NCBI RefSeq assembly: GCF_009834785.1
Contig: NZ_WUYX01000019.1
Span: forward strand, 1-64,000
Length of the DNA stretch: 64,000 nt
Direction: 5' to 3'
From: Natronorubrum halalkaliphilum
GTDB lineage: Archaea > Halobacteriota > Halobacteria > Halobacteriales > Natrialbaceae
Both the position numbers and the translations under genes were made by a program. How positions within the stretch are numbered: the first letter of the stretch is position 1; every line of letters begins with the position of its first letter. The notes under the pieces were generated by a model. It did no database searches, was not told where the DNA came from, and worked only from the letters and a program-made list of their open reading frames with translations. Shown here in pieces: positions 1-64,000 of the stretch.

Positions 1-4
1 CATT

Positions 5-48
5 GTCTGCTTGCTGCTGTTTGCTAGGCACATTCACAGCAAGCAGAC
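5..48. repeat. 12-bp inverted repeat at window start
   Basis: Positions 5-16 (GTCTGCTTGCTG) are the exact reverse complement of 37-48, with a 20-bp loop. The surrounding first 100 bases are less GC-rich than the rest of the window and hold no credible gene. It could be a transcription terminator of a gene left of the window, or the end of an insertion sequence. The left flank is not visible, so the choice cannot be made here. Confidence 0.6.
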
Positions 49-145
49 GTTCTAACTAAGCGGCTTTGTGAAGTACTGAGGTTGGTCTTCCATCTAAACG
101 CGGTTGGCCGTTCCAGTCGCCACCGAAGCTTCTCGAGGAACCGAC

Positions 146-1438
146 CTACTCGTCTGCTTCGGTCGCTTCGTCGTTTGCGGCTTCCGCGGCCTCGCCCTCG
201 GCTTCGGCTTCGGCCTCGACGACCTCCCGAAACGCATCGAGAATGACCTGTTTGGTCACCGCGCCGCGGGACGTCCAGTGGTTCGCGTAGTCGAGCATAT
301 CGTCGTAGATATCGGGCTTACAGCCCGCGGCCTTGGGGTGGCCGCCGCCGTTTACCTTCCCCGCGACCTCGTGGCACAACTGGAACTCGTCGGTGCCGCG
401 GATCGACGCGGAGCCGGCGGGCTTGACGACCACCGAGGCGTCGGCTCCCCGTTCGCGCATCGCTTCGGCGACCTCGTTTTGCGAACAGCGGCCGTAGGTG
501 ATCCCGACCGTGTAGCCGCCGACCTCGCGGAGTTCCGAGCGGCCGACGGCGCGGTCGATGAGCGCCTCTTTTTCTTCGCGGCGCTCGGCGAGATACGCCT
601 GGACCCAGTCCGGAAGATCGACGCCGTACTCGCGGACGATCTCGACGTACTCGGCCGGGTCGGTCCAGTAGGCGTAGTCCGCGAGGTCGTCGCTCCGAGG
701 GTCCTCGCGCAGCCAGAGGTCGTGGTCGCGCGTGACCGCCGCCAACTCCTCGTACATTGGGGAAAAGTCGTACTCGAGCGAGCGGTAGACCACGTCGGCG
801 CTACACTCCTCGTCCGAATCGCCGACGACCAGTTCGACGCCGGCGTCGCGGACGCCCCGCGCGACCTCGTCGCCCCACTGGTGGTGGTCGTACCACGAGA
901 CGCTGTCCGCGGTCTCGAGCGCGGCGTCGAGTTCGTCCTCGACGTACTCGAACCGGTCCGGCGCGAGGTCACAGACGAAGATGTCGATCCCGTCGTCGCC
1001 GTACTCGGCGACGCGAGCCAGCGCGTCCTCGACGTCGTGCGGGCTGGCCGGGATCAACGCGACGTTGTGGGGCGTGGGTTCGGGTTCCTCGAGCGGATCA
1101 TCGGCGTCGCCCGCGAGCACGACGCCGTCCTCGTCGGCGTCGTCGATGGCGTCGGCCGCGTCCGTGGCATCGGTCGGTCCGTCGGCGTCCTCGCCGTCGG
1201 ATTCCGGCTCCGGAACGTTCTGCACGTCGCCGTAGGCTTCGCGAATCAGCGCCACGCAGGCCAGGCCGTCGGCGTCCGGATCGGCGATGACGGCGACCTC
1301 GCTCCCCTCGAGGGCGGCCGCAGTTTGCTCGTCCTCGAGGTCGTCCTCGAGGGTGTCAGGCAGGAAGAAGCCGGTTCCCGGCAGGACCGACTTACGCGCG
1401 ATCGAGAGATCGCCGCTGTCGATCAGTTCGTCGTACAT
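146..1438 (-). CDS. DHH family phosphoesterase
   Basis: A 430-residue DHH-superfamily phosphoesterase, a metal-dependent enzyme group acting on phosphodiester or pyrophosphate bonds of nucleic acids or small nucleotides. Visible signatures are DPDADG near residue 53, the name-giving DHH at 184-186 in the motif WYDHHQW, and the DHHA1 signature GGGHPKAAG near 364. An acidic, Asp-rich insert (about 80-125) sits between the first two motifs and an Ala/Glu tail follows residue 405; both are typical haloarchaeal additions. The ATG start is preceded by a TATA-like GATTACTT about 29 bp upstream on the minus strand. The exact substrate (nanoRNA, cyclic dinucleotide or ssDNA) cannot be read from the sequence. 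Confidence 0.9.
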   Translation of the reverse strand: MYDELIDSGDLSIARKSVLPGTGFFLPDTLEDDLEDEQTAAALEGSEVAVIADPDADGLACVALIREAYGDVQNVPEPESDGEDADGPTDATDAADAIDDADEDGVVLAGDADDPLEEPEPTPHNVALIPASPHDVEDALARVAEYGDDGIDIFVCDLAPDRFEYVEDELDAALETADSVSWYDHHQWGDEVARGVRDAGVELVVGDSDEECSADVVYRSLEYDFSPMYEELAAVTRDHDLWLREDPRSDDLADYAYWTDPAEYVEIVREYGVDLPDWVQAYLAERREEKEALIDRAVGRSELREVGGYTVGITYGRCSQNEVAEAMRERGADASVVVKPAGSASIRGTDEFQLCHEVAGKVNGGGHPKAAGCKPDIYDDMLDYANHWTSRGAVTKQVILDAFREVVEAEAEAEGEAAEAANDEATEADE

Positions 1439-1619
1439 GGCCGGTACTGAGCGACGGCGGGGGAAGTAATCGCCGGTCTTCGCTTTTCGCCGGCGGCTGG
1501 GGACGTGGTCGGGAACAGTATCGTGATAGCAACGGACTCATACGGATTGCTGTAACTATGTACCGCCGATCGCCAGAACGGGGTCGACGATCGGTGGTAA
1601 TTGACTACAGTAAACCGTA

Positions 1620-2084
1620 TCAGGCTTCGACAGTCGGCTCGTCCGTCGATCCCTCGCCAGCGGTCTCGAGTTGACGAACGGAGAGGACGGGAACGGGGGA
1701 GGTCCGAACGACGCGTTCCGCGACGCTGCCGAGCAGGAGTCGGTTCTCGCCGTGGCGACCGCGAGTGCCCGTCGCGATCAGATCGGCGTCGATATCGCGC
1801 GCGTAGCTACAGATTTCGGCTGCGGGCCGCCCCTCCCGGACGGCGGTCGTCACCTCCTGGCCGGCCCGGTCCTCGACGGTCGCGAGCGCGGCGTCGGAGG
1901 TCGTCTCGAGAGCGGTTCGGAGTTCGTCTCGGAGCTGTTGGGGTGAGGCGTCGACCTCGCTGGCGTCGACGACCGAGAGCGCGTGCACCTCGGCCTCGAA
2001 GCGGTCCGCGAGATCGAGTGCGACGTCGACGGCTCGTTTGACGCTTTCGGAGCCGTCGGTAGCGACTACGACCGTATCGAACAT
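1620..2084 (-). CDS. Universal stress protein (UspA family)
   Basis: A 154-residue single-domain Usp. The N-terminus VVVATDGSES and the C-terminal ATGTRGRHG...LLLGSVAERVVR...PVPVLSV form the classical ATP-binding G-2x-G-9x-G(S) signature, so this is predicted to be an ATP-binding Usp. The start is supported by a minus-strand TATA-like GTTTAAG centred about 28 bp before the ATG, which predicts a leaderless mRNA. It is divergent from a second Usp gene at 2223, with about 140 bp between them. Confidence 0.93.
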   Translation of the reverse strand: MFDTVVVATDGSESVKRAVDVALDLADRFEAEVHALSVVDASEVDASPQQLRDELRTALETTSDAALATVEDRAGQEVTTAVREGRPAAEICSYARDIDADLIATGTRGRHGENRLLLGSVAERVVRTSPVPVLSVRQLETAGEGSTDEPTVEA

Positions 2085-2222
2085 GGGCGGAGATTACGGC
2101 CGAGGCGGCTTAAACACCGACGACTTTTCCCCGCGGTCGGAACCCGTGTCGACGGTCCGATCGCGACGGTTCCGCCGGGAACTGGGGATGGCTTTTTTGC
2201 GACGGGGGACACACCACCGCGT

Positions 2223-2684
2223 ATGGACGATAGCGAGCCGTTTACCGTCGACACTGTTCTCGCGCCGGTCGACGGAAGTGAGGAGTCAGCCACCGCCGTC
2301 GAGTACGCCGTCGCCGTCGCCGACCGCTACGATGCGTCGGTCCACGCGCTGTTCGTACTCGGCCGCGGTGTCGTTCGTGGCATGAACGCCGGAGCCGTCG
2401 AGGAAGACGCCGTCGCAGCGGATACGCAGGGATTCTTCGACGATATCGGGACCATCGCGGACGAGATGGACGTCCCGCTGGTAACCTCCGTCGACGACGG
2501 GTTCTCCCAGACTCGAAAGACGCTTCATCCGGGTAACGTCGTCCTCGACACCGCCGACGACATCGACGCCGACTTCATCGTCCTTCCGAGAGAGCCCGTC
2601 ACCGACACCGCCTCGACGGAGGTCCTCGAGAAGGCCGCCGAGTACGTTCTCGCGTACGCGAGTCAGCCGGTGCTTTCGGTATGA
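2223..2684 (+). CDS. Universal stress protein (UspA family), divergent copy
   Basis: A 153-residue Usp-fold protein. The N-terminus (DTVLAPVDGSEES) and end (YASQPVLSV) are Usp-like. The central Gly-rich ATP signature is missing: the expected GTRG segment is replaced by LPREPVTDTAS, so it may not bind ATP. The reading frame is open further upstream, but I chose the ATG at 2223 because the earlier part has no Usp homology and overlaps the divergent usp gene. A T-rich box at 2193-2198 lies 27 bp before this ATG, as expected for a leaderless start. Confidence 0.85.
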   Translation: MDDSEPFTVDTVLAPVDGSEESATAVEYAVAVADRYDASVHALFVLGRGVVRGMNAGAVEEDAVAADTQGFFDDIGTIADEMDVPLVTSVDDGFSQTRKTLHPGNVVLDTADDIDADFIVLPREPVTDTASTEVLEKAAEYVLAYASQPVLSV

Positions 2685-2747
2685 GTGGTATGAGTCACCC
2701 GAATCGTCCGAGAACCGCGTAGACGCGAGAACGGCGCTCGTTCGATC

Positions 2748-3344
2748 TCAGTTCTCGTTGCCGTTCTCGACGGTCGAGTCGTCCCCGAGACGGATCGCCA
2801 TCTCCTGTTCGAAGCTCTCGGTACCGGTCGACTCGAAGCCGACCCGTTCGTAGAGGGCGATCGCCGGGTTGTTCCAGCGCTCGACGGTCAGCCAGACGCG
2901 TTCGATGCCGATGCCGATCGCGTGGCCGAGTAAATACTCCATCAGCTGCGTGCCGATTCCGGCCCGCTGGTAGTCCTGCAGGACGAAAATCGCGAGCTCC
3001 CACTCGATCTCGGCGTTGTCCTCGATCGTCGACGGATCGCTGGTGTCGGGAACGAGCATCGCGTGGGCGACGACGTCCTCCCCGTGTCGGGCGACGACGT
3101 TGACGCTCTCGTCGGCGATCGTCTCGAGCCAGTTGCGGATGCGTTCGTCGCCGGTCGGCGGAATCCCCTGTGCTCGGTCGGTCGGATCGAACTGGACGTA
3201 CATCTCGACGACGTCCTCGAGCGTATCCTCGAAGTCGTCGGACGCCCGAACCTCGATCGTTCGTCCATCCCGATCCTCGAACGACGTCGGCGGCGAGGGG
3301 AACGGGCCGGCCGTCTCGTCGGGATACTGTCTCGCACCAGCCAT
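2748..3344 (-). CDS. GNAT family N-acetyltransferase
   Basis: A 198-residue GCN5-related acetyltransferase. The acetyl-CoA pyrophosphate-binding motif QRAGIG sits at 126-131 after the beta-bulge strand, and the C-terminal NNPAIALYERVGF (about 158-170) is the usual motif B of the fold. The first 30 residues are unrelated to the domain. It starts 2 bp after the stop of the upstream usp gene (3347-3715), so the two are almost certainly co-transcribed. Usp-acetyltransferase pairs are known in haloarchaea and suggest protein acetylation linked to stress, but the substrate is unknown here. Confidence 0.9.
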   Translation of the reverse strand: MAGARQYPDETAGPFPSPPTSFEDRDGRTIEVRASDDFEDTLEDVVEMYVQFDPTDRAQGIPPTGDERIRNWLETIADESVNVVARHGEDVVAHAMLVPDTSDPSTIEDNAEIEWELAIFVLQDYQRAGIGTQLMEYLLGHAIGIGIERVWLTVERWNNPAIALYERVGFESTGTESFEQEMAIRLGDDSTVENGNEN

Positions 3345-3346
3345 CG

Positions 3347-3715
3347 TTATCGCACCAGTTTGACGGTCGTCGGCGCGTTCAACAGGACGAACTCGGTGAT
3401 CGGGCCGAGTTGAATCTTCCCCATCGGACTCAGGGTCCCGCCGCCGATGACCAGTTGATCGAACTCGCCCTGCTCGGCGTAGTCGACCAGTGCGCTCCCC
3501 GGGTCGCCCTCGAGTGCGACCATCTCCGCATCGATATCGGCCTCGGAGAGCAATTTCTCGGCCTCTTGTGCCATCTCCTCCTGTGAGCGTTTCGCTTCGG
3601 GCTTTTCCACGGTGGCGACGGTGAGATCGTCGCCGACATCGCGCGTGCGATCGATCGTTTGCTCCAGCGTCTTGATCGATTCGTCACTCCCGACGAGGCC
3701 CACTAAGACGTTCAT
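3347..3715 (-). CDS. Universal stress protein, first gene of a Usp-GNAT operon
   Basis: A 122-residue Usp. N-terminus VLVGLVGSDES and C-terminal VIGGGTLSPMGKIQLGPITEFVLLNAPTTVKLVR fit the Usp nucleotide-binding region, with a variant Gly motif. The open frame extends upstream to 3880, but that extension is Arg/Ser-rich with no family similarity, so I start at the ATG at 3715 (a second ATG two codons upstream at 3721 is equally possible). The GNAT gene follows 2 bp downstream. Confidence 0.85.
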   Translation of the reverse strand: MNVLVGLVGSDESIKTLEQTIDRTRDVGDDLTVATVEKPEAKRSQEEMAQEAEKLLSEADIDAEMVALEGDPGSALVDYAEQGEFDQLVIGGGTLSPMGKIQLGPITEFVLLNAPTTVKLVR

Positions 3716-3939
3716 GTGCATGTATGTGTACCGATGGACGAAAACCGTTGTGCCGCAGTCCCCGCGAGAGCGACCGTCGGTGGATACGGCGTTACGGCCC
3801 GGGCTGTCGACGGACGCTTTCCGAGGAACGATGGGACTGTGGAAACGTACTCGGGACCGAGTGAAGCAACCGTGCGTCACAGCCGCAGACGGTGTACAGG
3901 ACGACGACGTTAAGAACGTGTGGTGAATACGTTGACCGA

Positions 3940-5379
3940 ATGAGTGATGCGGCGCTCGATGTCGTGGAGTTCCTGCTCACGACGAGCGTATATTCGGACG
4001 ACAGGACGTTGGACGAGAACGATCTCCCGCCGTCGTTCCGCCGGGTATTCTGGACCGGAGGTGCCGATGACGACCATGACGACGAAACGGGGAGTCACAA
4101 ACACGCCGGCATTAGCCGGCCGCTCTCAGCCACGAACAGTACCGCGCGCGAAGCGACCGACGTCGATCGGCCCTGGAACGCCGTCTCGGAGCTGATGTTC
4201 ACCGAACGCGACGAGTTTGCGGGAACCATCACGCTCGCCCAGGAGGGGATGGCCGAGCAGTGGTACGCCGAACGCGCCGACGACGAGCGACTGCGCGAAA
4301 ACCCGACCCTCGCGAAACACTTCGCAAATCACGAGGAGTTCGGCGATCAGTTCGACGTCACCCACGAGGAAGCCCGAGAACAGAACCGGCCGATCCAGGC
4401 CGACCGCGTCTGGATCGACGGCCTCCTCGACGAGTACTTCGACGAAGAGGAGGACGAGGAGATGCTCGACCTCGTCGAGGTCCGTGCACCCGAAGAGGTC
4501 GATATGTCCCTCGATGACCTCGTGCTCACCGAGGATCAGGAGAACGAACTCAACAAGATCTCGAAGGCGATCGAACACCGCGATTACCTCGCGAATATCG
4601 GCCTTCGCGAGATCGGAAAGCTGCTGTTCGTCGGCCCGCCGGGGACCGGGAAGACGTCGACGGCACAGGCGCTGGCCCAGGACATGGATCTCCCCTTCGT
4701 CGAGGTCAAACTCTCGATGATCACGAGCCAGTACCTGGGTGAGACGGCCAAAAACGTCGACAAGACCTTCGAGGTCGCAAAGCGTCTCTCGCCGTGTATC
4801 CTGTTTATCGACGAGTTCGACTTCGTCGCCAAGACCCGCCGTAGCGACGAACACGCCGCGCTCAAACGCGCCGTCAACACGCTCCTCAAGAGCATCGACA
4901 ACATCTCGCTCATCGAGGACGACGTGTTGCTGATCGGCGCGACCAACCACCCCGATCAGCTCGATGACGCGGCCTGGCGGCGCTTCGACGAGATCATCAA
5001 CTTCCCCAAGCCCGACCACGGCATGCGCGCGGACATCCTCGGACTCATCACCCGGACGATGGACATCCAGGAGTTCGATCCGCAACTCATCGCCGACGTA
5101 ACACAGGGACTGACCGGCAGCGACCTCCGGATGGTCCTCCGGGAAGCCGTCCTCGAGGCGCTGACCGAAGACCGAACCACGCTGACCCAGGAGGACCTCA
5201 TGAACGCCGTCGAGGAGTTCGAGGAGCGCGATACGCTCAAGAACATGGACATGATGGGCGGAGACCACGACGCGCTCGTCGCCGGCGGGGATCTCGGCAA
5301 GGCGAGCGACGGCGGTGAGCCGAGCGATGACGACGGGCATTCGCACGATCACGATCATAACCACGACCACAGCCACTGA
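3940..5379 (+). CDS. AAA+ family ATPase with His-rich C-terminal tail
   Basis: A 479-residue single-ring AAA ATPase. Walker A GPPGTGKT is at 232-239, Walker B LFIDEFD at 288-294, sensor-1 ATNH at 334-337 and arginine-finger RRFD near 347. The N-terminal 220 residues are an acidic helical region without a recognised domain. The last 16 residues alternate His with Asp, Ser and Asn, which suggests a metal-binding or metal-sensing tail. Start chosen at the ATG at 3940; a TATA-like GTTAAG lies about 28 bp upstream. The fold matches proteasomal/FtsH/Vps4-type AAA modules, but there is no protease domain, so a remodelling or chaperone role is the safest inference. Confidence 0.88.
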   Translation: MSDAALDVVEFLLTTSVYSDDRTLDENDLPPSFRRVFWTGGADDDHDDETGSHKHAGISRPLSATNSTAREATDVDRPWNAVSELMFTERDEFAGTITLAQEGMAEQWYAERADDERLRENPTLAKHFANHEEFGDQFDVTHEEAREQNRPIQADRVWIDGLLDEYFDEEEDEEMLDLVEVRAPEEVDMSLDDLVLTEDQENELNKISKAIEHRDYLANIGLREIGKLLFVGPPGTGKTSTAQALAQDMDLPFVEVKLSMITSQYLGETAKNVDKTFEVAKRLSPCILFIDEFDFVAKTRRSDEHAALKRAVNTLLKSIDNISLIEDDVLLIGATNHPDQLDDAAWRRFDEIINFPKPDHGMRADILGLITRTMDIQEFDPQLIADVTQGLTGSDLRMVLREAVLEALTEDRTTLTQEDLMNAVEEFEERDTLKNMDMMGGDHDALVAGGDLGKASDGGEPSDDDGHSHDHDHNHDHSH

Positions 5380-5485
5380 ATCGGAGGCCCCTGTCGTCGA
5401 CGCGTTCGCTGAAAACCTGGTTCGTCCCCCCGCCAGTCACGTCAACGATCGACTACTATTTGCCGCGAGTCGACACAACACTGGT

Positions 5486-5902
5486 ATGAGCGACGACCAC
5501 GCCGACCCCAACCACGCCGGCCAACTGCATCACATCGAACTGTACGCAACAGCCCTCGAGCCCGCGATCGAATTCTGGGACTGGCTGCTCGCCGAGTTGG
5601 GTTACGAACCGAAAAACGAGTGGGAGAGCGGCCGTTCGTGGATCAACGGCCCGACGTACATCGTACTCGAGCGGGCCGACGATTCCGACCAGCCGTTCGA
5701 CCGGCAGGCGTCCGGACTGAACCACCTCGCGTTCCACGCGGCCTCCCGCGATCAGGTCGATAGGCTCACGGCCGAAATTCGAGAGCGCGAGGACGCGAGC
5801 ATTCTCTACGACGACCGCCATCCCTACGCCGGCGGGTACTACGCGCTCTACTGTGCGGCTCCGGAGGGGCACAAAGTCGAAGTCGTCGCGCCGAGAGAGT
5901 AG
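5486..5902 (+). CDS. VOC (glyoxalase/bleomycin-resistance fold) family protein
   Basis: A 138-residue vicinal-oxygen-chelate protein, with two beta-alpha-beta-beta-beta modules. Likely metal ligands are the His at 15/16 (LHHIELY), a Glu in YIVLERAD, the second-module His in LNHLAFHA, and the Glu in the terminal GHKVEVVAP. The small size fits a lyase or antibiotic/aldehyde-resistance type enzyme; the substrate cannot be assigned. The ATG at 5486 begins the homologous region, and the upstream extension of the frame into the previous gene is rejected. Confidence 0.87.
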   Translation: MSDDHADPNHAGQLHHIELYATALEPAIEFWDWLLAELGYEPKNEWESGRSWINGPTYIVLERADDSDQPFDRQASGLNHLAFHAASRDQVDRLTAEIREREDASILYDDRHPYAGGYYALYCAAPEGHKVEVVAPRE

Positions 5903-6032
5903 GCACGGCAAGCGCGGACCGCTATGTGAACCGGGACCGAACACAGAATCGAATCCGTACCGAACCCGAACCCGGATCCCGACCTGGCTTTTCGAGCGAA
6001 ACTACCAACTGTCCGCTCGATGTCCTCGGCGT

Positions 6033-6815
6033 ATGCACGACTACCACGCCCACACCAACTACTCCGACGGAGGCTTTCTCAAGGGGATGGTTCAGGCCGC
6101 CGACGCGGCCGGACTCGAGGGAATCGGCCTGACCGACCACTGTACGGTTTCGTCTCGAGACGGACCGGAAACCGTCCGCAGCGTCTACGGCTTCAATCTG
6201 GATCTGACCTACGAGCGCCGACGGCGGGCGATCGAAGCCCAGCGCGACCGCGAAGAACTTTCGGTCGAGATTTACGACGGGGTCGAGATGGACTACGATC
6301 CCCGCGACGAGGCCGCTATTCGCGAGTTTCTCGCGGACGCGGACTTCGACTACACTATCGGAAGCGTCCACGCGGTCGACGGGCTGAACGTCCAGGTGCC
6401 GAGCAATTTCGCCGGCCTATCGCGCGTGGAGCGCGATGCGATCGTCGACGACTACTTCGAGAATCTCGTCGCGCTGATCGAATCGGAACTGTTCGACGTC
6501 GCGGCCCATCTCGACCTGATCGAACGGACGCCGGCGCTGCGAGGGCGGGCATCGACGGACCACTACGAGCGCGTCGCTCGAGCGCTCGCTGACTCGCGGA
6601 CGGTCCCCGAAATCAACGCCGGGCGAGCCGTCGCCGACATGGCGATCGTCCACCCCTCGGAGACGTTCTTCGATATCTTGCGGGAGTACGACGTCTCGGT
6701 CACCGTCGGCTCGGACTCCCACGAGCCGGGCGAGATCGACGCTCGAGCGACGTTTCTCGAGGAGTACTTCGAAACTCACGGCATCGAGCCGGTCGCCCCG
6801 CCAGGACTCAATTGA
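6033..6815 (+). CDS. PHP domain metal-dependent phosphoesterase (histidinol-phosphatase like)
   Basis: A 260-residue PHP-superfamily protein. The metal-binding motifs are all present: HAHTNYSDG at the N-terminus, GLTDHC near residue 35, EMDYDP, SVHA, AAHLDLIER and the terminal GSDSHEPGE. This set is shared by HisK/HisJ-type histidinol-phosphate phosphatases, so a role in histidine biosynthesis is plausible but not proven by neighbours. The start at 6033 puts the first His motif at residue 4, as usual for the family. Confidence 0.88.
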   Translation: MHDYHAHTNYSDGGFLKGMVQAADAAGLEGIGLTDHCTVSSRDGPETVRSVYGFNLDLTYERRRRAIEAQRDREELSVEIYDGVEMDYDPRDEAAIREFLADADFDYTIGSVHAVDGLNVQVPSNFAGLSRVERDAIVDDYFENLVALIESELFDVAAHLDLIERTPALRGRASTDHYERVARALADSRTVPEINAGRAVADMAIVHPSETFFDILREYDVSVTVGSDSHEPGEIDARATFLEEYFETHGIEPVAPPGLN

Positions 6816-7140
6816 TCGCGGTTCGGTTAGCGACGGACGATCTATGGGTGATTGCTATGCCGATGCTGGTGACGGTTCTCAGTAGGGGGTCGTCTCGACG
6901 AAACGTCACAAGAATGTGAACTGAGCGGCTGCAGTCACCATAGTCGGTCGGTTACTGGCGATCCCGATGTTCGTTCCATCGGCATTCGACTGTCCCCCTG
7001 CTGACCGGGCCGATTGCGGTCGGTGCCGAAGAACAACCGCGGACGACGGTCGACGAGACGGTCTTGAGTAGCGAGAACCCACTACCGCTTCGGGTTCCCC
7101 GTTCCGCACTCTTTTGCCCACGGCATCCGAGAACACACAT
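6816..7140. other. Gene-poor interval
   Basis: About 325 bp without a supported gene. The minus-strand frames here are Arg/Ser-rich shadows. The only clear signal is a TATA-like CTTTTG at 7111-7116, 27 bp before the ATG of the DUF2237 gene. Confidence 0.6.
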
Positions 7141-7536
7141 ATGACCGAGGATCGGAACGTCTACGGCGCCGAACTCGAGCCCTGTAGCACGGATCCCGCG
7201 ACGGGCTTCCTCCGAGACGGCTGCTGTCGACGCGTCGAGGGTGATCGGGGTCGCCACGAGATCTGTGCCGTGATGACTGAAGATTTTCTGCGGTTCAGCA
7301 GGGCTCAAGGCAACGATCTCGTGACGCCAAAGCCCGAGTTCGAGTTTCCGGGTCTCGAGCCCGGGGATCGGTGGTGTCTCTGTCTCGGGCGGTGGATAGA
7401 GGCGGTCGAGGCCGACTGCGCGCCGCCAGTGGTCCTCGAGGCGACCCACGAAGGAGTGTTGCGAGACGTCGATCCGGATCTGCTGCGGGAACACGAGTGC
7501 GAACCGCAGACCGGTGGTGACTCCGGGACGGAGTAG
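7141..7536 (+). CDS. DUF2237 family protein
   Basis: A 131-residue protein that matches the bacterial/archaeal DUF2237 family along its length: NVYGAELEPCSTDPATGFLRDGCC at the start, then ICAVMTEDFLRFS, GLEPGDRWCLC and APPVVLEATHEGVL. Five conserved-looking Cys residues (CS, CC, IC, CLC) suggest metal or redox chemistry, but no activity is established for the family. The ATG at 7141 is placed 27 bp after a CTTTTG promoter box, and a nine-codon upstream extension is rejected. Confidence 0.92.
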   Translation: MTEDRNVYGAELEPCSTDPATGFLRDGCCRRVEGDRGRHEICAVMTEDFLRFSRAQGNDLVTPKPEFEFPGLEPGDRWCLCLGRWIEAVEADCAPPVVLEATHEGVLRDVDPDLLREHECEPQTGGDSGTE

Positions 7537-7564
7537 GCGTCGTCCGTCTCGCGGGGAAATACCC

Positions 7565-7570
7565 TTTATG
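7565..7570 (+). promoter_or_regulatory. TATA box for the 7594 small ORF and MBL gene
   Basis: TTTATG centred 26 bp before the ATG at 7594, the spacing of leaderless haloarchaeal promoters. No equally good box precedes the MBL ATG at 7749, so one transcript probably carries both. Confidence 0.6.
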
Positions 7571-7593
7571 TGGTGGGTCCTAATCACATCCCA

Positions 7594-7746
7594 ATGAGCG
7601 ACGAACCGATACGGGGGAACGTTACGGCCACGTTCGCCGGTCGAACACGAACGGACGGTCGTAACTCGTGGGCCCATCGCAGGGAGTTCGAGCGGCGGCT
7701 CGTCCGAGCCGGTTCCGTGGGCGTCGCCACCGGAGGCCTAACGTAA
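7594..7746 (+). CDS. Small hypothetical protein (50 aa), leaderless
   Basis: A 50-codon ORF from ATG 7594 to TAA 7746. I do not recognise it. The case for it is positional: a TTTATG box lies 26 bp upstream, so the mRNA would start at this ATG, and the MBL hydrolase begins 2 bp after the stop. The product is Arg-rich with a Gly/Val/Ala C-terminus (RAGSVGVATGGL) and has no membrane segment or cysteines. It could be a small regulatory or leader peptide, or a decayed gene remnant. Confidence 0.45.
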   Translation: MSDEPIRGNVTATFAGRTRTDGRNSWAHRREFERRLVRAGSVGVATGGLT

Positions 7747-7748
7747 CG

Positions 7749-8573
7749 ATGCGGGTGACGCTGCTGGGTGCCGGCGATACGACCGGAACGCCTACCGTGG
7801 GGTGTGACTGTGACACCTGCGAGACCGCCCGTGAGCGCGGTATCGAACGCACCCGGTTTTCGGTCCACGTCGAAAACGAGCGCGTCGGCGAATCGCTACT
7901 GATCGATTTTAGTCCGGACTTTCGCTACCAGTTCCTGCGCGAAGACGTTCCCCTGCCCGACGCCGCCGTCATCACCCACATCCACTTCGATCATCTCGAC
8001 GGCCTGGGCAACGTCTTTCGCGTCTTCGACTCACTGGACGTCTACGCGGCGAACGAAACCGATCCCAAGACGGGCAAGAGCGTCGCCGAAACGGTCAGCG
8101 ACGACTACCACTATCTCGAGCCGATCGACGTCTATCCGACGACACCCCTCGAGCCGATCAATGTCTGTGGCTTCAACGTGACGCTGGTTCCGGTCGAACA
8201 CCCGCCGCTGGTCTGTTACGGGCTCGCGATCGAGGATCCCGTCACGGGTGCAAAGCTGTCGCTCTCGGGGGATACGAGCTACAACGTTCCGGCCGAATCC
8301 CGTGAGATCCTCGCCGATCCTGACCTGTTGCTCGCCGACGCCATCGTCCCCGCCCACCTCTGTGACTACCATCCCCTCGGGGGCCGTCACGAGAACGAGG
8401 ACGGCGTGCCCCGGACGTTCGGGACGAAACACATGACTCGAGAGGGCGCGCTCGAGTTGGCCGACGAACTGAACGCCGAGCGGACGCGGCTCGTCCACCT
8501 CGCCCACTACTACCCGGCCGAGGAGGCGTTCGAGGAGCCGCTGGCGATCGACGGCGAGGAGTACGTTCTCTGA
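7749..8573 (+). CDS. MBL-fold metallo-hydrolase, PhnP-like
   Basis: A 274-residue metallo-beta-lactamase-fold hydrolase. The zinc motif HIHFDHLDG is at 77-85. The N-terminal GCDCDTC at 18-24 is the extra structural zinc site of PhnP-type cyclic phosphodiesterases, and the end has LVHLAHYY, the last metal-binding His region. The family hydrolyses cyclic ribose phosphates or nucleotide phosphodiesters; the true substrate here is unknown and there are no C-P lyase genes nearby. Start at ATG 7749; the frame extends 27 codons upstream without homology, through the small ORF. Confidence 0.88.
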   Translation: MRVTLLGAGDTTGTPTVGCDCDTCETARERGIERTRFSVHVENERVGESLLIDFSPDFRYQFLREDVPLPDAAVITHIHFDHLDGLGNVFRVFDSLDVYAANETDPKTGKSVAETVSDDYHYLEPIDVYPTTPLEPINVCGFNVTLVPVEHPPLVCYGLAIEDPVTGAKLSLSGDTSYNVPAESREILADPDLLLADAIVPAHLCDYHPLGGRHENEDGVPRTFGTKHMTREGALELADELNAERTRLVHLAHYYPAEEAFEEPLAIDGEEYVL

Positions 8574-8668
8574 GGGATACAAAATCAATACCGAACGTTG
8601 GCAAAGCGAACAAAGACGCCGAAAACTGAAATATCGTCAGCGTATCGTTCTTGTTCCAGATGGGGGAA

Positions 8669-8675
8669 TTTATAA
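8669..8675 (+). promoter_or_regulatory. TATA box of the KaiC-like gene
   Basis: TTTATAA centred 27 bp before the ATG at 8699. This decides the start of the KaiC-like gene against in-frame ATGs at 8651 and 8660, which lie upstream of the box. Confidence 0.75.
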
Positions 8676-8698
8676 CCGAAAGTTCCGTGAGTGTGGGC

Positions 8699-10171
8699 AT
8701 GGGCCCGAGTATTTCCCCGCTGAGTAGCGGCGTTGACGGTCTGGACGATATTCTTCGCGGGGGGCTCGTTACCGGTCGAATGTATCTCATTCAGGGTCAG
8801 CCAGGAACCGGGAAGACGCTGCTGGGTATGCACTTCCTCGAGGAGGGACTCGAGAACAACGAGACGGTGCTGTTCATCCACGGCGAAGAATCTCGCGAGG
8901 AAATTCTCGCGAACGGCACGGCCGTCGGGATCGATATCGCCGACGCGGAGTTTCTGGATCTGGGACCGGATTCCGACTTCTTCACCGAGGATTATTCGTA
9001 CGATCTGGTCGATCCGAGCGATATCGACCGGGACCGATATACACAGGATATTCACGACGCTATCGGGGAGATCGATCCGAATCGCGTCGTCATCGATCCG
9101 ATTACGCAACTGCGATACGTCGAAGCGAACGACCACCAGTTCCGCAAACGAATTCTCGCGTTTATGCGGTTTCTCAAACAGCGCGAAGTTACCGTGATCG
9201 CCACTGCGACGTCTGCTCCCGATCAGGACTACGATACCGAGATTCGCTCGCTCAGCGATGGTATCGTCGAACTGACTCGAGGTGACGCCGGACGGCGAAT
9301 GAAAGCGGCGAAGCATCGCGCGCTCGGCCAGATGGCCGGCGATCACGGAATGGAGATCCGCAACGAGGGCGTCGAAGTCTATCCACAGTTGATTCCTGAA
9401 CAACACGACCGACCGTTCGAGTCGGATCGTGTTCGCTTCGGAATCGACGAACTCGACGACCTGGTCGGTGGCGGTTTCGATCGGCGAACCGTGACGTTCA
9501 TTAGCGGTCCGACGGGGACCGGAAAGACGTCGACCGGGACGCAGTTACTGTGTCAGGCGGCCGAGAACGGGCTCCAGTCGGCGATCTATCTCTTCGAAGA
9601 GGACCTGCAGACGTACGGCCACCGGTCAAAGTCGATCGGCATCCCCGTCGAAAAGCTGTGCGAGGAGGGGGCGCTTACGGTGACCGAAGTCGAGCCGCTC
9701 ACGCGCTCTGCCGAGGAGTTCGGCCACATGGTCAAACAGCAGGTCGACCAGGAGGGGGTAGACGTCGTGATGATCGACGGTATCGACGGCTACACGGTCG
9801 CCCTGCAAGGCCAGGAAAGCAAACTGGTCCGAAAACTGCACGCTCTGACGCGATACCTGCGGAGTCGCGGTGTGACGGTGTTGATCACGAACGAAATCTC
9901 CGAGATCACGGGTATCTCCAGAGCAACCAGCGGCGATCTCAGCTACATCGCGGACAATCTCATGTTCCTGAGCTACGTCGAAATGGACGGCAGCCTCCGC
10001 AAAGTCATCGGCATGTTGAAAAAACGGACCGGCGGGTTCGAACACACGCTTCGCGAGTTCGAAATTACGGCGGACGGGATTCACGTCGGCGAACCGTTGA
10101 CGGGGCTCTACGGCATTCTGCAAGGAGCGCCGCGAATGGGCGACGGCACGGACAGTATCCTCGACCAATGA
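8699..10171 (+). CDS. KaiC-like double-domain ATPase
   Basis: A 490-residue RecA-fold protein with two KaiC domains. Walker A motifs are GQPGTGKT at 33-40 and GPTGTGKT in the second half. Catalytic Glu pairs follow in each domain (HGEESREE and LFEEDLQ) and Walker B strands are VVIDPI and VVMIDGID. In cyanobacterial KaiC the second domain autophosphorylates on adjacent Ser-Thr in the segment IST; here the aligned segment reads DLSYIAD, so the Thr is Tyr. No KaiA or KaiB gene is present. The histidine kinase 40 bp downstream suggests a signalling pair, as often seen for archaeal KaiC-like proteins. Confidence 0.92.
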   Translation: MGPSISPLSSGVDGLDDILRGGLVTGRMYLIQGQPGTGKTLLGMHFLEEGLENNETVLFIHGEESREEILANGTAVGIDIADAEFLDLGPDSDFFTEDYSYDLVDPSDIDRDRYTQDIHDAIGEIDPNRVVIDPITQLRYVEANDHQFRKRILAFMRFLKQREVTVIATATSAPDQDYDTEIRSLSDGIVELTRGDAGRRMKAAKHRALGQMAGDHGMEIRNEGVEVYPQLIPEQHDRPFESDRVRFGIDELDDLVGGGFDRRTVTFISGPTGTGKTSTGTQLLCQAAENGLQSAIYLFEEDLQTYGHRSKSIGIPVEKLCEEGALTVTEVEPLTRSAEEFGHMVKQQVDQEGVDVVMIDGIDGYTVALQGQESKLVRKLHALTRYLRSRGVTVLITNEISEITGISRATSGDLSYIADNLMFLSYVEMDGSLRKVIGMLKKRTGGFEHTLREFEITADGIHVGEPLTGLYGILQGAPRMGDGTDSILDQ

Positions 10172-10211
10172 GTCGGATGGCACCCGCTTGCAGTTTCGAC
10201 GTTCGTTATCT

Positions 10212-11321
10212 ATGAGCGCGGACGAACACCGAGAAACAGTCAAGCTACTCATCGGCGAGACGGGAAACCGAGCCGCAGTTAGAGAGTTGCTCGAGGGACA
10301 GTACGAGGTCGACACCGACCAGTCGGTCGGCGAGGCCGACTGCTATCTCGTCGACGACCACACCTTCCCCGACTATCACGAAGCGCTGCGCGAGCGTGTC
10401 GAACGGAGTCATCCCGTATTCTGTCCGGTGGTCGTCGTTCGGCGCAGAGACAGCGCCCTGCGGCTTTCGCTTCCGGATCCGGGCGAACGCGACCCGCCCC
10501 TGCTCGTCGACGAAATCGTCGACGCGCCGATCGATCGAACCGTCCTCTTTCGGCGCTTGAACACCCTGCTCACTCGACGAACGCAGTCGAAGGATCTGCG
10601 CCGGTATATCACGCGCCTCGAGGAGTCCAACAGATCGCTCGAGCAGTTCGCCTACGCCGCCAGCCACGACTTGCAGGAGCCCCTGCGGATGGTCTCGAGC
10701 TACCTGCAACTGATCGACCAACGGTACGGTGACGCCCTCGACGAAGACGGCGACGAGTTCCTCGAGTTCGCCATCGACGGCGCCGATCGGATGCGCGGGA
10801 TGATCCACGGCCTCCTCGAGTACTCGCGAATCGATGCGGACGGAGAGCAGCTAGCGCCGACGGACCTCAACAACGTCCTCGAGGACGTCCTCGAGGACCT
10901 GCAGATGAAGATCGACGACCACGACGCGCAGGTCACGGCGGAGTCGTTGCCCCGCGTCGAGGGTGACGCCGACCAGTTGCGCCAGCTGTTTCAGAACCTG
11001 CTCGAGAACGCGATCGAGTACAGCGGCGACGAGGTACCTCGCGTACGCGTCGCCGCCGAACGCGTGGGACAGAAGTGGCAGATATCGATCAGCGACGAAG
11101 GGGTCGGGATCGATGCCGACGATCAGGAGCGCATCTTCGAGGTGTTCGAGCGCCTTCACAGCCACGAGGAACACGCCGGGACCGGAATCGGTCTAGCGCT
11201 TTGCAAGCGGATCGTCGAGCGCCACGGCGGCGAGATCCGGGTCGAAAGCGATCCTGGAGAGGGGGCGACGTTTACCGTTACGCTTCCCGCGAGCGACGAA
11301 CACGCGAATGACGAGCAGTGA
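10212..11321 (+). CDS. Sensor histidine kinase
   Basis: A 369-residue cytoplasmic histidine kinase without membrane segments. Residues 1-120 resemble a receiver-like fold (KLLIGETGNRAAVRELL start) but lack a clear phospho-acceptor Asp pocket, so this is probably a pseudo-receiver sensor. The H-box ASHDLQEPLRM puts the phosphorylated His at 152. N-box QNLLENAIEYS, G1 DEGVGI, F-box and G2 GTGIGLALCKRIVERHGG form a complete ATP-binding domain. It follows the KaiC-like gene by 40 bp on the same strand, so joint transcription and joint function are likely. No response regulator lies next to it. Confidence 0.92.
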   Translation: MSADEHRETVKLLIGETGNRAAVRELLEGQYEVDTDQSVGEADCYLVDDHTFPDYHEALRERVERSHPVFCPVVVVRRRDSALRLSLPDPGERDPPLLVDEIVDAPIDRTVLFRRLNTLLTRRTQSKDLRRYITRLEESNRSLEQFAYAASHDLQEPLRMVSSYLQLIDQRYGDALDEDGDEFLEFAIDGADRMRGMIHGLLEYSRIDADGEQLAPTDLNNVLEDVLEDLQMKIDDHDAQVTAESLPRVEGDADQLRQLFQNLLENAIEYSGDEVPRVRVAAERVGQKWQISISDEGVGIDADDQERIFEVFERLHSHEEHAGTGIGLALCKRIVERHGGEIRVESDPGEGATFTVTLPASDEHANDEQ

Positions 11322-11403
11322 GGGGGCTGTACTCGAGGGCGGCGGCCGTGACCGGTGGGTGCCGAAACGGACACTCAAGAGCCTCGAGCCCGGACTGGCA
11401 CGT

Positions 11404-11940
11404 ATGGAGTGGACCAGGCGGCGTCTGATCGGGACGAGCGCGGCGGTCGCTGCTCTCGCGGGCTGTCTCGGGGAGGACGATCCCGACGAGAATCCGGACA
11501 GGGACGACGGCGAATCGGTCGAGACTGACGACGCCGGCGACGACGACCGCGACGCCGAAACGATCCTCGAGGAACACGACCTCGAAGATCACACCGGCCA
11601 GGAGGTCGTCGAGATCGCGGTCGATCCCGAGGGGGACGGCTTCGAGCCCGAAACGCTCAAGATCGATCGGGACACCGTCCTCGAGTGGACCTGGGAGGGG
11701 CCGAGTACGGCGGTGTATCCGATCGACATCCCGTCGGACTGTCTGTGGGCGGAGGAAGTCGACGCGGAAACGGTCGAGGAGCGAGACGCCGGCGAGGAGA
11801 GCGATCGGCTCTTCTGGGCCGAGGGTGCGTACCGCTACGCCAGCCGGGATGCAGACGGCGAGGAGTTTACCGGCGCGTTCCGGGTTCGTGATAACGAGGC
11901 CGGGGCTGAAGGCGACGAGGACGAAACCGAAGACGAGTAG
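11404..11940 (+). CDS. Tat lipoprotein, cupredoxin-like without copper ligands
   Basis: A 178-residue secreted lipoprotein. The signal has twin Arg (TRRRLIG) and lipobox LAGC with the lipidated Cys at 21, followed by an acidic linker to about residue 60. The rest resembles halocyanin: VLEWTWEG matches the VTWEW strand and the C-terminal GAYRYASRDADGEEFTGAFRV matches the strand that normally reads C-x-x-H-x(4)-M. Those copper ligands are absent. A lone Cys in IPSDCLW aligns with one in the paralogue at 15016. The start at 11404 is fixed by the signal peptide. Function unknown; copper electron transfer looks unlikely. Confidence 0.8.
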   Translation: MEWTRRRLIGTSAAVAALAGCLGEDDPDENPDRDDGESVETDDAGDDDRDAETILEEHDLEDHTGQEVVEIAVDPEGDGFEPETLKIDRDTVLEWTWEGPSTAVYPIDIPSDCLWAEEVDAETVEERDAGEESDRLFWAEGAYRYASRDADGEEFTGAFRVRDNEAGAEGDEDETEDE

Positions 11941-11998
11941 CGCCACACGTCCGCGCTACCGAGAGCACCCCCTCTCGAGAATCAATGCGTTGCCGTGG

Positions 11999-13078
11999 TC
12001 AGCCGAACTGGTCCAGCCCGGACTGCTGGCGGCGTTTGCCGTCCGGATCGGCTTTCCAAGGCGTTCGGCGATCGCGCTCGGCCTCGAGATCGATTGCTGT
12101 CGCGGAATCCGCATCCGACTCGAGCGCTGAGCCGGAGTGCAACTCTGGATCTGTGTCCGAGTCCGAGTCTGGAACTGAATCTGCATCTGTATCTGTATCG
12201 GCATCTGAAACCGGATCGTACCCCCCACAGGAAGCGCCACACTCCGAGCCGGCGTCGACGATCCGCCCCTTCCACTCGCAGTAAGGAAGCGTCGCGCCGC
12301 TCGAGTCGTCGGGATCGCAGGCGCCGCAGTCGGGAAATTCGTACGTCCGCCACCCCTTGCCGTAGGTGCGCTCGGCGATCCGTCGACGCTGCCGTGCTTT
12401 CGCGTCGGGGTCGACGACGGCGATCTCGGTTCGGCCGGGGTGGGCCTCGAGCGGCTCGATTCCCGGTTCGTCGACCGGAAGTGACGTCGGCTCGCGGACG
12501 ATTTCGATCTCGAGCGGAGCGCCGTCCTCGCGATGTACGCGCCAGACGCCGACCTCTTCGGGGATTCGATTCAGGTGTGCACGCGTGACGTAGCTCTCGG
12601 TCGCGAGGATCACCTCGTCGACCAGCGCGAGGCTGACGTCCGTTCGTAACTGGGCCTCGAGGTCGCCGGGTCGGCCGAGGTCGGGTTTGTTCTCGATACC
12701 GACGATACGACCGTACCAGTCGGGGTAGCGCGCAACCTGTCGGACGTAGTCCCGTCCCTTGCGGTGTTCGCGCTCGAAAAATCCGATCTCGCAGGCTCGT
12801 TCCGTTGCGCTCCGTGCCCGATCCGGGTGACAGTCGAAGGCGGTCTTCCAGTAGCGCGCCCGGCCGGTTCCCACCGCCGACTCGATCGCGGCGTCCGGAA
12901 TCGACTCGCTCGTGAGTCGAACGCGGTCGTCGAACTCGGGGCCGGGCTCGACGCAGAGCACGTCGAGAATTCGCCCGCCCGGATCGGCGACGCTCGCGCC
13001 GAGCTGTCGGGCGAGAACGCCGTCCCGGCGGGTCTCGAGGTGGGCACACAGCTCGAGTTCGAACGCGAACTCACTCAC
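11999..13078 (-). CDS. DUF5787 family protein
   Basis: A 359-residue haloarchaeal protein of the DUF5787 family. The N-terminus (SEFAFELELCAHLE) and the central region with DWYGRIVGIENKPDLG resemble a nuclease-like core (the I-E-N-K and R-P-G-D-L segments), and a four-Cys cluster (CGACD...YCEWKG...CGASCGGYD) could bind zinc. A low-complexity run of Asp, Ser and Thr about 35 residues long precedes the C-terminal KADPDGKRRQQSGLDQFG. The start is GTG at 13078; the more upstream TTG at 13105 is disfavoured because homology begins at SEFAFE. No enzymatic role is established. Confidence 0.75.
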   Translation of the reverse strand: MSEFAFELELCAHLETRRDGVLARQLGASVADPGGRILDVLCVEPGPEFDDRVRLTSESIPDAAIESAVGTGRARYWKTAFDCHPDRARSATERACEIGFFEREHRKGRDYVRQVARYPDWYGRIVGIENKPDLGRPGDLEAQLRTDVSLALVDEVILATESYVTRAHLNRIPEEVGVWRVHREDGAPLEIEIVREPTSLPVDEPGIEPLEAHPGRTEIAVVDPDAKARQRRRIAERTYGKGWRTYEFPDCGACDPDDSSGATLPYCEWKGRIVDAGSECGASCGGYDPVSDADTDTDADSVPDSDSDTDPELHSGSALESDADSATAIDLEAERDRRTPWKADPDGKRRQQSGLDQFG

Positions 13079-13137
13079 GGCTACCGCGAGGGGTGCCAGC
13101 GGCAAAAAGCGCGCGATTCGACGACTCGATTGGCGGG

Positions 13138-13503
13138 TTACTCCTCGAGAGCGGCGGACGCGGCCGAGCGTCGGCTTTCCTCAGTCGATGGCTCAGTGTC
13201 GACGCTCGCCGACCCAACGCCGGTCGAATCGGTACCGCTCGAGTCTCGAGTGAGTCGCGTCACGACGACGACGACGAGGCGCTCGATCGTGGCTGGGACC
13301 GCGATAGCGACTGCGAGGCCGGTGATGGCCCCGATTCCAGCCCCGAATCCGAAAATCGGTACGAACGCGAGCACGGACCAGACCGCAACGCCGACGCCGC
13401 CGCCGACGAGCAGTCCGAGCGTCGAGAGCGTCGCGACACTCGCTGCTCGCGAGAGCGGCCGACCGGGGCGGCGTGGCGATCTGTCAGGGTGAGTGTAGAC
13501 CAT
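13138..13503 (-). CDS. Small two-helix membrane protein, hypothetical
   Basis: A 121-residue protein with two hydrophobic segments (about 25-48 and 50-72) joined by a short Gly turn, a basic N-terminus and a Ser/Thr/Glu-rich cytoplasmic tail. I do not recognise a family. Its start lies beside a perfect 14-bp palindrome (13509-13522), and a minus-strand TATA-like ACTTATTC lies about 35 bp upstream. Confidence 0.6.
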   Translation of the reverse strand: MVYTHPDRSPRRPGRPLSRAASVATLSTLGLLVGGGVGVAVWSVLAFVPIFGFGAGIGAITGLAVAIAVPATIERLVVVVVTRLTRDSSGTDSTGVGSASVDTEPSTEESRRSAASAALEE

Positions 13504-13508
13504 TGGAC

Positions 13509-13522
13509 TTCGTTCGAACGAA
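13509..13522. promoter_or_regulatory. Palindrome at the transcription start of the 13503 gene
   Basis: TTCGTTCGAACGAA is a perfect 14-bp palindrome placed 6 bp before the start codon of the membrane-protein gene. The predicted transcription start falls inside it, so a repressor bound here would block initiation. Regulator unknown. Confidence 0.5.
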
Positions 13523-13572
13523 CGGCCGCCATCCGAATAAGTGTAATCTGAAAAACATTTTTGTACGCTGCG

Positions 13573-13594
13573 ATACTGAAATCCGTTTCAGTAT
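13573..13594. promoter_or_regulatory. Inverted repeat ATACTGAAA-N4-TTTCAGTAT
   Basis: Two perfect 9-bp arms with a TCCG spacer, about 70 bp upstream of the membrane-protein gene start and about 120 bp downstream of the HTH regulator gene. It could be an operator upstream of the promoter or a terminator hairpin for the regulator gene. Confidence 0.5.
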
Positions 13595-13712
13595 GAAACG
13601 TGACTTATACGGCGTCTCGAGACGAGCCGTTGGCTGACTCGAGCCGGAAACAGACGTATATGACAGCCAGATAATTCAGGATTCGGACACTAGACGTCCG
13701 AGCGACCGCCGC

Positions 13713-14660
13713 TCAGTCGACCGATTGGACGGTCGTCTCGAGAACGTCGAGGCCCCCGTTCAGGGTGGCTCGAAGCTCGTCTCCCTCGAGCGGGATGCGG
13801 ACGCGAAGGCGGGTTGGATCGCGATCGACGAGCGTCGTGTACTCGTCGGAGACACACCACGGGAGCGTCCAGTAGGGCCGCTCGTCGAGCGAGACCCCGC
13901 GTTCGCGGTGGAAGCTGACGACTCGCGAGTGATCGAGCAGGCGGAGCCCGGGTGCCGAACAGAGGGTGTGACCGCACTGGACGCATTCGTGATCGACCCG
14001 GACCGTCGCGCCGAGACAGCACGCGTCGTCTTCGACGACTCGCGACTCGACGCGGCCGCTACACTCCGGACAGACGCCGTCGGCCGCGAGGCAGTGGAGG
14101 TGTTTGACGCGCTGATCGAAGGCGTCGGCGACCTCCTCGCGCGTCCGGTCGTTCAGGCCGCCCGGCGGAAAGTCGTACTCGCCGTGACCGTGTCCGCAGT
14201 CGGCACACGCGATCGCGAGCTGTTCGTCCCGATACCGGGCTTCGACGGGCCCGTCACAGGCGACGCACGCACCCTCGACCGGGAACGGCTCAATCGTCGG
14301 ATGTTCGTTGAACGAGCCGGCGATCACCGAGCGGACGACCTTCTCGCCGGCGTGTTTGAAGTCGTATCCGCCGCCGGACCGGCCGCCCGACGAGCCCCCG
14401 CTCGCGGAGCCGTCCTCGACCTGGGTAACGAAGTGGTCGGTCAACTGCTGGAGGTGGTAGTTGAACTGGGCCGAATCGCGCATCCCGACCTCGCGACGGA
14501 GCTCCGAGAACGAGACCGGCCGGTCGTCGGCCGCCCACAGCGCCTCGAGGATGGACAATCGCGTCTCGTTGCTCACCAGCGCGAACGCGTCGGCGGGATC
14601 GAGACAGTCCGTACACTCGAGCGGGCTCTCGCCGTCACTCGAGGCGTTCGATCGACTCAT
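13713..14660 (-). CDS. HTH transcriptional regulator with zinc-ribbon C-terminus
   Basis: A 315-residue haloarchaeal regulator. An ArsR-like winged helix occupies about residues 20-100 (FALVSNETRLSILEAL, then VSFSELRREVGMRDSAQFNYHLQQLTD). Two Cys clusters follow: CVACDG with CADCGHGHG, and CPECSGRV with CVQCGH, each able to form a zinc ribbon. A Gly/Ser linker joins the parts. The start at ATG 14660 is supported by a minus-strand GGTTTTGAC box centred 27 bp upstream. The regulated genes are unknown; a conserved sequence of this architecture usually acts locally. Confidence 0.82.
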   Translation of the reverse strand: MSRSNASSDGESPLECTDCLDPADAFALVSNETRLSILEALWAADDRPVSFSELRREVGMRDSAQFNYHLQQLTDHFVTQVEDGSASGGSSGGRSGGGYDFKHAGEKVVRSVIAGSFNEHPTIEPFPVEGACVACDGPVEARYRDEQLAIACADCGHGHGEYDFPPGGLNDRTREEVADAFDQRVKHLHCLAADGVCPECSGRVESRVVEDDACCLGATVRVDHECVQCGHTLCSAPGLRLLDHSRVVSFHRERGVSLDERPYWTLPWCVSDEYTTLVDRDPTRLRVRIPLEGDELRATLNGGLDVLETTVQSVD

Positions 14661-15015
14661 GCCTAGGATTACGCGAGTAACTGTCAAAACCTTTTCCTGA
14701 ACGACGTTTTTGCAATGTCGTTGTCAATAGGCGACGACAGCCTTGCGAGTCTCGTCGTCTCGACCGCGCCGATCGGCGGTTCCGTGGTGGCCGATGTCTT
14801 GGAGACGGCGTTACTGATCGCGTGCTCAAGTTTCCAGCGAGCCCCGAGCCGTCGGTCCACCGAAATTTGAGGGCGTAGCACCCTTCGTGACTGCAGCGAA
14901 CGTGGCCGTGCGGTTCGCGACGGCGAGTTGCCTGGCGGTGATCGGGGCGAAAACGTGGTACGATAGGCGAATTCGGACGAACTGTTATCCTGAGCTACTC
15001 CGTAGAGCGACCTAT
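14661..15015. other. Divergent intergenic region without a supported gene
   Basis: About 355 bp between the HTH regulator (minus) and a lipoprotein (plus). It carries the two promoters. A 51-codon ATG ORF on the plus strand (14715-14870) exists but its promoter spacing is poor and it has no recognisable features, so I do not call it. Confidence 0.5.
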
Positions 15016-15456
15016 ATGTGGACGCGACGAGCGCTCTTCGGAGCGGCCTGCACGACGGCCCTGTTGGCAGGCTGTCTCGGAGACGACGAAGACGACGCTG
15101 AGGAGGGAGCGAACAACGGTTACGATCCACACCTCGACGAAATCGACGACTACGATCCGGTCGATCGAACCGGTGAGTCGAAGCTCACGATACAGATCTC
15201 ACCGGGCAGAGAACCCGCGTTCGATCCGGATCCCGTTATGATCGACTCGAACACGCAGGTCACCTGGCGGTGGGGCGATAGTACCGGGGAGATCGAACCG
15301 GTCGAGGTACACAGCCCGTGCCAGTGGTCCGGCAGCGACGGTGGGACCAGCCACTCTTGGACGTTTCCGTTCGAGGGAAAGTACGTAATCGGCTACTCGT
15401 CACCGGACGTCGAGGGAGTCACCGGAACCATGTTCGTTATCGATCCGGACGACTGA
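15016..15456 (+). CDS. Tat-type lipoprotein, cupredoxin-like without copper ligands (paralogue)
   Basis: A 146-residue secreted lipoprotein. The signal contains TRRALFG and the lipobox LAGC with lipidated Cys 20, then an acidic linker. The body parallels the lipoprotein at 11404: VTWRWGD, then PVEVHSPCQW aligned with YPIDIPSDCLW, then GKYVIGYSSPDVEGVTGTMFV in place of the usual copper-binding C-x-x-H-x(4)-M loop. The Cys-x-Trp motif is shared by both proteins while the halocyanin ligands are lost in both. The start is fixed by the signal peptide at ATG 15016, about 30 bp after a TTATCC box. Confidence 0.8.
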   Translation: MWTRRALFGAACTTALLAGCLGDDEDDAEEGANNGYDPHLDEIDDYDPVDRTGESKLTIQISPGREPAFDPDPVMIDSNTQVTWRWGDSTGEIEPVEVHSPCQWSGSDGGTSHSWTFPFEGKYVIGYSSPDVEGVTGTMFVIDPDD

Positions 15457-15754
15457 AACGGTCTGCCGTAACGATTAACCGGCCCGGCCGCAGGGCGGTC
15501 ACAGCCTCACCGTGTCTGACGGACAGTATAGCGTCTACCTTGGAGGACCAGCACAACGACGAGCGAGGAGAGTCGGAGCTCCTCAGGGAGATACTCCTCA
15601 CTACCCACCAGTCCCGCACACACCGACGCGAGACAGCTGAATATCACGTCTCTGTTCCGGGGAGGGAGCCGTCTTCACCCGCGCTTGTAGAGAGCAGAAC
15701 AGTAGGTTTATCAAGCGCACGGGGATAGGGCTATCTAAGATTACTCACCGTCTT

Positions 15755-16987
15755 ATGGCAGGAAATCAACAACCGGAGGTGAACATCGGGCTCGTCGGTC
15801 ACGTCGATCACGGCAAGACGACACTGGTCCAGGCCCTCAGCGGATCGTGGACTGACCAGCACTCAGAGGAGATGAAACGCGGTATCTCCATCCGTCTTGG
15901 CTACGCGGACGCGACGTTTCGCTACTGCGACGGAGCGGACGAACCCGAGTGTTACACCGTCGAGGAGGAGTGTCCGGACGGCTCGGAAAGCGAGCCGCTG
16001 CGGACCGTGTCGTTCGTCGATGCCCCGGGTCACGAGACCCTGATGGCCACGATGCTCTCTGGTGCGTCGCTGATGGACGGCGCGGTGTTGGTGGTCAGCG
16101 CCAACGAACCCGTCCCACAGCCCCAGACCGAAGAGCACCTGATGGCGCTCGACATTATCGGCATCGACAACATCGTCATCGCCCAGAACAAGGTCGACCT
16201 CGTCAGCGGCGATCAGGCCCGGGAGAACTACGAGGAGATCCAGGAGTTCGTCGAGGGGACCGTCGCCGAAGACGCCCCCGTCGTCCCGGTTTCGGCCGGC
16301 CAGGAGGTCAACCTCGACCTGCTGATCCAGGCAATCGAAGAAGAGATCCCCACACCCGACCGCGACCCCGAGGCCGATCCGCGGATGCACGTCGCCCGCA
16401 GTTTCGACATCAACAAACCGGGGACTACGGCCACGGACCTCGCCGGCGGCGTCCTCGGCGGTAGTCTCGTCCAGGGCGAACTCGAGGTCGGCGACGACCT
16501 CGAGATCCGACCCGGCCGCGAAGTCGAAGAGGGCGGTCAAACGGAGTACGTGCCGATCCAGACGTCGATCCGTTCGCTGCAGGCGGGCGGGAAGTCCGCA
16601 GAGACGGTCACGCCGGGCGGTCTGCTCGGCGTCGGGACCGGGCTCGATCCCGCACTGACCAAGGGAGACGCCCTCGCGGGTCGGCTGGCCGGCCCACCGG
16701 GATCGCTGCCGCCGACGTGGGAGGAGTTCACGATGGACGTCGACCTGCTCGAGCGCGTCGTCGGCGCCGAAAGCGGCGAGACGGTCGACGAGATCAGCAC
16801 CGGCGAACCGCTGATGATGACCGTCGGCACGGCGACGACCGTCGGAGCCGTGACCAGCGCTCGCGAGGGCGAGTGCGAGGTCAATCTCAAGCGGCCAGTC
16901 GCCGCCGAGCCGGGCGCAAAGATCGCGATCAACCGCCGCATCGGTGCTCGCTGGCGGCTGATCGGACTGGGAACGCTCAAGGAATAG
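15755..16987 (+). CDS. eif2g: Translation initiation factor aIF2 subunit gamma
   Basis: A 410-residue GTPase subunit of the heterotrimeric aIF2, which brings initiator Met-tRNA to the small ribosomal subunit. G1 GHVDHGKT is at 15-22, G3 DAPGHE at 89-94 and G4 NKVD at 145-148. The gamma-specific zinc knuckle is at about 58-73 (Cys 58, 66, 73). The C-terminal beta-barrel domains end in the conserved [17 protein letters not shown]. It heads an operon with PIN, Rpo7, Spt4 and dephospho-CoA kinase genes. A TATA-like TTTATCA at about 15707 precedes a short 5' leader. Confidence 0.97.
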
Positions 16988-17008
16988 CGACGAGGACGAC
17001 GAAGACGA

Positions 17009-17401
17009 ATGAGCACGTCGACGCAGGTGGCCCTCGATACGAGCGCCCTCATGATGCCGGTCGAACTCGACGTTCGGCTGTTCGACGAACTCGATCGGGT
17101 GGTCGGAGCCTACGAGCCGACGGCCCCACAGGCCGTCGTCGAAGAACTCCGACGGCTCTCCGAAAAGGGCGGTAACGAGGGAACGGCCGCAAACGTCGGC
17201 CACGACCTCGCGACCGAACGCTGTCTCATCGTCGATACGGAGGCTTCATACGCCGACGACGCGCTTGTCGAACTCGCCCGCGAGGGGAACGTCGACTACG
17301 TCGTCACGAACGATCGCCCGCTGTGTGACCGTGTACTCGAGGAGCGTGTACCGGTAATTGCATTACGCGGGAGAAACAAGTTAGCGATCACTCAACCATA
17401 G
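17009..17401 (+). CDS. PIN domain protein (FCF1/Utp24-like)
   Basis: A 130-residue single PIN domain. Acidic residues for metal binding are visible in LDTSALMMP (Asp 10), AVVEEL, YADDALVELA and VTNDRPLCD. It matches the archaeal group related to the eukaryotic 18S rRNA-processing nuclease Fcf1/Utp24, and this position between aIF2 gamma and Rpo7 is conserved in archaea. That context favours an RNA-processing role over a VapC toxin; no antitoxin gene is adjacent. The stop codon directly abuts the rpo7 ATG. Confidence 0.88.
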   Translation: MSTSTQVALDTSALMMPVELDVRLFDELDRVVGAYEPTAPQAVVEELRRLSEKGGNEGTAANVGHDLATERCLIVDTEASYADDALVELAREGNVDYVVTNDRPLCDRVLEERVPVIALRGRNKLAITQP

Positions 17402-17971
17402 ATGTACAAACGGGTCAGACTGAAAGACACCGTAGAAGTACCGCCGGAGGAGCTCGGCGACGTCTCGCCGGACCTCGTGAAGCGACTGCTGCAGGACAAA
17501 CTCGAAGGCCGCATGGACGAGGAGGTCGGCAGTATCGTCTCGGTCACCGACGTCCACGACATCGGTGAGGGGACGGTCCTGCCGAACCGACCGGGCGTCT
17601 ACTACGAGGCCGACTTCGACGCCGTCACGTTCGATCCGCAGATGCAGGAAGTCGTCGACGGCACCGTCGTCGAAGTCGTCGAGTTCGGTGCCTTCGTCGG
17701 CATCGGCCCCGTCGACGGCCTGCTCCACGTCTCACAGATCAGCGACGAGTATCTCGCCTTCGACGGCGAGAACCAGCAACTCGCCTCGAACGAGTCCAAC
17801 CGCACGCTGGGCGTCGACGACGCCGTCCGCGCGCGAATCGTCACGAAGAGTATCGATGAACGGAATCCGCGCGACTCGAAGATCGGTCTGACGGCGAAAC
17901 AGCCCGGCCTCGGGAAACACGGCTGGCTCGAGGAAGAACACGAAAAGCAGGAAGCGGCGGCGGGTGAATAA
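17402..17971 (+). CDS. rpo7: DNA-directed RNA polymerase subunit Rpo7 (E')
   Basis: A 189-residue RNA polymerase stalk subunit. The N-terminal RNP-like domain starts YKRVRLKDTVEVPPEELG; the S1 OB-fold follows about residue 82 (GTVVEVVEFGAFVGIGPVDGLLHVSQISDEY). It pairs with Rpo4 in the stalk that binds nascent RNA and helps open-complex formation. The ATG starts with zero spacing after the PIN gene, and spt4 follows by 2 bp, so translation is coupled. Confidence 0.97.
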   Translation: MYKRVRLKDTVEVPPEELGDVSPDLVKRLLQDKLEGRMDEEVGSIVSVTDVHDIGEGTVLPNRPGVYYEADFDAVTFDPQMQEVVDGTVVEVVEFGAFVGIGPVDGLLHVSQISDEYLAFDGENQQLASNESNRTLGVDDAVRARIVTKSIDERNPRDSKIGLTAKQPGLGKHGWLEEEHEKQEAAAGE

Positions 17972-17973
17972 CC

Positions 17974-18171
17974 ATGGCCTCGGATCGCCTCGTCTGTCGA
18001 GAGTGTCACCGGGTCAACGATCCGGACAACGAGACCTGCGACGCCTGTAACTCCTCGTCGCTGACCGAGGACTGGGCCGGCTACGTCGTTATCGCCCACC
18101 CCGAGGACAGCGAAATCGCCTCGGAGATGCAGGTAACCGAACCCGGCGCGTACGCGCTGAAAGTCCGGTAG
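17974..18171 (+). CDS. spt4: Transcription elongation factor Spt4 (RpoE'')
   Basis: A 65-residue zinc protein. Four Cys residues in CRECHRV and CDAC form the single zinc site; the remaining fold ends in EPGAYALKVR, typical of archaeal Spt4. It partners Spt5 to make RNA polymerase processive. It lies 2 bp after rpo7 and 2 bp before the next gene. Confidence 0.96.
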   Translation: MASDRLVCRECHRVNDPDNETCDACNSSSLTEDWAGYVVIAHPEDSEIASEMQVTEPGAYALKVR

Positions 18172-18173
18172 TC

Positions 18174-18767
18174 GTGGCTCGGGACGACGATACGGCAACG
18201 CCCGACTCGACCGGTGCCGACGAGCAGCTACTGGTTTTGCCCGACGATCTCCGCCACGAACTCAAGGAGCCGATGGGACCGATCGAGACCGACGCAAACG
18301 TCTTACTCAAGACCGTCGACGGGCCGCTGATCGCCGTCGGTGACGTCGTCACCTACCACTTCTTACGGGCGGGCCATCCGCCGGACGTCGCAGTCGTCGA
18401 CGAACGAACCAAGCGACAGACGGTCGACGAGGAGATCCGCGAGACGGTGACGGAATCGACCCACCTCGAGGCCGTCAACCCGCCCGCCGAAATTTCGGCC
18501 GAAGTGATCGAGGCGCTCCTCGAGGGGATCGCGCGCGAAGAGCCGACGACGATCCTCGTCGAGGGCGAAGAGGATCTGATCGCGCTGCCGGCGATCGTCG
18601 CCGCGCCCGAAGGGGCGAGCGTAGTCTACGGCCAACCCGACGAGGGGATGGTTCACGTGACGGTCACGGACGACCACCGGGCGGAGATGCGCGCGTTGCT
18701 CGAGCGCTTCGAGGGCGACACGGAGCGGTTCTGGGAGTTGCTCGAGAGCGCGAACGGAGACGAATAA
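18174..18767 (+). CDS. GTP-dependent dephospho-CoA kinase (DUF359)
   Basis: A 197-residue archaeal DUF359 protein, the family shown to phosphorylate dephospho-CoA with GTP in the last step of coenzyme A synthesis. Family landmarks are the central DERTKR motif, the PPAEIS region and the acidic EGEEDLIALPAIVAAPEGASVVYGQP stretch. The start is GTG at 18174, 2 bp after the spt4 stop; there is no alternative start with better support. This gene order after spt4 is common in archaea. Confidence 0.92.
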   Translation: MARDDDTATPDSTGADEQLLVLPDDLRHELKEPMGPIETDANVLLKTVDGPLIAVGDVVTYHFLRAGHPPDVAVVDERTKRQTVDEEIRETVTESTHLEAVNPPAEISAEVIEALLEGIAREEPTTILVEGEEDLIALPAIVAAPEGASVVYGQPDEGMVHVTVTDDHRAEMRALLERFEGDTERFWELLESANGDE

Positions 18768-18845
18768 CGTTCGTCACTCGAGCGTATCGAATGGAACGGG
18801 ACTGGCCGGCGACGTTTTTGCCGAGCACAGAGCATCACTACCGTC

Positions 18846-19000
18846 AACGACCCCGACCTCGGGGGTCGGGGCTTGTCAGTGAACTCCCGCTCTGCCGCAC
18901 TTAGGCGGAGGCATTGAAATCGCCGTTCGCGTTCACGGTTCCTGACTTTAGGGCTAGTTGACTGGTAGCCCGTCCAGAACCAGACTTGAGCCAGTTCTGG
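18846..19000 (-). ncRNA. Candidate omega/re RNA of the TnpB element
   Basis: TnpB proteins use a guide RNA made from the 3' end of tnpB and the right end of the element, finishing at the terminal hairpin with the guide taken from flanking DNA. Here the right end holds the CCCCGACC hairpin at 18851-18871, 30 bp past the tnpB stop. The 5' limit is a guess, and the guide would be the sequence just below 18851 read on the minus strand. Confidence 0.4.
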
Positions 19001-20121
19001 ACAAGACGCCACGCCACATTCCGTGCAGCGTTGTAATCCGCGTGCAAGACTTTCCCACACTTCAAACACTCGAACTCGTCACCATCACGGTTATTCTCGT
19101 GGGTGAATCCACACTCGCTGTGACTGCACCGCTGTGACGTGTATTGGGGCGCAACGGTTTCGACTTCGATGCCGTGTTCTTCGGCCTTGTACTCGACCTG
19201 TCGCTGAATCTCGCGGAACGCCCACTGCTGGAACTTCGAAGCGTTCGAGATGCGCGTCCAAATCCACGTCAACCGCTCGAACGCGATATGCGTACAGTCG
19301 TTCTCAACAGCTTCTGTGATGATGTCGTTCGATACGTCGTGCAGGCGGTGACGGCTCCACTCGGCAAACCTATCGCCGATTGACTGGATGGTGAGGTGTG
19401 CCGAGCGAGTGCCTATTCGTTGCAGGTTTCCTCGGCGGCGTTCGTACTGGTCGCGCTTGTGGTTGAGTTCGTCCGTGTTGCCGAGGAACGCTCCTGTACT
19501 GGTGACGGCGAGGTATCCGTCCACGTTGAGGTCAACGCCGAGAACCACTCCGTTCTCGGTCTTCTCATCGCTAGAAATAGGTTCAACTTCTTTCTCGACT
19601 GCGACGTGGAGGTAGTATTCTCCGTCACGCTTGTGGAGCGTGGCCTCTTTCTTTTCCCATTCAGCTTCGTCCCAGTAGTCCTCGAACGGCGTGCCTTCGT
19701 CGTCGTGTGGGAGGACGTACTCGGCTGTCACGCGGTCGCCTGTGGTGGCGAGCGTCACGTGGCCGTCGTTGTACGTGATTGTGCGTCCGTTGTACACGAT
19801 GACAGTGCCTCGGAACTCTGGCTTGCTCGTGTTTTTGTCGTCGTCGAGCAAGTCCTTACAGTTTCCGAGAGCGGTCGCGGCGAGGTTTCTGGCGGATTGG
19901 ACGAGACTGGCTTGGAGGGTGGTTTGTTCGCGGACTTCGGTGTACGTGGCTTCGTGAAGTTTGTTTTTGGCTTTGACGAGGTGGTCAGGGTCGCCGCTCC
20001 ACCCGTGGTCTGCGACGTGTTGGGCAGCTTGGCGGAACTCCTCGAAGGTCTGGTCAACGTCCGAGTGTCGTGACTCGGCGATGTTGAGTTTGACTTGGAT
20101 GTTCCTGACCACCTCTGCCAT
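18901..20121 (-). CDS. tnpB: RNA-guided endonuclease TnpB
   Basis: A 406-residue TnpB. The three RuvC acidic residues are intact: Asp 197 in GVDLNVDGY, Glu 282 in IAFERL, and Asp 362 in HADYNAARN. A C-terminal zinc ribbon has Cys 332, 337, 352 and 355. The length is normal and there is no frameshift, so the nuclease looks functional. A strong, unusually AT-rich promoter (TATA at about 20142-20152) is centred 26 bp before the ATG, giving a leaderless mRNA. Members of this family cut DNA matching a guide beside a short target-adjacent motif. Confidence 0.95.
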   Translation of the reverse strand: MAEVVRNIQVKLNIAESRHSDVDQTFEEFRQAAQHVADHGWSGDPDHLVKAKNKLHEATYTEVREQTTLQASLVQSARNLAATALGNCKDLLDDDKNTSKPEFRGTVIVYNGRTITYNDGHVTLATTGDRVTAEYVLPHDDEGTPFEDYWDEAEWEKKEATLHKRDGEYYLHVAVEKEVEPISSDEKTENGVVLGVDLNVDGYLAVTSTGAFLGNTDELNHKRDQYERRRGNLQRIGTRSAHLTIQSIGDRFAEWSRHRLHDVSNDIITEAVENDCTHIAFERLTWIWTRISNASKFQQWAFREIQRQVEYKAEEHGIEVETVAPQYTSQRCSHSECGFTHENNRDGDEFECLKCGKVLHADYNAARNVAWRLVQNWLKSGSGRATSQLALKSGTVNANGDFNASA

Positions 20122-20248
20122 ACTTCATTAGAAGGGACAGAAATATTTAATACTTAGTGTTTAACAGCGTGGGGGAGTTAGCCGTTCTGTGATGCGTGGT
20201 TAGTTTCCCAAGTGTCGGCTTCCTCCCCGACCTCAAGGGTCGGGGTAT

Positions 20249-20445
20249 CCGCCTCGACCGCCGATGAACGACGTCCCATCTCCGACGGGACGATGACCGC
20301 GGTCGGCAACGTGGTGTACGAACACCCGACCTAATACATCGCGGAGTCGGTCCTCGAGGACGACGATGGGACGCAACTGGCCCGGGCGACCGGCACGTTC
20401 GTGCCGAGCAACATCGAACTCTCGGCCGAAATTGGATACGAGTGA
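20249..20445 (+). pseudogene. Remnant of a hotdog-fold (PaaI-like) thioesterase
   Basis: The plus-strand frame reads RRPISDGTMTAVGNVVYEH, then an in-frame TAA at 20332-20334, then YIAESVLEDDDG, LARATGTF and ends at TGA 20443. This matches the C-terminal half of PaaI-type acyl-CoA thioesterases (the DGTMTA...ATGTF strands). The N-terminal half with the catalytic residues is missing at the TnpB element boundary and the remainder carries a stop, so the gene is dead. Confidence 0.7.
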
Positions 20446-20569
20446 GCAGGGCGGACTCCAGTCACTATTCGAGGACCGTATGCTCGAGGTCGCCAACGAG
20501 ACGGTGTTCGAGAGTGTGCAGAACAAGAAGACGCTGGCACTCGAACCAAAAGTTGTTAGATTTGTGTGA
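20446..20569 (+). pseudogene. C-terminal fragment of an unrecognised gene
   Basis: An open stretch ending at TGA 20567-20569 encodes SLFEDRMLEVANETVF followed by ESVQNKKTLALEPKVVRFV. It looks like real protein sequence but lacks a proper start, and its frame differs from the thioesterase remnant. I do not recognise the parent gene. The neighbourhood of the TnpB element appears to be a patch of decayed genes. Confidence 0.35.
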
Positions 20570-20583
20570 TAAAACGCTCGTAT

Positions 20584-21258
20584 ATGGATACGTACCGTTC
20601 CGTCGAATACGCTCACAGCAGCGAGTTACCGGTGGGCCACACCACCGAGGTTCGAACCCCGAACGCACTCGTCGAACAGTTCCTGTCGGCGTATTCCGAC
20701 GCCGGTGACACGGTCATCGATATCTTCGCCGGATACGGAACGACGCTCACCGTCGCCGAACGGATAGGACGGACTCCCTACGGACTCGAGTACGAAGCCG
20801 AGCGCGTTTCACACATCCGTGATCGGATCGCGACGCCGGACCACGTTCGACGGGGAGACGTGCTCGAACTCGACTCATCGTGGTTCCCGGCCTGTGACTG
20901 CTGTTTCACCTCGCCGCCGTTCATGGAACGGACGGACGACCGGAACCCGTTCCGAAACTATTCGGGTTCGAGCAGTTACGAGGAGTATCTCGCGGATATC
21001 GAAACGGCGTTCGGCAATCTCGCCGCCGTACTCACCCCCGGAGCCACCGTCGTCGTCGACATCGCGAACATCAAACACGAGGGACGAGTAACGCCGCTGG
21101 CGTGGGACGTCGCGGCGCGCGTCTCGAACGTCTTCCACTTCGAGGGCGAGGTCGTCATCACGTGGGAAGGCGGCTGCAGCCCCGACGAGAGAGACGGCCG
21201 TTTCGGATACGGCTACGATCACTCCTACTGCCTGGTGTTTCGGAAGGGAGACGAGTAA
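20584..21258 (+). CDS. DNA methylase-like SAM-dependent methyltransferase
   Basis: A 224-residue protein with the amino-methyltransferase motifs in circularly permuted order: motif I DIFAGYGTT near residue 47 (SAM binding, as in DPFAGSGTT) and motif IV-like TSPPF near residue 104 (as in TSPPY of beta-class N4-cytosine or N6-adenine enzymes). No restriction endonuclease gene is adjacent, so it may be an orphan DNA methylase, or a related tRNA/rRNA base methylase. Start at ATG 20584; a GTG six codons earlier is possible. It is the first intact gene beyond the decayed patch. Confidence 0.75.
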   Translation: MDTYRSVEYAHSSELPVGHTTEVRTPNALVEQFLSAYSDAGDTVIDIFAGYGTTLTVAERIGRTPYGLEYEAERVSHIRDRIATPDHVRRGDVLELDSSWFPACDCCFTSPPFMERTDDRNPFRNYSGSSSYEEYLADIETAFGNLAAVLTPGATVVVDIANIKHEGRVTPLAWDVAARVSNVFHFEGEVVITWEGGCSPDERDGRFGYGYDHSYCLVFRKGDE

Positions 21259-21311
21259 AGGCGGTGGCGGCCCGAACGCACGTGAACGGACTGCACTTCT
21301 GATTCGATCCG

Positions 21312-22307
21312 TTACCCGACGACCGTGTGCTCGAGCGTGCCGATCCCCTCAATCTCGAGTTCGACGGTCGACCCGTCCTCGAGCCACGTGCCCAGTTCTA
21401 ACCCGCAGCCCTCGCCGACGGTCCCGCTGCCGATGACGTCGCCCGGATGCAGCGTCTCGGACTGGGAGACGTGTTCGATGATCTCGGAAAAGGAGTGGTA
21501 CATCTCGTCGACGGTGCCCTCCGACCAGACCTCGCCGTCGATTCGGGCCGTCATGGGAGCCTCGAGCACGTCGATATCGTCGCTCGGAACGAAATACGGC
21601 CCGAGACCGTTCGCGAAGTCCTTGCCCTTGGCCGGGCCGAGTCGCCCCTCCATCTCTCGGCCCTGGATGTCTCGAGCGCTGAAATCGTTGAAGACGGTGT
21701 AGCCGGCGATGTAGTCCTTGGCGTCTTCAGCGGCGATATCGCGGCCCCGTCTGCCGATCACGGCCGCGATCTCGAGTTCGTAATCCATGATCTGTGAGTA
21801 GTCGGGCCACTGGACGGTCGTTCCGGGTGCGACGACGCTGTCGGCGTTGCCCTTGTAATAGACCGGCAGATCGTACCAGACGTCCGCGATTTCCCCGTCC
21901 ATACTGTTCTGAACGTGTTCTTCGATAGCCATGAAATCCCGGAGCGAGTTGGGGCGAGGAAGCGGTGCGAGTAGCTCGTACTCGCCGGGTTCGTACCGGA
22001 GTTTCGCGCCGCCGGGGCCGCGCTCGGCGTCGGTCTCGGCGGCGTACTCGAGCGCCTCCCGCGCATCGTCGATCGCTCGCTCGCCGCGCTCTAAGAAGGC
22101 GATCATCTCCGGCGGGACGTGCGCGTGGGCCAAATCAGCGGGCGCCGGTTCGCCCTCGGCCTCGAGTGCAGCGCCGTAGGCGGCGGTGAGATCGACGAGG
22201 GTCGCTTCTCCGGCCGACGCGTCCTCGCTCTCGGTCGCTTCGGCGACGGCACCGATGCGTTCGACAGGACCCACTGGAGTCTCGACTTCGAAGGTGGCGA
22301 GTTTCAT
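21312..22307 (-). CDS. Fumarylacetoacetate hydrolase family protein
   Basis: A 331-residue FAH-superfamily protein. The C-terminal catalytic domain shows the metal-binding and oxyanion-hole landmarks: DFMAIEEHVQN, then DYELEIAAVIG with acidic ligands, GYTVFNDFSARDIQ, and GDVIGSGTVGEG. The family cleaves C-C bonds in aromatic-degradation products or decarboxylates/hydrates related ketoacids. Its ATG overlaps the stop of the cyclase gene upstream by 4 bp, so both belong to one operon. This pairing suggests an aromatic or tryptophan-derived catabolic pathway. Confidence 0.92.
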   Translation of the reverse strand: MKLATFEVETPVGPVERIGAVAEATESEDASAGEATLVDLTAAYGAALEAEGEPAPADLAHAHVPPEMIAFLERGERAIDDAREALEYAAETDAERGPGGAKLRYEPGEYELLAPLPRPNSLRDFMAIEEHVQNSMDGEIADVWYDLPVYYKGNADSVVAPGTTVQWPDYSQIMDYELEIAAVIGRRGRDIAAEDAKDYIAGYTVFNDFSARDIQGREMEGRLGPAKGKDFANGLGPYFVPSDDIDVLEAPMTARIDGEVWSEGTVDEMYHSFSEIIEHVSQSETLHPGDVIGSGTVGEGCGLELGTWLEDGSTVELEIEGIGTLEHTVVG

Positions 22308-23128
22308 GCGGCTGACCCTCCGTCGTCAGCTTCGATAAACGCGACTGGGCGGACCCAGCCCGCGCTTCCGCCCTCGATTGTGATCGGGAAGGCGACGATC
22401 GGGATAGCCGTCTTTCTCGGTAGCGCGTCGAGGTTTGCCATCTTCTCGATCTGGCAGTACTCGACCTCGCGGCCGGCGAAGTGGGCCGGCCACAGTTCGT
22501 CCTCGTCCTCGCTCTCGACGTAGCGTTCGCCCATTGTCGTGAACGGTTTATCGAAGCCGTAGGCGTCCGTCCCGATCACCTTCACGCCCTGCTCGACGAG
22601 GAATTTCGTTCCGTCGGCGCTCATTCCGGGGAACTCGGTAAGGTACTCGGGGCTGCCCCACAGCTCGTCGGCTCCCGTCTGAATCAGGACGATTTCGCCG
22701 GGCGCGAGGTCGTGATTCAGGTCGTCGAGCGCGTCCTCGAGATCGGTTACCGAGATCTCTTCGCCGGGTTCCATCCAGCGAAAGTCGAGTACGACCGCGT
22801 TCCCGCGACACCACTCGAGGGGGATCTCGTCGATCGTCTTCGCCGGGTCGCCGTCGACCGTCGGGCCGTAGTGCCACGGCGCGTCGATGTGAGTTCCCGC
22901 GTGGGGGATCACCTCGAGGTCTTCCCAGGCCAGCCCCATCCCGTCGGGGAAGTCGTTCGCCTCGACGTCGTGGCCGAGCGCCCGCAGGGTCTCCGCCAGG
23001 CGCTGGGCACCGGCTTCGTGTCCGAACGAGTCGATCGACGGCGGCATCGGCTCGCTCGGTGAGTCGTCCTCGAGGCCGATGCTCAGATCGATCAGCGTGG
23101 CTTTGTCGGCTGTCAACACATCACTCAT
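22304..23128 (-). CDS. Cyclase family protein (kynurenine formamidase-like)
   Basis: A 274-residue putative cyclase. The signature HAGTHIDAPWHYGP carries the zinc-binding His and Asp residues of kynurenine formamidase and related metal-dependent hydrolases. The acidic segment EDEDELWPAHFAG near the end is a typical second metal region. The frame continues upstream to 23551, but that part overlaps the cupin gene on the other strand, so the ATG at 23128 is used. It is translationally coupled by ATGA overlap to the FAH gene. The exact substrate is unknown. Confidence 0.9.
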   Translation of the reverse strand: MSDVLTADKATLIDLSIGLEDDSPSEPMPPSIDSFGHEAGAQRLAETLRALGHDVEANDFPDGMGLAWEDLEVIPHAGTHIDAPWHYGPTVDGDPAKTIDEIPLEWCRGNAVVLDFRWMEPGEEISVTDLEDALDDLNHDLAPGEIVLIQTGADELWGSPEYLTEFPGMSADGTKFLVEQGVKVIGTDAYGFDKPFTTMGERYVESEDEDELWPAHFAGREVEYCQIEKMANLDALPRKTAIPIVAFPITIEGGSAGWVRPVAFIEADDGGSAA

Positions 23129-23263
23129 ACTATCGACGTTTCGGGGAACGTATTTGAAAGTGATCCCGCGCGCGGTCGGAATCCGCCGGCGGCCCCTACG
23201 GGAGGACGTCTCCCCGAATATGTGCGTCGGATCGACTAACTCCGTGAGGTTCGAAGTGAGCGT

Positions 23264-23602
23264 ATGGGATCTACCAGTGATCAACTCGCGGAACTCGCGG
23301 GCGAGGTCTTCGAATTCGCGGACCTGATCGACTACCAGACCGGTTCGATCGTCAGCAGAACGTTGGTCGACGAGGAGGCGGCGACGCTGACCGTCTTCGC
23401 TCTGGACGACGGACAGACGATCAGCGAGCACAGCGCGCCACACGAGGCGACGCTGCAGGTGCTCGACGGGACGGGCCGGGTGCGGATCGAAGACGAGACG
23501 TACGACCTCGAGGCGGGTGAGGGCATCGTCTTTCCGGCGAACGTCCCACACGCGGTCGAGGCGCCGTCGCGGTTCAAGATGCTGCTGACGATGATTCGGT
23601 GA
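23264..23602 (+). CDS. Cupin domain protein
   Basis: A 112-residue single cupin barrel. Motif 1 is partly present as SEHSAPHEATLQVLDGTGRVRI and motif 2 as GEGIVFPANVPHAVEAP; together they give the His/Glu metal-ligand set typical of small cupins. Divergent from the cyclase gene with about 135 bp between them. Such proteins bind small ligands or metals; no substrate can be assigned. Confidence 0.9.
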   Translation: MGSTSDQLAELAGEVFEFADLIDYQTGSIVSRTLVDEEAATLTVFALDDGQTISEHSAPHEATLQVLDGTGRVRIEDETYDLEAGEGIVFPANVPHAVEAPSRFKMLLTMIR

Positions 23603-23647
23603 GCTAACTCCCGAAGCCGCGGGATCGTCGGAGCGAACGACCTTCGG

Positions 23648-25729
23648 TCAGAGCCCCCAGATGAGGGCGATTCCGACCGTCGTCACGACCGCAAGCAGGA
23701 ACTGAAGCGGGCCGCCGACCCGCAGGAAGTCGGCGAACTCGTAGCCGCCGGGGCCGTACACCATCAGGTTCGTCTGGTAGCCGACCGGCGTCATGAACGA
23801 CGTCGCGGAGGCGAACATCACCGCGAGCAGGAACGAAAACGTCGACGCGCCCAGACTCGTCGCGGCGTCGACGGCGACGGGAATCATCAACACCACCGTC
23901 GCGACGGGCGTGATGACGTTCGCGAGCAGCCCGGTCACGACGTAAAACAGCAGTAGGACGAGAAGCAACGGGAGGACGTCCGCGGTCGCGACCAGCCCGG
24001 ACGCGATAATCTGGGAGCCGCCGGTGGCCTCGAGGGCGATACCGAGCGGGATCACGCCCGCCAGCAGGAAGATGATGTTCCAGGAGACGGCGTCGTAGGC
24101 GTCGGTGATCGACAGACAGCCGGTGACGACCATCAGGAACACGCCGGCGAAGGCGGTTATCACGATCGGAGCGACGTTCAACGCGGCCGCGCCGATGACG
24201 CCGGCCATGATCCCGATCGTGAGCGGCGTTTTCGACGACAGCGGGGCGAGCTCCTCGAGGTCGGTGTCCGCCAGCCGGTCGAAGGCGTCTTCGTCGACGA
24301 AGAGCAAGTCGGTGGACTTGGTGAAGTGTTCGATCGCGTCGGGATCGGTCTGGAGCAGGAGGACGTCGCCGGCGGCGAGTCGGACGTCGCCGAGTTCGGT
24401 CCGGAGCAGTTCGCCCTCGCGGCGGATCGCCAGCACCGTCGTCCCGTAGAACGTGCGGAGATTGGTCTCGGCGAGCGTTTCGTCGACGAACCCCGAGTCG
24501 GCGGGGACGACGGCCTTGGCGAGGACGTCCTCGCTGGACGCCTCGTCGAAGGTCTCCTCGGTCACCCGCTTTCGGACGAGCTGCTGCAGGTCCTGGTTCC
24601 CGACGAACCGGTTGACCGCCTGCAGGGAGCCGTGAACCGTGAGCACGTCACCGGCGCGGATGCGCTGATCGGAGCCGACGGCGACGAAGGTTTCGCCGGC
24701 GGTAGCAACCGGTTCCGTTTCTCCGACGGGCGCGTCGCTCGTGGCCCCAGCTGCGGTGGCAACCGCCTCTCCGCTCGTCGCGACTCGAGAGTCGTCATCG
24801 CGACTGCGCTGTTGCTCGCCCATCGCGTCGTCACACGAGTCGAGGCTCGTGCCGCCGAGGTCGATATTGCCACCGTCACCGCCCTCACTACGCTCTCCGT
24901 CGTACTCGAGCACCCGCTGTTCGCGTCGCTCTTCGCCATCCCGGCGAAGCTGTAAGACGCGCACGTTCGCGTCCGTGCGCGCCTCGAGTTCGCCGACCGT
25001 GAGCCCGACCGGCGTCGAATCCTCGCGAACGCGGACCGCCGTGAGATGGTCCTCCAGGTCGAACTCCTCGACGAGGTCGGCGTCGACCGGGATCCGCGCC
25101 GGGGTCAACCACCGGCCGACGGTCGCGAGGTACGCGAGCCCGACGAGGAGGACGAGGAAGCCGAGCAGCGAGAACTCGAACATGCCGAGCGGCTGGCGAC
25201 CGAGGAGTTCGACGGCAAACTCGCTGGCGAGGAGGTTCGTCGACGTGCCGATGAGGGTGAGCGTGCCGCCGAGGATCGCGGCGTACGACAGCGGCAAGAG
25301 CAGCTTCGACGGCGATATCCCCGTCTTCTCGGCGAGTTCGGAGATCATCGGGATGAAGATCGCCACGACGGGCGTGTTGTTGATGAATCCCGCGAGCGGG
25401 CCGGTCGTACAGATCGTCGCCGCCAGCGCCCGCTTTTCGCTTCCGTTCGTGAACCTGGCGAGGGACACCCCGAGTCGCTGGACCACGCCGGTCTTCTGGA
25501 TCGCCGAACTGAGCATGTACATGGCGACGATCGTGATCGTGGCGGTGCTCGCAAAGCCCGAAATCGCCGCCTGATGGCCGACGCCGGTCACCGGCTCGAG
25601 CGCCGCCAGCGAGACGATGATTCCGATCGCCGTCACGTCGTTCGGGATCGCTTCGGTAACGAACAACACGAGGGCGACGCCGATGAGTCCGAAGACGACC
25701 AGCGCGCCGGTCGAAACACCGTCGATCAT
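23648..25729 (-). CDS. SLC13-type permease with two TrkA-C domains
   Basis: A 693-residue membrane transporter of the divalent anion/sodium symporter superfamily. Helices in the first third carry the ion-transporter motif NNTPVVAIF, and a second transmembrane block ends with TSFMTPVGYQTNLMVYGPGGY. A cytosolic insert of about 300 residues between them contains two RCK-C/TrkA-C domains (ELEARTDANVRVLQL and the DETLAETNLRTFYG...GDVLLLQ segment) separated by an acidic, Ala-rich linker. Known relatives transport sulfate, dicarboxylates or other anions. Start at ATG 25729 is the first with family homology; an upstream ATG at 25849 lies behind a TTTATGA box and cannot be excluded. Confidence 0.88.
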   Translation of the reverse strand: MIDGVSTGALVVFGLIGVALVLFVTEAIPNDVTAIGIIVSLAALEPVTGVGHQAAISGFASTATITIVAMYMLSSAIQKTGVVQRLGVSLARFTNGSEKRALAATICTTGPLAGFINNTPVVAIFIPMISELAEKTGISPSKLLLPLSYAAILGGTLTLIGTSTNLLASEFAVELLGRQPLGMFEFSLLGFLVLLVGLAYLATVGRWLTPARIPVDADLVEEFDLEDHLTAVRVREDSTPVGLTVGELEARTDANVRVLQLRRDGEERREQRVLEYDGERSEGGDGGNIDLGGTSLDSCDDAMGEQQRSRDDDSRVATSGEAVATAAGATSDAPVGETEPVATAGETFVAVGSDQRIRAGDVLTVHGSLQAVNRFVGNQDLQQLVRKRVTEETFDEASSEDVLAKAVVPADSGFVDETLAETNLRTFYGTTVLAIRREGELLRTELGDVRLAAGDVLLLQTDPDAIEHFTKSTDLLFVDEDAFDRLADTDLEELAPLSSKTPLTIGIMAGVIGAAALNVAPIVITAFAGVFLMVVTGCLSITDAYDAVSWNIIFLLAGVIPLGIALEATGGSQIIASGLVATADVLPLLLVLLLFYVVTGLLANVITPVATVVLMIPVAVDAATSLGASTFSFLLAVMFASATSFMTPVGYQTNLMVYGPGGYEFADFLRVGGPLQFLLAVVTTVGIALIWGL

Positions 25730-26042
25730 CGGCGAATCAGCCGATGCAGAACGGAGGATGTCAGCGCCAAGTGGTTCCTGTGCGGCCGCCGGGCGGCCAC
25801 GAACGCTACTGGTGTCGCGTTCACATTCTCTCGGGCTCAGGCAATTCATAAAACGATACCTGTTCACGGAGACACCAATTTTGGTCCGGTACCGGCTAAC
25901 TCGAGGCCGTCTTCCGTGGCGGTCGGTGCCGTTGCCGTAGCCGTGGTCCTGGTCGCATCCGTGTTCGGAGCCGGGCCGGGACACGACGGAGCGGAGCGCC
26001 CGCTCGAGAAACTATTTACTCTTCCCCGTGAACGTAATAGAT

Positions 26043-27131
26043 ATGTACGATTTCGTCGTCGTGGGCGTCGGTCCGGCGGGGGCCCGCTTCTCGCGACGGG
26101 CCGCCGAACAGGGGTATGACGTGCTCGCACTCGAGCAAGGAACGGTGGGGACGCCGCTTGCCTGTTCGGGCCACGTGAGTACTGATATCTGGGAATTTAC
26201 CGGCAAGGGCGCGCGCGAAGAACTGTTCCAGAACGAAGTGTATGGCGCGCGATTTCACGTCGGCGGGCCACACAGCGAACCCTACCCGTTCTACAAGGAC
26301 GAAGTCGCGTCGAACGTCATCGATCGGGTGGGACTGGATCGCCACCTCGCGGATCTCGCGCGCGAGGCGGGCGCAGACGTCCGCGAGGAACACACCGTTA
26401 CGGGCGTCACCGAACACCACGACCGCGTCGAGATCGTCGCCAGCGGTCCCGACGGCACCGTCAAGCACGAGGCGAAGATGCTGGCCGGCTGTGACGGCGC
26501 GCGCTCGCGGGTTCGAGACGAACTGTCGCTCCCCCAGCCCGGCGAACTCTTGCACGGCGTGTTGGCATTCTCCGACGAGGACGATCACGAGGACTTCGTC
26601 GACGTCCACCTCACCGCGCCGACGTTCTTCGCGTGGCGTATCCCCCGCGGCGAGGCGGGCGTCGAGTACGGGCTCGCGGCACCGCCGGGCGTCCAGGTGA
26701 ACAAGCACTTCCGGGAACTGATCGACGGCTACGAGATCGACGTCTCCCATCGCTGTTCGGGGGCCATCCCGATCGATCCACCGGATCGCGTGACCGGTCG
26801 CCGGGCGTTCCTCATCGGCGACGCGGCCGCCCAGACCAAGCCGTTTACCGGCGGCGGCATCCTGTACGGGATGACCTCCGCCGATCACGCCGCTCGAGAG
26901 ATCGATCCCGACCGTCCGACGACGCTCGCCGCCTACGAACGCGCCTGGCGCGAGGACCTGGCCCGCGAGCAGGAACTGGGCCGGTACCTCCGACGGGCGT
27001 ACTCGTTCCCGGAGCCCGTCCAGCACGTGGGCCTCGGTGCGCTCTCGGGCGAAATCGGCGTCCACATGGATCGGCCGACGTCCCTCCTTTCTCCGACCCA
27101 CCTCAAGGCGATGCTCTCGCGGCTTCGTTGA
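26043..27131 (+). CDS. Geranylgeranyl reductase family FAD-dependent oxidoreductase
   Basis: A 362-residue flavoprotein. The Rossmann FAD motif GVGPAGARFSRRAAEQG is near residue 8, and GDAAAQTKPFTGGGI near 265 is the second FAD motif. The family saturates prenyl double bonds in archaeal lipids or in chlorophyll/quinone side chains. The sequence does not decide between digeranylgeranylglycerophospholipid reductase and a quinone-side-chain paralogue. The start ATG at 26043 follows TATTTACT (26013-26020) by 27 bp, so the transcript is leaderless. Confidence 0.9.
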   Translation: MYDFVVVGVGPAGARFSRRAAEQGYDVLALEQGTVGTPLACSGHVSTDIWEFTGKGAREELFQNEVYGARFHVGGPHSEPYPFYKDEVASNVIDRVGLDRHLADLAREAGADVREEHTVTGVTEHHDRVEIVASGPDGTVKHEAKMLAGCDGARSRVRDELSLPQPGELLHGVLAFSDEDDHEDFVDVHLTAPTFFAWRIPRGEAGVEYGLAAPPGVQVNKHFRELIDGYEIDVSHRCSGAIPIDPPDRVTGRRAFLIGDAAAQTKPFTGGGILYGMTSADHAAREIDPDRPTTLAAYERAWREDLAREQELGRYLRRAYSFPEPVQHVGLGALSGEIGVHMDRPTSLLSPTHLKAMLSRLR

Positions 27132-27139
27132 CCTCCTCT

Positions 27140-27155
27140 CACGACTGCAGTCGTG
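27140..27155. repeat. 16-bp perfect palindrome after the reductase gene
   Basis: CACGACTGCAGTCGTG begins 8 bp after the TGA of the reductase gene, followed by a pyrimidine-rich tract (GGGCTCTCCCCTGC). It can form an eight-base-pair stem. It could be a terminator, or the hairpin of a decayed IS200/IS605-type element end, since the flanking TCCTCTC...GGGCTCTCC layout resembles such ends. Confidence 0.55.
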
Positions 27156-27306
27156 GGCTCTCCCCTGCTTTCTCTGTAGGTGGTGGCGAGTCCGACCGTC
27201 ACGCCCGGATAGGATCACAAATCCGCCAATTTGGCTGTAAGGAACCCCGATCTGCACTCGAGCGCAGTCGACAGACCGAAGACGCGCCTCCGGAAACGAC
27301 CAAGCG

Positions 27307-28740
27307 ATGACGCGCCGGCAGGCGGCAGTCGAGTGGCTCGCGAGATCGCTCGAGCGCCTCGGGATTATCGACGCCGAGCGGTTCCGTCCGACGGCGAACC
27401 TGGCGTGGCCCCGAATCGTGACCGGCTTCGCGATCATGTCAAAGCAGACGGCCGACCTCGCGATGGTCGGTATCGCCGTCGGGACGGCGGGAACTGCGGG
27501 ACTGGCGTTTGCGCTCGCGTACTGGGAAATCGTGACGATGCTGGGACTCGGGCTTGCGGGCGGGACCGTCAGCCTCGTCTCGCAGAACTACGGCGGCGAG
27601 GAGACCGAACGCGCCTCGCTCGTCGTGACACAGAGTATCCTGCTCGCGACCGCGATCGCGGTGCCGATCGTGGGCGTCTTTTTCCTGTTCGCCGAGCCGC
27701 TGATCGGCTTGTTCGGCGCCGGATCGGCGTCGCTCGAGCACGGCACCACCTACCTCGTCTTCGTCGCGCCTGCGGTCCTGTTCGAACTGCTCAACCTGAT
27801 CGCCAGCCGGACCTACACGGGCGTCGGTGACACGTTCACCGAGATGGTCGCCCGCGCGGGCGGCGCGGTGCTCAACATCGTCTTGAGCGCGCTCTTCATC
27901 TTTGGGTTCGACCTCGGCGTCGCCGGAGCGGCGATCGGCACCACGCTCTCGACGGGGTTCGTGACGCTCGTCCTCGGGTGGGGGATGGTGGGCCGGTCCT
28001 ACGGCGCCCTCGGCATGGAACCCAGCCCGGTTCCGGTGACTCGAACGGGGCCGTGGATCGAGCCGGCGCTCCTTCGACAGGTGATCGAGATTTCGACGCC
28101 GGAGATCGGTCGCCGGCTCGCACAGGGGATCGCCGTCTTCCCGCTGCTGTGGATCGCGGCCGCTTTCGGGCCGGTTATCGTCACCGCACTCGAGGTCGGT
28201 CGCCGCGTGCGAAGCCTGATCAACAGCGTCAACTGGGGGCTCTCGCTGGCCTCGAGTTCGCTCGTGGGCCAGCAGTTGGGGGCGGACGACGAGGACGAGG
28301 CGGGAGCCTACGGCGCGGCAATTATCCGGCTCTCTATCGTCTGTTACGTCGGACTGGCCGCGCTGGTCATCGTCTTCGCGGAGCCCATCGCGAGCCTGTT
28401 CGTCTCGGGCGCCGACGAACTCGCGTGGGCCGCTACGTTCGTCGTCGTCGGTGCGATCAGTTCGATCGGGTTCGGAATCGACGGCACCGCTGCGGGTGCG
28501 TTGCTCGGTGCCGGTGACACGCGCCTGCCGTTCGTGGCCTCGCTGGTCGGTCGGTACGTGTTCGCTGTCCCGGCGGCCGCGCTCGGCCTGATCACGCCGC
28601 TCGGCGTCGGCGGGCTCTATCTCGCCTTGCTGCTCGAGACGGCCGTTCCGGGCGGGATCAATTACTGGCTGTTCCGACGCGGCCGCTGGAAGGCCGTGAG
28701 CCGGCGGTACCGGCCGTCGTCGGACGCCGATGTGGATTGA
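27307..28740 (+). CDS. MATE family efflux transporter
   Basis: A 477-residue protein with about 12 predicted transmembrane helices in two similar halves. MATE-type sequence is visible in ADLAMVGIAVG, the loop after helix 2 (GGTVSLVSQNYGG) and the second half with SLASSSLVGQQLGADD. The family exports drugs or metabolites by Na+ or H+ antiport. Upstream DNA (27156-27306) has no gene; the start ATG is the only reasonable choice in frame. Confidence 0.92.
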   Translation: MTRRQAAVEWLARSLERLGIIDAERFRPTANLAWPRIVTGFAIMSKQTADLAMVGIAVGTAGTAGLAFALAYWEIVTMLGLGLAGGTVSLVSQNYGGEETERASLVVTQSILLATAIAVPIVGVFFLFAEPLIGLFGAGSASLEHGTTYLVFVAPAVLFELLNLIASRTYTGVGDTFTEMVARAGGAVLNIVLSALFIFGFDLGVAGAAIGTTLSTGFVTLVLGWGMVGRSYGALGMEPSPVPVTRTGPWIEPALLRQVIEISTPEIGRRLAQGIAVFPLLWIAAAFGPVIVTALEVGRRVRSLINSVNWGLSLASSSLVGQQLGADDEDEAGAYGAAIIRLSIVCYVGLAALVIVFAEPIASLFVSGADELAWAATFVVVGAISSIGFGIDGTAAGALLGAGDTRLPFVASLVGRYVFAVPAAALGLITPLGVGGLYLALLLETAVPGGINYWLFRRGRWKAVSRRYRPSSDADVD

Positions 28741-28874
28741 GTCCCGCCGAGCGACGGCTCGCTCACTCGAGACCTGAAATTCCGTTCGGCTCGAGGTGCG
28801 TGAAGAGTCGAGCAAATGAGAGTGCGAGGCGGTCAGCGTCGCTATCGGCGCGGGCATGAGTTAGTGACCCCCGC

Positions 28875-30218
28875 TCACGAGTCGCTCGAGGATCGATCCG
28901 CCACCTGTTGGATCTCGGTCTCTCCACCGCGCTGTTCGGCCACGACGTACTGCACCTCGATGACAAGCGACTCGTCGCTGTGCGGTTCGATCGCCTCGTA
29001 GAGTCGGTCGGCGAGCCCCGGTTCCGGTCCGGGATCCTGTCCGGTGACCGTAACGACGACCTGATCGACCGACTGAATCGGATAGTCGCCGTCGAGTTCG
29101 ACCGCGACGGCAGCCGCCTCGAGGTGGTCGTATTCGGACTCGTTGAGCACCGACTCGACTTCGTCATCGGCCGACGACTCGAGTTCGGTCGTGTGGAAAT
29201 CGAGCAGGGTGACGCCGGCCAGCGGCGCGGCCAGTACCAGCAGCCCGATCCCGAAAATCGCCGCGTACGTGTACGTCGGTGTCCGGCTCGGCGACACCTC
29301 GAACAACCCCTGCGGACGATAGCCGGCGACCCAGAGCGTGGCCAGCGCGGCGAGGTTGATCGACAGCAGATTGACGATCACGAGCACGGCCGCACCGACC
29401 GCCGCGCCGTACATCCCCCAGGCGACCGTGATCCCGACCGCGGCCGACGGCGGAATCAACGCCGCGGCGATCATGACGCCGACGATGGCCTCCGAGAACC
29501 CCCGCGTGAGACTCAAGATACCGGCGATTCCCGCGCCGAGGGCCACTGCGAGCGAGAACAGGTTCGGCGAAACTCGTTCGCCCAGTTCGGTCGCGACGAC
29601 GATGTCGACTCCCGCGGGCTCGAGTCCGGCGATCCGTGCGAGCACCGCGAGGCCGATCGAGGCGACGACGACCATCGTAACGCCGACGAGCTGGTAGACG
29701 AAGCCGGTCGCCTTGAGGCGGTCGTCGCCGGTGACAATCCCGACGTTTGCGGCGAGTGCGGGGCCGAGCAGGGGTGCGATGACCATCGCGCCGATGACGA
29801 CCGCCGGGGAGTCGGCCAGCAACCCGGCGGTGGCGACGACGGCGCTGATGAGCAACATCACGGTGTAGATCGTAAACGGGGGCGTGAGTTCGTCGGCTTT
29901 CGTCCGGAGAACCTGTCTTGAGGTTCGGGCCCCCTTCTGGCCGCCGTGGCTGTACTGATCGCGGAGTGTCGCGAACTGCTCGGAGATGACCGTCTCGGCG
30001 TTGATGACGACGACGCTGCTCTCGTCGCTGATCCCGGCCCGCCTGAGTCGATCGAGGACCGGTTCGACGGCCCGCGTCGGGACCGGGAACCGGACGACTG
30101 CGGTGTACCCCCTGCCGCTCGTCTCGTCGCTGACGACGTAGTCGATCCCCTCGTCTTCCAGAATGTCGAGGACGGCCCGACGTTTCCCCTCGGGGACCGT
30201 AATCTCGAGATAGCGCAT
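28875..30218 (-). CDS. TIGR00341/DUF389 family membrane protein
   Basis: A 447-residue membrane protein. Residues 1-130 form a soluble domain (RYLEITVPEGKRRAVLDIL start), then about seven helices carry the conserved family stretch AVVIGAMVIAPLLGP and PSAAVGITVAWG. The C-terminal cytosolic domain ends in a Gln/Ser-rich tail. The family is widespread in archaea but has no confirmed function. Start is ATG 30218. Confidence 0.9.
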   Translation of the reverse strand: MRYLEITVPEGKRRAVLDILEDEGIDYVVSDETSGRGYTAVVRFPVPTRAVEPVLDRLRRAGISDESSVVVINAETVISEQFATLRDQYSHGGQKGARTSRQVLRTKADELTPPFTIYTVMLLISAVVATAGLLADSPAVVIGAMVIAPLLGPALAANVGIVTGDDRLKATGFVYQLVGVTMVVVASIGLAVLARIAGLEPAGVDIVVATELGERVSPNLFSLAVALGAGIAGILSLTRGFSEAIVGVMIAAALIPPSAAVGITVAWGMYGAAVGAAVLVIVNLLSINLAALATLWVAGYRPQGLFEVSPSRTPTYTYAAIFGIGLLVLAAPLAGVTLLDFHTTELESSADDEVESVLNESEYDHLEAAAVAVELDGDYPIQSVDQVVVTVTGQDPGPEPGLADRLYEAIEPHSDESLVIEVQYVVAEQRGGETEIQQVADRSSSDS

Positions 30219-30303
30219 ACTGGGGCCACACTCGAGTTGCGGATAGAACTACGGGCGGCAGTGGACGGCCGTCGCGGCCGACAATCGAACGGTCCCGACA
30301 GCG

Positions 30304-30621
30304 TCAGTGATCGGTTCCGACGATTCCGCAGGCGATGGCCTCCGGATCGACGGGCTCCTCGCCGTCGACCGCGTCAGGATCCAACAGGAGAATCGTGTCG
30401 TCCGGCATCTCGCCTTCGACCTGTACCGGCCGGCCCAGAATCTCCGCTAACTCGTCGACGTCGTCGATATCGAACTCCCGCTCGAGGACGAGTTCGGCGT
30501 TTGCCCGCGAGAGAACGAAGACGAGATCCGCCGGGTCAGTCGCGTCGGTTTTAGTTTCGGCCGCTTCGAGTAACTCCGACAGTGAGTCGGAACTGACGTC
30601 CTCGAGCGATCGGATCGTCAC
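30304..30621 (-). CDS. Hypothetical acidic protein
   Basis: A 105-residue acidic protein with a GTG start (codons read V/M-T-I-R-S-L). It has no membrane segment, no Cys pair and no motif I recognise. Mixed helix-strand composition (LSELLEAAETK, LVFVLSRANAELVLE, LAEILGRPVQVEG) looks like a folded small domain. It sits 85 bp upstream of the DUF389 gene on the same strand. Confidence 0.55.
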   Translation of the reverse strand: MTIRSLEDVSSDSLSELLEAAETKTDATDPADLVFVLSRANAELVLEREFDIDDVDELAEILGRPVQVEGEMPDDTILLLDPDAVDGEEPVDPEAIACGIVGTDH

Positions 30622-30903
30622 GCGGTCAGTGTCGGAGCCGGGCGCCTCCTCGGACTGCGTGCGGAGTCGCGCGGACAGTCCTCGAAGTCCGTACTGGTGT
30701 CGACCGGTTCGTCGGTACTCGAGCCCATAGCAGGATTCGATCGTCGCCGTCCTTGATCGTACGGCTGGCCAGTTCCGGGGGCCGTGCGGCGTAGCGGGGA
30801 GCAGTCGCCAGTCGAGCCGCTACCAGCCGGAAATCGGTCGGACGAGACCGCTCGGCCGTCGCTCTACCTGCACGACTATTGCCTGCTACTGCGTACCACA
30901 CCC

Positions 30904-31722
30904 ATGGGAGAGACAATCGACGATATCGACTTTCTCGTACGCTCCGATCACCGCGTCGGGGTACTCGAGACGCTGGCCGAACGCCCGCGTGATCGAAACG
31001 ACCTGCGCGCCGCGACGGGGGCCTCCTCGCCGACGATGGGACGAATCCTCGCCGATTTTCAGGATCGCCACTGGATCGAACGGGACGGACGAACGTACCG
31101 GCTGACCGAGTTGGGCGAGTTCGTCGCCGATCGATTCGGAACGTTCGTCGACGCGATGGGCCTCGAGCGACGGCTCCGCGGAGTCTGGCCGTGGCTGCCA
31201 CACGAGATCGAGGGATTCAGCGTCGAACTGTTCACCGACGCGGTCGTCTCCGTTCCGGGTCCCGGGTACCCCTATCAGCCCGTCGAACGGCTCACGCAAC
31301 TGCTCGCGGAGACGACGACGATGTGCGGATTCGGGATGGCGATCCTCAAGTCGAGTAACTTGGAACCCTTCTTCGACCGCGCTCTGGACGATCTGGTGTG
31401 TGAATACGTCTATCCGCCTGCCGTCTTCGAGGAACTCCTGTCGTGGGACCGAAGAACCGTCGTAGAGGCGACCGCGCGACCCAACTACACCGTCTTATTA
31501 CACGACGCCCTCCCGATGGACGACCGGTGTGGGATCTGCCTCTTCGACGACCGGGTCAGCATCTGTTGTTACGATCACGAGGCCGGAACGCTCCGATCGC
31601 TCGTCGACACGGGGAGCGACGAGATGCACGACTGGGCGACGTCGTACTACGAACAGTTCCGGGCGGAAGCCAGCCCGCTCGAGGCGGCGGACGAACTCCT
31701 CTCGGTCGACTCGTTCCCGTAA
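30904..31722 (+). CDS. Helix-turn-helix transcriptional regulator (haloarchaeal)
   Basis: A 272-residue regulator. The N-terminal winged helix spans about 10-75 (DFLVRSDHRVGVLETL, then DRNDLRAATGASSPTMGRILADFQDRHWIER). The remaining 190 residues are a conserved haloarchaeal ligand-type domain of the kind found with such MarR-like HTHs, containing several Cys (CGFGM, CGICLF, ICCYD). Start at ATG 30904 avoids 40 N-terminal residues with no homology. The target operon is not obvious; the next gene downstream is a methyltransferase. Confidence 0.85.
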   Translation: MGETIDDIDFLVRSDHRVGVLETLAERPRDRNDLRAATGASSPTMGRILADFQDRHWIERDGRTYRLTELGEFVADRFGTFVDAMGLERRLRGVWPWLPHEIEGFSVELFTDAVVSVPGPGYPYQPVERLTQLLAETTTMCGFGMAILKSSNLEPFFDRALDDLVCEYVYPPAVFEELLSWDRRTVVEATARPNYTVLLHDALPMDDRCGICLFDDRVSICCYDHEAGTLRSLVDTGSDEMHDWATSYYEQFRAEASPLEAADELLSVDSFP

Positions 31723-31767
31723 GCGGTGTCGTTCGAATCCCGTCCCGCCGAGCGCCGCGTTCACGCC

Positions 31768-31781
31768 GTGAAATATTTCAC
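31768..31781. promoter_or_regulatory. Palindrome upstream of the methyltransferase TATA box
   Basis: GTGAAATATTTCAC is a perfect 14-bp palindrome. It ends 7 bp before the likely TATA box (ATTATACT, 31789-31796) of the methyltransferase gene at 31833, where the BRE should lie, so a bound regulator could block or recruit TFB. Confidence 0.55.
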
Positions 31782-31832
31782 TAGACAATTATACTTTCGC
31801 TCGCCGCGTACTTCTATTCGTGGTGTACAGTC

Positions 31833-32663
31833 ATGAACGATCAGGAACACCAATCCGCCGGCTGGCAGCTCGAACAACGCGCCTCCGAAGCCTACGAACA
31901 GTATCTGGTTCCGCCGCTGTTTGCCCCGTGGGCCGAACGGCTCCTCGATGCTGCCGATTTGCGCGACGGTGACCGGCTCTTGGATGTCGCCTGCGGGACC
32001 GGCATCGTGGCGCGCAGCGCTGCCTCCCGGGTGGGTGAACGCGGATCCATCGTGGGGCTCGACATCAACGAGGGAATGCTCGCGGTCGCAGCGGAGACGA
32101 CCGAGACCGAACGCCGACCCGCGATCGAGTGGCGACGGGGGGACGCGATCGACCTGCCGTTTCCCAAGGGGCGATTCGACGTCGCCTGCTGCCAACAGGC
32201 CCTCCAGTTCGTCGACGAGCCATCTGTCGCACTCGAGGAGATGCACCGGGTCCTCGCGTCGGGCGGACGTGTGGCGCTCAGCGTCTGGCGACCGCTGGAG
32301 TACCAGCCCGGTTACGTCGTCGCAGCCGAAGCCCTGGAGCGTCACATCGGGGACGAAGCCGGGGCGATGATGCGCTCACCGTTCCCCGCGTGGGAGGAGG
32401 ACGTCCTCAGAACGTTCGCCCGCGAGGCGGGGTTCGACGACGTATCGATCACCATCGAGATCGGTTCGATGCGCTATCCCTCGATCGAGGAATTCGTCCG
32501 TCGAGAGGCCGCAAGCTCACCCCTGGCCGAACCGATCGCGGGTGCCGAGCGAACGGTCCGAGACGAGCTGATCCGAGCGGTTGAAGACGGCCTCGACGCG
32601 TACACCGACGACGACGGAGTCGTCTTCCCGATGGAATCGTACCGACTCACCGCGCGCGGATAG
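31833..32663 (+). CDS. Class I SAM-dependent methyltransferase
   Basis: A 276-residue Rossmann methyltransferase. Motif I LLDVACGTGIVAR is near residue 49, post-I VGLDINEGML, motif II region DLPFPKGRFDVACCQQALQFV and motif III LASGGRVALSVW. The fold is like UbiE/COQ5 and sterol/arsenite-type methyltransferases. No partner gene suggests a substrate. The start ATG follows a short leader of about 15 nt from the predicted transcription start. Confidence 0.93.
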   Translation: MNDQEHQSAGWQLEQRASEAYEQYLVPPLFAPWAERLLDAADLRDGDRLLDVACGTGIVARSAASRVGERGSIVGLDINEGMLAVAAETTETERRPAIEWRRGDAIDLPFPKGRFDVACCQQALQFVDEPSVALEEMHRVLASGGRVALSVWRPLEYQPGYVVAAEALERHIGDEAGAMMRSPFPAWEEDVLRTFAREAGFDDVSITIEIGSMRYPSIEEFVRREAASSPLAEPIAGAERTVRDELIRAVEDGLDAYTDDDGVVFPMESYRLTARG

Positions 32664-32727
32664 CGACGGAGAACGGTCGCCGGACCTCGTCGAAACGGGA
32701 GCACCCCTGTCCCTCGAAGGATCCGAA

Positions 32728-33060
32728 TCAGGCCGGGAGCGACGACTCACTCGAGCCGCGACCGGCGAACCACTCGTCCGTCCAGCCCCTGAACTCCGTG
32801 CGCTCGTGCATGCGCCACTGAACGAGGGCTACGGGCGCGGGACGGCCGTCGGTGCGGTAACAAGCCAGACCGTCGGCATCCCCCGCGTCAGAACCCAGAT
32901 TAAACAGACGTCCGACGGCGCTTTCGAAGGCCGACATCGCGACCCAGACTCGCCAGAGCCGGTTCGCCCTGGTCCGCTGTTCCGCGGTGTCGATCCGGTA
33001 GCCGTTGGTGACGGCGAGCGGCCCGCCGACCAGAAAGACCACCGAGAGAACGATCATCAT
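32728..33060 (-). CDS. Small membrane-anchored hypothetical protein
   Basis: A 110-residue protein with one N-terminal transmembrane helix (MIVLSVVFLVGGPLAV) followed by an Arg-rich amphipathic region and a tail with Cys. No known family is visible. It is convergent with the methyltransferase gene upstream of it on the plus strand; there is a 64-bp gap to that stop codon. Confidence 0.5.
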   Translation of the reverse strand: MMIVLSVVFLVGGPLAVTNGYRIDTAEQRTRANRLWRVWVAMSAFESAVGRLFNLGSDAGDADGLACYRTDGRPAPVALVQWRMHERTEFRGWTDEWFAGRGSSESSLPA

Positions 33061-33124
33061 CGTTTCGAACGTACGGCTCTCTCGAGCGGAGTTATCAAAG
33101 ATCTATCTGTACGGGTAGGGCGGA

Positions 33125-34216
33125 TTACTGATACTCGGGCAGCCGATCCGACCGGTCCGAGCCCTCGACGAACGGCAGCGCAGTCACGGTCGCCGGCGTT
33201 TCCTCACCGGCCACGCGGGCCGTCAACTCGTCGCTCTCGAGGCCGTAGTCGACGACCGCGAGCGCGATCACGTCCTCGAGCAGCGGACTCTCGCCCGCCC
33301 GCGTCACCTCGCCGACGGAGCTATCGCCGTCGAAGATCGCGGCTCCCGATTCCGGGACGGTCTCGCCCTCGAGGGTCAATCCCACCAGCCGCCGACTCGG
33401 CTGGCCGCGGTTCTCGACGCGGGAGACCACCTCCTGGCCGACGTAACAGCCCTTCTCGAAGTCCAGCGCGTTGCGCAGCCCGAGGACGTTCGGGAGGGTG
33501 CCCTCAAGTTCGGTCTCGAACAGAGGTGAACCGGCCTCGAGTGCGAGGCTCTCGAAGGCTCGGTAGCCGAAGGGGGCGGCGTTCAGACCGTGATTGAGCA
33601 ACGTGTCGTAGACGGCTTCGGCGTCGGCGGCCCCGCAGACGACCTCGTAGCTCTCCTCACCGGTGAGCGCGTCGGTGCGAATGACGGTCACGCCCTCGTC
33701 GCCCATCGTTCCGCGAACGAACGAGTACCGCTCGTCGGGCGACCCAGCGCCGTTGAGGACGCTGGCGACTTTTTCGGTCGCCTTCGGCCCGTGAATCCCG
33801 AAGATCGCGTACTCATCCGTTGCAACCCGGATATCGACGTCCTGGATGAACACCTTCTCGGACCAGTCCTCGGCCAGCGGTTCGGCTTCCGAGGGCGGCG
33901 TAAAGAGCAACAGCCGCTCGCCAGCGTTGTAGATATAGAGCTCGACCTCGATCCCGCCCTGTGGTCCCAGAACGAGCGCGTAACAGCCCCGGCCGTCCGC
34001 GTCAGGAACTCGGTTCGAGACGACGTTGTCGACGTACTCGAGTCGGTCGTCGCCCTCGACGACAACAACGCCGTACGCCGCCTCGAGCAGGCCGACGCCG
34101 TTTCGAACCGCACGATGGGTCCGCTCCGGGCGGCCGAAGTGCTCGACGATCGTTCGCCCGTCCCGATCGCCGAACGTCGCCCCGTGATCCGTGTGAATAG
34201 ACTCGATGACGCTCAT
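33125..34216 (-). CDS. YgfZ/GcvT family folate-binding protein
   Basis: A 363-residue aminomethyltransferase-fold protein. The YgfZ signature KGCYVGQEVVSR is clearly present in the C-terminal half, where the Cys binds or supports Fe-S work. Typical N-terminal lines are VVVEGDDRLEYVDNVVSN and YALVLGPQGGIEVELYIY. YgfZ proteins use tetrahydrofolate to maintain Fe-S enzymes; GcvT glycine-cleavage activity would need partner genes that are absent here. The ATG start at 34216 opens the family N-terminus. Confidence 0.9.
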   Translation of the reverse strand: MSVIESIHTDHGATFGDRDGRTIVEHFGRPERTHRAVRNGVGLLEAAYGVVVVEGDDRLEYVDNVVSNRVPDADGRGCYALVLGPQGGIEVELYIYNAGERLLLFTPPSEAEPLAEDWSEKVFIQDVDIRVATDEYAIFGIHGPKATEKVASVLNGAGSPDERYSFVRGTMGDEGVTVIRTDALTGEESYEVVCGAADAEAVYDTLLNHGLNAAPFGYRAFESLALEAGSPLFETELEGTLPNVLGLRNALDFEKGCYVGQEVVSRVENRGQPSRRLVGLTLEGETVPESGAAIFDGDSSVGEVTRAGESPLLEDVIALAVVDYGLESDELTARVAGEETPATVTALPFVEGSDRSDRLPEYQ

Positions 34217-34255
34217 GCGTATTCACTCGGGCCTGAGCCTATCAGGCGTTTCGAT

Positions 34256-34555
34256 TCAAAAAGGCAACCGCTCGCGCAGCCACTCGCCGATCGACTGTTC
34301 GTTGGTCTCTTCGTTCGGTACGTCGGGAATGACCCGGTCGGCGGGCTTGATAACGGTCTCGCTGGTTTCGGACTCGACGACGATCAGGTCGTCTTCTTTC
34401 AGCGTCGAGAGGGCCTCCTCGAGTTCGTCGATATCGGCTTCGACGGCTGCGCGAAGCTCGAAGATACCCATTCCGTCGTCGGCACGATCGACGAGCGCGT
34501 CGAGTACCGCTACCTCCGTCGATTGCCGGTCCCGGTACTCCCGCTTTGCTCTCAT
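34256..34555 (-). CDS. DUF6432 family winged-helix protein
   Basis: A 99-residue haloarchaeal protein of the DUF6432 family, with the fold of a small winged helix: VAVLDALVDRADDGMGIFELRAAV, then the recognition region LEEALSTLKEDDLIVVE. It lies 39 bp upstream of the YgfZ-like gene on the same strand and may be co-transcribed. DNA binding is inferred only from the fold. Confidence 0.8.
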   Translation of the reverse strand: MRAKREYRDRQSTEVAVLDALVDRADDGMGIFELRAAVEADIDELEEALSTLKEDDLIVVESETSETVIKPADRVIPDVPNEETNEQSIGEWLRERLPF

Positions 34556-34710
34556 CCACCTCCGTCTTCAACGACCGGGGATTTGACGTTTGTCGTTCGC
34601 TCGGCGAGAGTCGAGATGAAACCGGCCCGTTCGAGAATCGAGCGAGCGACGTCTCCCCGTCCGGGAAAGGTCAACACCCCGACACGGACGCGGTCCGAGA
34701 GGCAGTACGT

Positions 34711-34718
34711 TTTTTATG
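34711..34718 (+). promoter_or_regulatory. TATA box of the DUF7093 gene
   Basis: TTTTTATG centred 27 bp before the ATG at 34742. It fixes that start and rejects the long upstream extension of the frame to 33590. Confidence 0.7.
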
Positions 34719-34741
34719 CCGTGACTGGGTACGGTGGGACA

Positions 34742-35815
34742 ATGGTCCTGCGATGTTCGCTGCTCGGGCACGACTACGGCGAGTCCGAAGTCGAACGCGA
34801 GCGCGAAGAACGGGGCAGCGAAGTCGTCCTCACCGTCCAGGAGTACGAAGAGTGTGTCCGCTGTGGCGATCGTAACGTCATCAGCGAGAACACCGAAGTG
34901 ACGAGTCTCTCCGCCGAGACGGACGGCGACTCGCTCCCCAACGAGTCCGACCCCGAGCCCGATACGACTGACACGGCCGACGCTGATACCCCTGACATCA
35001 GCGCCGCCGAACCAACCCCCGAGGCGGCCGGCGAAGCTGATACCGACGCCGGCGCCGACGGTGACGCCGATGACGCCGATGACGCCGAATTCATCGACGC
35101 CGACGACGGTGACGACGACGCGGAATTTATCGACGACGATGTCGACGAATCGACGCCCGCGACGGGCGATACCAAGTCGGTCGAGTCCACCGGCGACCTC
35201 GACGTCCCGACCGACGACACCGGCGAACCGGTAACCGACGACGGCGAAATCCTCGATGACGACGAGACGGGCCGCGACCGTGACCGCGAACACGGGGAGT
35301 GGCCCGAATCGGAAGACGTCGGCCCACCCGTCGGTGCGAAAAACGACCCGGCCAAATGGCCGGACGACGACGAACCCGCCAGTGACGAGGCGGACACGGC
35401 CGACGACACCCCACTGACAGCCGACCCCGAGCAAGACGACGCCGAAGTCACGGACGACGCAGTCGTCCTCGAGGACAACATCGGATCCGATGAAACGGGG
35501 GAATCGACGGCCGCTGCCGACGCCAGATCGGTCACCACGCAGCCGCCGAACCCGGCCGATGGTCGAGACGAACGCCGGGACGAGGCTACTGCTGAGTCCG
35601 CCGCCTCTCAAACCGACTCCGGTACCGGTATCAAACGGGCGAGTACGGCACCCTCGCCCGGTGAGAGCGGCGGGACGCCGAGCGAGGACGTCCCCTCCGA
35701 GTTCTACTGCCCGCAGTGTGAGTTCGTCGCCGCCGGCAATCGCGGTTCGCTTCGCGCTGGCGATATCTGCCCCGAATGCCGAAAGGGGTATCTCGGCGAA
35801 CGAGAACGGCGATAG
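34742..35815 (+). CDS. DUF7093 family protein: two zinc modules joined by an acidic linker
   Basis: A 357-residue haloarchaeal protein. The N-terminal 60 residues hold CSLLGHDYG and ECVRCGDR, and the C-terminus holds YCPQCEFV and ICPECRKGYLG: two separate Cys-based zinc sites. Between them is about 240 residues of Asp/Glu/Ala/Ser low-complexity sequence, expected to be disordered. The function is unknown; zinc-ribbon pairs of this sort often bind nucleic acid or protein. The reading frame extends far upstream to 33590 but only because the opposite-strand gene keeps it open. Confidence 0.82.
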   Translation: MVLRCSLLGHDYGESEVEREREERGSEVVLTVQEYEECVRCGDRNVISENTEVTSLSAETDGDSLPNESDPEPDTTDTADADTPDISAAEPTPEAAGEADTDAGADGDADDADDAEFIDADDGDDDAEFIDDDVDESTPATGDTKSVESTGDLDVPTDDTGEPVTDDGEILDDDETGRDRDREHGEWPESEDVGPPVGAKNDPAKWPDDDEPASDEADTADDTPLTADPEQDDAEVTDDAVVLEDNIGSDETGESTAAADARSVTTQPPNPADGRDERRDEATAESAASQTDSGTGIKRASTAPSPGESGGTPSEDVPSEFYCPQCEFVAAGNRGSLRAGDICPECRKGYLGERERR

Positions 35816-35843
35816 CCTGACGGACCCGGCCGGTTTTCCGCTG

Positions 35844-35867
35844 CTCTGTAACTCTGTAACTCTGTAA
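35844..35867. repeat. Three tandem CTCTGTAA octamers
   Basis: An exact 8-bp unit repeated three times, 28 bp after the DUF7093 stop codon, in a 280-bp intergenic stretch. It is probably slippage-prone spacer DNA. Confidence 0.8.
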
Positions 35868-36095
35868 CCGAGTCGCCGTCCGTTCGCCGGTCGTCGCGGT
35901 CACCGCCGCTCCAATCGGTCACCCAGTTTCGCCTCCTCGCAGACGCTCCATTCACGCGGCCCCTGTCGGCCGCGCCGATCAACGAGCGCCCCGACACGTT
36001 CGACGGCCTGGCCACGCATCCCTCGAGCCGTCTATCGGTCGCACCCAACGTCGGCTATGAAAAGAGGTAAACAGTCCGCCGTGTATCTCCAATCC

Positions 36096-36485
36096 ATGAA
36101 GGAGTACAAGATGCGTCGCGGTGAATATCTCGAAGAGCGAATCCCCGATATGGAAGCGACAGTCGTGGACTACTTCGGTCCCGTCACCGACACCGAGGAG
36201 TACAAGGGAAGCGACCTCTACGTGATCGGTGAACCCGACAACCCGGTCTTCGAGAAGGTCGTCGTCGGAACCGTCGAGTACTCCGGCAAGAAGGACAAAC
36301 TGGGCGTCGAATTTTACGAGCGCGATCCGACCGAACTCGGTCCCGACGAACTCGAGGCCGCCGCCGACGCGGTCGACGCGAAAAACGACTTCCTGCTCGA
36401 GGCAACCGGTCGAGACGCCAAATCCCGTCGAGACTCGATGAAGCGGAAGGTCGAAGACGATCCGGATCACGAGTTTGACGACTGA
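36096..36485 (+). CDS. DUF5611 family protein
   Basis: A 129-residue conserved archaeal DUF5611 protein. The start MKEYKMRRGEYLEE is the characteristic N-terminus, followed by VVDYFGPVTDTEEYKGSDLYV and a Lys-rich acidic tail. The reading frame opens 13 codons earlier at 36057, but a TATA-like AGGTAAAC about 27 bp before the ATG at 36096 and the family N-terminus favour the later start. Function unknown. Confidence 0.88.
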   Translation: MKEYKMRRGEYLEERIPDMEATVVDYFGPVTDTEEYKGSDLYVIGEPDNPVFEKVVVGTVEYSGKKDKLGVEFYERDPTELGPDELEAAADAVDAKNDFLLEATGRDAKSRRDSMKRKVEDDPDHEFDD

Positions 36486-36587
36486 CCGGTTCCGGTAACT
36501 CTGCTGTGCCCTACGTTCGCGCTCGGGAGCGACGGCATTCGTTCGGTTTCGAGAGCGCGATAGGACTGAACAGTGTGTGGTGTGGAA

Positions 36588-36749
36588 CTAGACGGTGCTG
36601 TTACCGGTATCGCTTCCGGCCCCGGTCCGGGTCGCGTTCTCGGTTTCAGTTCCGATTGCTGCACGACGAGTCTCGATTCCGATCTCGACCTCGAGATCGA
36701 AAGCGACGAGCGCAGCCGGTCCAGTTCGGTGCCGAGCTACAGTAGCCAC
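36588..36749 (-). CDS. Candidate small protein (53 aa), leaderless GTG start
   Basis: An open frame from GTG 36749 to TAG at 36588. Upstream is one of the best TATA boxes in the window (ATTAAATAAA, 36771-36780), centred 27 bp from the GTG. The product begins MATVARHR, has an acidic stretch (FDLEVEIGIETRR) and a Thr/Ser/Gly-rich tail. No family is recognised, and the short length means chance cannot be ruled out. It would be co-directional with the lipoprotein gene ending at 36793. Confidence 0.35.
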   Translation of the reverse strand: MATVARHRTGPAALVAFDLEVEIGIETRRAAIGTETENATRTGAGSDTGNSTV

Positions 36750-36770
36750 TGAAAGTGTTTCAAGAAGGGG

Positions 36771-36780
36771 ATTAAATAAA
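36771..36780 (-). promoter_or_regulatory. AT-rich TATA box of the small ORF
   Basis: ATTAAATAAA on the plus strand reads TTTATTTAAT on the minus strand. Its centre lies 27 bp before the GTG at 36749. An imperfect operator-like TGAAA-GTG-TTTCA (36750-36762) lies between the box and the start. Confidence 0.55.
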
Positions 36781-36792
36781 GAAACCGTACTA

Positions 36793-37257
36793 CTAACTAC
36801 TGTCACTATAGTTCTCGTATCGCTCGTGAACGGAGACCAGCCCCGCACCGGTGCTGCGAAACACGATATCAGCGATATCGCCGACTTCGACTTCGTTGAA
36901 ATCCTCTCGGACGAGCGTGGTTCGCCGACAGTCGCCGGTTTCCGGTTCACAGCCTCGTATTCTGAACTCGACCGCCTCGAACTCGCCTCTGAGGCGGTCG
37001 GCGACCGATTCGGAGATGGCGATCGGCTCCCCGTCGTCGATACTGTCGGCGAGCACTTCGTGGATCTCGTCCCGATAGGACGGCCCCGCCTCTGTATCGT
37101 GTTCTCTCACGGCGGCGTAGATCGGTTCGTCGTCGTCCCAGGGGTGGAGCCGGACGTACTTCTGGGTGATTTCGACGCGATCAGCGAGGCCGAGCTGCGC
37201 CGCACAGCCCGCGAGAGCGATCGACGGCAACACAGCGAGGAAGGCACGTCGGTTCAC
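36793..37257 (-). CDS. Lipoprotein, hypothetical
   Basis: A 154-residue exported lipoprotein. The GTG start at 37257 opens VNRRAFLAVLPSIALAGC: twin Arg (NRR), hydrophobic core and an LAGC lipobox with lipidated Cys at 18. The mature part holds two more Cys (RIRGCEPETGDCRR), which may form a disulfide outside the cell. The extension of the frame to 37431 is rejected because it lacks a signal peptide there. No known fold is visible. Confidence 0.7.
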   Translation of the reverse strand: MNRRAFLAVLPSIALAGCAAQLGLADRVEITQKYVRLHPWDDDEPIYAAVREHDTEAGPSYRDEIHEVLADSIDDGEPIAISESVADRLRGEFEAVEFRIRGCEPETGDCRRTTLVREDFNEVEVGDIADIVFRSTGAGLVSVHERYENYSDSS

Positions 37258-37339
37258 TACGTCGGTGGTTTGTGGACGAGCGTCGTGTACTTTTCGCCGA
37301 CTATCGAAACGGCTATTATCAAACCGTGAAAAGCGCCGA

Positions 37340-37513
37340 ATGATGGATATTGCCGCGTTTCTCCTCGCGACGCTGGTCGCCCACATCGGCTTCGCGGTCT
37401 TCGTCGTGGGCCACGCCCGCCTGACGGACACCGACGCCGGAAACTGGCCCTACATCACACTCGCGCTGGGACTCGCGGGTCTCGCCGGCTACTTCTTCTA
37501 CGACGAACGTTAG
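37340..37513 (+). CDS. Small two-helix membrane protein
   Basis: A 57-residue protein with two hydrophobic helices (FLLATLVAHIGFAVFVVGHA and YITLALGLAGLAGYFF) and a short charged end. It begins at ATG 37340; an ATG one codon later is also possible. Function unknown. It lies divergent from the lipoprotein gene, with about 80 bp between their starts. Confidence 0.65.
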   Translation: MMDIAAFLLATLVAHIGFAVFVVGHARLTDTDAGNWPYITLALGLAGLAGYFFYDER

Positions 37514-37597
37514 TGGACACACCTGCCGGTCCCGGCCGTGTCACATCCCCTGGAAACCGAGAAAACGGCCGCCAGCGACGGGTCGATCCGCGATCGA

Positions 37598-39118
37598 TCA
37601 GGCGAGGAAGACGTGTCGCGGCCGGTCAGCCAGGATATCGCGGCCGAACTCGACGGTTTCCGAGAACGCGTCGCTTCGGAAGAACTCCATGGCGTCCTCT
37701 CGAGCGTCCCAGCGGCTGGCGATGAACATATCGTTCTCGTCCTCACGGTTGATCAGCAGGTCGGTCTTGCGGTGGCCGTCCATGTCGGCGAGGAGACCGG
37801 CGACGTCGCCGAAGGTATTGACGAAGTCCTCCCGGTGGTCGGGTTCGACGGTGTAGAACATCCCCATCGTTCCCCAGGAATCGCCGTCGCCGCCGTCGTC
37901 ACCCGCCTGCCGGACGATTTCGGGAAGCTCCGAGAGGAAGCCGGCTGCCGTATCCGCGGCACGTTTGGTCTCCCAGAGGCTGACGATCGCGTTTTCGGCG
38001 TCTTCGCCACCGACTTCGCTCGCCTCGTACACCGCGGTTTTCAGGTGCGTATCGTAGTGGTCGAAGTTCGTTCGCAGGCCGTCGACCTCGTCGAACAACT
38101 CGTCGGAATCGGCCGCGGAGTAGAGCACGACTGCGTGGACGTCCTCGCCGTGTGGCTGGCCGGCATAGACGCCGATATCCTCGAGTTCATCGCGGACGTC
38201 GTCCCCGCCGGCACCGGGCGGGCCGCCTGAATCATCGGTGCCCCCGTGCTCGTGACCGTGGCCGTCGGCCCCGTTTGCATCACCGTGATGTCCCTCCGCG
38301 TGCGGGTGGCCGCCGTCGTCGTCCGTCTCCTCCGCCGGAACGGCCTCACCGGCCATGTACGCGTGGAGGTCCGACGGCGCGAACCGCCGTCCGACGTAGA
38401 ACCGACCGAACTCGGCGTACTTCGAGGTCGACGGGTCGAAACGCATCTCGGCGAGCAGATTCTTGATGTTCGCGGGGTCGTCCGCGAACAGCGAAACGCT
38501 CCACTCGTAGTCGTCGAAGCCGATGCTTCCGGCCGTGATCTGGCTGACCTTGCCGCCGTAGCTGCGGCCGATGTCGCCGTGTGAGCTCATGTGCTCCGAG
38601 CGTTGCTCGAACGGCAGGTCGTACCAGTTCTGCTCCGGCTGGCGGCGCTTTTCCATCGGATAGAAGTTGACGTACTCGGCGTCGGGAATCTGCGGGTAGA
38701 GTTTCTGCTCGAGATACCGAGAGAGGCCGGCGTTTTCGACCTCCTCGTCGTCCTCGAAGTAGGCGTCGCTCACGTAGTCGGAGACCTCCGCGACCGACAC
38801 GTACGAGTCGGTCTGCTCGGCGAACTCGGCGAACGCCGTCTGGTTGAAGCGTCGCTCGAGCTGTTCGACGTCGGCCATCGTCGGCCGGATGTGCATGATA
38901 AGCAGGTCGGTCTCGTGGCCGAGCATGGCGAACGTCCCCGAATCGCCGTCCGCCGCGTCCGCGACTCGCTCGCAGTCAGTGAGGAACGCCACACCCTCCT
39001 CGAGCGCCCGTTCGCGGACGTGATCGGGGGCATCCCGCCACGCATCCCAGTCGATCGTTCGGAAGTCGTGCAGGATATACCAGCCCTCTTTCGTTCGCGG
39101 TGGTGTCCGTCGTTCCAT
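37598..39118 (-). CDS. hemQ: HemQ (coproheme decarboxylase)-antibiotic biosynthesis monooxygenase fusion, PitA-like
   Basis: A 506-residue fusion. Residues 1-240 are the chlorite dismutase-like/HemQ domain: YVNFYPMEKRR holds the catalytic Tyr, and HGDIGRSYGGKVSQITAGSIGFDDYEWSV is the heme-binding stretch. A His/Gly-rich linker (about 255-295, with HPHAEGHH and HGHEHGG) joins an antibiotic-biosynthesis-monooxygenase (ABM) dimeric alpha-beta-barrel domain. The first half makes protoheme by oxidative decarboxylation of coproheme; the ABM half may handle heme or act on reactive products. The fusion is known in haloarchaea as PitA. Start at ATG 39118. Confidence 0.92.
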   Translation of the reverse strand: MERRTPPRTKEGWYILHDFRTIDWDAWRDAPDHVRERALEEGVAFLTDCERVADAADGDSGTFAMLGHETDLLIMHIRPTMADVEQLERRFNQTAFAEFAEQTDSYVSVAEVSDYVSDAYFEDDEEVENAGLSRYLEQKLYPQIPDAEYVNFYPMEKRRQPEQNWYDLPFEQRSEHMSSHGDIGRSYGGKVSQITAGSIGFDDYEWSVSLFADDPANIKNLLAEMRFDPSTSKYAEFGRFYVGRRFAPSDLHAYMAGEAVPAEETDDDGGHPHAEGHHGDANGADGHGHEHGGTDDSGGPPGAGGDDVRDELEDIGVYAGQPHGEDVHAVVLYSAADSDELFDEVDGLRTNFDHYDTHLKTAVYEASEVGGEDAENAIVSLWETKRAADTAAGFLSELPEIVRQAGDDGGDGDSWGTMGMFYTVEPDHREDFVNTFGDVAGLLADMDGHRKTDLLINREDENDMFIASRWDAREDAMEFFRSDAFSETVEFGRDILADRPRHVFLA

Positions 39119-39238
39119 AGCCGACCGTTGGGACGCGACCGATAAGAAGGAACTGTTCTCGGCTGTCCGTCCGTGGCCCCGACTCGAGGTTGCTGGGGAC
39201 CGAAATCCTTTACGTACGCCCGCTTAAACGGGGTTCAC

Positions 39239-39781
39239 ATGCGGAAAAGTGGGCCACCGAAAGGACTCATCGCCTATCTCGTTCTCGAGCTACTCGAAGA
39301 GAAACCGCGGTATGGCTACGAAATTTTAAAGGAGATTCGCGAGATCAGCGGCGGTCACTGGGAGCCTTCTTACGGCTCCGTCTATCCAATCTTGTACAAG
39401 TTCGAGGAGAAGGGCTGGGCCGAACGAATCGAACGCGAGGACGAACCCGATCGGAAGTACTTCGAACTCACCGACGACGGCTACGACGAACTCACGACTC
39501 GTCGCGAAAATTGCACCGAGAATGCGCGGGAGTTCGCCGACGTTATTCTGGGTTTTTTCCACGTCTACGCCGCGTTTTCAACCGACGAACGGTTCGAGAT
39601 TCCCGAGATAGCGGGCGAGTGGCAGTTCGACGAGACGTTCAGCGCGTGGATCGTCGAACAGGTGGTTCGCCATCACGAGCACTATTTCGACAGCGAATTC
39701 GAGCGCATCGAGGCGACGCCGGCGGAGTTTTACGACCGACACGATGTCGACGACGTCGGTGGCGACGCGGACGACGAATAG
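39239..39781 (+). CDS. PadR family transcriptional regulator
   Basis: A 180-residue PadR regulator. The winged-helix N-terminus LIAYLVLELLEEKPRYGYEILKEI is near-canonical, with the wing GSVYPILYKFEEKGW and the C-terminal dimerisation helix. Start at ATG 39239 follows a CCTTTACG box (39207-39214) by 28 bp. It is divergent from the hemQ/pitA fusion with about 120 bp between starts, so regulation of heme synthesis by this protein is a reasonable hypothesis. Confidence 0.88.
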   Translation: MRKSGPPKGLIAYLVLELLEEKPRYGYEILKEIREISGGHWEPSYGSVYPILYKFEEKGWAERIEREDEPDRKYFELTDDGYDELTTRRENCTENAREFADVILGFFHVYAAFSTDERFEIPEIAGEWQFDETFSAWIVEQVVRHHEHYFDSEFERIEATPAEFYDRHDVDDVGGDADDE

Positions 39782-39885
39782 GGTCCCGGCCCACCGTTTT
39801 GACGTATCGTCCTCGCGTATCAACGTTCGGACGAGGGTCGACTTTTCTCTCTCTGAGACGGAATCGCGGCCGATAGTAGGCGAAA

Positions 39886-41709
39886 CTAGAGCAGGAAGGG
39901 CAGGAACAGCATCACGAGGAAGCTGATGAGCATCGTCAGCCCGATCGTCGTCGTGACCGTCCGGACGTGGCCGCGGTTCGTTTCGAACGGCAGCCGCGAG
40001 ACGACCGCCTCGGTGCTCGTCCGGAGGATATGGCCGCCGTCGAGCGGGAACGCCGGAATGCAGTTGAAAAAGCCCAGTTGGACGTTGATCCAGCCGGTCC
40101 AGAACAGGATGTTCGCGAGGATGAAGACGGTGCTATCACCGAGTGCCGCAAGCGAGCCCTGCACTTCGTAGAAGTTCTCGACACCGCCGGTGAAGCCGGC
40201 GAAGTTGAACGGTAGTAGCCCGATAACGCCGATAACTGGCAGCAGGATCGACAGACCGATCTTGCCGAAGAAGGAGTCGGTCACCGCGCCGTAACTCCCC
40301 CCGTCACCGCCGAGAATGGCCAGGTACTCTTCGGCGGGATACAGTTGGACGCCGATATCGCTCACTTCGAAGCCGGACGTACCGGGATTACCGAAGATAC
40401 CGAGGAAGCCGGAATCCTGTCGCGGGTGATCGTCGAGCGTTACGTCGTACTCCTCGCGTTCGTCGCCGAAGTAGCCAGCGACGGTAACCTCCTGGCCGGC
40501 ATCGGTCTCCTGTAGCAGCGACTCGAGATCACTATAGGTCTGCGTTCGTTCACCGTCGAAGGACGTGATCACGAACGTCTCGTCGGTCGGGCCAGTCGCC
40601 GCCTCGAGCGGCCCGTCTTCCGTGACGTCGACGGCGGCACCGATCGACGCCTCGCGCTCGAACTGGTCCCCGTTGCGTTCGATCGTCAGCGTGACGCGTT
40701 CGTCGCCGCCGACGGCCTCGAAGAAGCCGCGTTCGGTCGCGATCGACTGATCGTTGACCGAGATGATCCTGTCACCGACGTCCAGCCCCGCGGGGCCGTT
40801 CGCCATCGTCGCGGTCACGAGCAGCGATCGCTCGACTGCCGTGGTTTCCTCGCCGTTGAGTTCGAGTTCGACCTGCTCTCCGTCCGCGGCCTCGAGACGG
40901 TCGGCGAGGTCGCCGTTGGTCTCGACCGTCGCGCCGTTGACGGCGGTAATGCGGTCGTTGGGTTCGATATCAGCGTTTGCGGCGGGCGAGTTGGGTGCAA
41001 TACCGCCGACCGCAGCCCCCGAGGCGACGCCGATCGAGCCGACGATCGGTCCGAAAAGCAGTGCGAAGACGATGATCGTCACGGCGAAGTTGTTGGTCAC
41101 GCCGGCAGCGAACATCCGCGTTTGGCCGCCTCGAGAGGCGTTCTTGCTGCTTTCCTGATCGGGCTCGACGAACGCGCCAAACGGAATAATCGCGAGCATG
41201 GCGACGCCCATCGAGTTGATGCCGATATCCTCGACGCGACAGAGGAGGCCGTGGCCGCCCTCGTGGACGACCAGTCCGACGAGGAGGCCGACGACGATAC
41301 CGGGCGTCGCGGATAGCGGAAGAAAGTCGTTAACGCCGGGGAACGGCACGACGTTGCGAGGTTGCTGGACGCCCCCGGAGGGTTGTGGTGACGAAATCGC
41401 GGAGATCGCCGCGAGGAGAAGAACCACGAACATCGTAACCATCACGACGATGGCGATGCCGACGCCGAGGTTCGCCCACGCTCGCCAGAACCGCTTTGGC
41501 TTCGAGAGGCGGTCGAGGAACTCCCGACCGCGTTTCGTGTGGAACGTAAGAATCGGGCCCTGCGTCCCGACGTACTCCGGTAAGAGATCCGCGCGGCGAA
41601 GTGCAATAATCCCGAACCAGTAGACGAGTAGGCCGATAACAGCCCACGTAAGCGTCTCCGAGCCGTAGAGTTCGGGAACCGAGACGACAGCGGGAGAGCC
41701 GTAATCCAT
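39886..41709 (-). CDS. Site-2-type membrane metalloprotease with PDZ domains
   Basis: A 607-residue intramembrane protease of the M50 family. HEGGH at 149-153 is the zinc motif and CIPAFPLDGGH near residue 550 is the second metal motif. Two PDZ-like regions lie between about 230 and 420 (VGGIAPNSPAANADIEPND and NGPAGLDVGDRIISVND). About six to seven helices flank them. Family members cut transmembrane proteins in regulated intramembrane proteolysis. Its target is unknown. Start at ATG 41709. Confidence 0.92.
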   Translation of the reverse strand: MDYGSPAVVSVPELYGSETLTWAVIGLLVYWFGIIALRRADLLPEYVGTQGPILTFHTKRGREFLDRLSKPKRFWRAWANLGVGIAIVVMVTMFVVLLLAAISAISSPQPSGGVQQPRNVVPFPGVNDFLPLSATPGIVVGLLVGLVVHEGGHGLLCRVEDIGINSMGVAMLAIIPFGAFVEPDQESSKNASRGGQTRMFAAGVTNNFAVTIIVFALLFGPIVGSIGVASGAAVGGIAPNSPAANADIEPNDRITAVNGATVETNGDLADRLEAADGEQVELELNGEETTAVERSLLVTATMANGPAGLDVGDRIISVNDQSIATERGFFEAVGGDERVTLTIERNGDQFEREASIGAAVDVTEDGPLEAATGPTDETFVITSFDGERTQTYSDLESLLQETDAGQEVTVAGYFGDEREEYDVTLDDHPRQDSGFLGIFGNPGTSGFEVSDIGVQLYPAEEYLAILGGDGGSYGAVTDSFFGKIGLSILLPVIGVIGLLPFNFAGFTGGVENFYEVQGSLAALGDSTVFILANILFWTGWINVQLGFFNCIPAFPLDGGHILRTSTEAVVSRLPFETNRGHVRTVTTTIGLTMLISFLVMLFLPFLL

Positions 41710-41792
41710 CGATCGTATTTCCGGGGGGCGTTCTCAAAGGGCTTTTGTCTATCCTGCCGACCGAACGGCGGGTTCAGTACCGCCGTTCTCGC

Positions 41793-43490
41793 TCATCGTT
41801 CACGACGCAGTCGGGCGACGACGAACTCGCGATCGACCTTCGCGAGGAACGACCCGAGCTTCGGGCCCTGCTCCTCGTCGAAGAAAAGCCGGTAGCCCGC
41901 ACTGAAGAAGTCACCGACGTCGATGTCGTGACGCCGTGCCGTTTCGTAGATCTCGCTCTGAATCTCCTCGGGCTCGTGACCCGCTTCGATGAACGCCGCG
42001 AGTTCGTCGAGGGCATCCTCGGTCGCCGCGTCGAACTCGTGGTCCGGAATCTCGGTTCGCTTGAGTTCGTAGTCGAACTCGTTTTCGGTCCGCCGCGCCC
42101 AGTTGCGGGCCTGTTCGACGCGCTCGAGTGCACCCTCGACCGCCCACTCGGGGGCGTCCTCGGGAATATGGCCCTCGCGCCGGGCGATTTCCTCGCGCAG
42201 ATCGGGGTCGTCGGTCATGCCGAGAACGGCGGCGAAGGTGTAGGGCAGTCGAACCCGCTCGGCTTTCGGCTCGCCCACGACGAGCGGGTAGACTCGTTTC
42301 GCGAAGGCCGTCTCGTCCTCGCTGGCCTCGATCTCGTCGAAGTAGATCGCCTCGAGGCGGTCGAACTCGTCGACCAACTGGTCTAAGCGTTCAATGCTGA
42401 AGTCCCGGGCCTTCGCGGGATCTTTTGCGAAGAAATAGCGCAGGACTTCGGGCTCTAACAGTTCGAGCACGTCCGAGACGAGGATGACGTTTCCTTCCGA
42501 GGAGGAAAACGGCTCGCCCTCGAGGGTGAACCACTCGTAGACCATCGGAACGGGCGGCTCGTTGTCGAAGACGTTGCGCGCGACGTCCTGGCCGCTGGGC
42601 CAGGAGCCTTCGGCGTGGTCCTTGCCGAAGGGCTCGAAGTCGACGCCGAGTACCTGCCACTGGGCGGGCCACTCGAAGCGCCAGGGCATCTTCCCCTCGC
42701 GCAGGGTCGCGGTGCCCTCGTGACCGCAGCCGTCGATCGTCTGGTCGCCGGCGTCCATATCGGTACATCTGTAGTCGACGGTTCCCGCTTCGCCGGTGTC
42801 TAAATCGACGCCGGTCACCGTTTCCGTGATCTTCCCACACGCCTCACAGATCGGATTGAACGGAACGTAGTCCGCGTCGACCTTGTCCTGGTACTCGGCG
42901 AGCACCTCGCGTGCGCGATCTCGGTTTTCGAGGACGAAGCGGGTGACGTCCTCGAGGTCGCCGTTCTCGTACAGTTCCGTGTTCGAGAGCAGTTCGATCG
43001 GGACGTCGACGGCGTCTGCGCTGTCCTGAATGATCGTGGAGAAGTGATCGCCGTAAGAATCACAGCAGCCGAAGGGGTCCGGAATGTCCGTGTACGGTGC
43101 GCCGAGGTTTCGGCCGAGCGCGCCCGCGTCGACCTCGCCGAGATCGACGAGGTTCCCCTCGAGATCACAGAGCGTCCGCGGCAGTCCTCGCAGCGGATCG
43201 CGGTCGTCCGCGGTAAAGACCTGCCGGACCTCGTGACCGCGATCGCGAAGAACTTCGGCGACGTAGTAGCCCCGCATGATCTCGTTGACGTTTCCCAGGT
43301 GGGGCACGCCCGACGGGGAGATACCGCCCTTGACGACGATCGGTTCGTCGGGGTCGCGGGCCTCCACTCGATCCGCGACGGTGTCCGCCCAGAAGGCGTG
43401 ACGAGCGTCGTCGCCGTCCTCACGCTGGAGCGTGTAGGGACTGACGGTGCCGTCGTCTGCGTCGGCGTCTCCGTCGTGTTCGGTACTCAT
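41793..43490 (-). CDS. lysS: Class I lysyl-tRNA synthetase
   Basis: A 565-residue class I LysRS, the archaeal type unrelated to the bacterial class II enzyme. The HIGH-like motif is PSGVPHLGN at about 53, and the KMSKS-like loop is FSSSEGN. A zinc-binding Cys cluster lies in CEACGKI and YRCTD with GCGHEG. It charges tRNA-Lys in the cytoplasm. Its ATG overlaps the pyrH stop by 4 bp (ATGA), which implies translational coupling. Confidence 0.96.
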   Translation of the reverse strand: MSTEHDGDADADDGTVSPYTLQREDGDDARHAFWADTVADRVEARDPDEPIVVKGGISPSGVPHLGNVNEIMRGYYVAEVLRDRGHEVRQVFTADDRDPLRGLPRTLCDLEGNLVDLGEVDAGALGRNLGAPYTDIPDPFGCCDSYGDHFSTIIQDSADAVDVPIELLSNTELYENGDLEDVTRFVLENRDRAREVLAEYQDKVDADYVPFNPICEACGKITETVTGVDLDTGEAGTVDYRCTDMDAGDQTIDGCGHEGTATLREGKMPWRFEWPAQWQVLGVDFEPFGKDHAEGSWPSGQDVARNVFDNEPPVPMVYEWFTLEGEPFSSSEGNVILVSDVLELLEPEVLRYFFAKDPAKARDFSIERLDQLVDEFDRLEAIYFDEIEASEDETAFAKRVYPLVVGEPKAERVRLPYTFAAVLGMTDDPDLREEIARREGHIPEDAPEWAVEGALERVEQARNWARRTENEFDYELKRTEIPDHEFDAATEDALDELAAFIEAGHEPEEIQSEIYETARRHDIDVGDFFSAGYRLFFDEEQGPKLGSFLAKVDREFVVARLRRER

Positions 43491-44212
43491 TGCTCGTCGT
43501 CGGCCCAGTAGGTCGGTTCCTCGCCGACGCCCGCCGGAATGACGTCGGTGCCGTCGTGGTCACCGTGGCGAACGGCACGCGAGATTCGGTCCGGATCGGT
43601 GCCGTCGAGGACGATCGTTCGCATCCCCGAGCGCTGGATGATCTTCGCCGCCAGCAGATCGACGGGTGCCGAGGCACCGGCGTTCATCTCGAGGCCGGCG
43701 ATGACGTCGACGAGTTCGGTCGCGCTGAGTTCGTCGTATTTCGTCGCGTCGGCCGCTTCGTTGGGATCGTCGCTGTAGACGCCGGGGACGCTCGTCGCGT
43801 AGACGAGCAGGTCGGCGTCGACGTACTCCGCGAGGGCCGCGCCGACGGCGTCGGTCGTCTGGGCCGGCGCGACGCCGCCCATGACCGATATTCCGCCGCG
43901 CCGGAGCGCCTCGCGGGCGTCCTCGTAGTCCGCGGCCGGCGCGGTGACGGAATCCTCGCCCAGTGCGGCGATCAACAGCCGTGCGTTGAGCCGGGTGACG
44001 TCGATACCCAGCTGATCGAGTTCGATCTCGTTTGCCCCCAGATCGCGAGCGGCGCTGATGTACTCACGAGCGACGCCGCCGCCCCCGACGACGGCACCGA
44101 CGCGACAGCCGTCCGCGACGAGGTCTTCGACGACGGCCGCGTGTTCGGCAACCCGATCCGCACCGGGCTCGGGGACGAGCACGCTTCCGCCGATAGAGAC
44201 GACCACTTTCAT
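43487..44212 (-). CDS. pyrH: UMP kinase
   Basis: A 241-residue amino-acid-kinase-fold enzyme that phosphorylates UMP. The N-terminus MKVVVSIGGSVL is the glycine loop; VGGGGVAREYI, GIDVTRLNA and TDADLLVYATSVPGVYSDDP-type segments follow. The open frame continues upstream to 44782, but the family start is the ATG at 44212, and a promoter and palindrome sit immediately before it. It is translated together with lysS. Confidence 0.95.
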   Translation of the reverse strand: MKVVVSIGGSVLVPEPGADRVAEHAAVVEDLVADGCRVGAVVGGGGVAREYISAARDLGANEIELDQLGIDVTRLNARLLIAALGEDSVTAPAADYEDAREALRRGGISVMGGVAPAQTTDAVGAALAEYVDADLLVYATSVPGVYSDDPNEAADATKYDELSATELVDVIAGLEMNAGASAPVDLLAAKIIQRSGMRTIVLDGTDPDRISRAVRHGDHDGTDVIPAGVGEEPTYWADDEQ

Positions 44213-44215
44213 GCT

Positions 44216-44234
44216 AACCCGGTGTAACCGGGTT
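44216..44234. promoter_or_regulatory. Inverted repeat in the pyrH promoter
   Basis: AACCCGGT (44216-44223) and ACCGGGTT (44227-44234) are perfect 8-bp arms with a 3-bp spacer. They lie exactly between the TATA box and the pyrH ATG, so they cover the transcription start. An operator for the pyrH-lysS operon is the simplest reading. Confidence 0.6.
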
Positions 44235-44245
44235 GCTATCTTAAG
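44235..44245 (-). promoter_or_regulatory. TATA box of pyrH-lysS operon
   Basis: Minus-strand CTTAAGATA centred 28 bp before the pyrH ATG at 44212. Confidence 0.6.
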
Positions 44246-44362
44246 GGTTGCCAACTGGCCGGCAGCGCGCGTGTCATATCCCAACACGAAGTGGTCCGCC
44301 AGCACCGGCTCTCTGCCTCCGGCGTCGATAGCTACAAAGCCCGACGTCGCCATGTTCATAGT

Positions 44363-45187
44363 ATGCACGTACTCGGTATCCTCGACCGCGGCGCGGGCGG
44401 CGACGCACTCGAGCGGGTCGTCGACCGCACCGTCGATCGACTCGCACAGGAGGGACGCGTCGGCGTCATCAGATACGACGCGACGATCGCGGACGGCATG
44501 CACGCACACGAACCGACGGCCGTCGGCGGGGACGTCATCTACGACCTTGGCGCGGACGGCGACTGGGCCGCCTCCGGGACGGGAATGACCGTCGGAGATG
44601 CCCTCGACCAGTTGGCGGTCAACTGCGACTATGCGGTCGTCGTCGGCATCGAAGCCCTTCGCCACCCGAAACTCGTCGTCGGTTCGACCGATCTCGAGGA
44701 CGACGTCATCGCGGCCGTCAAGGCGTCCGGCGATCTCGATGTCGACGCGGTCGCGACCGCGCTTGCGGACACCGAACCACACGTCACCCTCGAGGCGCTG
44801 GTCGAGCGGGTAAAGCGGTCACCGAACGCCGATCAGGCCGGCGCGATCGCGACGTTCACTGGGCGCGTGCGGGCGAAAGACGACCCGGACGACTCGCGCA
44901 CCCAATACCTCGAGTTCGAGAAGTACGAGGGTATCGCGGAGGAGCGTATGGCGGCCCTCGAGGCGGATCTCGAGGCCCGTGACGGCGTTCTCGAGGTCGA
45001 ACTCGAACACCGCACCGGCGTCGTCGAAGACGGCGAGGATATCGTCTTCGTCGTCGTGCTCGCGGGGCACCGTACGGAGGCGTTTCGGACCGTCGAAGAC
45101 GGAATCAACCGCCTGAAAGACGAGGTTCCGCTGTTCAAGAAAGAAGTGACAGTGGACGACGAGTTCTGGGTCCACGAACGATCGTAA
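44363..45187 (+). CDS. moaE: MobB-like/MoaE fusion, molybdopterin synthase large subunit
   Basis: A 274-residue protein. Residues 1-150 resemble MobB, which binds GTP for molybdenum cofactor attachment, but the P-loop GxxxxGKT is replaced by DRGAGGDALE, so nucleotide binding is doubtful. Residues 150-274 are MoaE: GAIATFTGRVRAK, LEFEKYEGIAEERM, HRTGVVEDGEDIVFVVVLAGHRTEAF, and the catalytic Lys region RLKDEVPLFKKE. MoaE inserts sulfur into precursor Z with MoaD. Start at ATG 44363. Confidence 0.88.
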   Translation: MHVLGILDRGAGGDALERVVDRTVDRLAQEGRVGVIRYDATIADGMHAHEPTAVGGDVIYDLGADGDWAASGTGMTVGDALDQLAVNCDYAVVVGIEALRHPKLVVGSTDLEDDVIAAVKASGDLDVDAVATALADTEPHVTLEALVERVKRSPNADQAGAIATFTGRVRAKDDPDDSRTQYLEFEKYEGIAEERMAALEADLEARDGVLEVELEHRTGVVEDGEDIVFVVVLAGHRTEAFRTVEDGINRLKDEVPLFKKEVTVDDEFWVHERS

Positions 45188-45407
45188 CGTATTGTATTCG
45201 GACACGTGTCGTTCAAAATTGATCAACCCTCGCGAGAAACGACTGTCTATCACACGTGAGAATCCTGGGCGCGATAATAGATTAGCAGCGGTTTTAAAAC
45301 TTCTAATGCCATCTCGGCCCCCTAGAAACGATCTCATAAAGGGGTGTAAAATGTCTCTTACCCCCCAAATCGTTGAACACAAACGAAATGCCGCTAACCA
45401 TCCACCC

Positions 45408-45414
45408 TTTATAA
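45408..45414 (+). promoter_or_regulatory. TATA box of the DUF7123 gene
   Basis: TTTATAA centred 27 bp before the ATG at 45438, followed by an AT-rich, C-rich tract. It decides the start against the long upstream frame beginning at 45192. Confidence 0.75.
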
Positions 45415-45437
45415 CATATTCCCCCCACAAGCGGTTG

Positions 45438-45683
45438 ATGTCGATGAGCACGACAGCCCAACCCTCCACGGAAAGCAAAGAACACCGCCTGAAACGCTAC
45501 CTGCGTGAACGTGCAGAAGACGGCGAGCTGTACTTCAAAGGCAAGTTCATCGCAGACGACGTCGGAATGTCCCCCAAAGAAATCGGCGCGCTGATGGTCA
45601 AGCTCTCGGAGTCGGCGACCGACCTCGAGATCGAAAAGTGGTCGTACACGAGTGCGACGACCTGGCGCGTCGAGCCCGCCTGA
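45438..45683 (+). CDS. DUF7123 family protein
   Basis: An 81-residue haloarchaeal protein of the DUF7123 family. ESKEHRLKRYLRERAEDGELYFKGKFIADDVG and SPKEIGALMVKLSE give a winged-helix-like fold similar to small DNA-binding regulators. The ATG at 45438 is 27 bp after a strong TATA box; an ATG two codons later is possible. Function unknown. Confidence 0.85.
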   Translation: MSMSTTAQPSTESKEHRLKRYLRERAEDGELYFKGKFIADDVGMSPKEIGALMVKLSESATDLEIEKWSYTSATTWRVEPA

Positions 45684-45926
45684 TCGCGGTCGTGTGCGCT
45701 GTGCCGCTCCTGAAACCCCACACGACGACGGATCTCCCACGATCCGCCTCTCTCCACCCACACCCCGCATGTCGGCGCGTTCCTGACGCCATCCGGCACG
45801 AGCCCTGACGAGTCCCCGCTCGTCCCTTGTCGCTTTTTCAGCGGTCAGTAACCTCGGTAGCCGCTGTTGTGGCAGGTACCGATCGTCGTTCGGACGCTCA
45901 CAGCCGGAGCAGCCAACGGCAGGCGA

Positions 45927-45933
45927 TTTATAC
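45927..45933 (+). promoter_or_regulatory. TATA box of the 45957 protease gene
   Basis: TTTATAC centred 27 bp before the ATG at 45957. Confidence 0.7.
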
Positions 45934-45956
45934 GAAGCGGTACTGAATCACCGGTG

Positions 45957-47120
45957 ATGGACGACGTCGATTCGGCCGGGTTCGGAACGGGACGAGCCGA
46001 CGGTCGGTCTTTCGATGACGGACCGCCGCTCGAGCGAGTCGAGTCGGTGTTTACGATCTACGAGATCCGAACCGAGGGCGACCAGCTGCTGTACTACGGC
46101 GATCCGCGGGTACATCCCGAGCAGGCACTGCGCGAACTGTGGCCCGTCTTCAGACGGGCGGGGTACGAACTGCAGCTGACCACGCGCTACGGCGAGTACG
46201 TTCTCGTCGCCGAACCGGTCAGCGTCGGCATCGACGGCATCCCCTGGACGAATATCGTGTTGCTGCTGTCGACGGCGATCTCCACGTTGTTCGTCGGTGC
46301 GTTGTGGTGGTATCCGGGGCTCGACCCGGTCGCGAATCCGGTCGATATCGTCCACGCGTGGCCCTTCTCGCTCGCGATTCTCTCGGTACTCGGGGTCCAC
46401 GAACTGGGACACTACGCGATGAGCCGCTATCACGAGGTCGACGCCTCGCTGCCGTACTTCATCCCTATCCCGACGATTATCGGAACGATGGGTGCGGTGA
46501 TCAAACTGAAGGGACAGATGCCCGACCGCAAAGCCCTGTTCGATATCGGTGTCGCCGGCCCGCTGGCGGGACTGGTCGCGACGGTCGTCGTCGCCGTTGT
46601 CGGACTCCACATGCCGCCCGTGACCGTTCCGGAATCCCTCGTTCAGGAGGCCGAGAGCGGCGGGCTTCGCCTCGGAATCCCGCCGATGCTCGAGTTGCTC
46701 GCGACGGCAGTCGATCAGCCGATGTACACCGACGATCCGACGCGGAACATCAATCCGGTCGTCATCGGAGCCTGGGTCGGCATGTTCGTCACGTTTCTCA
46801 ACCTGATCCCGGTCGGACAGCTCGACGGCGGCCACATCCTCCGGGCGATGACCGGCGAGTTCCACGAGACCATCAGCGCGCTCGTGCCGGCCGCCCTGTT
46901 CGCTCTCGCCGCGTACCTCTACTACGTCGGCGGCTACGGCGCGCAGACGGTGTTCATCTGGGTCTTCTGGGGCATCCTGGCTATCGTGCTGGCGTCGGCG
47001 GGTGCGGCAAGACCGGTAACCGACGAGCGGCTGGGAACGGGTCGACTCATCGTCGGCATCGTCACGTTCGGCCTCGGCTTGCTCTGCTTCATGCCGGTAC
47101 CGATCGAAATTCTACAGTGA
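45957..47120 (+). CDS. Site-2-type membrane metalloprotease (no PDZ)
   Basis: A 387-residue M50 family membrane protease. The zinc motif VHELGHYAMS lies in a helix at about residue 150 and the second motif GQLDGGHILR follows near 285. Six or more helices are visible, and an acidic cytosolic N-terminal domain (residues 1-100) precedes them. Unlike the protease at 39886, no PDZ domain interrupts it. The start is fixed by the TATA box 27 bp upstream. Substrate unknown. Confidence 0.92.
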   Translation: MDDVDSAGFGTGRADGRSFDDGPPLERVESVFTIYEIRTEGDQLLYYGDPRVHPEQALRELWPVFRRAGYELQLTTRYGEYVLVAEPVSVGIDGIPWTNIVLLLSTAISTLFVGALWWYPGLDPVANPVDIVHAWPFSLAILSVLGVHELGHYAMSRYHEVDASLPYFIPIPTIIGTMGAVIKLKGQMPDRKALFDIGVAGPLAGLVATVVVAVVGLHMPPVTVPESLVQEAESGGLRLGIPPMLELLATAVDQPMYTDDPTRNINPVVIGAWVGMFVTFLNLIPVGQLDGGHILRAMTGEFHETISALVPAALFALAAYLYYVGGYGAQTVFIWVFWGILAIVLASAGAARPVTDERLGTGRLIVGIVTFGLGLLCFMPVPIEILQ

Positions 47121-47167
47121 GAACGGACAACCGCCGTGGAACGGCGTGATCGCCGTCTCGCTCCTAC

Positions 47168-48151
47168 TCAGTTACCATGCGTGTATCCGCGATCCGCAAG
47201 CGTCTCGCCGTCGAGGGTGATCCCGTCCTCGGCTGGCGTCACTGAACCGACGACCGAGAGATCGACGTCGATCTCCGTCCGAACCGTCTCGAGCGCCGCT
47301 TCCGGGAGCGTCACGACGAGCTCAAACTCCTCGCCGAAGGTGGTCGCGAGGTCGAGTAACTCCTCGCCGTCGGCCACGTCGCACAGCGCGTCGGCGATCG
47401 GAAGCCGTTCCGACTCGACCGAGAACCCGCAGTCGCTGGCTTCGGCGAGCTGGTGGAGCGACCGGGCGAGACCGTCGCTCGAGTCCATCATCGCCGTCGC
47501 GTGCGGCGCGAGCGTCCGGCCGGCCGCGACCCGCGGTTCGAACCGGAAGAGTTCGTTCGCGCGCTCGAGGGCGGTCCTGGTGTCGCCGGACGATTCGCTA
47601 TCGCCGGCTGGTCGCCTGCGACCGCTGTCGCCGGACGATTCGCCGCGAGAGTCGGCGTCGCCGTCTCGGCCGTCATCGCCGCGCTCGAACAGTTCGATCG
47701 CGGCCGCGCTCCGACCGACCGTGCCGGTAACACAGACGAGATTGCCGGGCTGGGCACCGCTACGAGGGACGGGATCGTCCGTTCGGCCGACCGCCGTCGT
47801 CGTCACGGTGAACTCCTCGTGACCGTCGAGATCGCCCCCGACGTACTCGGCGTCGACGCGCTCGCAAACGTCGCTCGCTCCGCGCACGAACGCGAGAAGC
47901 TCCTCGCGATCGAATTCGGGGGCCGCGTACGCCGCGACGGTCGCGGTTGCGTCGGCGCCCATCGCGGCGACGTCGGAGAGCGAGGCGGCGACCGCTCGCC
48001 AACCTGCGGTGTAGCGGGTCGTTCCCGGCGGGAAATCCGTCCGCTCGTGGAGCATATCCGTCGTAATCACGAGGTCGTCGACGACGGCAGCATCGTCACC
48101 GACAGCCTCGAGTTCGCGCTCGAGGAGCGCCAGGGCGGCGCGTTCGTCCAT
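47168..48151 (-). CDS. thiL: Thiamine-monophosphate kinase
   Basis: A 327-residue AIR-synthase/PurM-fold kinase that makes thiamine diphosphate. The N-terminal DDAAVVDDLVITTDMLHE motif (metal and ATP) and VAASLSDVAAMGADAT are characteristic, followed by a Ser/Asp-rich low-complexity insert (about 182-205) and the active-site stretch HATAMMDSSDGLARSL. The insert is unusual for the family but common in haloarchaeal proteins. Start at ATG 48151. Confidence 0.94.
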   Translation of the reverse strand: MDERAALALLERELEAVGDDAAVVDDLVITTDMLHERTDFPPGTTRYTAGWRAVAASLSDVAAMGADATATVAAYAAPEFDREELLAFVRGASDVCERVDAEYVGGDLDGHEEFTVTTTAVGRTDDPVPRSGAQPGNLVCVTGTVGRSAAAIELFERGDDGRDGDADSRGESSGDSGRRRPAGDSESSGDTRTALERANELFRFEPRVAAGRTLAPHATAMMDSSDGLARSLHQLAEASDCGFSVESERLPIADALCDVADGEELLDLATTFGEEFELVVTLPEAALETVRTEIDVDLSVVGSVTPAEDGITLDGETLADRGYTHGN

Positions 48152-48277
48152 ACCGGCCGTTTCGCGTCCAGTACGAAAAGCGGTCCGGACCGTCCGTGAC
48201 CGTCACGTTCCGCGAGCCGCGAAACCCGCGTTCCGTGTGTGCAGACGGCACACACCTACTGGACGGGACAACGATGG

Positions 48278-48286
48278 CCTTAAATG
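48278..48286 (+). promoter_or_regulatory. TATA box of rps19e
   Basis: CCTTAAATG centred 27 bp before ATG 48310, which supports that start over the upstream frame. Confidence 0.6.
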
Positions 48287-48309
48287 CCGCGGACGGAAAC
48301 CACACGCCA

Positions 48310-48765
48310 ATGGCTACGATGTACGACGTTCCGGCGGACGACCTCATCGAGGCGCTCGCCGACGATCTCGAGGAGCGACTCGACGAGCCCGACTGGGGCA
48401 AGTTCGTAAAGACCGGTGTCGACCGAGAGCTTCCGCCCGAACAGGAAGACTTCTGGGCGACCCGCGCCGCAAGTCTCCTGCGCAAGGTCGCCGACCGCGG
48501 CCCGATCGGCGTCGAACGACTCTCGACAGAGTACGGCGGCGCGAAGGACGGTTCGAACCGCTACCAGGTCGCTCCCGACAAGCGAACCGACGGCTCGAAG
48601 AACCTGATCCGTACCATCCTCCAGCAGCTCGAAGAGGAGGACCTCGTCGAAACCGCGGAGGGTGAAGGTCGCCGCATCACGCCTGCCGGCCGAAGCCTGC
48701 TCGACGACACTGCCGGTGCCGTCCTTGAGGAGCTCGACCGCCCGGAACTCGAACGCTACGCGTAG
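48310..48765 (+). CDS. rps19e: Ribosomal protein S19e
   Basis: A 151-residue archaeal/eukaryotic small-subunit protein. The winged-helix core with DWGKFVKTGVDRELPPEQEDFWATRAASLLRKV is diagnostic, with the wing region RYQVAPDKR and GSKNLIRTILQQLE. Needed for small-subunit maturation. The start at ATG 48310 agrees with a TATA box 27 bp upstream. The PDCD5-type gene follows about 105 bp later on the same strand. Confidence 0.97.
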   Translation: MATMYDVPADDLIEALADDLEERLDEPDWGKFVKTGVDRELPPEQEDFWATRAASLLRKVADRGPIGVERLSTEYGGAKDGSNRYQVAPDKRTDGSKNLIRTILQQLEEEDLVETAEGEGRRITPAGRSLLDDTAGAVLEELDRPELERYA

Positions 48766-48870
48766 ACGATCGAAACCAGTTTCCTGCCGAAACGACACTC
48801 GAGCGCCGCCAGTAGCATCGCCTGTCGTCCGTAATCATTTTCCGCCATGCGAACCAATACGTCGATAGCT

Positions 48871-49218
48871 ATGAGTGGCTCACCTGACGAGGAAAAACTT
48901 GAGGAGCTCCGACAGAAGAAAATGGAGCAGTTACAGGAACAGGCCGGCCAACAGGGCGACGGCTCGCAGGAGGCGGCCCAGCAACAGGCCGAAGCCCAGA
49001 AGAAGGCCGTGTTGCGCCAACACCTGACCGACGATGCCCGCAAACGGCTCAACACCGTCAAGATGAGCAAACCCCAGTTCGGTGAGCAAGTCGAACGGCA
49101 GGTCGTCACGCTGGCCCGCAGCGGGCGCATCCAGGGCAAAATCGACGACGAAAAGATGAAACAACTCCTTCAGGAGCTGAAACCCGACTCACAGAGCTTC
49201 GACATCAAGCGTCGCTGA
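48871..49218 (+). CDS. DNA-binding protein, PDCD5 family
   Basis: A 115-residue helical protein of the archaeal PDCD5/TFAR19 family. The helical N-terminus [18 protein letters not shown] and the conserved [30 protein letters not shown] with the terminal LLQELKP are typical. Gene order S19e-PDCD5 is conserved in archaea. The stop overlaps the next ATG by one base, so the PP-loop gene is translationally coupled. Confidence 0.92.
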
Positions 49219-49808
49219 TGGAGCTCGGAGTGCTCTACAGCGGCGGCAAGGACTCGACGCTCGCAGCCCTTCTCCTCGAGGAGTTCTACGACGTCACGCT
49301 CGTCACGGCCCAGTTCGGCATCAGTGACGACTGGAAACACGCCCGCGAGACCGCTACCGCCGCCGGCTTCGCGTTCGAGCGCCTCGAGCTGGATTCGGCC
49401 GTCGCCCGGGAGGCCGTCGACCAGATCCGTGACGACGGCTTTCCGCGCAACGGGATACAACAGATACACCAGCACGCCCTCGAGCGACTGGCGGAACAGG
49501 AGTTCGACGCGATCGCCGACGGTACGCGGCGTGACGACCGCGTCCCGACTATTTCGCGGGCGCAGGCCCAGAGCCTCGAGGATCGCCACGATGTCGATTA
49601 CATCGCACCCCTGTCGGGCTTTGGCCGTACCGCCGTCGACCGGCTCGTCGAAGCGCGCCTCGAGGTGACCGTCGGACCGAGCGAGGAGATCGACCGAGCC
49701 GATTACGAGGCGGAACTCCGAGCCATCATTGCCGACGAAGACGGCCCCGAAGCCGTTTCGAAGCTGTTTCCGGATCACGAGCAGACGTACGTGACCGGCG
49801 TTCGGTAG
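49218..49808 (+). CDS. PP-loop ATPase, DUF7411 type
   Basis: A 196-residue N-type ATP pyrophosphatase. The PP-loop YSGGKDSTLA is at residue 7. The second region has DAIADGTRRDDRVPTISRAQAQSLEDR, typical of the haloarchaeal DUF7411 group related to diphthine ammonia ligase and tRNA-thiolation enzymes. An AMP-activated intermediate is expected; the substrate (protein or tRNA) is not established. The ATG at 49218 overlaps the upstream stop. Confidence 0.85.
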   Translation: MELGVLYSGGKDSTLAALLLEEFYDVTLVTAQFGISDDWKHARETATAAGFAFERLELDSAVAREAVDQIRDDGFPRNGIQQIHQHALERLAEQEFDAIADGTRRDDRVPTISRAQAQSLEDRHDVDYIAPLSGFGRTAVDRLVEARLEVTVGPSEEIDRADYEAELRAIIADEDGPEAVSKLFPDHEQTYVTGVR

Positions 49809-49865
49809 GGCGACCTGATCCGATTTTCGATCGTACCTCCTCGACAGTTTCTCTCGTGTCGGCTT

Positions 49866-50423
49866 TCAGCGCGCCGTCGTCTCGAGCGCCGCCACGCGAT
49901 AGCCGTCAACGGCGAGCGTAACGGTGACCGAATCACCCGCGTCGATCCCGGGATCGTTCGTTTCGGCAACGGTGAAACCGACCTGCTCTCCGACTCGCCA
50001 CTCGGGGTCCGCCTCCGCGTTGAACGCGCCCCTCGGCGCTCCGTCGAATCCGGTCGCGCCGACGAACGGTACGGGCGGTTGTGCCGCCAACGGGTCGTCG
50101 TTTACCGCGACCGTCACGGACAGTTCCTCGACGTCGATCCGATCACCGGCGACGTGTTCGATGGTGATCTCTGAGGTCCCGCTATCGGCCGTCAGGTCGA
50201 ACGCTGCAGTCGGGCCGCCGGACTCGAGTGTCAGCGTACTCGCACCGACGGCGACGATCGTCACGAGCAACACCGTGAGGACGATCAGTACGAGAACGCC
50301 GACGACCGGACTGATCGCTCGTCCGTCAGCGTCGACACGGCCGACAGTACCGTGAGCACAACTGGCGGTTTTGCTAGTCGGACAGCGACATCGAGGGCGC
50401 GGTGTACTCGAGCGACTGGACAC
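49866..50423 (-). CDS. Type IV pilin-like protein (haloarchaeal)
   Basis: A 185-residue secreted pilin. GRAISPVVGVLVLIVLTVLLVTIVAVG is the prepilin class III signal: cleavage after Ala by PibD-like peptidase, then a hydrophobic assembly helix. The mature body is a beta-rich domain with Gly/Asp loops. No ATG or GTG lies just before the cleavage site in frame; the only in-frame candidate, GTG 50423, gives an unusually long, Ser/Arg/Cys-rich leader of about 38 residues. A TTG or a sequence error could hide the real start. Confidence 0.75.
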   Translation of the reverse strand: MSSRSSTPRPRCRCPTSKTASCAHGTVGRVDADGRAISPVVGVLVLIVLTVLLVTIVAVGASTLTLESGGPTAAFDLTADSGTSEITIEHVAGDRIDVEELSVTVAVNDDPLAAQPPVPFVGATGFDGAPRGAFNAEADPEWRVGEQVGFTVAETNDPGIDAGDSVTVTLAVDGYRVAALETTAR

Positions 50424-50500
50424 ACGCTACTCTGGGCCGCTCGTTCCGTGATAAAGGGTCGGACGGGTAGTCGGTATCGTCTATCGGTCGTCGGGCGACG

Positions 50501-51760
50501 TTAGTTACCCGTAATTGTCGCATTGACGGTTCCAGTGCTTGTCTCGGCTCGCAGTTCGTACTCGTCGTTCGGTGGAACGATCCACAGCGTCCCGTCGTCA
50601 GTGTGGCCGACGTCGACTCCGTCGATGGTGATCGTCGCGCCCACGGGTTCGTCCGTTGCCGTATCGTTTACCGTCACTGCCGCTGGTCCGTTTGCCGGCG
50701 TCTGTACGAGTTCGAGCTCGAGTTCGTCCTCGTCGTCGGTCCAGGTTTCGACGCTCTCTTCGGGGAGTGATTCCAGCGAGAGCTCCTGCTCCTCGCGGTA
50801 GACCTCGCCGGTTCCGCCGTCGAGGTGAATCTCGAGGTGGTTCTGATCTACCTCCATCGTCATCCGATAGAGGTTTTCGTTGCCGCTGTCGCGAAAGCCT
50901 GACCAGCCCTGGTCGATGCCTGCCCACGGATAGTGCTCCGCTGCGTGGTCCATCGTTTCGGAATGCGAACTGTCTTCGAACTGGTTCGGTGCCGTGCTCA
51001 CCCGACGGTTATCGAATCGAACCGTCTCTCGCTCGTACATATCGCCGTCAATCATCGAGAGACTGTAGCCGTTCTCCGAGGTCTGAATCAGGAGCTCGGT
51101 CTGCTCGCTCGCTCCGCCGGATTGGCTCGCTTGTTCGAGCGTCGATCGAATCGACGTCTGGTGGTATTCGAGGATCGTTCTATCGGCTCGAGTCTGTTGA
51201 CCGACGAGCGAGTAGCCGTCGATCTGATCCGCTCGATCATCGGTTAACACCAGCGCATCGTACAGCTTGGCCGCCTCGTTCTGGTTTCGCAACAGCGTCT
51301 GTATGAGTTCGGTGTCGGTGAGTTCGCCAGCGGCGTGGTCGCGAACCGCCTCACGCTCGCGCTCTTCTAACTGCTCGGTTCGATCTTTGATCTGGTTGTA
51401 TGCCGCTCGGACCATCTCTTCTCGTTCGTCGGCCGAAGCGGTGGCGAACTCGCTGTCGATGAGCGTATACTGCTCGTGATCGACTCGCAGTTCGTCGTCT
51501 ACGCTCGCGAGTGCGAGGCCGATGTCGGTGCCGTACTCGGTGTGTCCGGCTCGATCGGGTTCGAGCGGGAGACGATTTGTCGTTCCATCGGCCTCGGCTG
51601 GCGGTTGTTGAGCAGCGAGCTGGTGGAGGGGAAGGGAGGAGGTGGGGTCGTCGGCTCCCACGTCGTGGGACGTTGGCTCCGGTCCCGCCGCAATAACCGG
51701 CATCGCAAGAAGCGAGGAGACGAGGACCGCAGCGAGGAGGACGGGCGTCGTACGATTCAT
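50501..51760 (-). CDS. Secreted protein, DUF7096/DUF7094-like
   Basis: A 419-residue secreted protein with signal peptide (residues 1-24, MNRTTPVLLAAVLVSSLLAMPVIAA) and no transmembrane helix after it. The middle contains an extended helical stretch (YNQIKDRTEQLEEREREAVRDHA), and a C-terminal carboxypeptidase-regulatory-like beta domain (GATITIDGVDVGHTDDGTLWIVPPN). It is a family kept next to membrane HTH genes in haloarchaea; here the divergent neighbour at 51921 is one. The start agrees with a CTTTTGTATC box upstream. Confidence 0.8.
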   Translation of the reverse strand: MNRTTPVLLAAVLVSSLLAMPVIAAGPEPTSHDVGADDPTSSLPLHQLAAQQPPAEADGTTNRLPLEPDRAGHTEYGTDIGLALASVDDELRVDHEQYTLIDSEFATASADEREEMVRAAYNQIKDRTEQLEEREREAVRDHAAGELTDTELIQTLLRNQNEAAKLYDALVLTDDRADQIDGYSLVGQQTRADRTILEYHQTSIRSTLEQASQSGGASEQTELLIQTSENGYSLSMIDGDMYERETVRFDNRRVSTAPNQFEDSSHSETMDHAAEHYPWAGIDQGWSGFRDSGNENLYRMTMEVDQNHLEIHLDGGTGEVYREEQELSLESLPEESVETWTDDEDELELELVQTPANGPAAVTVNDTATDEPVGATITIDGVDVGHTDDGTLWIVPPNDEYELRAETSTGTVNATITGN

Positions 51761-51890
51761 CGACCGACCGTATGGGCTCCTGATACAAAAGCTGGTCGCA
51801 CCACTCGTGTAGATCTAAATCATCGCAAACAGGCGTGATAGACAAGTCTACAGTCGATGGTAACCGTTTATTTTCCGATGGAAAGGGTTT

Positions 51891-51904
51891 TTTCCCCGGG
51901 GAAA
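51891..51904. promoter_or_regulatory. Palindrome between the divergent secreted protein and membrane HTH genes
   Basis: TTTCCCCGGGGAAA is a perfect 14-bp palindrome. It lies about 20 bp downstream of TTTATTTT (51867-51874), the likely TATA box of the membrane HTH gene, so it would cover that gene's transcription start. Confidence 0.6.
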
Positions 51905-51920
51905 CCACCGATTGGTACGC

Positions 51921-53324
51921 ATGCGGTTATCCACCGCCATTACAATCGCCCTCACAATCCTCCTCGTAACGTCTACCGTGGGGGTGGTGGCAGCCACGCC
52001 GTCAGCGACGGGATCCGCGCCCGACGCTGGGCCGACGGTCGTTGGCGCTGACCAGTCCTCGCTCGAGTCGGCCTCGCTCTCCCCGACGCAAGCGCTCTCT
52101 ACTGCGCCATCATCCTCCTCGCTCGTATCCACGCCCCCAGCATCGCTCTCTCAGGCCGGTACCGATCCGCCGACAGACGCCGATCCACGACAGGTATTCC
52201 GGATCGACATCGACGAAAGCGGAGATGCACACTGGACTATCGAGAGTCGCTTCGTTCTCCACGACGACGACGATATCGACGATTTCGAGCAGTTCGCCAG
52301 CGCCGTCACGGCCGGCGAACGCGACATCGCGATCAACCGTCAACTGTTCGAAGCCCACGCACACGATGCCGCAGATCGGACCGATCGTCACATGTCGATC
52401 GAAAACGCCGGCTGGGACGAGCCGCGCGTCAACCCGGTCGCGGAGGACGACGTTGTCGACGCCGAGACCATCGAAACCGACGACGGCGACGGTGAGACCG
52501 TCCACGTCGGCGTCATCACCTACTCGTTTACGTGGACCAACTTCGCGACCACCGAGAACGACCGAATCTACTTCGGCGATGCCTTTCAGACCGACACCGG
52601 CGTCTGGCTCACGTTAACCGACACGCAACGGCTTATTATCGAGCCGCCGGCGGACTACGCCCTCGAGACGCCGACCCAACTCGACTGGGACGGCCCCTAC
52701 GAGTTCGGCGACGGCGAGCTCGACATCGTCTTCGTCCACAGCGGCGCGACTTCCGGCTTCGATATCTCGAGCTGGATGATCGCTGCCGTCTTCGCGCTCG
52801 TTTTGTTCGTTGGGATCGGCAGCTATCTCCTCGCACGGTGGAAACCGGAGATCGATCTGCCGCAGCCGGTCGATCAACTCGCCGAGCGTGTCTCCCAGCT
52901 CGGACGTACTGGTCTCGGGAACCGACTCCGTTCGCGCGGCGGTACTCGAGGCGAGCAGGAACACGACTCGTCGATGGCGACTGATACCAACGGTGGGTCG
53001 GTGCAACCGGGTGCCGGGCCGACAGCCGTTGGCAACACCGACGCTGCAGACGCCGCAGCCGGAACGCAACTCGAGTTCGAGGAGGAAGTCGACGAGGAGA
53101 TCGATCCCGAACTGCTGAGCGACGAGGAACGGGTCCTCCGGTTGCTCAAACAAAACGGCGGGCGGATGAAGCAGGCCTCGATCGTTACGGAGACCGGCTG
53201 GTCGAACGCCAAAGTCTCGCAACTCCTCTCGCAGATGGACGACGACGACGATATCGAGAAGCTTCGGATCGGCCGTGAAAATCTCATCACGCTCCCCGAA
53301 GTCAATCCGGCCGAGTTCGACTGA
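51921..53324 (+). CDS. Membrane-bound helix-turn-helix transcription factor
   Basis: A 467-residue protein. A signal peptide (1-25) starts the extracellular part (26-275), which has a beta-rich sensor-like domain (QVFRIDIDESGDAHWTIESRF). A single helix SSWMIAAVFALVLFVGIGSYLLARW crosses the membrane. The cytosolic tail ends with a winged helix LSDEERVLRLLKQNGG, then TETGWSNAKVSQLLSQMDDDDDIEKLRIGREN. Sensor outside, membrane helix and DNA-binding tail inside give a one-component signalling protein. The start ATG at 51921 is chosen over a TTG three codons earlier. Confidence 0.88.
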   Translation: MRLSTAITIALTILLVTSTVGVVAATPSATGSAPDAGPTVVGADQSSLESASLSPTQALSTAPSSSSLVSTPPASLSQAGTDPPTDADPRQVFRIDIDESGDAHWTIESRFVLHDDDDIDDFEQFASAVTAGERDIAINRQLFEAHAHDAADRTDRHMSIENAGWDEPRVNPVAEDDVVDAETIETDDGDGETVHVGVITYSFTWTNFATTENDRIYFGDAFQTDTGVWLTLTDTQRLIIEPPADYALETPTQLDWDGPYEFGDGELDIVFVHSGATSGFDISSWMIAAVFALVLFVGIGSYLLARWKPEIDLPQPVDQLAERVSQLGRTGLGNRLRSRGGTRGEQEHDSSMATDTNGGSVQPGAGPTAVGNTDAADAAAGTQLEFEEEVDEEIDPELLSDEERVLRLLKQNGGRMKQASIVTETGWSNAKVSQLLSQMDDDDDIEKLRIGRENLITLPEVNPAEFD

Positions 53325-53417
53325 CGACGGTTTACCTGGTTGAGGGTGCCGTAGGCGGTTCACGGACGCTCTCTGTGGCTACCCGACAACGGTACGTACG
53401 GGGCGTTCAGCGAACAC

Positions 53418-53573
53418 TCATTCAAGCGATTTTGCTCGGTTCTGGAACTCACCGCCACAGTCGGAGCATTCTCCGGGGTGGGTTTTGGCCGAAACGATCT
53501 TTCCACATTGCAGGCACTCGTACTCGGAGGCTATTTTCGACGTATCGCCTTCGATATCTTGGTCGTGAGGCAT
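53418..53573 (-). CDS. Small zinc-finger protein (DUF7129/rubrerythrin-like type, 51 aa)
   Basis: A 51-residue protein too short for ordinary length cut-offs. ATG at 53573, TGA at 53418. The sequence is ECLQCGKIV, then THPGECSDCGGEFQNR: two CxxC knuckles with 14 residues between, the treble of a haloarchaeal rubrerythrin-like zinc protein. The short N-terminal and C-terminal flanks are family typical. It is probably a small zinc-binding protein of unknown partner. It lies 94 bp after the membrane HTH gene and on the other strand. Confidence 0.85.
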   Translation of the reverse strand: MPHDQDIEGDTSKIASEYECLQCGKIVSAKTHPGECSDCGGEFQNRAKSLE

Positions 53574-53939
53574 ACTTCAGTCTTGGCGAGTCAGCCACAA
53601 GAACTCATCGTGAAATATCAGTGACGTATCTGCGGTGAGAGGGTCGTTCGTGTTCACCCCGAAATCTCCTTGCGCCCAACCGGTGATACCCGTCCCCTAT
53701 CGGGGTCTGAATCCGTCTCGCGCAAAAATCTCGACCAAAAAGCCGCTCGCTCTCTCCGTTCGCTCGCGGGACAGTCGCTCAGGCCAGCGGCGTCCGTTCG
53801 ACGACCTGACCGTCGTAACTCGGATACTGCGTCGCGACCTTTTTCCGCTCGAGTTCGTTCGCGAGGCTCACTCACTTCTCGCGCAAAAATCTCGACCAAA
53901 AAGCCGCTCGCTCTCTCCGTTCGCTCGCGGGACAGTCGC
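53574..53939. other. Gene-free interval with duplicated 3' end
   Basis: About 365 bp without an independent gene. Positions 53716-53829 are a copy of the 3' end of the radical SAM gene (see repeat), and between the copies is a related T-rich segment (53830-53876). Minus-strand poly-T-containing GGCTTTTTGGTCGAGATTTTTG tracts look like a haloarchaeal transcription-end motif. Confidence 0.6.
53716..53829. repeat. First copy of 114-bp direct repeat
   Basis: Identical over 114 bp to 53877-53990 (offset 161 bp). This copy contains the last codons of the radical SAM gene (the end QVVERTPLA and its stop) plus downstream T-tracts, so it is a detached duplicate. Confidence 0.9.
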
Positions 53940-53990
53940 TCAGGCCAGCGGCGTCCGTTCGACGACCTGACCGTCGTAACTCGGATACTG
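53877..53990. repeat. Second copy of 114-bp direct repeat (gene-linked)
   Basis: Overlaps the last 17 codons of the radical SAM gene. It is the original position from which the 53716 copy appears to be duplicated. Confidence 0.9.
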
Positions 53991-54947
53991 TTCGACGATT
54001 TCGCCCTCCTCGAGATCGCCGGCTTCGATCATCTCCTCTAAGAGCCACCAAGCGACTTCGACGTGATTCGACTTGACCGTGTAGAACTCCTCGGGGACGC
54101 CGAGCGCTTCGAAGCGGTCGGGGTCGGCGTACGTTTTGCCGTAGACGAGCGTACCGTCGTCGGTGACGTCGTCGAACTCGCGACGGACGTTACGGGCCAT
54201 CCGCTTGAGTCGCCGGCGGTGTTGGGCGGCGTCTTTGAACACCGAGGTACAGAAGTAGACCTTCTCGTGGTCGCCCATCACGTCGAGGATTTCGTCGCGG
54301 TCGTTGTCGACGGCGCTCATGTGGTCTTCCTTGAGTTCGAATCCTTCCTCCTGCATTCGACGGTAGTTCCCGTCGCTCATCTCGAACTCGTTGACGTTAC
54401 AGAAGTCGGCAGCGCCTTCGTCCAGGAACTCGAGGAACTCTTCTTCGGCTCGAATCCCCGGAATCTCGAACGCGGGCGTGAGTCCTTCGTCGCGAGCGAT
54501 GTAGAGGATTTCCTCCCACTCGGTGCCGTGGAGGTCGCCCCACTGTTCGTACGGTGGGTGGAATCGAATTTCGTCGAGGCCGGCCTCGGAGAGACGGCGC
54601 ATGTTCTCGCGGCCGCCGGTAATGCCGGTGTAGAGGTGCGTGTGATGGTCTTCACCGAACTCGTCTTTGAGCAGGGAGAGGTAGTTACAGGTCCGCTCGA
54701 GAGCCTCTTGTGGCTCGCCGCCGGTGATCGAGGTCCCGAGTGCGTCCATTCGGCGGGCTTCCGTAAGGACGTCCTCGTCGCTCTCGACGCGTCGCTCGTT
54801 AGCGTAGACGTCGGTCACGTTCTTGCGGTTCTCACCGAGCGGGCAGTAAAAGCAGTCACGCTGGTCGCAGTATCCGTAGACGAACAGCACCATCTTGCCA
54901 CCTTTCGCGCACTGCTCACAGCCCTTCGAGATCATTCGAGGGAACAT
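53940..54947 (-). CDS. Radical SAM protein
   Basis: A 335-residue radical SAM protein. The cluster motif is CDQRDCFYC (about 32-40): Cys-x4-Cys-x2-Cys, an unusual spacing against the common Cx3CxxC. A GGEP-like ITGGEPQEALE follows, as does the conserved barrel with DEIRFHPP. Pair CEQCAKGGK precedes the core and could add metal ligands. Relatives are archaeal proteins similar to pyruvate formate-lyase activating enzymes; the reaction is unknown. The start is ATG 54947, since GTG 54962 has no homology. A CTTTTGTGG box lies upstream. Confidence 0.88.
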   Translation of the reverse strand: MFPRMISKGCEQCAKGGKMVLFVYGYCDQRDCFYCPLGENRKNVTDVYANERRVESDEDVLTEARRMDALGTSITGGEPQEALERTCNYLSLLKDEFGEDHHTHLYTGITGGRENMRRLSEAGLDEIRFHPPYEQWGDLHGTEWEEILYIARDEGLTPAFEIPGIRAEEEFLEFLDEGAADFCNVNEFEMSDGNYRRMQEEGFELKEDHMSAVDNDRDEILDVMGDHEKVYFCTSVFKDAAQHRRRLKRMARNVRREFDDVTDDGTLVYGKTYADPDRFEALGVPEEFYTVKSNHVEVAWWLLEEMIEAGDLEEGEIVEQYPSYDGQVVERTPLA

Positions 54948-55186
54948 ACTGGGCGGATCCACAAAAGACGTGCGAAACGCATTTGGGGCGTGTGGCGTGT
55001 GCTACCGTCACTGGTCGTGCGTCGTACGGGCGATATCGACTCCGTCACCGACCCGTTCGCCGCCACCCTCATCCACACTCGTGGAGTGACCCTGCGCGGT
55101 GTGGAGTAACGGTCGGGTTCTCGTCGAGCCGCTGAATTCTGTCGTCCCCAGAAGATGGAAATACCCCGCGGCCGAACGTTCGATCG

Positions 55187-56308
55187 ATGCTGTTGGTCCT
55201 CTGTGTCGACCTCGACGACGACCTCGGTCGCAAGACCGGGTTCTCGACGCCAGTTATCGGCCGCGATCCCGTCGAAGAGGCCGCCGTCGCGCTCGCGACT
55301 GCGGACCCGGAGGACTCCGACGTCAACGTAATCTTTCAGGGCCTCCACGTCTACGATGACCTCGACGAACGCGACGAAAGCGTCGAGGTAGCCGTGGTCA
55401 CCGGCAACGACGACGGCGACGTTAACGCCAACCGCGAGGTCGGCGACGAAGTCGACACGGTTCTTGCAAGTCTCTCGACCGCCGAAGACATCACCGTGCT
55501 CGTGGTCACCGACGGTGCACAGGACGAATCCGTCATTCCGATCATCCGGTCGCGAGTCCCCATCGACGGCGTCCGCCGCGTCGTCGTCCGACAGGCCCAG
55601 AACTTAGAGTCGATGTACTACACGATCAAACAGGTGCTGAATGACCCCGAGACGAGGGGGACGGTGTTGATCCCGCTGGGCATTCTGCTGCTCATCTATC
55701 CGCTCGCACTGATCGGGGCCGTCCTCGAGATGCCGGGGTTCGTACTGGGGATGACCTCGGCGCTGCTCGGGCTGTATCTCATCTCCCGCGGCCTTGGACT
55801 CGGTGACCGTCTCGACGAGGCCGTCGAGCGCGCTCGCCGATCGCTGTACGCCGGTCGGACGACTCTGCTCGCCTACGTCGTCGCCGCCGCGTTGTTCGTC
55901 CTCGGCGGCGTCAGCGGTCTGAACACGCTTGAGGAGGTCCGCCAGTCCACAGCCGGCGAGGTGGGCGCTCCGGTCACGATCGCTGCGCTCGTCTACGGCT
56001 CGGTCCAGTGGGTCGCCGCTGCGGGCGTCACCACCAGCCTCGGACAGATCACCGACGAGTACATCGCTGGCTCCCTCGAGTGGCGCTACCTCAACGCCCC
56101 GTTCTACGTGCTCTCGATCGCGATCGTCCTCCACGCGGTGAGTGCGTACTTCCTCGACGTCGTTGAGATCAGCTACCTCGCAACGGCGCTGACGGCCGGA
56201 ACGCTGCTCGGTATCGTTAGCACGCTCACGTTTGCCGTCGTCGAGTCGCGATTTTCGGACCGAGCGGATGACGCGGAGGAGGGCACGCGGCAAACGGACC
56301 GGGTCTGA
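55187..56308 (+). CDS. DUF373 family membrane protein
   Basis: A 373-residue archaeal DUF373 protein. Residues 1-140 form a soluble Rossmann-like domain (LVLCVDLDDDLGRKTG, then AVATVTGNDDGDVNANREVGDEVD), followed by about six transmembrane helices. The first domain carries conserved Asp/Asn positions that might bind a nucleotide or metal. The family is widespread in archaea with no proven role. Confidence 0.88.
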   Translation: MLLVLCVDLDDDLGRKTGFSTPVIGRDPVEEAAVALATADPEDSDVNVIFQGLHVYDDLDERDESVEVAVVTGNDDGDVNANREVGDEVDTVLASLSTAEDITVLVVTDGAQDESVIPIIRSRVPIDGVRRVVVRQAQNLESMYYTIKQVLNDPETRGTVLIPLGILLLIYPLALIGAVLEMPGFVLGMTSALLGLYLISRGLGLGDRLDEAVERARRSLYAGRTTLLAYVVAAALFVLGGVSGLNTLEEVRQSTAGEVGAPVTIAALVYGSVQWVAAAGVTTSLGQITDEYIAGSLEWRYLNAPFYVLSIAIVLHAVSAYFLDVVEISYLATALTAGTLLGIVSTLTFAVVESRFSDRADDAEEGTRQTDRV

Positions 56309-56429
56309 TACGGACCGCTGTAGTCAGTGCCGGCGCGACCCGATATTCCTCGCGGTCGCCCTGGTACACGGGTATAGCAGACTGGTCGAGGATACACAGG
56401 GACAGCAGACCGACAACAGACTGGCCGAG

Positions 56430-57272
56430 TTATCGCTCGCGCTCGACGACGAACTCCGCTAGTTCGAGCAAGTAGTCTCTGGCGTCGGGATCGGCCACCT
56501 CGACGCGATCCAGCGCTTCGATCGCGCGCTCGGACTCGGCTCGAGCGCGGGCGTTCGCTTCGTCGGGAGTGAGATCGGTCACCTGGACAACCGATGGGCG
56601 CTCGAGGGCGGCATCGTGGCCGGTCGGCTTGCCCAGTTCGTCGGGGTCCGCGACGGCGTCGAGCACGTCGTCTCTGATCTGGAAGGCGACGCCGACCCGT
56701 TCGGCGTACTCGCCGAGCGCTTCGACGGTGACCGGATCCGAGTCGGCGGCGATGGCCCCGAGTTCGGCGGCGGCCCGAAAGAGCGCGCCAGTCTTGCGAC
56801 GGGCCAACGTCATGTACTCCGTTTCGGTTTCCGGTTTGGCCGATAGCTCCGTCGCTTCGCCGATGCCGAGTTCGACCATTGCTTCGGTGACGACCTGCAT
56901 CGCGTTCGGGTCCGCAGAGAAGAGCGCGAAGGCTTCGCCGAGCAGCCCGTCGCTGGTGATAATCGCCGGGCCGTACCCGTATTCGGCCCACGCGCTCGTC
57001 GTCCCGCGGCGCAGTTCCGATCGGTCGATGATATCGTCGATGACCAGCGACGCGCTGTGAACGAGTTCGATACCGACGCCGAAGTCGACCGCGTCCTCGG
57101 CCGTCCCACCGACTGTCTCACAGGCCAGCAGCGTTACCATCGGCCGAACGCGCTTGCCACCCGAGAGCACGGTGTGGCGAACTTCGTCCGAGAGCGCGTC
57201 CGGCTCGACGCCGTCGACCACCTCGACGAGGCGCTCCTCGACCAGGGCCCGACGACGCTCCAGACGTTCCAT
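56430..57272 (-). CDS. idsA: Polyprenyl (geranylgeranyl) diphosphate synthase
   Basis: A 280-residue trans-isoprenyl diphosphate synthase. The first Asp-rich motif is DDIIDRSELRRG and the second is IRDDVLD, the metal-diphosphate sites; GGKRVRPMVTLL is the N-terminal substrate loop. It makes the C20 chain for archaeal lipid cores, unless it is a shorter-chain paralogue, which the residues near the first motif (VHSASLVIDDIID) do not decide. Start at ATG 57272. Confidence 0.92.
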   Translation of the reverse strand: MERLERRRALVEERLVEVVDGVEPDALSDEVRHTVLSGGKRVRPMVTLLACETVGGTAEDAVDFGVGIELVHSASLVIDDIIDRSELRRGTTSAWAEYGYGPAIITSDGLLGEAFALFSADPNAMQVVTEAMVELGIGEATELSAKPETETEYMTLARRKTGALFRAAAELGAIAADSDPVTVEALGEYAERVGVAFQIRDDVLDAVADPDELGKPTGHDAALERPSVVQVTDLTPDEANARARAESERAIEALDRVEVADPDARDYLLELAEFVVERER

Positions 57273-57534
57273 TGCCAGCGCTTAGGACGGGGGTACAAAG
57301 TAGGTGACGGATCGAGGGCATTGCAGCTGTCGGCTTCCTCCTGACCACCTGCCTGCAGGAATACGGCCCGTCGGACGAGCCGCCGTCGGGTTCGATCGCG
57401 CTCTCGTCGACGCCGCACTCGAGGTCACCCCACCGGGACGATCGATAGCGCTGACGCTCTGTCGAGAGCTACTGTCGCAAAAATGGACTCTGTGAACACC
57501 CCAAACCACGAATCGTGATCGACTCGACCGGCGG

Positions 57535-58491
57535 CTAGCCGCCGAATTCTTCGGTCAGCGCGGGGACGACATCGAAGAGGTCGTCGTGGATCGCGTAGTC
57601 CGCGATGTCCATGATCGGCGCGTTGGGGTCCGTGTTGATCGCGACGATCGTATCGGAGCCTTTCATGCCGGCAACGTGCTGAACGGCGCCGGAGATACCG
57701 ATTGCGATGTAGACGTCGGGCGTGACGACCTTTCCGGACTGGCCGACCTGTCGGTTCTTCGGCAGCCAGCCGTTGTCGACGATCGGTCGCGAGGACGACA
57801 CCGTCGCGTCGAGTGCGTCCGCGAGGTCCTGGATGATCGAGAGGTTCTCCTCCTCTTCGATCCCGCGGCCGACGCTGACGAGCACGTCGGCCTCGCTGAT
57901 GTCGACGTCGCCGCCGCCGACCTCTTCGAAGCCGTTGACGGTCGACCCGACGGCGTCCTCGTCGATATCGACATCGAAGGCTTCGATCGAGGCGTCGCCG
58001 TTGCCTTCGGCTTTTGGCCACTCGGCACCGCGGATCGTGACGACGGCGTCGCCCTCGAGTTCGTTCGTCGTCTCGACCTTGCCACCGTACATTTCGCGGG
58101 TGGCGATCAGGGTCTCGCCGTCAGTCTCGAGGTCGACGGTGTCGGTGACGACCGGCAGATCGAGCTGGTTGGCAACCGCCGGTGCGTAGTCGAGTCCGTT
58201 GACGCTGTTCGGCGTGAGCACGAACTGCGGCGCGAGTTCGTCGTAGAGTTGGGTGATCGTCTGCGTGTAGACGTCGTGGTTGAACTCCTCGCCGTGGGAA
58301 ACCGTGTGGACGGCGTCGACGCCGTTGCGGTTGAGTTTCTCCGCGAAGTCGTCGACGGTGCCGCTGATGACGGCGATGTGGAGGTCACCGCCGGTTTCGT
58401 TGGCCAGCTGGCGGCCCGCGGTGATGAGTTCGTAGCTGACGTCTCGCAGTTCGCCGCGGCGGTGGTCGGTGACGGCGAGTACGTCGCTCAT
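57535..58491 (-). CDS. etfA: Electron transfer flavoprotein alpha subunit
   Basis: A 318-residue ETF alpha (FixB type). The FAD-binding C-terminal half has SSSRPIVDNGWLPKNRQVGQSGKVVTPDVYIAIGISGAVQHVAG and the final IVAINTDPNAPIMDIADYAI. It receives electrons from acyl-CoA or related dehydrogenases. The ATG overlaps the stop of the beta subunit by 4 bp, so both are translated together. Confidence 0.96.
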   Translation of the reverse strand: MSDVLAVTDHRRGELRDVSYELITAGRQLANETGGDLHIAVISGTVDDFAEKLNRNGVDAVHTVSHGEEFNHDVYTQTITQLYDELAPQFVLTPNSVNGLDYAPAVANQLDLPVVTDTVDLETDGETLIATREMYGGKVETTNELEGDAVVTIRGAEWPKAEGNGDASIEAFDVDIDEDAVGSTVNGFEEVGGGDVDISEADVLVSVGRGIEEEENLSIIQDLADALDATVSSSRPIVDNGWLPKNRQVGQSGKVVTPDVYIAIGISGAVQHVAGMKGSDTIVAINTDPNAPIMDIADYAIHDDLFDVVPALTEEFGG

Positions 58492-59279
58492 GGCGCCACC
58501 CCCTTGTCGCGGAGCAGTTCACCCAATTCCGAGGCGGTCTCGTCGGCGCTGCCTTCCCAAACGGTGACGTCGCTCTCGCTTTCCGGCTCGTACATGTCGG
58601 TGAGGGTGAGTTCGGACTCGATTGCGCTCTCCTCGACGCCGAGGTCGGCGAGGCCCTGCACGTCGAGTTCCTTGCGCTGGGCCTGTCGAATACCGCGCAG
58701 ACTTGCGTAGCGTGGCTCGTTGATACCCGTCTGGATCGTCAGCACGGCCGGGAGCTCGATGTCAGTGAGCTCCTCGACACCGCCCTCGAGTTCGCGGCGA
58801 ACCGAGGCGACCTCGTCGTCGAAGTCGTGCTCGAGGTGGTTGACGACGGCGCCCCACTGGTAGCCGACCTCCTCGGCGACCGAAACGCCGGTCGCGCCGA
58901 AGCTGTCGTCGCCGGCCTGAACGCCCGTCAGCACGAGGTCGGGGTCCTCGTCCTCGATGACGGCGCTCAGGATCTCCGTCTTCGCGTTGACGTCGAGCAG
59001 GTCGACACCCTCCAGCGAGTCGTCCCAGACGCGGACGGCGCGGTCGGCACCCTTCGCGAGGGCCTGACGGATGGTCTGTTCACAGTCTTCAGGGCCGATC
59101 GTGACCGTGACGACTTCGTCGGCGATTCCGTCCTCTTGGAGCTGAACGGCCTCTTCGATGGCGTAATCGTCCCACTCGTTGAGGTCGGCACCCAGGTACT
59201 GATCGGCGATCTCAGTACCCTCGATTTCGAACTCGTCTTCGACGGTCGCGACTTCTTTGACCGTAACGAGGATTTTCAT
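58488..59279 (-). CDS. etfB: Electron transfer flavoprotein beta subunit
   Basis: A 263-residue ETF beta (FixA type). The signature KILVTVKEVATVEDEF, LNEWDDYAIEEAVQLQE and the conserved VLTGVQAGDDSFGATGVSVAEEVGYQWGA identify it. It binds AMP or FAD in the ETF dimer and hands electrons on to a quinone oxidoreductase. A minus-strand GGTTTACGG box lies about 30 bp upstream of the ATG at 59279. The divergent gene is the TRAM protein. Confidence 0.96.
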   Translation of the reverse strand: MKILVTVKEVATVEDEFEIEGTEIADQYLGADLNEWDDYAIEEAVQLQEDGIADEVVTVTIGPEDCEQTIRQALAKGADRAVRVWDDSLEGVDLLDVNAKTEILSAVIEDEDPDLVLTGVQAGDDSFGATGVSVAEEVGYQWGAVVNHLEHDFDDEVASVRRELEGGVEELTDIELPAVLTIQTGINEPRYASLRGIRQAQRKELDVQGLADLGVEESAIESELTLTDMYEPESESDVTVWEGSADETASELGELLRDKGVAP

Positions 59280-59485
59280 CGTTTATCACTGCTACGTCCG
59301 TACCGTAAACCTTTTCGAAACGCCCCGTTAGATGGTTTCCGTTCATTTGCCGATTTTCACTCGGAAGCCCATTGGAGATTACGCCCCTTATTAGAGCGGC
59401 GGTCTACCCTACCAGCGTTTTCAATCGCTTCGATTCCCATCTGGAAGACGGAAACGGTTTAACGTCGTCACTGGTAGTACGCGCT

Positions 59486-59977
59486 ATGGCAGACTGTCCA
59501 CTTGCCGACGACTGTCCGAGCTTCTCCGAACGGATTTCGGGAATGGGGTGCCAACACTACGGTGACCGGGGTGGCAAGGAGTGGTGTAACCACTACAGCC
59601 AGCCCATCGAGGATCTGAAGACGCAGCCGGTCAAACCCGGCGAAGAGGTCGTCATCGACGTCGTCGACATGCACGAAAGCGGTGCCGGTGTGGGTCGAAC
59701 CGACGACGGGTTCATCGTCATGGTCGACGGCGTCCTGCCGGAGGCCCGCGCTCGCGTCGAGATCACGCGAGTCCACAGCAATCACGCACGCGCAGAAGAG
59801 CTCGAACTGCTTCCGATGGAGGCAGACGACGAGGACGACGAGACGGACGCCGACGCCGGCGAAGACACCGGTGCGGACCAAGAGGGCGACGGTCCCTCCG
59901 AAGACGAATCGGAGGGTTCCGACAAGAGCAACCGCCGCGAACGGCTCGGCAGTCGCGATAACTTCTGGGGCTCGTAA
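59486..59977 (+). CDS. TRAM domain protein
   Basis: A 163-residue protein. The N-terminal 40 residues have four Cys and His (CPLADDCPSFSERISGMGCQHYGD, then WCNHY), a likely zinc site, and the TRAM beta-barrel follows at about 48-110 (GEEVVIDVVDMHESGAGVGR). Haloarchaeal TRAM proteins are RNA-binding and can act as RNA chaperones. The tail is Asp/Glu-rich. A GGTTTAACG box centred 26 bp before the ATG at 59486 fixes the start and excludes the upstream frame. Confidence 0.9.
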   Translation: MADCPLADDCPSFSERISGMGCQHYGDRGGKEWCNHYSQPIEDLKTQPVKPGEEVVIDVVDMHESGAGVGRTDDGFIVMVDGVLPEARARVEITRVHSNHARAEELELLPMEADDEDDETDADAGEDTGADQEGDGPSEDESEGSDKSNRRERLGSRDNFWGS

Positions 59978-60053
59978 CTCGCCTCGAGTCCGGTTCCGTC
60001 GAGTGGACAGTCAACGGAGCCCTATCGCTGTTCTCACCGTGATTTTGCAATAA

Positions 60054-60074
60054 GACGTAAGTACCAGTTACGTC
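60054..60074. promoter_or_regulatory. Inverted repeat GACGTAA-N7-TTACGTC
   Basis: Perfect 7-bp arms with a 7-bp spacer, ending 16 bp before the ATG of the DUF4129-like gene. This is a typical operator size and position for a dimeric winged-helix regulator acting on the operon that includes DUF7269 and DUF58. Confidence 0.55.
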
Positions 60075-60090
60075 AACAGTAGCGCAATTG

Positions 60091-62010
60091 ATGGCGGCTG
60101 GATCGGACATTGGACGACGACTGCTTGCAATCGGTGCGGTTTGCTGTGCGGTGTGTGGACTGCTTCTCGCTGCGAGTGCGATGCCGATGCTGGCATCGGA
60201 ATCGCCGGCAAACGACTTCCTCGACGGCGGTGGCGGTGAACAGGAATCGATGGAGCCGGCGAATGTACCAGCGCAGGAAGCCCACTCAGCAGGCGACACC
60301 GAGTCCGAGCAACGCACTGAGACCGGCGATGACGGGACCTCCGAATCGAGTGCGGCGGCTGACGAAAGCGCAACTGGCGATGGCGTCCCCGAGGAGTCGA
60401 CCGATGCACTGGCGACCGGCGAATCCGACTCGCCCGCCGCTGCACTCGCCGACCGCGCCGACGAAATCGACAATTCGATCGTCGAACGCGCGCTCTACGG
60501 GCTCGCGGGACTGGTGTCTCTATTTGACGATGGCGCCGGCGCGTCGCCCGACCACTCCGGCTCGGCCGACGCAGCGCCGGACGACCCAGCGTCGGATGAT
60601 GCTGACATCCCCGCCGATTCCGATGTCGCCGCCGATGCCGAAACGGAGACCGATGCCGAAGGCAGTCTCGCCGAAGCCGGCGTCGACGGCGAGTTCGGCG
60701 ACCTGCTCGACTCGTCCGTCGATTCCGGTGAATTTGCGGAGGACTCGAGCGGCGAAGGTGATGATCCCGAAGCTGATGACGAGTTCGACGGCCAACCGGA
60801 ATCGGCCGACGACGCTGACGGCGAGGGAAGCGACGGCTCCGATACGGACGATGGTTCCTGGGACGGCGACACTGACGACTCCGATAGCGACGGTTGGAGC
60901 GACCACGAGGACGGAGCGGCTGACGGCGAGCAAGACGGCTCGAGCGAATCTGACGGCGACGAACGGACGGGAAGCGGTGACGACTGGGACGGAAGTGACG
61001 GTGAGAGCGACAGTGACGGTGAGAACGAATGGGACGGCAGCGATGATGGGGCGGATACGGACGATGAGCAGGGTGCCGACGATGGTGGATACGAGGGCGG
61101 AGATGAAGTCGATGAGGACGCCTCCGAGCGGGATCAAGAACACGAGACGGAGGGCGAGTCAGCCGACGGCGAGACTCGAGACGACGAACCTGGATCGGAG
61201 ACGGACGGTGATGACGACGGTAGCGACACCGGTGATGCGGACGATACTGACGACGACGGCGACGAAGGGGGGACGACCGCCGAAGACGGCGGCGACGAAT
61301 CCGCGCTCGAGGACGCCGTTCCCGGACTCTCCGCAGGAGACATCACGACCGCCCTCGTCGCGCTCGCGCTGTTGATCCTCGGCTACCTCTGTTACACGCG
61401 CAGGTGGCTGCTCGGCGCGGTCCTCTCGATTCCGGGACGGCTCGTCTCCCTCGCGCTGACGGCCGTGGTCGCCTGTTCCCAGGCCCTCGAGCGCGCGATC
61501 CGAGCGCTTCGCGGACTGCGATCGATCGCCGACTTGCCGGGGCTCGTACTGGCGGCTATCGCGGGCGCGTTCCGCTCGGCGGGGACGCGAGTCCGGACCG
61601 TTCGCTCGTCGCTCTTCGGGGACGAGACCACGGGTGAGGGCGACGAGGGCGACGAAACGCACGTTCCCGCTCGCCAGCGCATCCGGCGGGCCTTCGAGAG
61701 CGTGATCGACGCCTCGCCGATGTACCGCGGACGCGTCGCGACGGCGACACCGTCGGACGTCGCCCGCAGTGCCAGGAATGCCGGCGCGCCGGACGGTCCC
61801 GTCGAGACGATTACCGACTCCTTCCGCGACGTCGAGTACGGCGACCGCGACCCCGAATCGTACCTCGAGCGGACGACGACCGCTCACGATCGGTTGCGCT
61901 CGACGCTCGAGTCGACGGAGACGGAGGAGGCAGCCGAAGCGGATGGAACGGATGGAACCAGTGGGACGGATAGCACGAATTCAAACCCGGAGGCGGATCC
62001 CGGTGAGTAG
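60091..62010 (+). CDS. DUF4129-like secreted/membrane protein with a very long acidic linker
   Basis: A 639-residue protein. A signal peptide-like helix (LAIGAVCCAVCGLLLAASAM) opens it. About residues 45-410 are Asp/Glu/Ser/Gly low-complexity sequence with no hydrophobic core, then a helix (ALVALALLILGYLCY) and a cytosolic C-terminal DUF4129-type region with SFRDVEYGDRDPESYLERTTTAHDRL. The start is ATG 60091; TTG 60088 is less likely. It belongs to a known operon type with DUF7269 and DUF58, in which DUF4129 proteins sit next to transglutaminase-like and MoxR genes. Function is unknown. Confidence 0.75.
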   Translation: MAAGSDIGRRLLAIGAVCCAVCGLLLAASAMPMLASESPANDFLDGGGGEQESMEPANVPAQEAHSAGDTESEQRTETGDDGTSESSAAADESATGDGVPEESTDALATGESDSPAAALADRADEIDNSIVERALYGLAGLVSLFDDGAGASPDHSGSADAAPDDPASDDADIPADSDVAADAETETDAEGSLAEAGVDGEFGDLLDSSVDSGEFAEDSSGEGDDPEADDEFDGQPESADDADGEGSDGSDTDDGSWDGDTDDSDSDGWSDHEDGAADGEQDGSSESDGDERTGSGDDWDGSDGESDSDGENEWDGSDDGADTDDEQGADDGGYEGGDEVDEDASERDQEHETEGESADGETRDDEPGSETDGDDDGSDTGDADDTDDDGDEGGTTAEDGGDESALEDAVPGLSAGDITTALVALALLILGYLCYTRRWLLGAVLSIPGRLVSLALTAVVACSQALERAIRALRGLRSIADLPGLVLAAIAGAFRSAGTRVRTVRSSLFGDETTGEGDEGDETHVPARQRIRRAFESVIDASPMYRGRVATATPSDVARSARNAGAPDGPVETITDSFRDVEYGDRDPESYLERTTTAHDRLRSTLESTETEEAAEADGTDGTSGTDSTNSNPEADPGE

Positions 62011-62782
62011 AACGCCGTCGGCGATCGGCCTCGCGCTCGTCACGCTCCCCGCGGCGGCGCTGGTCGCCATCAGCGGGATTCTCGCGTACCGACCGGCGCT
62101 CCTGATCGAGTCGGTTCCCGAACTCCGGCCGCTCTTCGAGGCGATCAACCCCGGGCTGGTCACGCTCACCCTCGTCGCACTGTTCGTGGTGTTTGCCCCG
62201 ATACACGGACTCGTCGGCCGGCTTCGACCGTCCGCGACGACGCCGCTCACCGCGGACGGGTCCGCATCCGATACCGGCGCTCGATTCGGCAGTTCCATCG
62301 CGACCGATCAGCAGTCGGTCGTCGGCGCGTCGGCTGACGGGCGAATCACCCTCGTGACGGCGTACGACGAGGAACCGCGCGAGACCCGAGAGAATGCGCG
62401 CGAGGCGCTCCTCGAGTCGCTGCGCCCGATCGCGGCGACGGCCTACGCGAACGCCGCCGGCTGCTCCAACGCCGACGCGACGGCGGCGATCGAAGCCGGT
62501 TCGTGGACCGACGATCCGCGCGCAGCCGCGTTCCTCGCCGGTGCCGAGGGACCGTCGACGCCGCTGTGGCTCTGGCTGTTCGACCTCGTCACCGCCGCGG
62601 ATCCATTCGAACGGAGCCTGGAGCGGACGCTCGCGGAGATCGAGCGGGTGCAGGCGACGGCGACGGTTGCGGGGCCACGACGGGACGGCGCGGACGCCAT
62701 AGGTACTGTCGACGCTGCGAACGGAGCGGACGATACGGACACTACGGACGCTGCGGAACCGGCCGAGGAGGTGTCGGCGTGA
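62003..62782 (+). CDS. DUF7269 family membrane protein
   Basis: A 259-residue protein. Two hydrophobic segments (ALVTLPAAALVAISGILAY and LVTLTLVALFVVFAPIHGLV) near the N-terminus are followed by a soluble helical domain (RENAREALLESLRPIAATAYA, then TPLWLWLFDLVTAADPFERSLERTLAEIE). The start is GTG 62003, overlapping the previous stop by 8 bp; the upstream frame is Arg-rich and lacks homology. It is translationally coupled with the DUF4129-like gene and with DUF58 downstream. Confidence 0.8.
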   Translation: MSRTPSAIGLALVTLPAAALVAISGILAYRPALLIESVPELRPLFEAINPGLVTLTLVALFVVFAPIHGLVGRLRPSATTPLTADGSASDTGARFGSSIATDQQSVVGASADGRITLVTAYDEEPRETRENAREALLESLRPIAATAYANAAGCSNADATAAIEAGSWTDDPRAAAFLAGAEGPSTPLWLWLFDLVTAADPFERSLERTLAEIERVQATATVAGPRRDGADAIGTVDAANGADDTDTTDAAEPAEEVSA

Positions 62783-64000
62783 GCGAAACGAGTCGGCAGG
62801 CACGCTGGCAGGCCGCGCTCGTGGTCGCGCTGACGTCGTGTCTGCTCGCCGTCGGACTCGGCGTCCCGGCGCTGTTTTTCCTCGCGATCGTCGCGCTGGG
62901 GTTCGTCCTCGTCGGCCAGGCGAGTTTGACGCCCGATATCGAGCGAGTCGTCGATGCCGGTGGGGAAGCTACCGAGTCCGAACGCGGCGCCGAAACCGAA
63001 TCGGAGTCGAACTCGGAGTCGGAGTCAGAAACCGCGACGGCGACCGACGCGCCCGTCCGACTCGAGCGAACGCTCGAGGAGACTCGCGTGCGGCCGGGCC
63101 AGTCGGTCACGGTGACGCTGTCGGTGACCAACGAGGGGTCTCGAGTCGTTCCGGACGTTCGTATCGTGGACGAACCGCCGGCCGACGTGCCGGTAACGAA
63201 CGGCTCGCCCGCGTTCGCGACCGCCGTTTCGCCGGGCGAGACCGTCAGCCACGAGTACACGTTGACGCCGCCGCGTGGTGAGTACGAGTTCGGAACGGCG
63301 ACGGTGCGACTGCGCTCGCTGCCGGCGACGGCCGTCGCGACGGCCGAACGGGTGCCGGCCGGCGACACCGAGTTCGCCTGCGAGACGCTGCTCGACGCGT
63401 TCCCGTTTCAGGATCGAACCATCCAGTTCGTCGGCCAGACGCCGACCGACGACGGCGGGAGCGGCACCGAGTTCTTCTCGACGCGAGAGTACCGCCGCGG
63501 GGATCCGATCAACCGGATCGACTGGCATCGGTTCGCTCGAACCGGCGACCTCGCGACCGTCGAGTACCGCGAGGAACGGTCCGTGACGATCGTCTTCGTG
63601 ATCGACGACCGCCGCGAGCACCACCGCGGCGTTCCCGGCGGCGGCCCGGATTCGTTCGACTTCACCCTCTACGCCGCCTCCCGAGGCGTCGTGGCCTCGA
63701 TCGAGGACGGCAACCGAACCGGCCTGGCAACGCTGTCGGGAGACGCGTGGATCGAACCGGGTGCCGGCAGCGAGGTTCGGCGACGGGCCGATAGCGTGCT
63801 CGAGGACGCCGCGGCTGACTCCGGAACGGCGGCTGATCGATCCCATCCCGTCGCGGACGGCGGCGAATCGGGTCACGCGAACCGAACTACATCGGGGAAC
63901 ACTCTCGACGATGACTCGCTCGCGGCCGACCTCGAGCGTCGGTTACCCCGTCGCGCACAGGTGGCGTTCTGTACGCCGCTGCTGGACGACGAGGCGGTCG
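62779..64000 (+). CDS. DUF58 domain protein (partial, runs off the window)
   Basis: The visible part has 407 codons and remains open to the end of the window. An N-terminal pair of hydrophobic helices (LVVALTSCLLAVGLGVPALFF) is followed by a beta-sandwich (SVTVTLSVTNEG). The DUF58 signature YRRGDPINRIDWHRFARTGDLATVEYREERS appears in the last third, followed by a von Willebrand-like start (VIVFVIDDRR-type). The start is GTG 62779 in the ATGA-like overlap with DUF7269 (GTGA). DUF58 proteins work with MoxR AAA ATPases, which are not in the window. Confidence 0.88.
   Translation, partial: MSETSRQARWQAALVVALTSCLLAVGLGVPALFFLAIVALGFVLVGQASLTPDIERVVDAGGEATESERGAETESESNSESESETATATDAPVRLERTLEETRVRPGQSVTVTLSVTNEGSRVVPDVRIVDEPPADVPVTNGSPAFATAVSPGETVSHEYTLTPPRGEYEFGTATVRLRSLPATAVATAERVPAGDTEFACETLLDAFPFQDRTIQFVGQTPTDDGGSGTEFFSTREYRRGDPINRIDWHRFARTGDLATVEYREERSVTIVFVIDDRREHHRGVPGGGPDSFDFTLYAASRGVVASIEDGNRTGLATLSGDAWIEPGAGSEVRRRADSVLEDAAADSGTAADRSHPVADGGESGHANRTTSGNTLDDDSLAADLERRLPRRAQVAFCTPLLDDEAV

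Follow-up and report, generated by a model that had tools for sequence, protein, structure and literature searches.

SEC and REG, an exported protein and a transmembrane regulator encoded divergently on either side of a 160-bp gap, form a genuine gene pair of known kind, very well conserved and almost always back to back in haloarchaea. With moderate confidence, we regard the pair as the core of a haloarchaea-wide envelope module in which REG would act as a transmembrane one-component regulator of the divergent SEC–pilin operon. The gap also holds a perfect palindrome, which looks like an incidental, local accident at the edge of REG's own promoter. The features lie as follows in the window (the whole stretch of DNA analyzed, 64,000 nucleotides), with the two reading frames and their gap where a preliminary description of the sequence had placed them.

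49866–50423, minus strand: pilin-like gene (Pilin_N) downstream of SEC, start codon uncertain (Pfam; neighbor survey)
50501–51760, minus strand: SEC, exported DUF7096-DUF7094-Fn3_arc protein, 419 aa, with Sec-type signal peptide (Pfam, hydropathy, model pLDDT 88)
51784–51790, minus strand: TATA-like TTTTGTA of SEC, 24–30 nt before the SEC ATG (sequence; same position in relatives)
51855–51875, plus strand: upstream member of a 21-nt direct repeat, containing TTTATTTT at 51867–51874, a possible second TATA box (repeat search)
51878–51891, plus strand: ATGGAAAGGGTTTT, REG's conserved BRE/TATA-like element, 43 nt ahead of the REG ATG (conservation in relatives; DRG control)
51891–51904, no strand: TTTCCCCGGGGAAA palindrome, lineage-limited (sequence; comparison with relatives)
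51921–53324, plus strand: REG, transmembrane regulator, 467 aa (Pfam, hydropathy, model)
52200–52658, plus strand: REG DUF7345 ectodomain, residues 94–246 (Pfam; high pLDDT)
52770–52841, plus strand: REG membrane helix, residues 284–307 (model, hydropathy)
53112–53297, plus strand: REG DUF7343 winged helix, residues 398–459 (Pfam, model, structure comparison)

Domain assignments, hydropathy, and structure models bear out the earlier reading of SEC as a signal-peptide protein and of REG as a one-component regulator with its sensor outside the cell and its winged helix inside. SEC has one N-terminal hydrophobic stretch and no second one, and matches to DUF7096, DUF7094, and Fn3_arc span the whole protein. 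The hydrophobic stretches of REG lie at the N-terminus and at residues 276–308, the latter followed by R and K. Its structure model (mean pLDDT 75, from 49 sequences) contains a confident ectodomain, a helix at residues 284–307, and a winged helix, with a disordered linker (residues 332–389) between membrane helix and winged helix. In structure comparison, the winged helix scores Z of about 10 against MarR/ArsR-type and Z-alpha winged helices. Comparison with PDB folds gave no convincing match for SEC or for the DUF7345 ectodomain, the latter's list being filled by the winged helix so that the ectodomain was barely probed; the absence of a match does not argue for a new fold in either case. 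Three REG paralogues in the window's own genome share both the DUF7345 and the DUF7343 domain, and no SEC-like neighbor was seen in the short stretches read around them. A literature search found no paper on DUF7343, DUF7345, DUF7096, DUF7094, or Fn3_arc.

Several known systems resemble this architecture. ToxR/CadC-type regulators are likewise one-component proteins with the DNA-binding domain inside and the sensor outside, but they combine an N-terminal cytoplasmic winged helix with a C-terminal external sensor, whereas in REG the sensor is N-terminal and the winged helix C-terminal by Pfam and model. Transmembrane transcription regulators, a widespread class censused in bacteria and archaea, join a predicted membrane segment and a DNA-binding domain in one protein (PMC10269533); REG has at least one such segment (hydropathy, residues 276–308; model helix, 284–307) and a predicted DNA-binding domain in its DUF7343 winged helix. 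The census counts archaeal examples, and the DUF7345–DUF7343 combination is absent from the passages of it that were available (PMC10269533). ArnR and ArnR1 of Sulfolobales are archaeal, membrane-bound, and one-component like REG, and are described in the available text as regulating surface-structure genes, with the helix-turn-helix on the N-terminal side rather than C-terminal behind an ectodomain as in REG (PMC13286277, PMC4858521). arCOG00381, likened here by its description in excerpts of the source, is a haloarchaeal membrane-bound regulator near pilin genes (PMC4858521). Two further proteins in the literature are of other kinds: CsmR, a small Lrp/AsnC-type protein of a different family from REG (PMC13286277), and HVO_A0307, an Lrp-type regulator that is distinct from the exported protein (PMC6801745).

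From locus numbering and from the synteny seen in Haloferax larsenii, rather than from sequence, we take HVO_0306/HVO_0307 of Haloferax volcanii to be the probable REG/SEC. In the accessible part of a glycoproteomic source, HVO_0307 is an N-glycoprotein and HVO_0306, a "Probable transmembrane glycoprotein/HTH domain protein," is an O-glycopeptide candidate; HVO_1944, which bears the same description as HVO_0306, and HVO_1945 are both N-glycosylated (PMC8241124). In both couples the tags are adjacent, with a TM/HTH protein next to an exported glycoprotein; so far as that source covers it, glycosylation of the TM/HTH proteins supports an ectodomain outside the cell (PMC8241124).

The gene-neighborhood survey that the preliminary description had suggested as a check found SEC and REG rarely apart; the pairing therefore withstands the refutation that the description had set for it, frequent occurrence of either gene alone. 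Across the family Natrialbaceae, DUF7096 is present in 117/121 genomes and REG-like matches at E ≤ 1e-20 occur in 120/121; among the 117 genomes with both matches listed, the best SEC and REG matches are adjacent and divergent in 114. This set leaves out G027 and G100 (weak, unlisted REG matches) and G072 (no REG match). Two exceptions have the genes on different contigs (G002, G079), and one has them about 678 kb apart on one contig (G014); this split pair, with both genes retained, counts against a circuit based on the pairing. A set of named loci, collected from haloarchaea at large by their REG matches and comprising the best 80 of 238 relatives, has SEC adjoining REG in 74/80 by tblastn and 78/80 by profile, the two loci without it being a contig edge (L117) and a truncated REG (L113). 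The Halostagnicola genome of the latter (L113/L258, G079:C16) has a REG match without the first 142 residues and SEC on other contigs; this REG is a decaying or relocated copy.

Conservation extends to the neighbors. Among the same best 80 of 238, the pilin-like gene follows SEC in 70 loci (45/48 in Natrialbaceae, 25/32 elsewhere), and etfA stands on the far side of REG in 31 of the 32 loci outside Natrialbaceae, so an ancient gene order may account for part of the adjacency. In four loci read by ORF, two from Natrialbaceae and two not, A-ATPase subunit I stands beyond SEC, and three of the four also have a methyltransferase there (by eye; the L070 copy confirmed by Pfam). In the window, the pilin–SEC–REG block is intact, and its flanking genes are unlike those of relatives' loci. 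Beyond the pilin-like gene, at 48283–49808, lie S19e, PDCD5-like, and DUF7411 genes that are missing from this place in all 80 named loci (best 80 of 238); a rearrangement breakpoint adjoins the block on this side.

Judged by sequence conservation, SEC and REG have separate promoters, with SEC's at the far side of the gap. In most of the relatives compared, TTTTTGTA or a similar stretch stands about 24–30 nt before the SEC ATG. Before REG, the pattern AT[AG][AG]AAA[AG]N[AG]TTTT occurs in 55/55 distinct gap sequences and in 78 of the 80 named loci (best 80 of 238 relatives), with a chance expectation of ~2e-4 in an 800-base stretch if equal base use is assumed. These two counts are unbiased; in the larger set of 110 distinct upstream sequences, the added loci (L244–L260) entered only with the element found, so that its presence in all 110 is partly by construction. 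Upstream counts leave out L113 and L117, and the added set leaves out L256 and L258 (in each case a truncated REG or one at the end of a contig), as well as L255 (SEC only). The element stands 39–44 nt before the REG start codon in relatives, one mis-chosen start aside (L026, distance 25, in the 110-sequence set). When the pair is split, in G014, each gene keeps its own signal: REG retains ATGGAAAGTGTTTTTTCCCC and SEC retains TTTTTGTA.

The surroundings of the element differ by lineage. In Natrialbaceae, the stretch from element to REG ATG is also conserved, as is a TTTTAT stretch about 21 bp upstream that is weak elsewhere; outside the family, little is conserved beyond the element, and the pattern itself fixes some of its columns. 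In the window, a 21-nt direct repeat (51855–51896, 71% alike) supplies another BRE/TATA-like copy, two helical turns upstream of REG's element, possibly a candidate for tandem promoters or paired binding sites. Another repeat, at 53707–53999, includes part of the 3′ end of a radical-SAM gene (53940–54962, minus strand); by eye, about 100 of its bases recur little changed near 53720–53820 and 53885–53985.

Across 146 genomes of the order, the exact form ATGGAAAGNGTTTT occurs at 60 sites, against none for the reversed control. Forty-eight precede REG: 29 outside the family (with a DUF7345 match no more than 1 kb away), 18 in the family (by coordinates), and L162, another SEC–REG pair. L162 was one of 13 sites inspected individually, and the remaining 12 of these precede a DRG-type GTPase gene. 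Occurrence before only two kinds of gene makes ATGGAAAGNGTTTT more selective than one would expect of a plain basal promoter. Within the window's own genome, GAAAGNGTTTTTNS with at most one mismatch is found 21 times, against 9 for the reversed control, and 7 of the 21 sites stand 35–40 nt before an ATG opening a frame of at least 60 aa.

The DRG-type gene (L150–L161, L193–L222; in the window's own genome, G000:C57 near 10862) carries GAAAGNGTTTTT about 38–41 nt before its start. Among 30 DRG loci of the order, a [CG]GAAAG-like stretch and a T-run are common at this place, with some departures. In matched Natrialbaceae, mean information at −44 to −27 is 1.42 bits for DRG (14 sequences) vs. 1.13 for REG (17 sequences), and at −26 to −1 it is 0.89 vs. 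0.83; three DRG loci missed by the start pattern are absent from this comparison. The conservation between element and REG ATG in Natrialbaceae, in itself a point against the module with a plain core promoter, has its counterpart at the DRG gene. DRG and REG may possibly share a promoter class or a regulator.

Since a near-identical element stands at the matching position before this housekeeping GTPase gene, the one before REG is probably REG's own BRE/TATA basal promoter and not a private operator. Haloarchaeal promoters are given in the available part of one study as BRE CGAAA and TATA TTWT, with 72% of Haloferax protein-coding transcripts leaderless (PMC4983044). The REG element has this arrangement, a CGAAA-like BRE followed by a TTWT-type TATA, as far as that account goes (PMC4983044); it reads GGAAA then TTTT in most sequences, with G or A, not C, as the first base. 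A REG-private operator at ATGGAAAG... first looked strong and was weakened by the DRG control and by further genes that carry the element equally far from their starts.

The preliminary description had placed the palindrome at REG's transcription start and proposed it as an operator of both genes, a proposal we now consider very improbable. TTTCCCCGGGGAAA is indeed a perfect dyad at 51891–51904 and occurs nowhere else in its own genome, and 37 of the 78 distinct upstream sequences from Natrialbaceae contain TTTCCCNNGGGAAA; beyond its existence, the claim that it is above chance or shared is not borne out. The window holds 24 perfect 14-mer palindromes where base composition predicts 6.6 (0.015 for one such gap), a richness that advises caution with other palindrome findings in this genome. 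Of the 110 distinct upstream sequences, TTTCCCCGGGGAAA is perfect in 7/78 from Natrialbaceae and 0/32 from elsewhere, and TTTCCCNNGGGAAA is likewise found in 0/32 of the others. Symmetry, which a dyad operator should keep among relatives, is not maintained: in 37 distinct ungapped rows there is no two-sided compensatory change, every departure in the six outer pairs is a non-pair, and the central pair shows mostly non-pairs, its single two-sided change being G-G, which does not pair. Where the gap is widened to about 350 bp in relatives, the palindrome-like arms remain beside REG. The palindrome sits on the REG core promoter, with the SEC promoter separate. It coincides with the transcription start only on the assumption that TTTATTTT serves as TATA box; the element at 51878–51891, conserved throughout haloarchaea, would put the start near the ATG.

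Other roles for the element and the gene order fare variously. That the element marks an upstream reading frame (ATGGAAAG...) is scarcely credible: it begins with ATG in most relatives, but ATA replaces ATG in 9/78 Natrialbaceae and 4/32 other distinct sequences, and in-frame stops occur in some (L045, L112; read by eye), on which grounds this reading was rejected. Self-repression of REG, with the element and the upstream 21-nt repeat as an operator overlapping the TATA box, would suit both the concentration of exact sites before REG (48/60, none for the reversed control) and the two-helical-turn spacing of the repeat; we nevertheless think it unlikely, given that 12/60 sites precede the DRG-type gene at the same distance, that the DRG promoter is equally conserved in matched genomes, and that other genes of the window's own genome have a loose form of the element at this distance. 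A further possibility, which we consider rather unlikely, is that REG mainly controls distant genes and owes its place beside SEC to inherited gene order. The wider synteny with etfA and the A-ATPase genes is also old, and SEC has a standard promoter of its own; on the other side, adjacency holds in 114/117 genomes of the family, and pilin, SEC, and REG stay together in the window though the flanks belong to another region.

The usual expectation for such a divergent arrangement is that the regulator controls its neighbor. In the envelope module that we favor, REG is exported via its signal peptide and, as sequence and model show, has DUF7345 outside and the MarR/ArsR-type winged helix inside, with a single membrane helix and a flexible linker connecting the two. 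REG would most likely sense an envelope condition and, from some site within the intergenic region, control the divergent SEC–pilin operon and perhaps its own gene. SEC and REG would be driven by their separate promoters, with the element as REG's BRE/TATA core promoter and the palindrome incidental. This module is consistent with the domains and topology, the conserved divergent pairing, the block kept intact despite altered flanks, and the separate promoters that stay with their genes in G014. It also accords with an element at a fixed 39–44 nt that fits the BRE/TATA signals as published in the portion available (PMC4983044) and recurs before DRG, and with the two so-described Haloferax proteins listed as glycosylated in the part of the source at hand (PMC8241124).

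One extension of this module, a conjecture we consider improbable, is that exported SEC, or the pilin-like product, is itself the signal contacting the REG DUF7345 domain, so that the three genes report the state of the cell surface to a promoter. If true, surface state would reach the promoter without a cytoplasmic relay, and the second Haloferax neighbor pair, HVO_1944/HVO_1945, a TM/HTH protein and an exported glycoprotein as described in the available part of its source, would make this a recurrent design. Recognizing the palindrome as incidental and the element as a probable basal promoter spares a misdirected binding study. As REG accompanies one and the same exported protein throughout haloarchaea, the genetically tractable Haloferax volcanii apparently among them, the pair offers a good system for archaeal surface sensing and for how a membrane-tethered factor reaches DNA.
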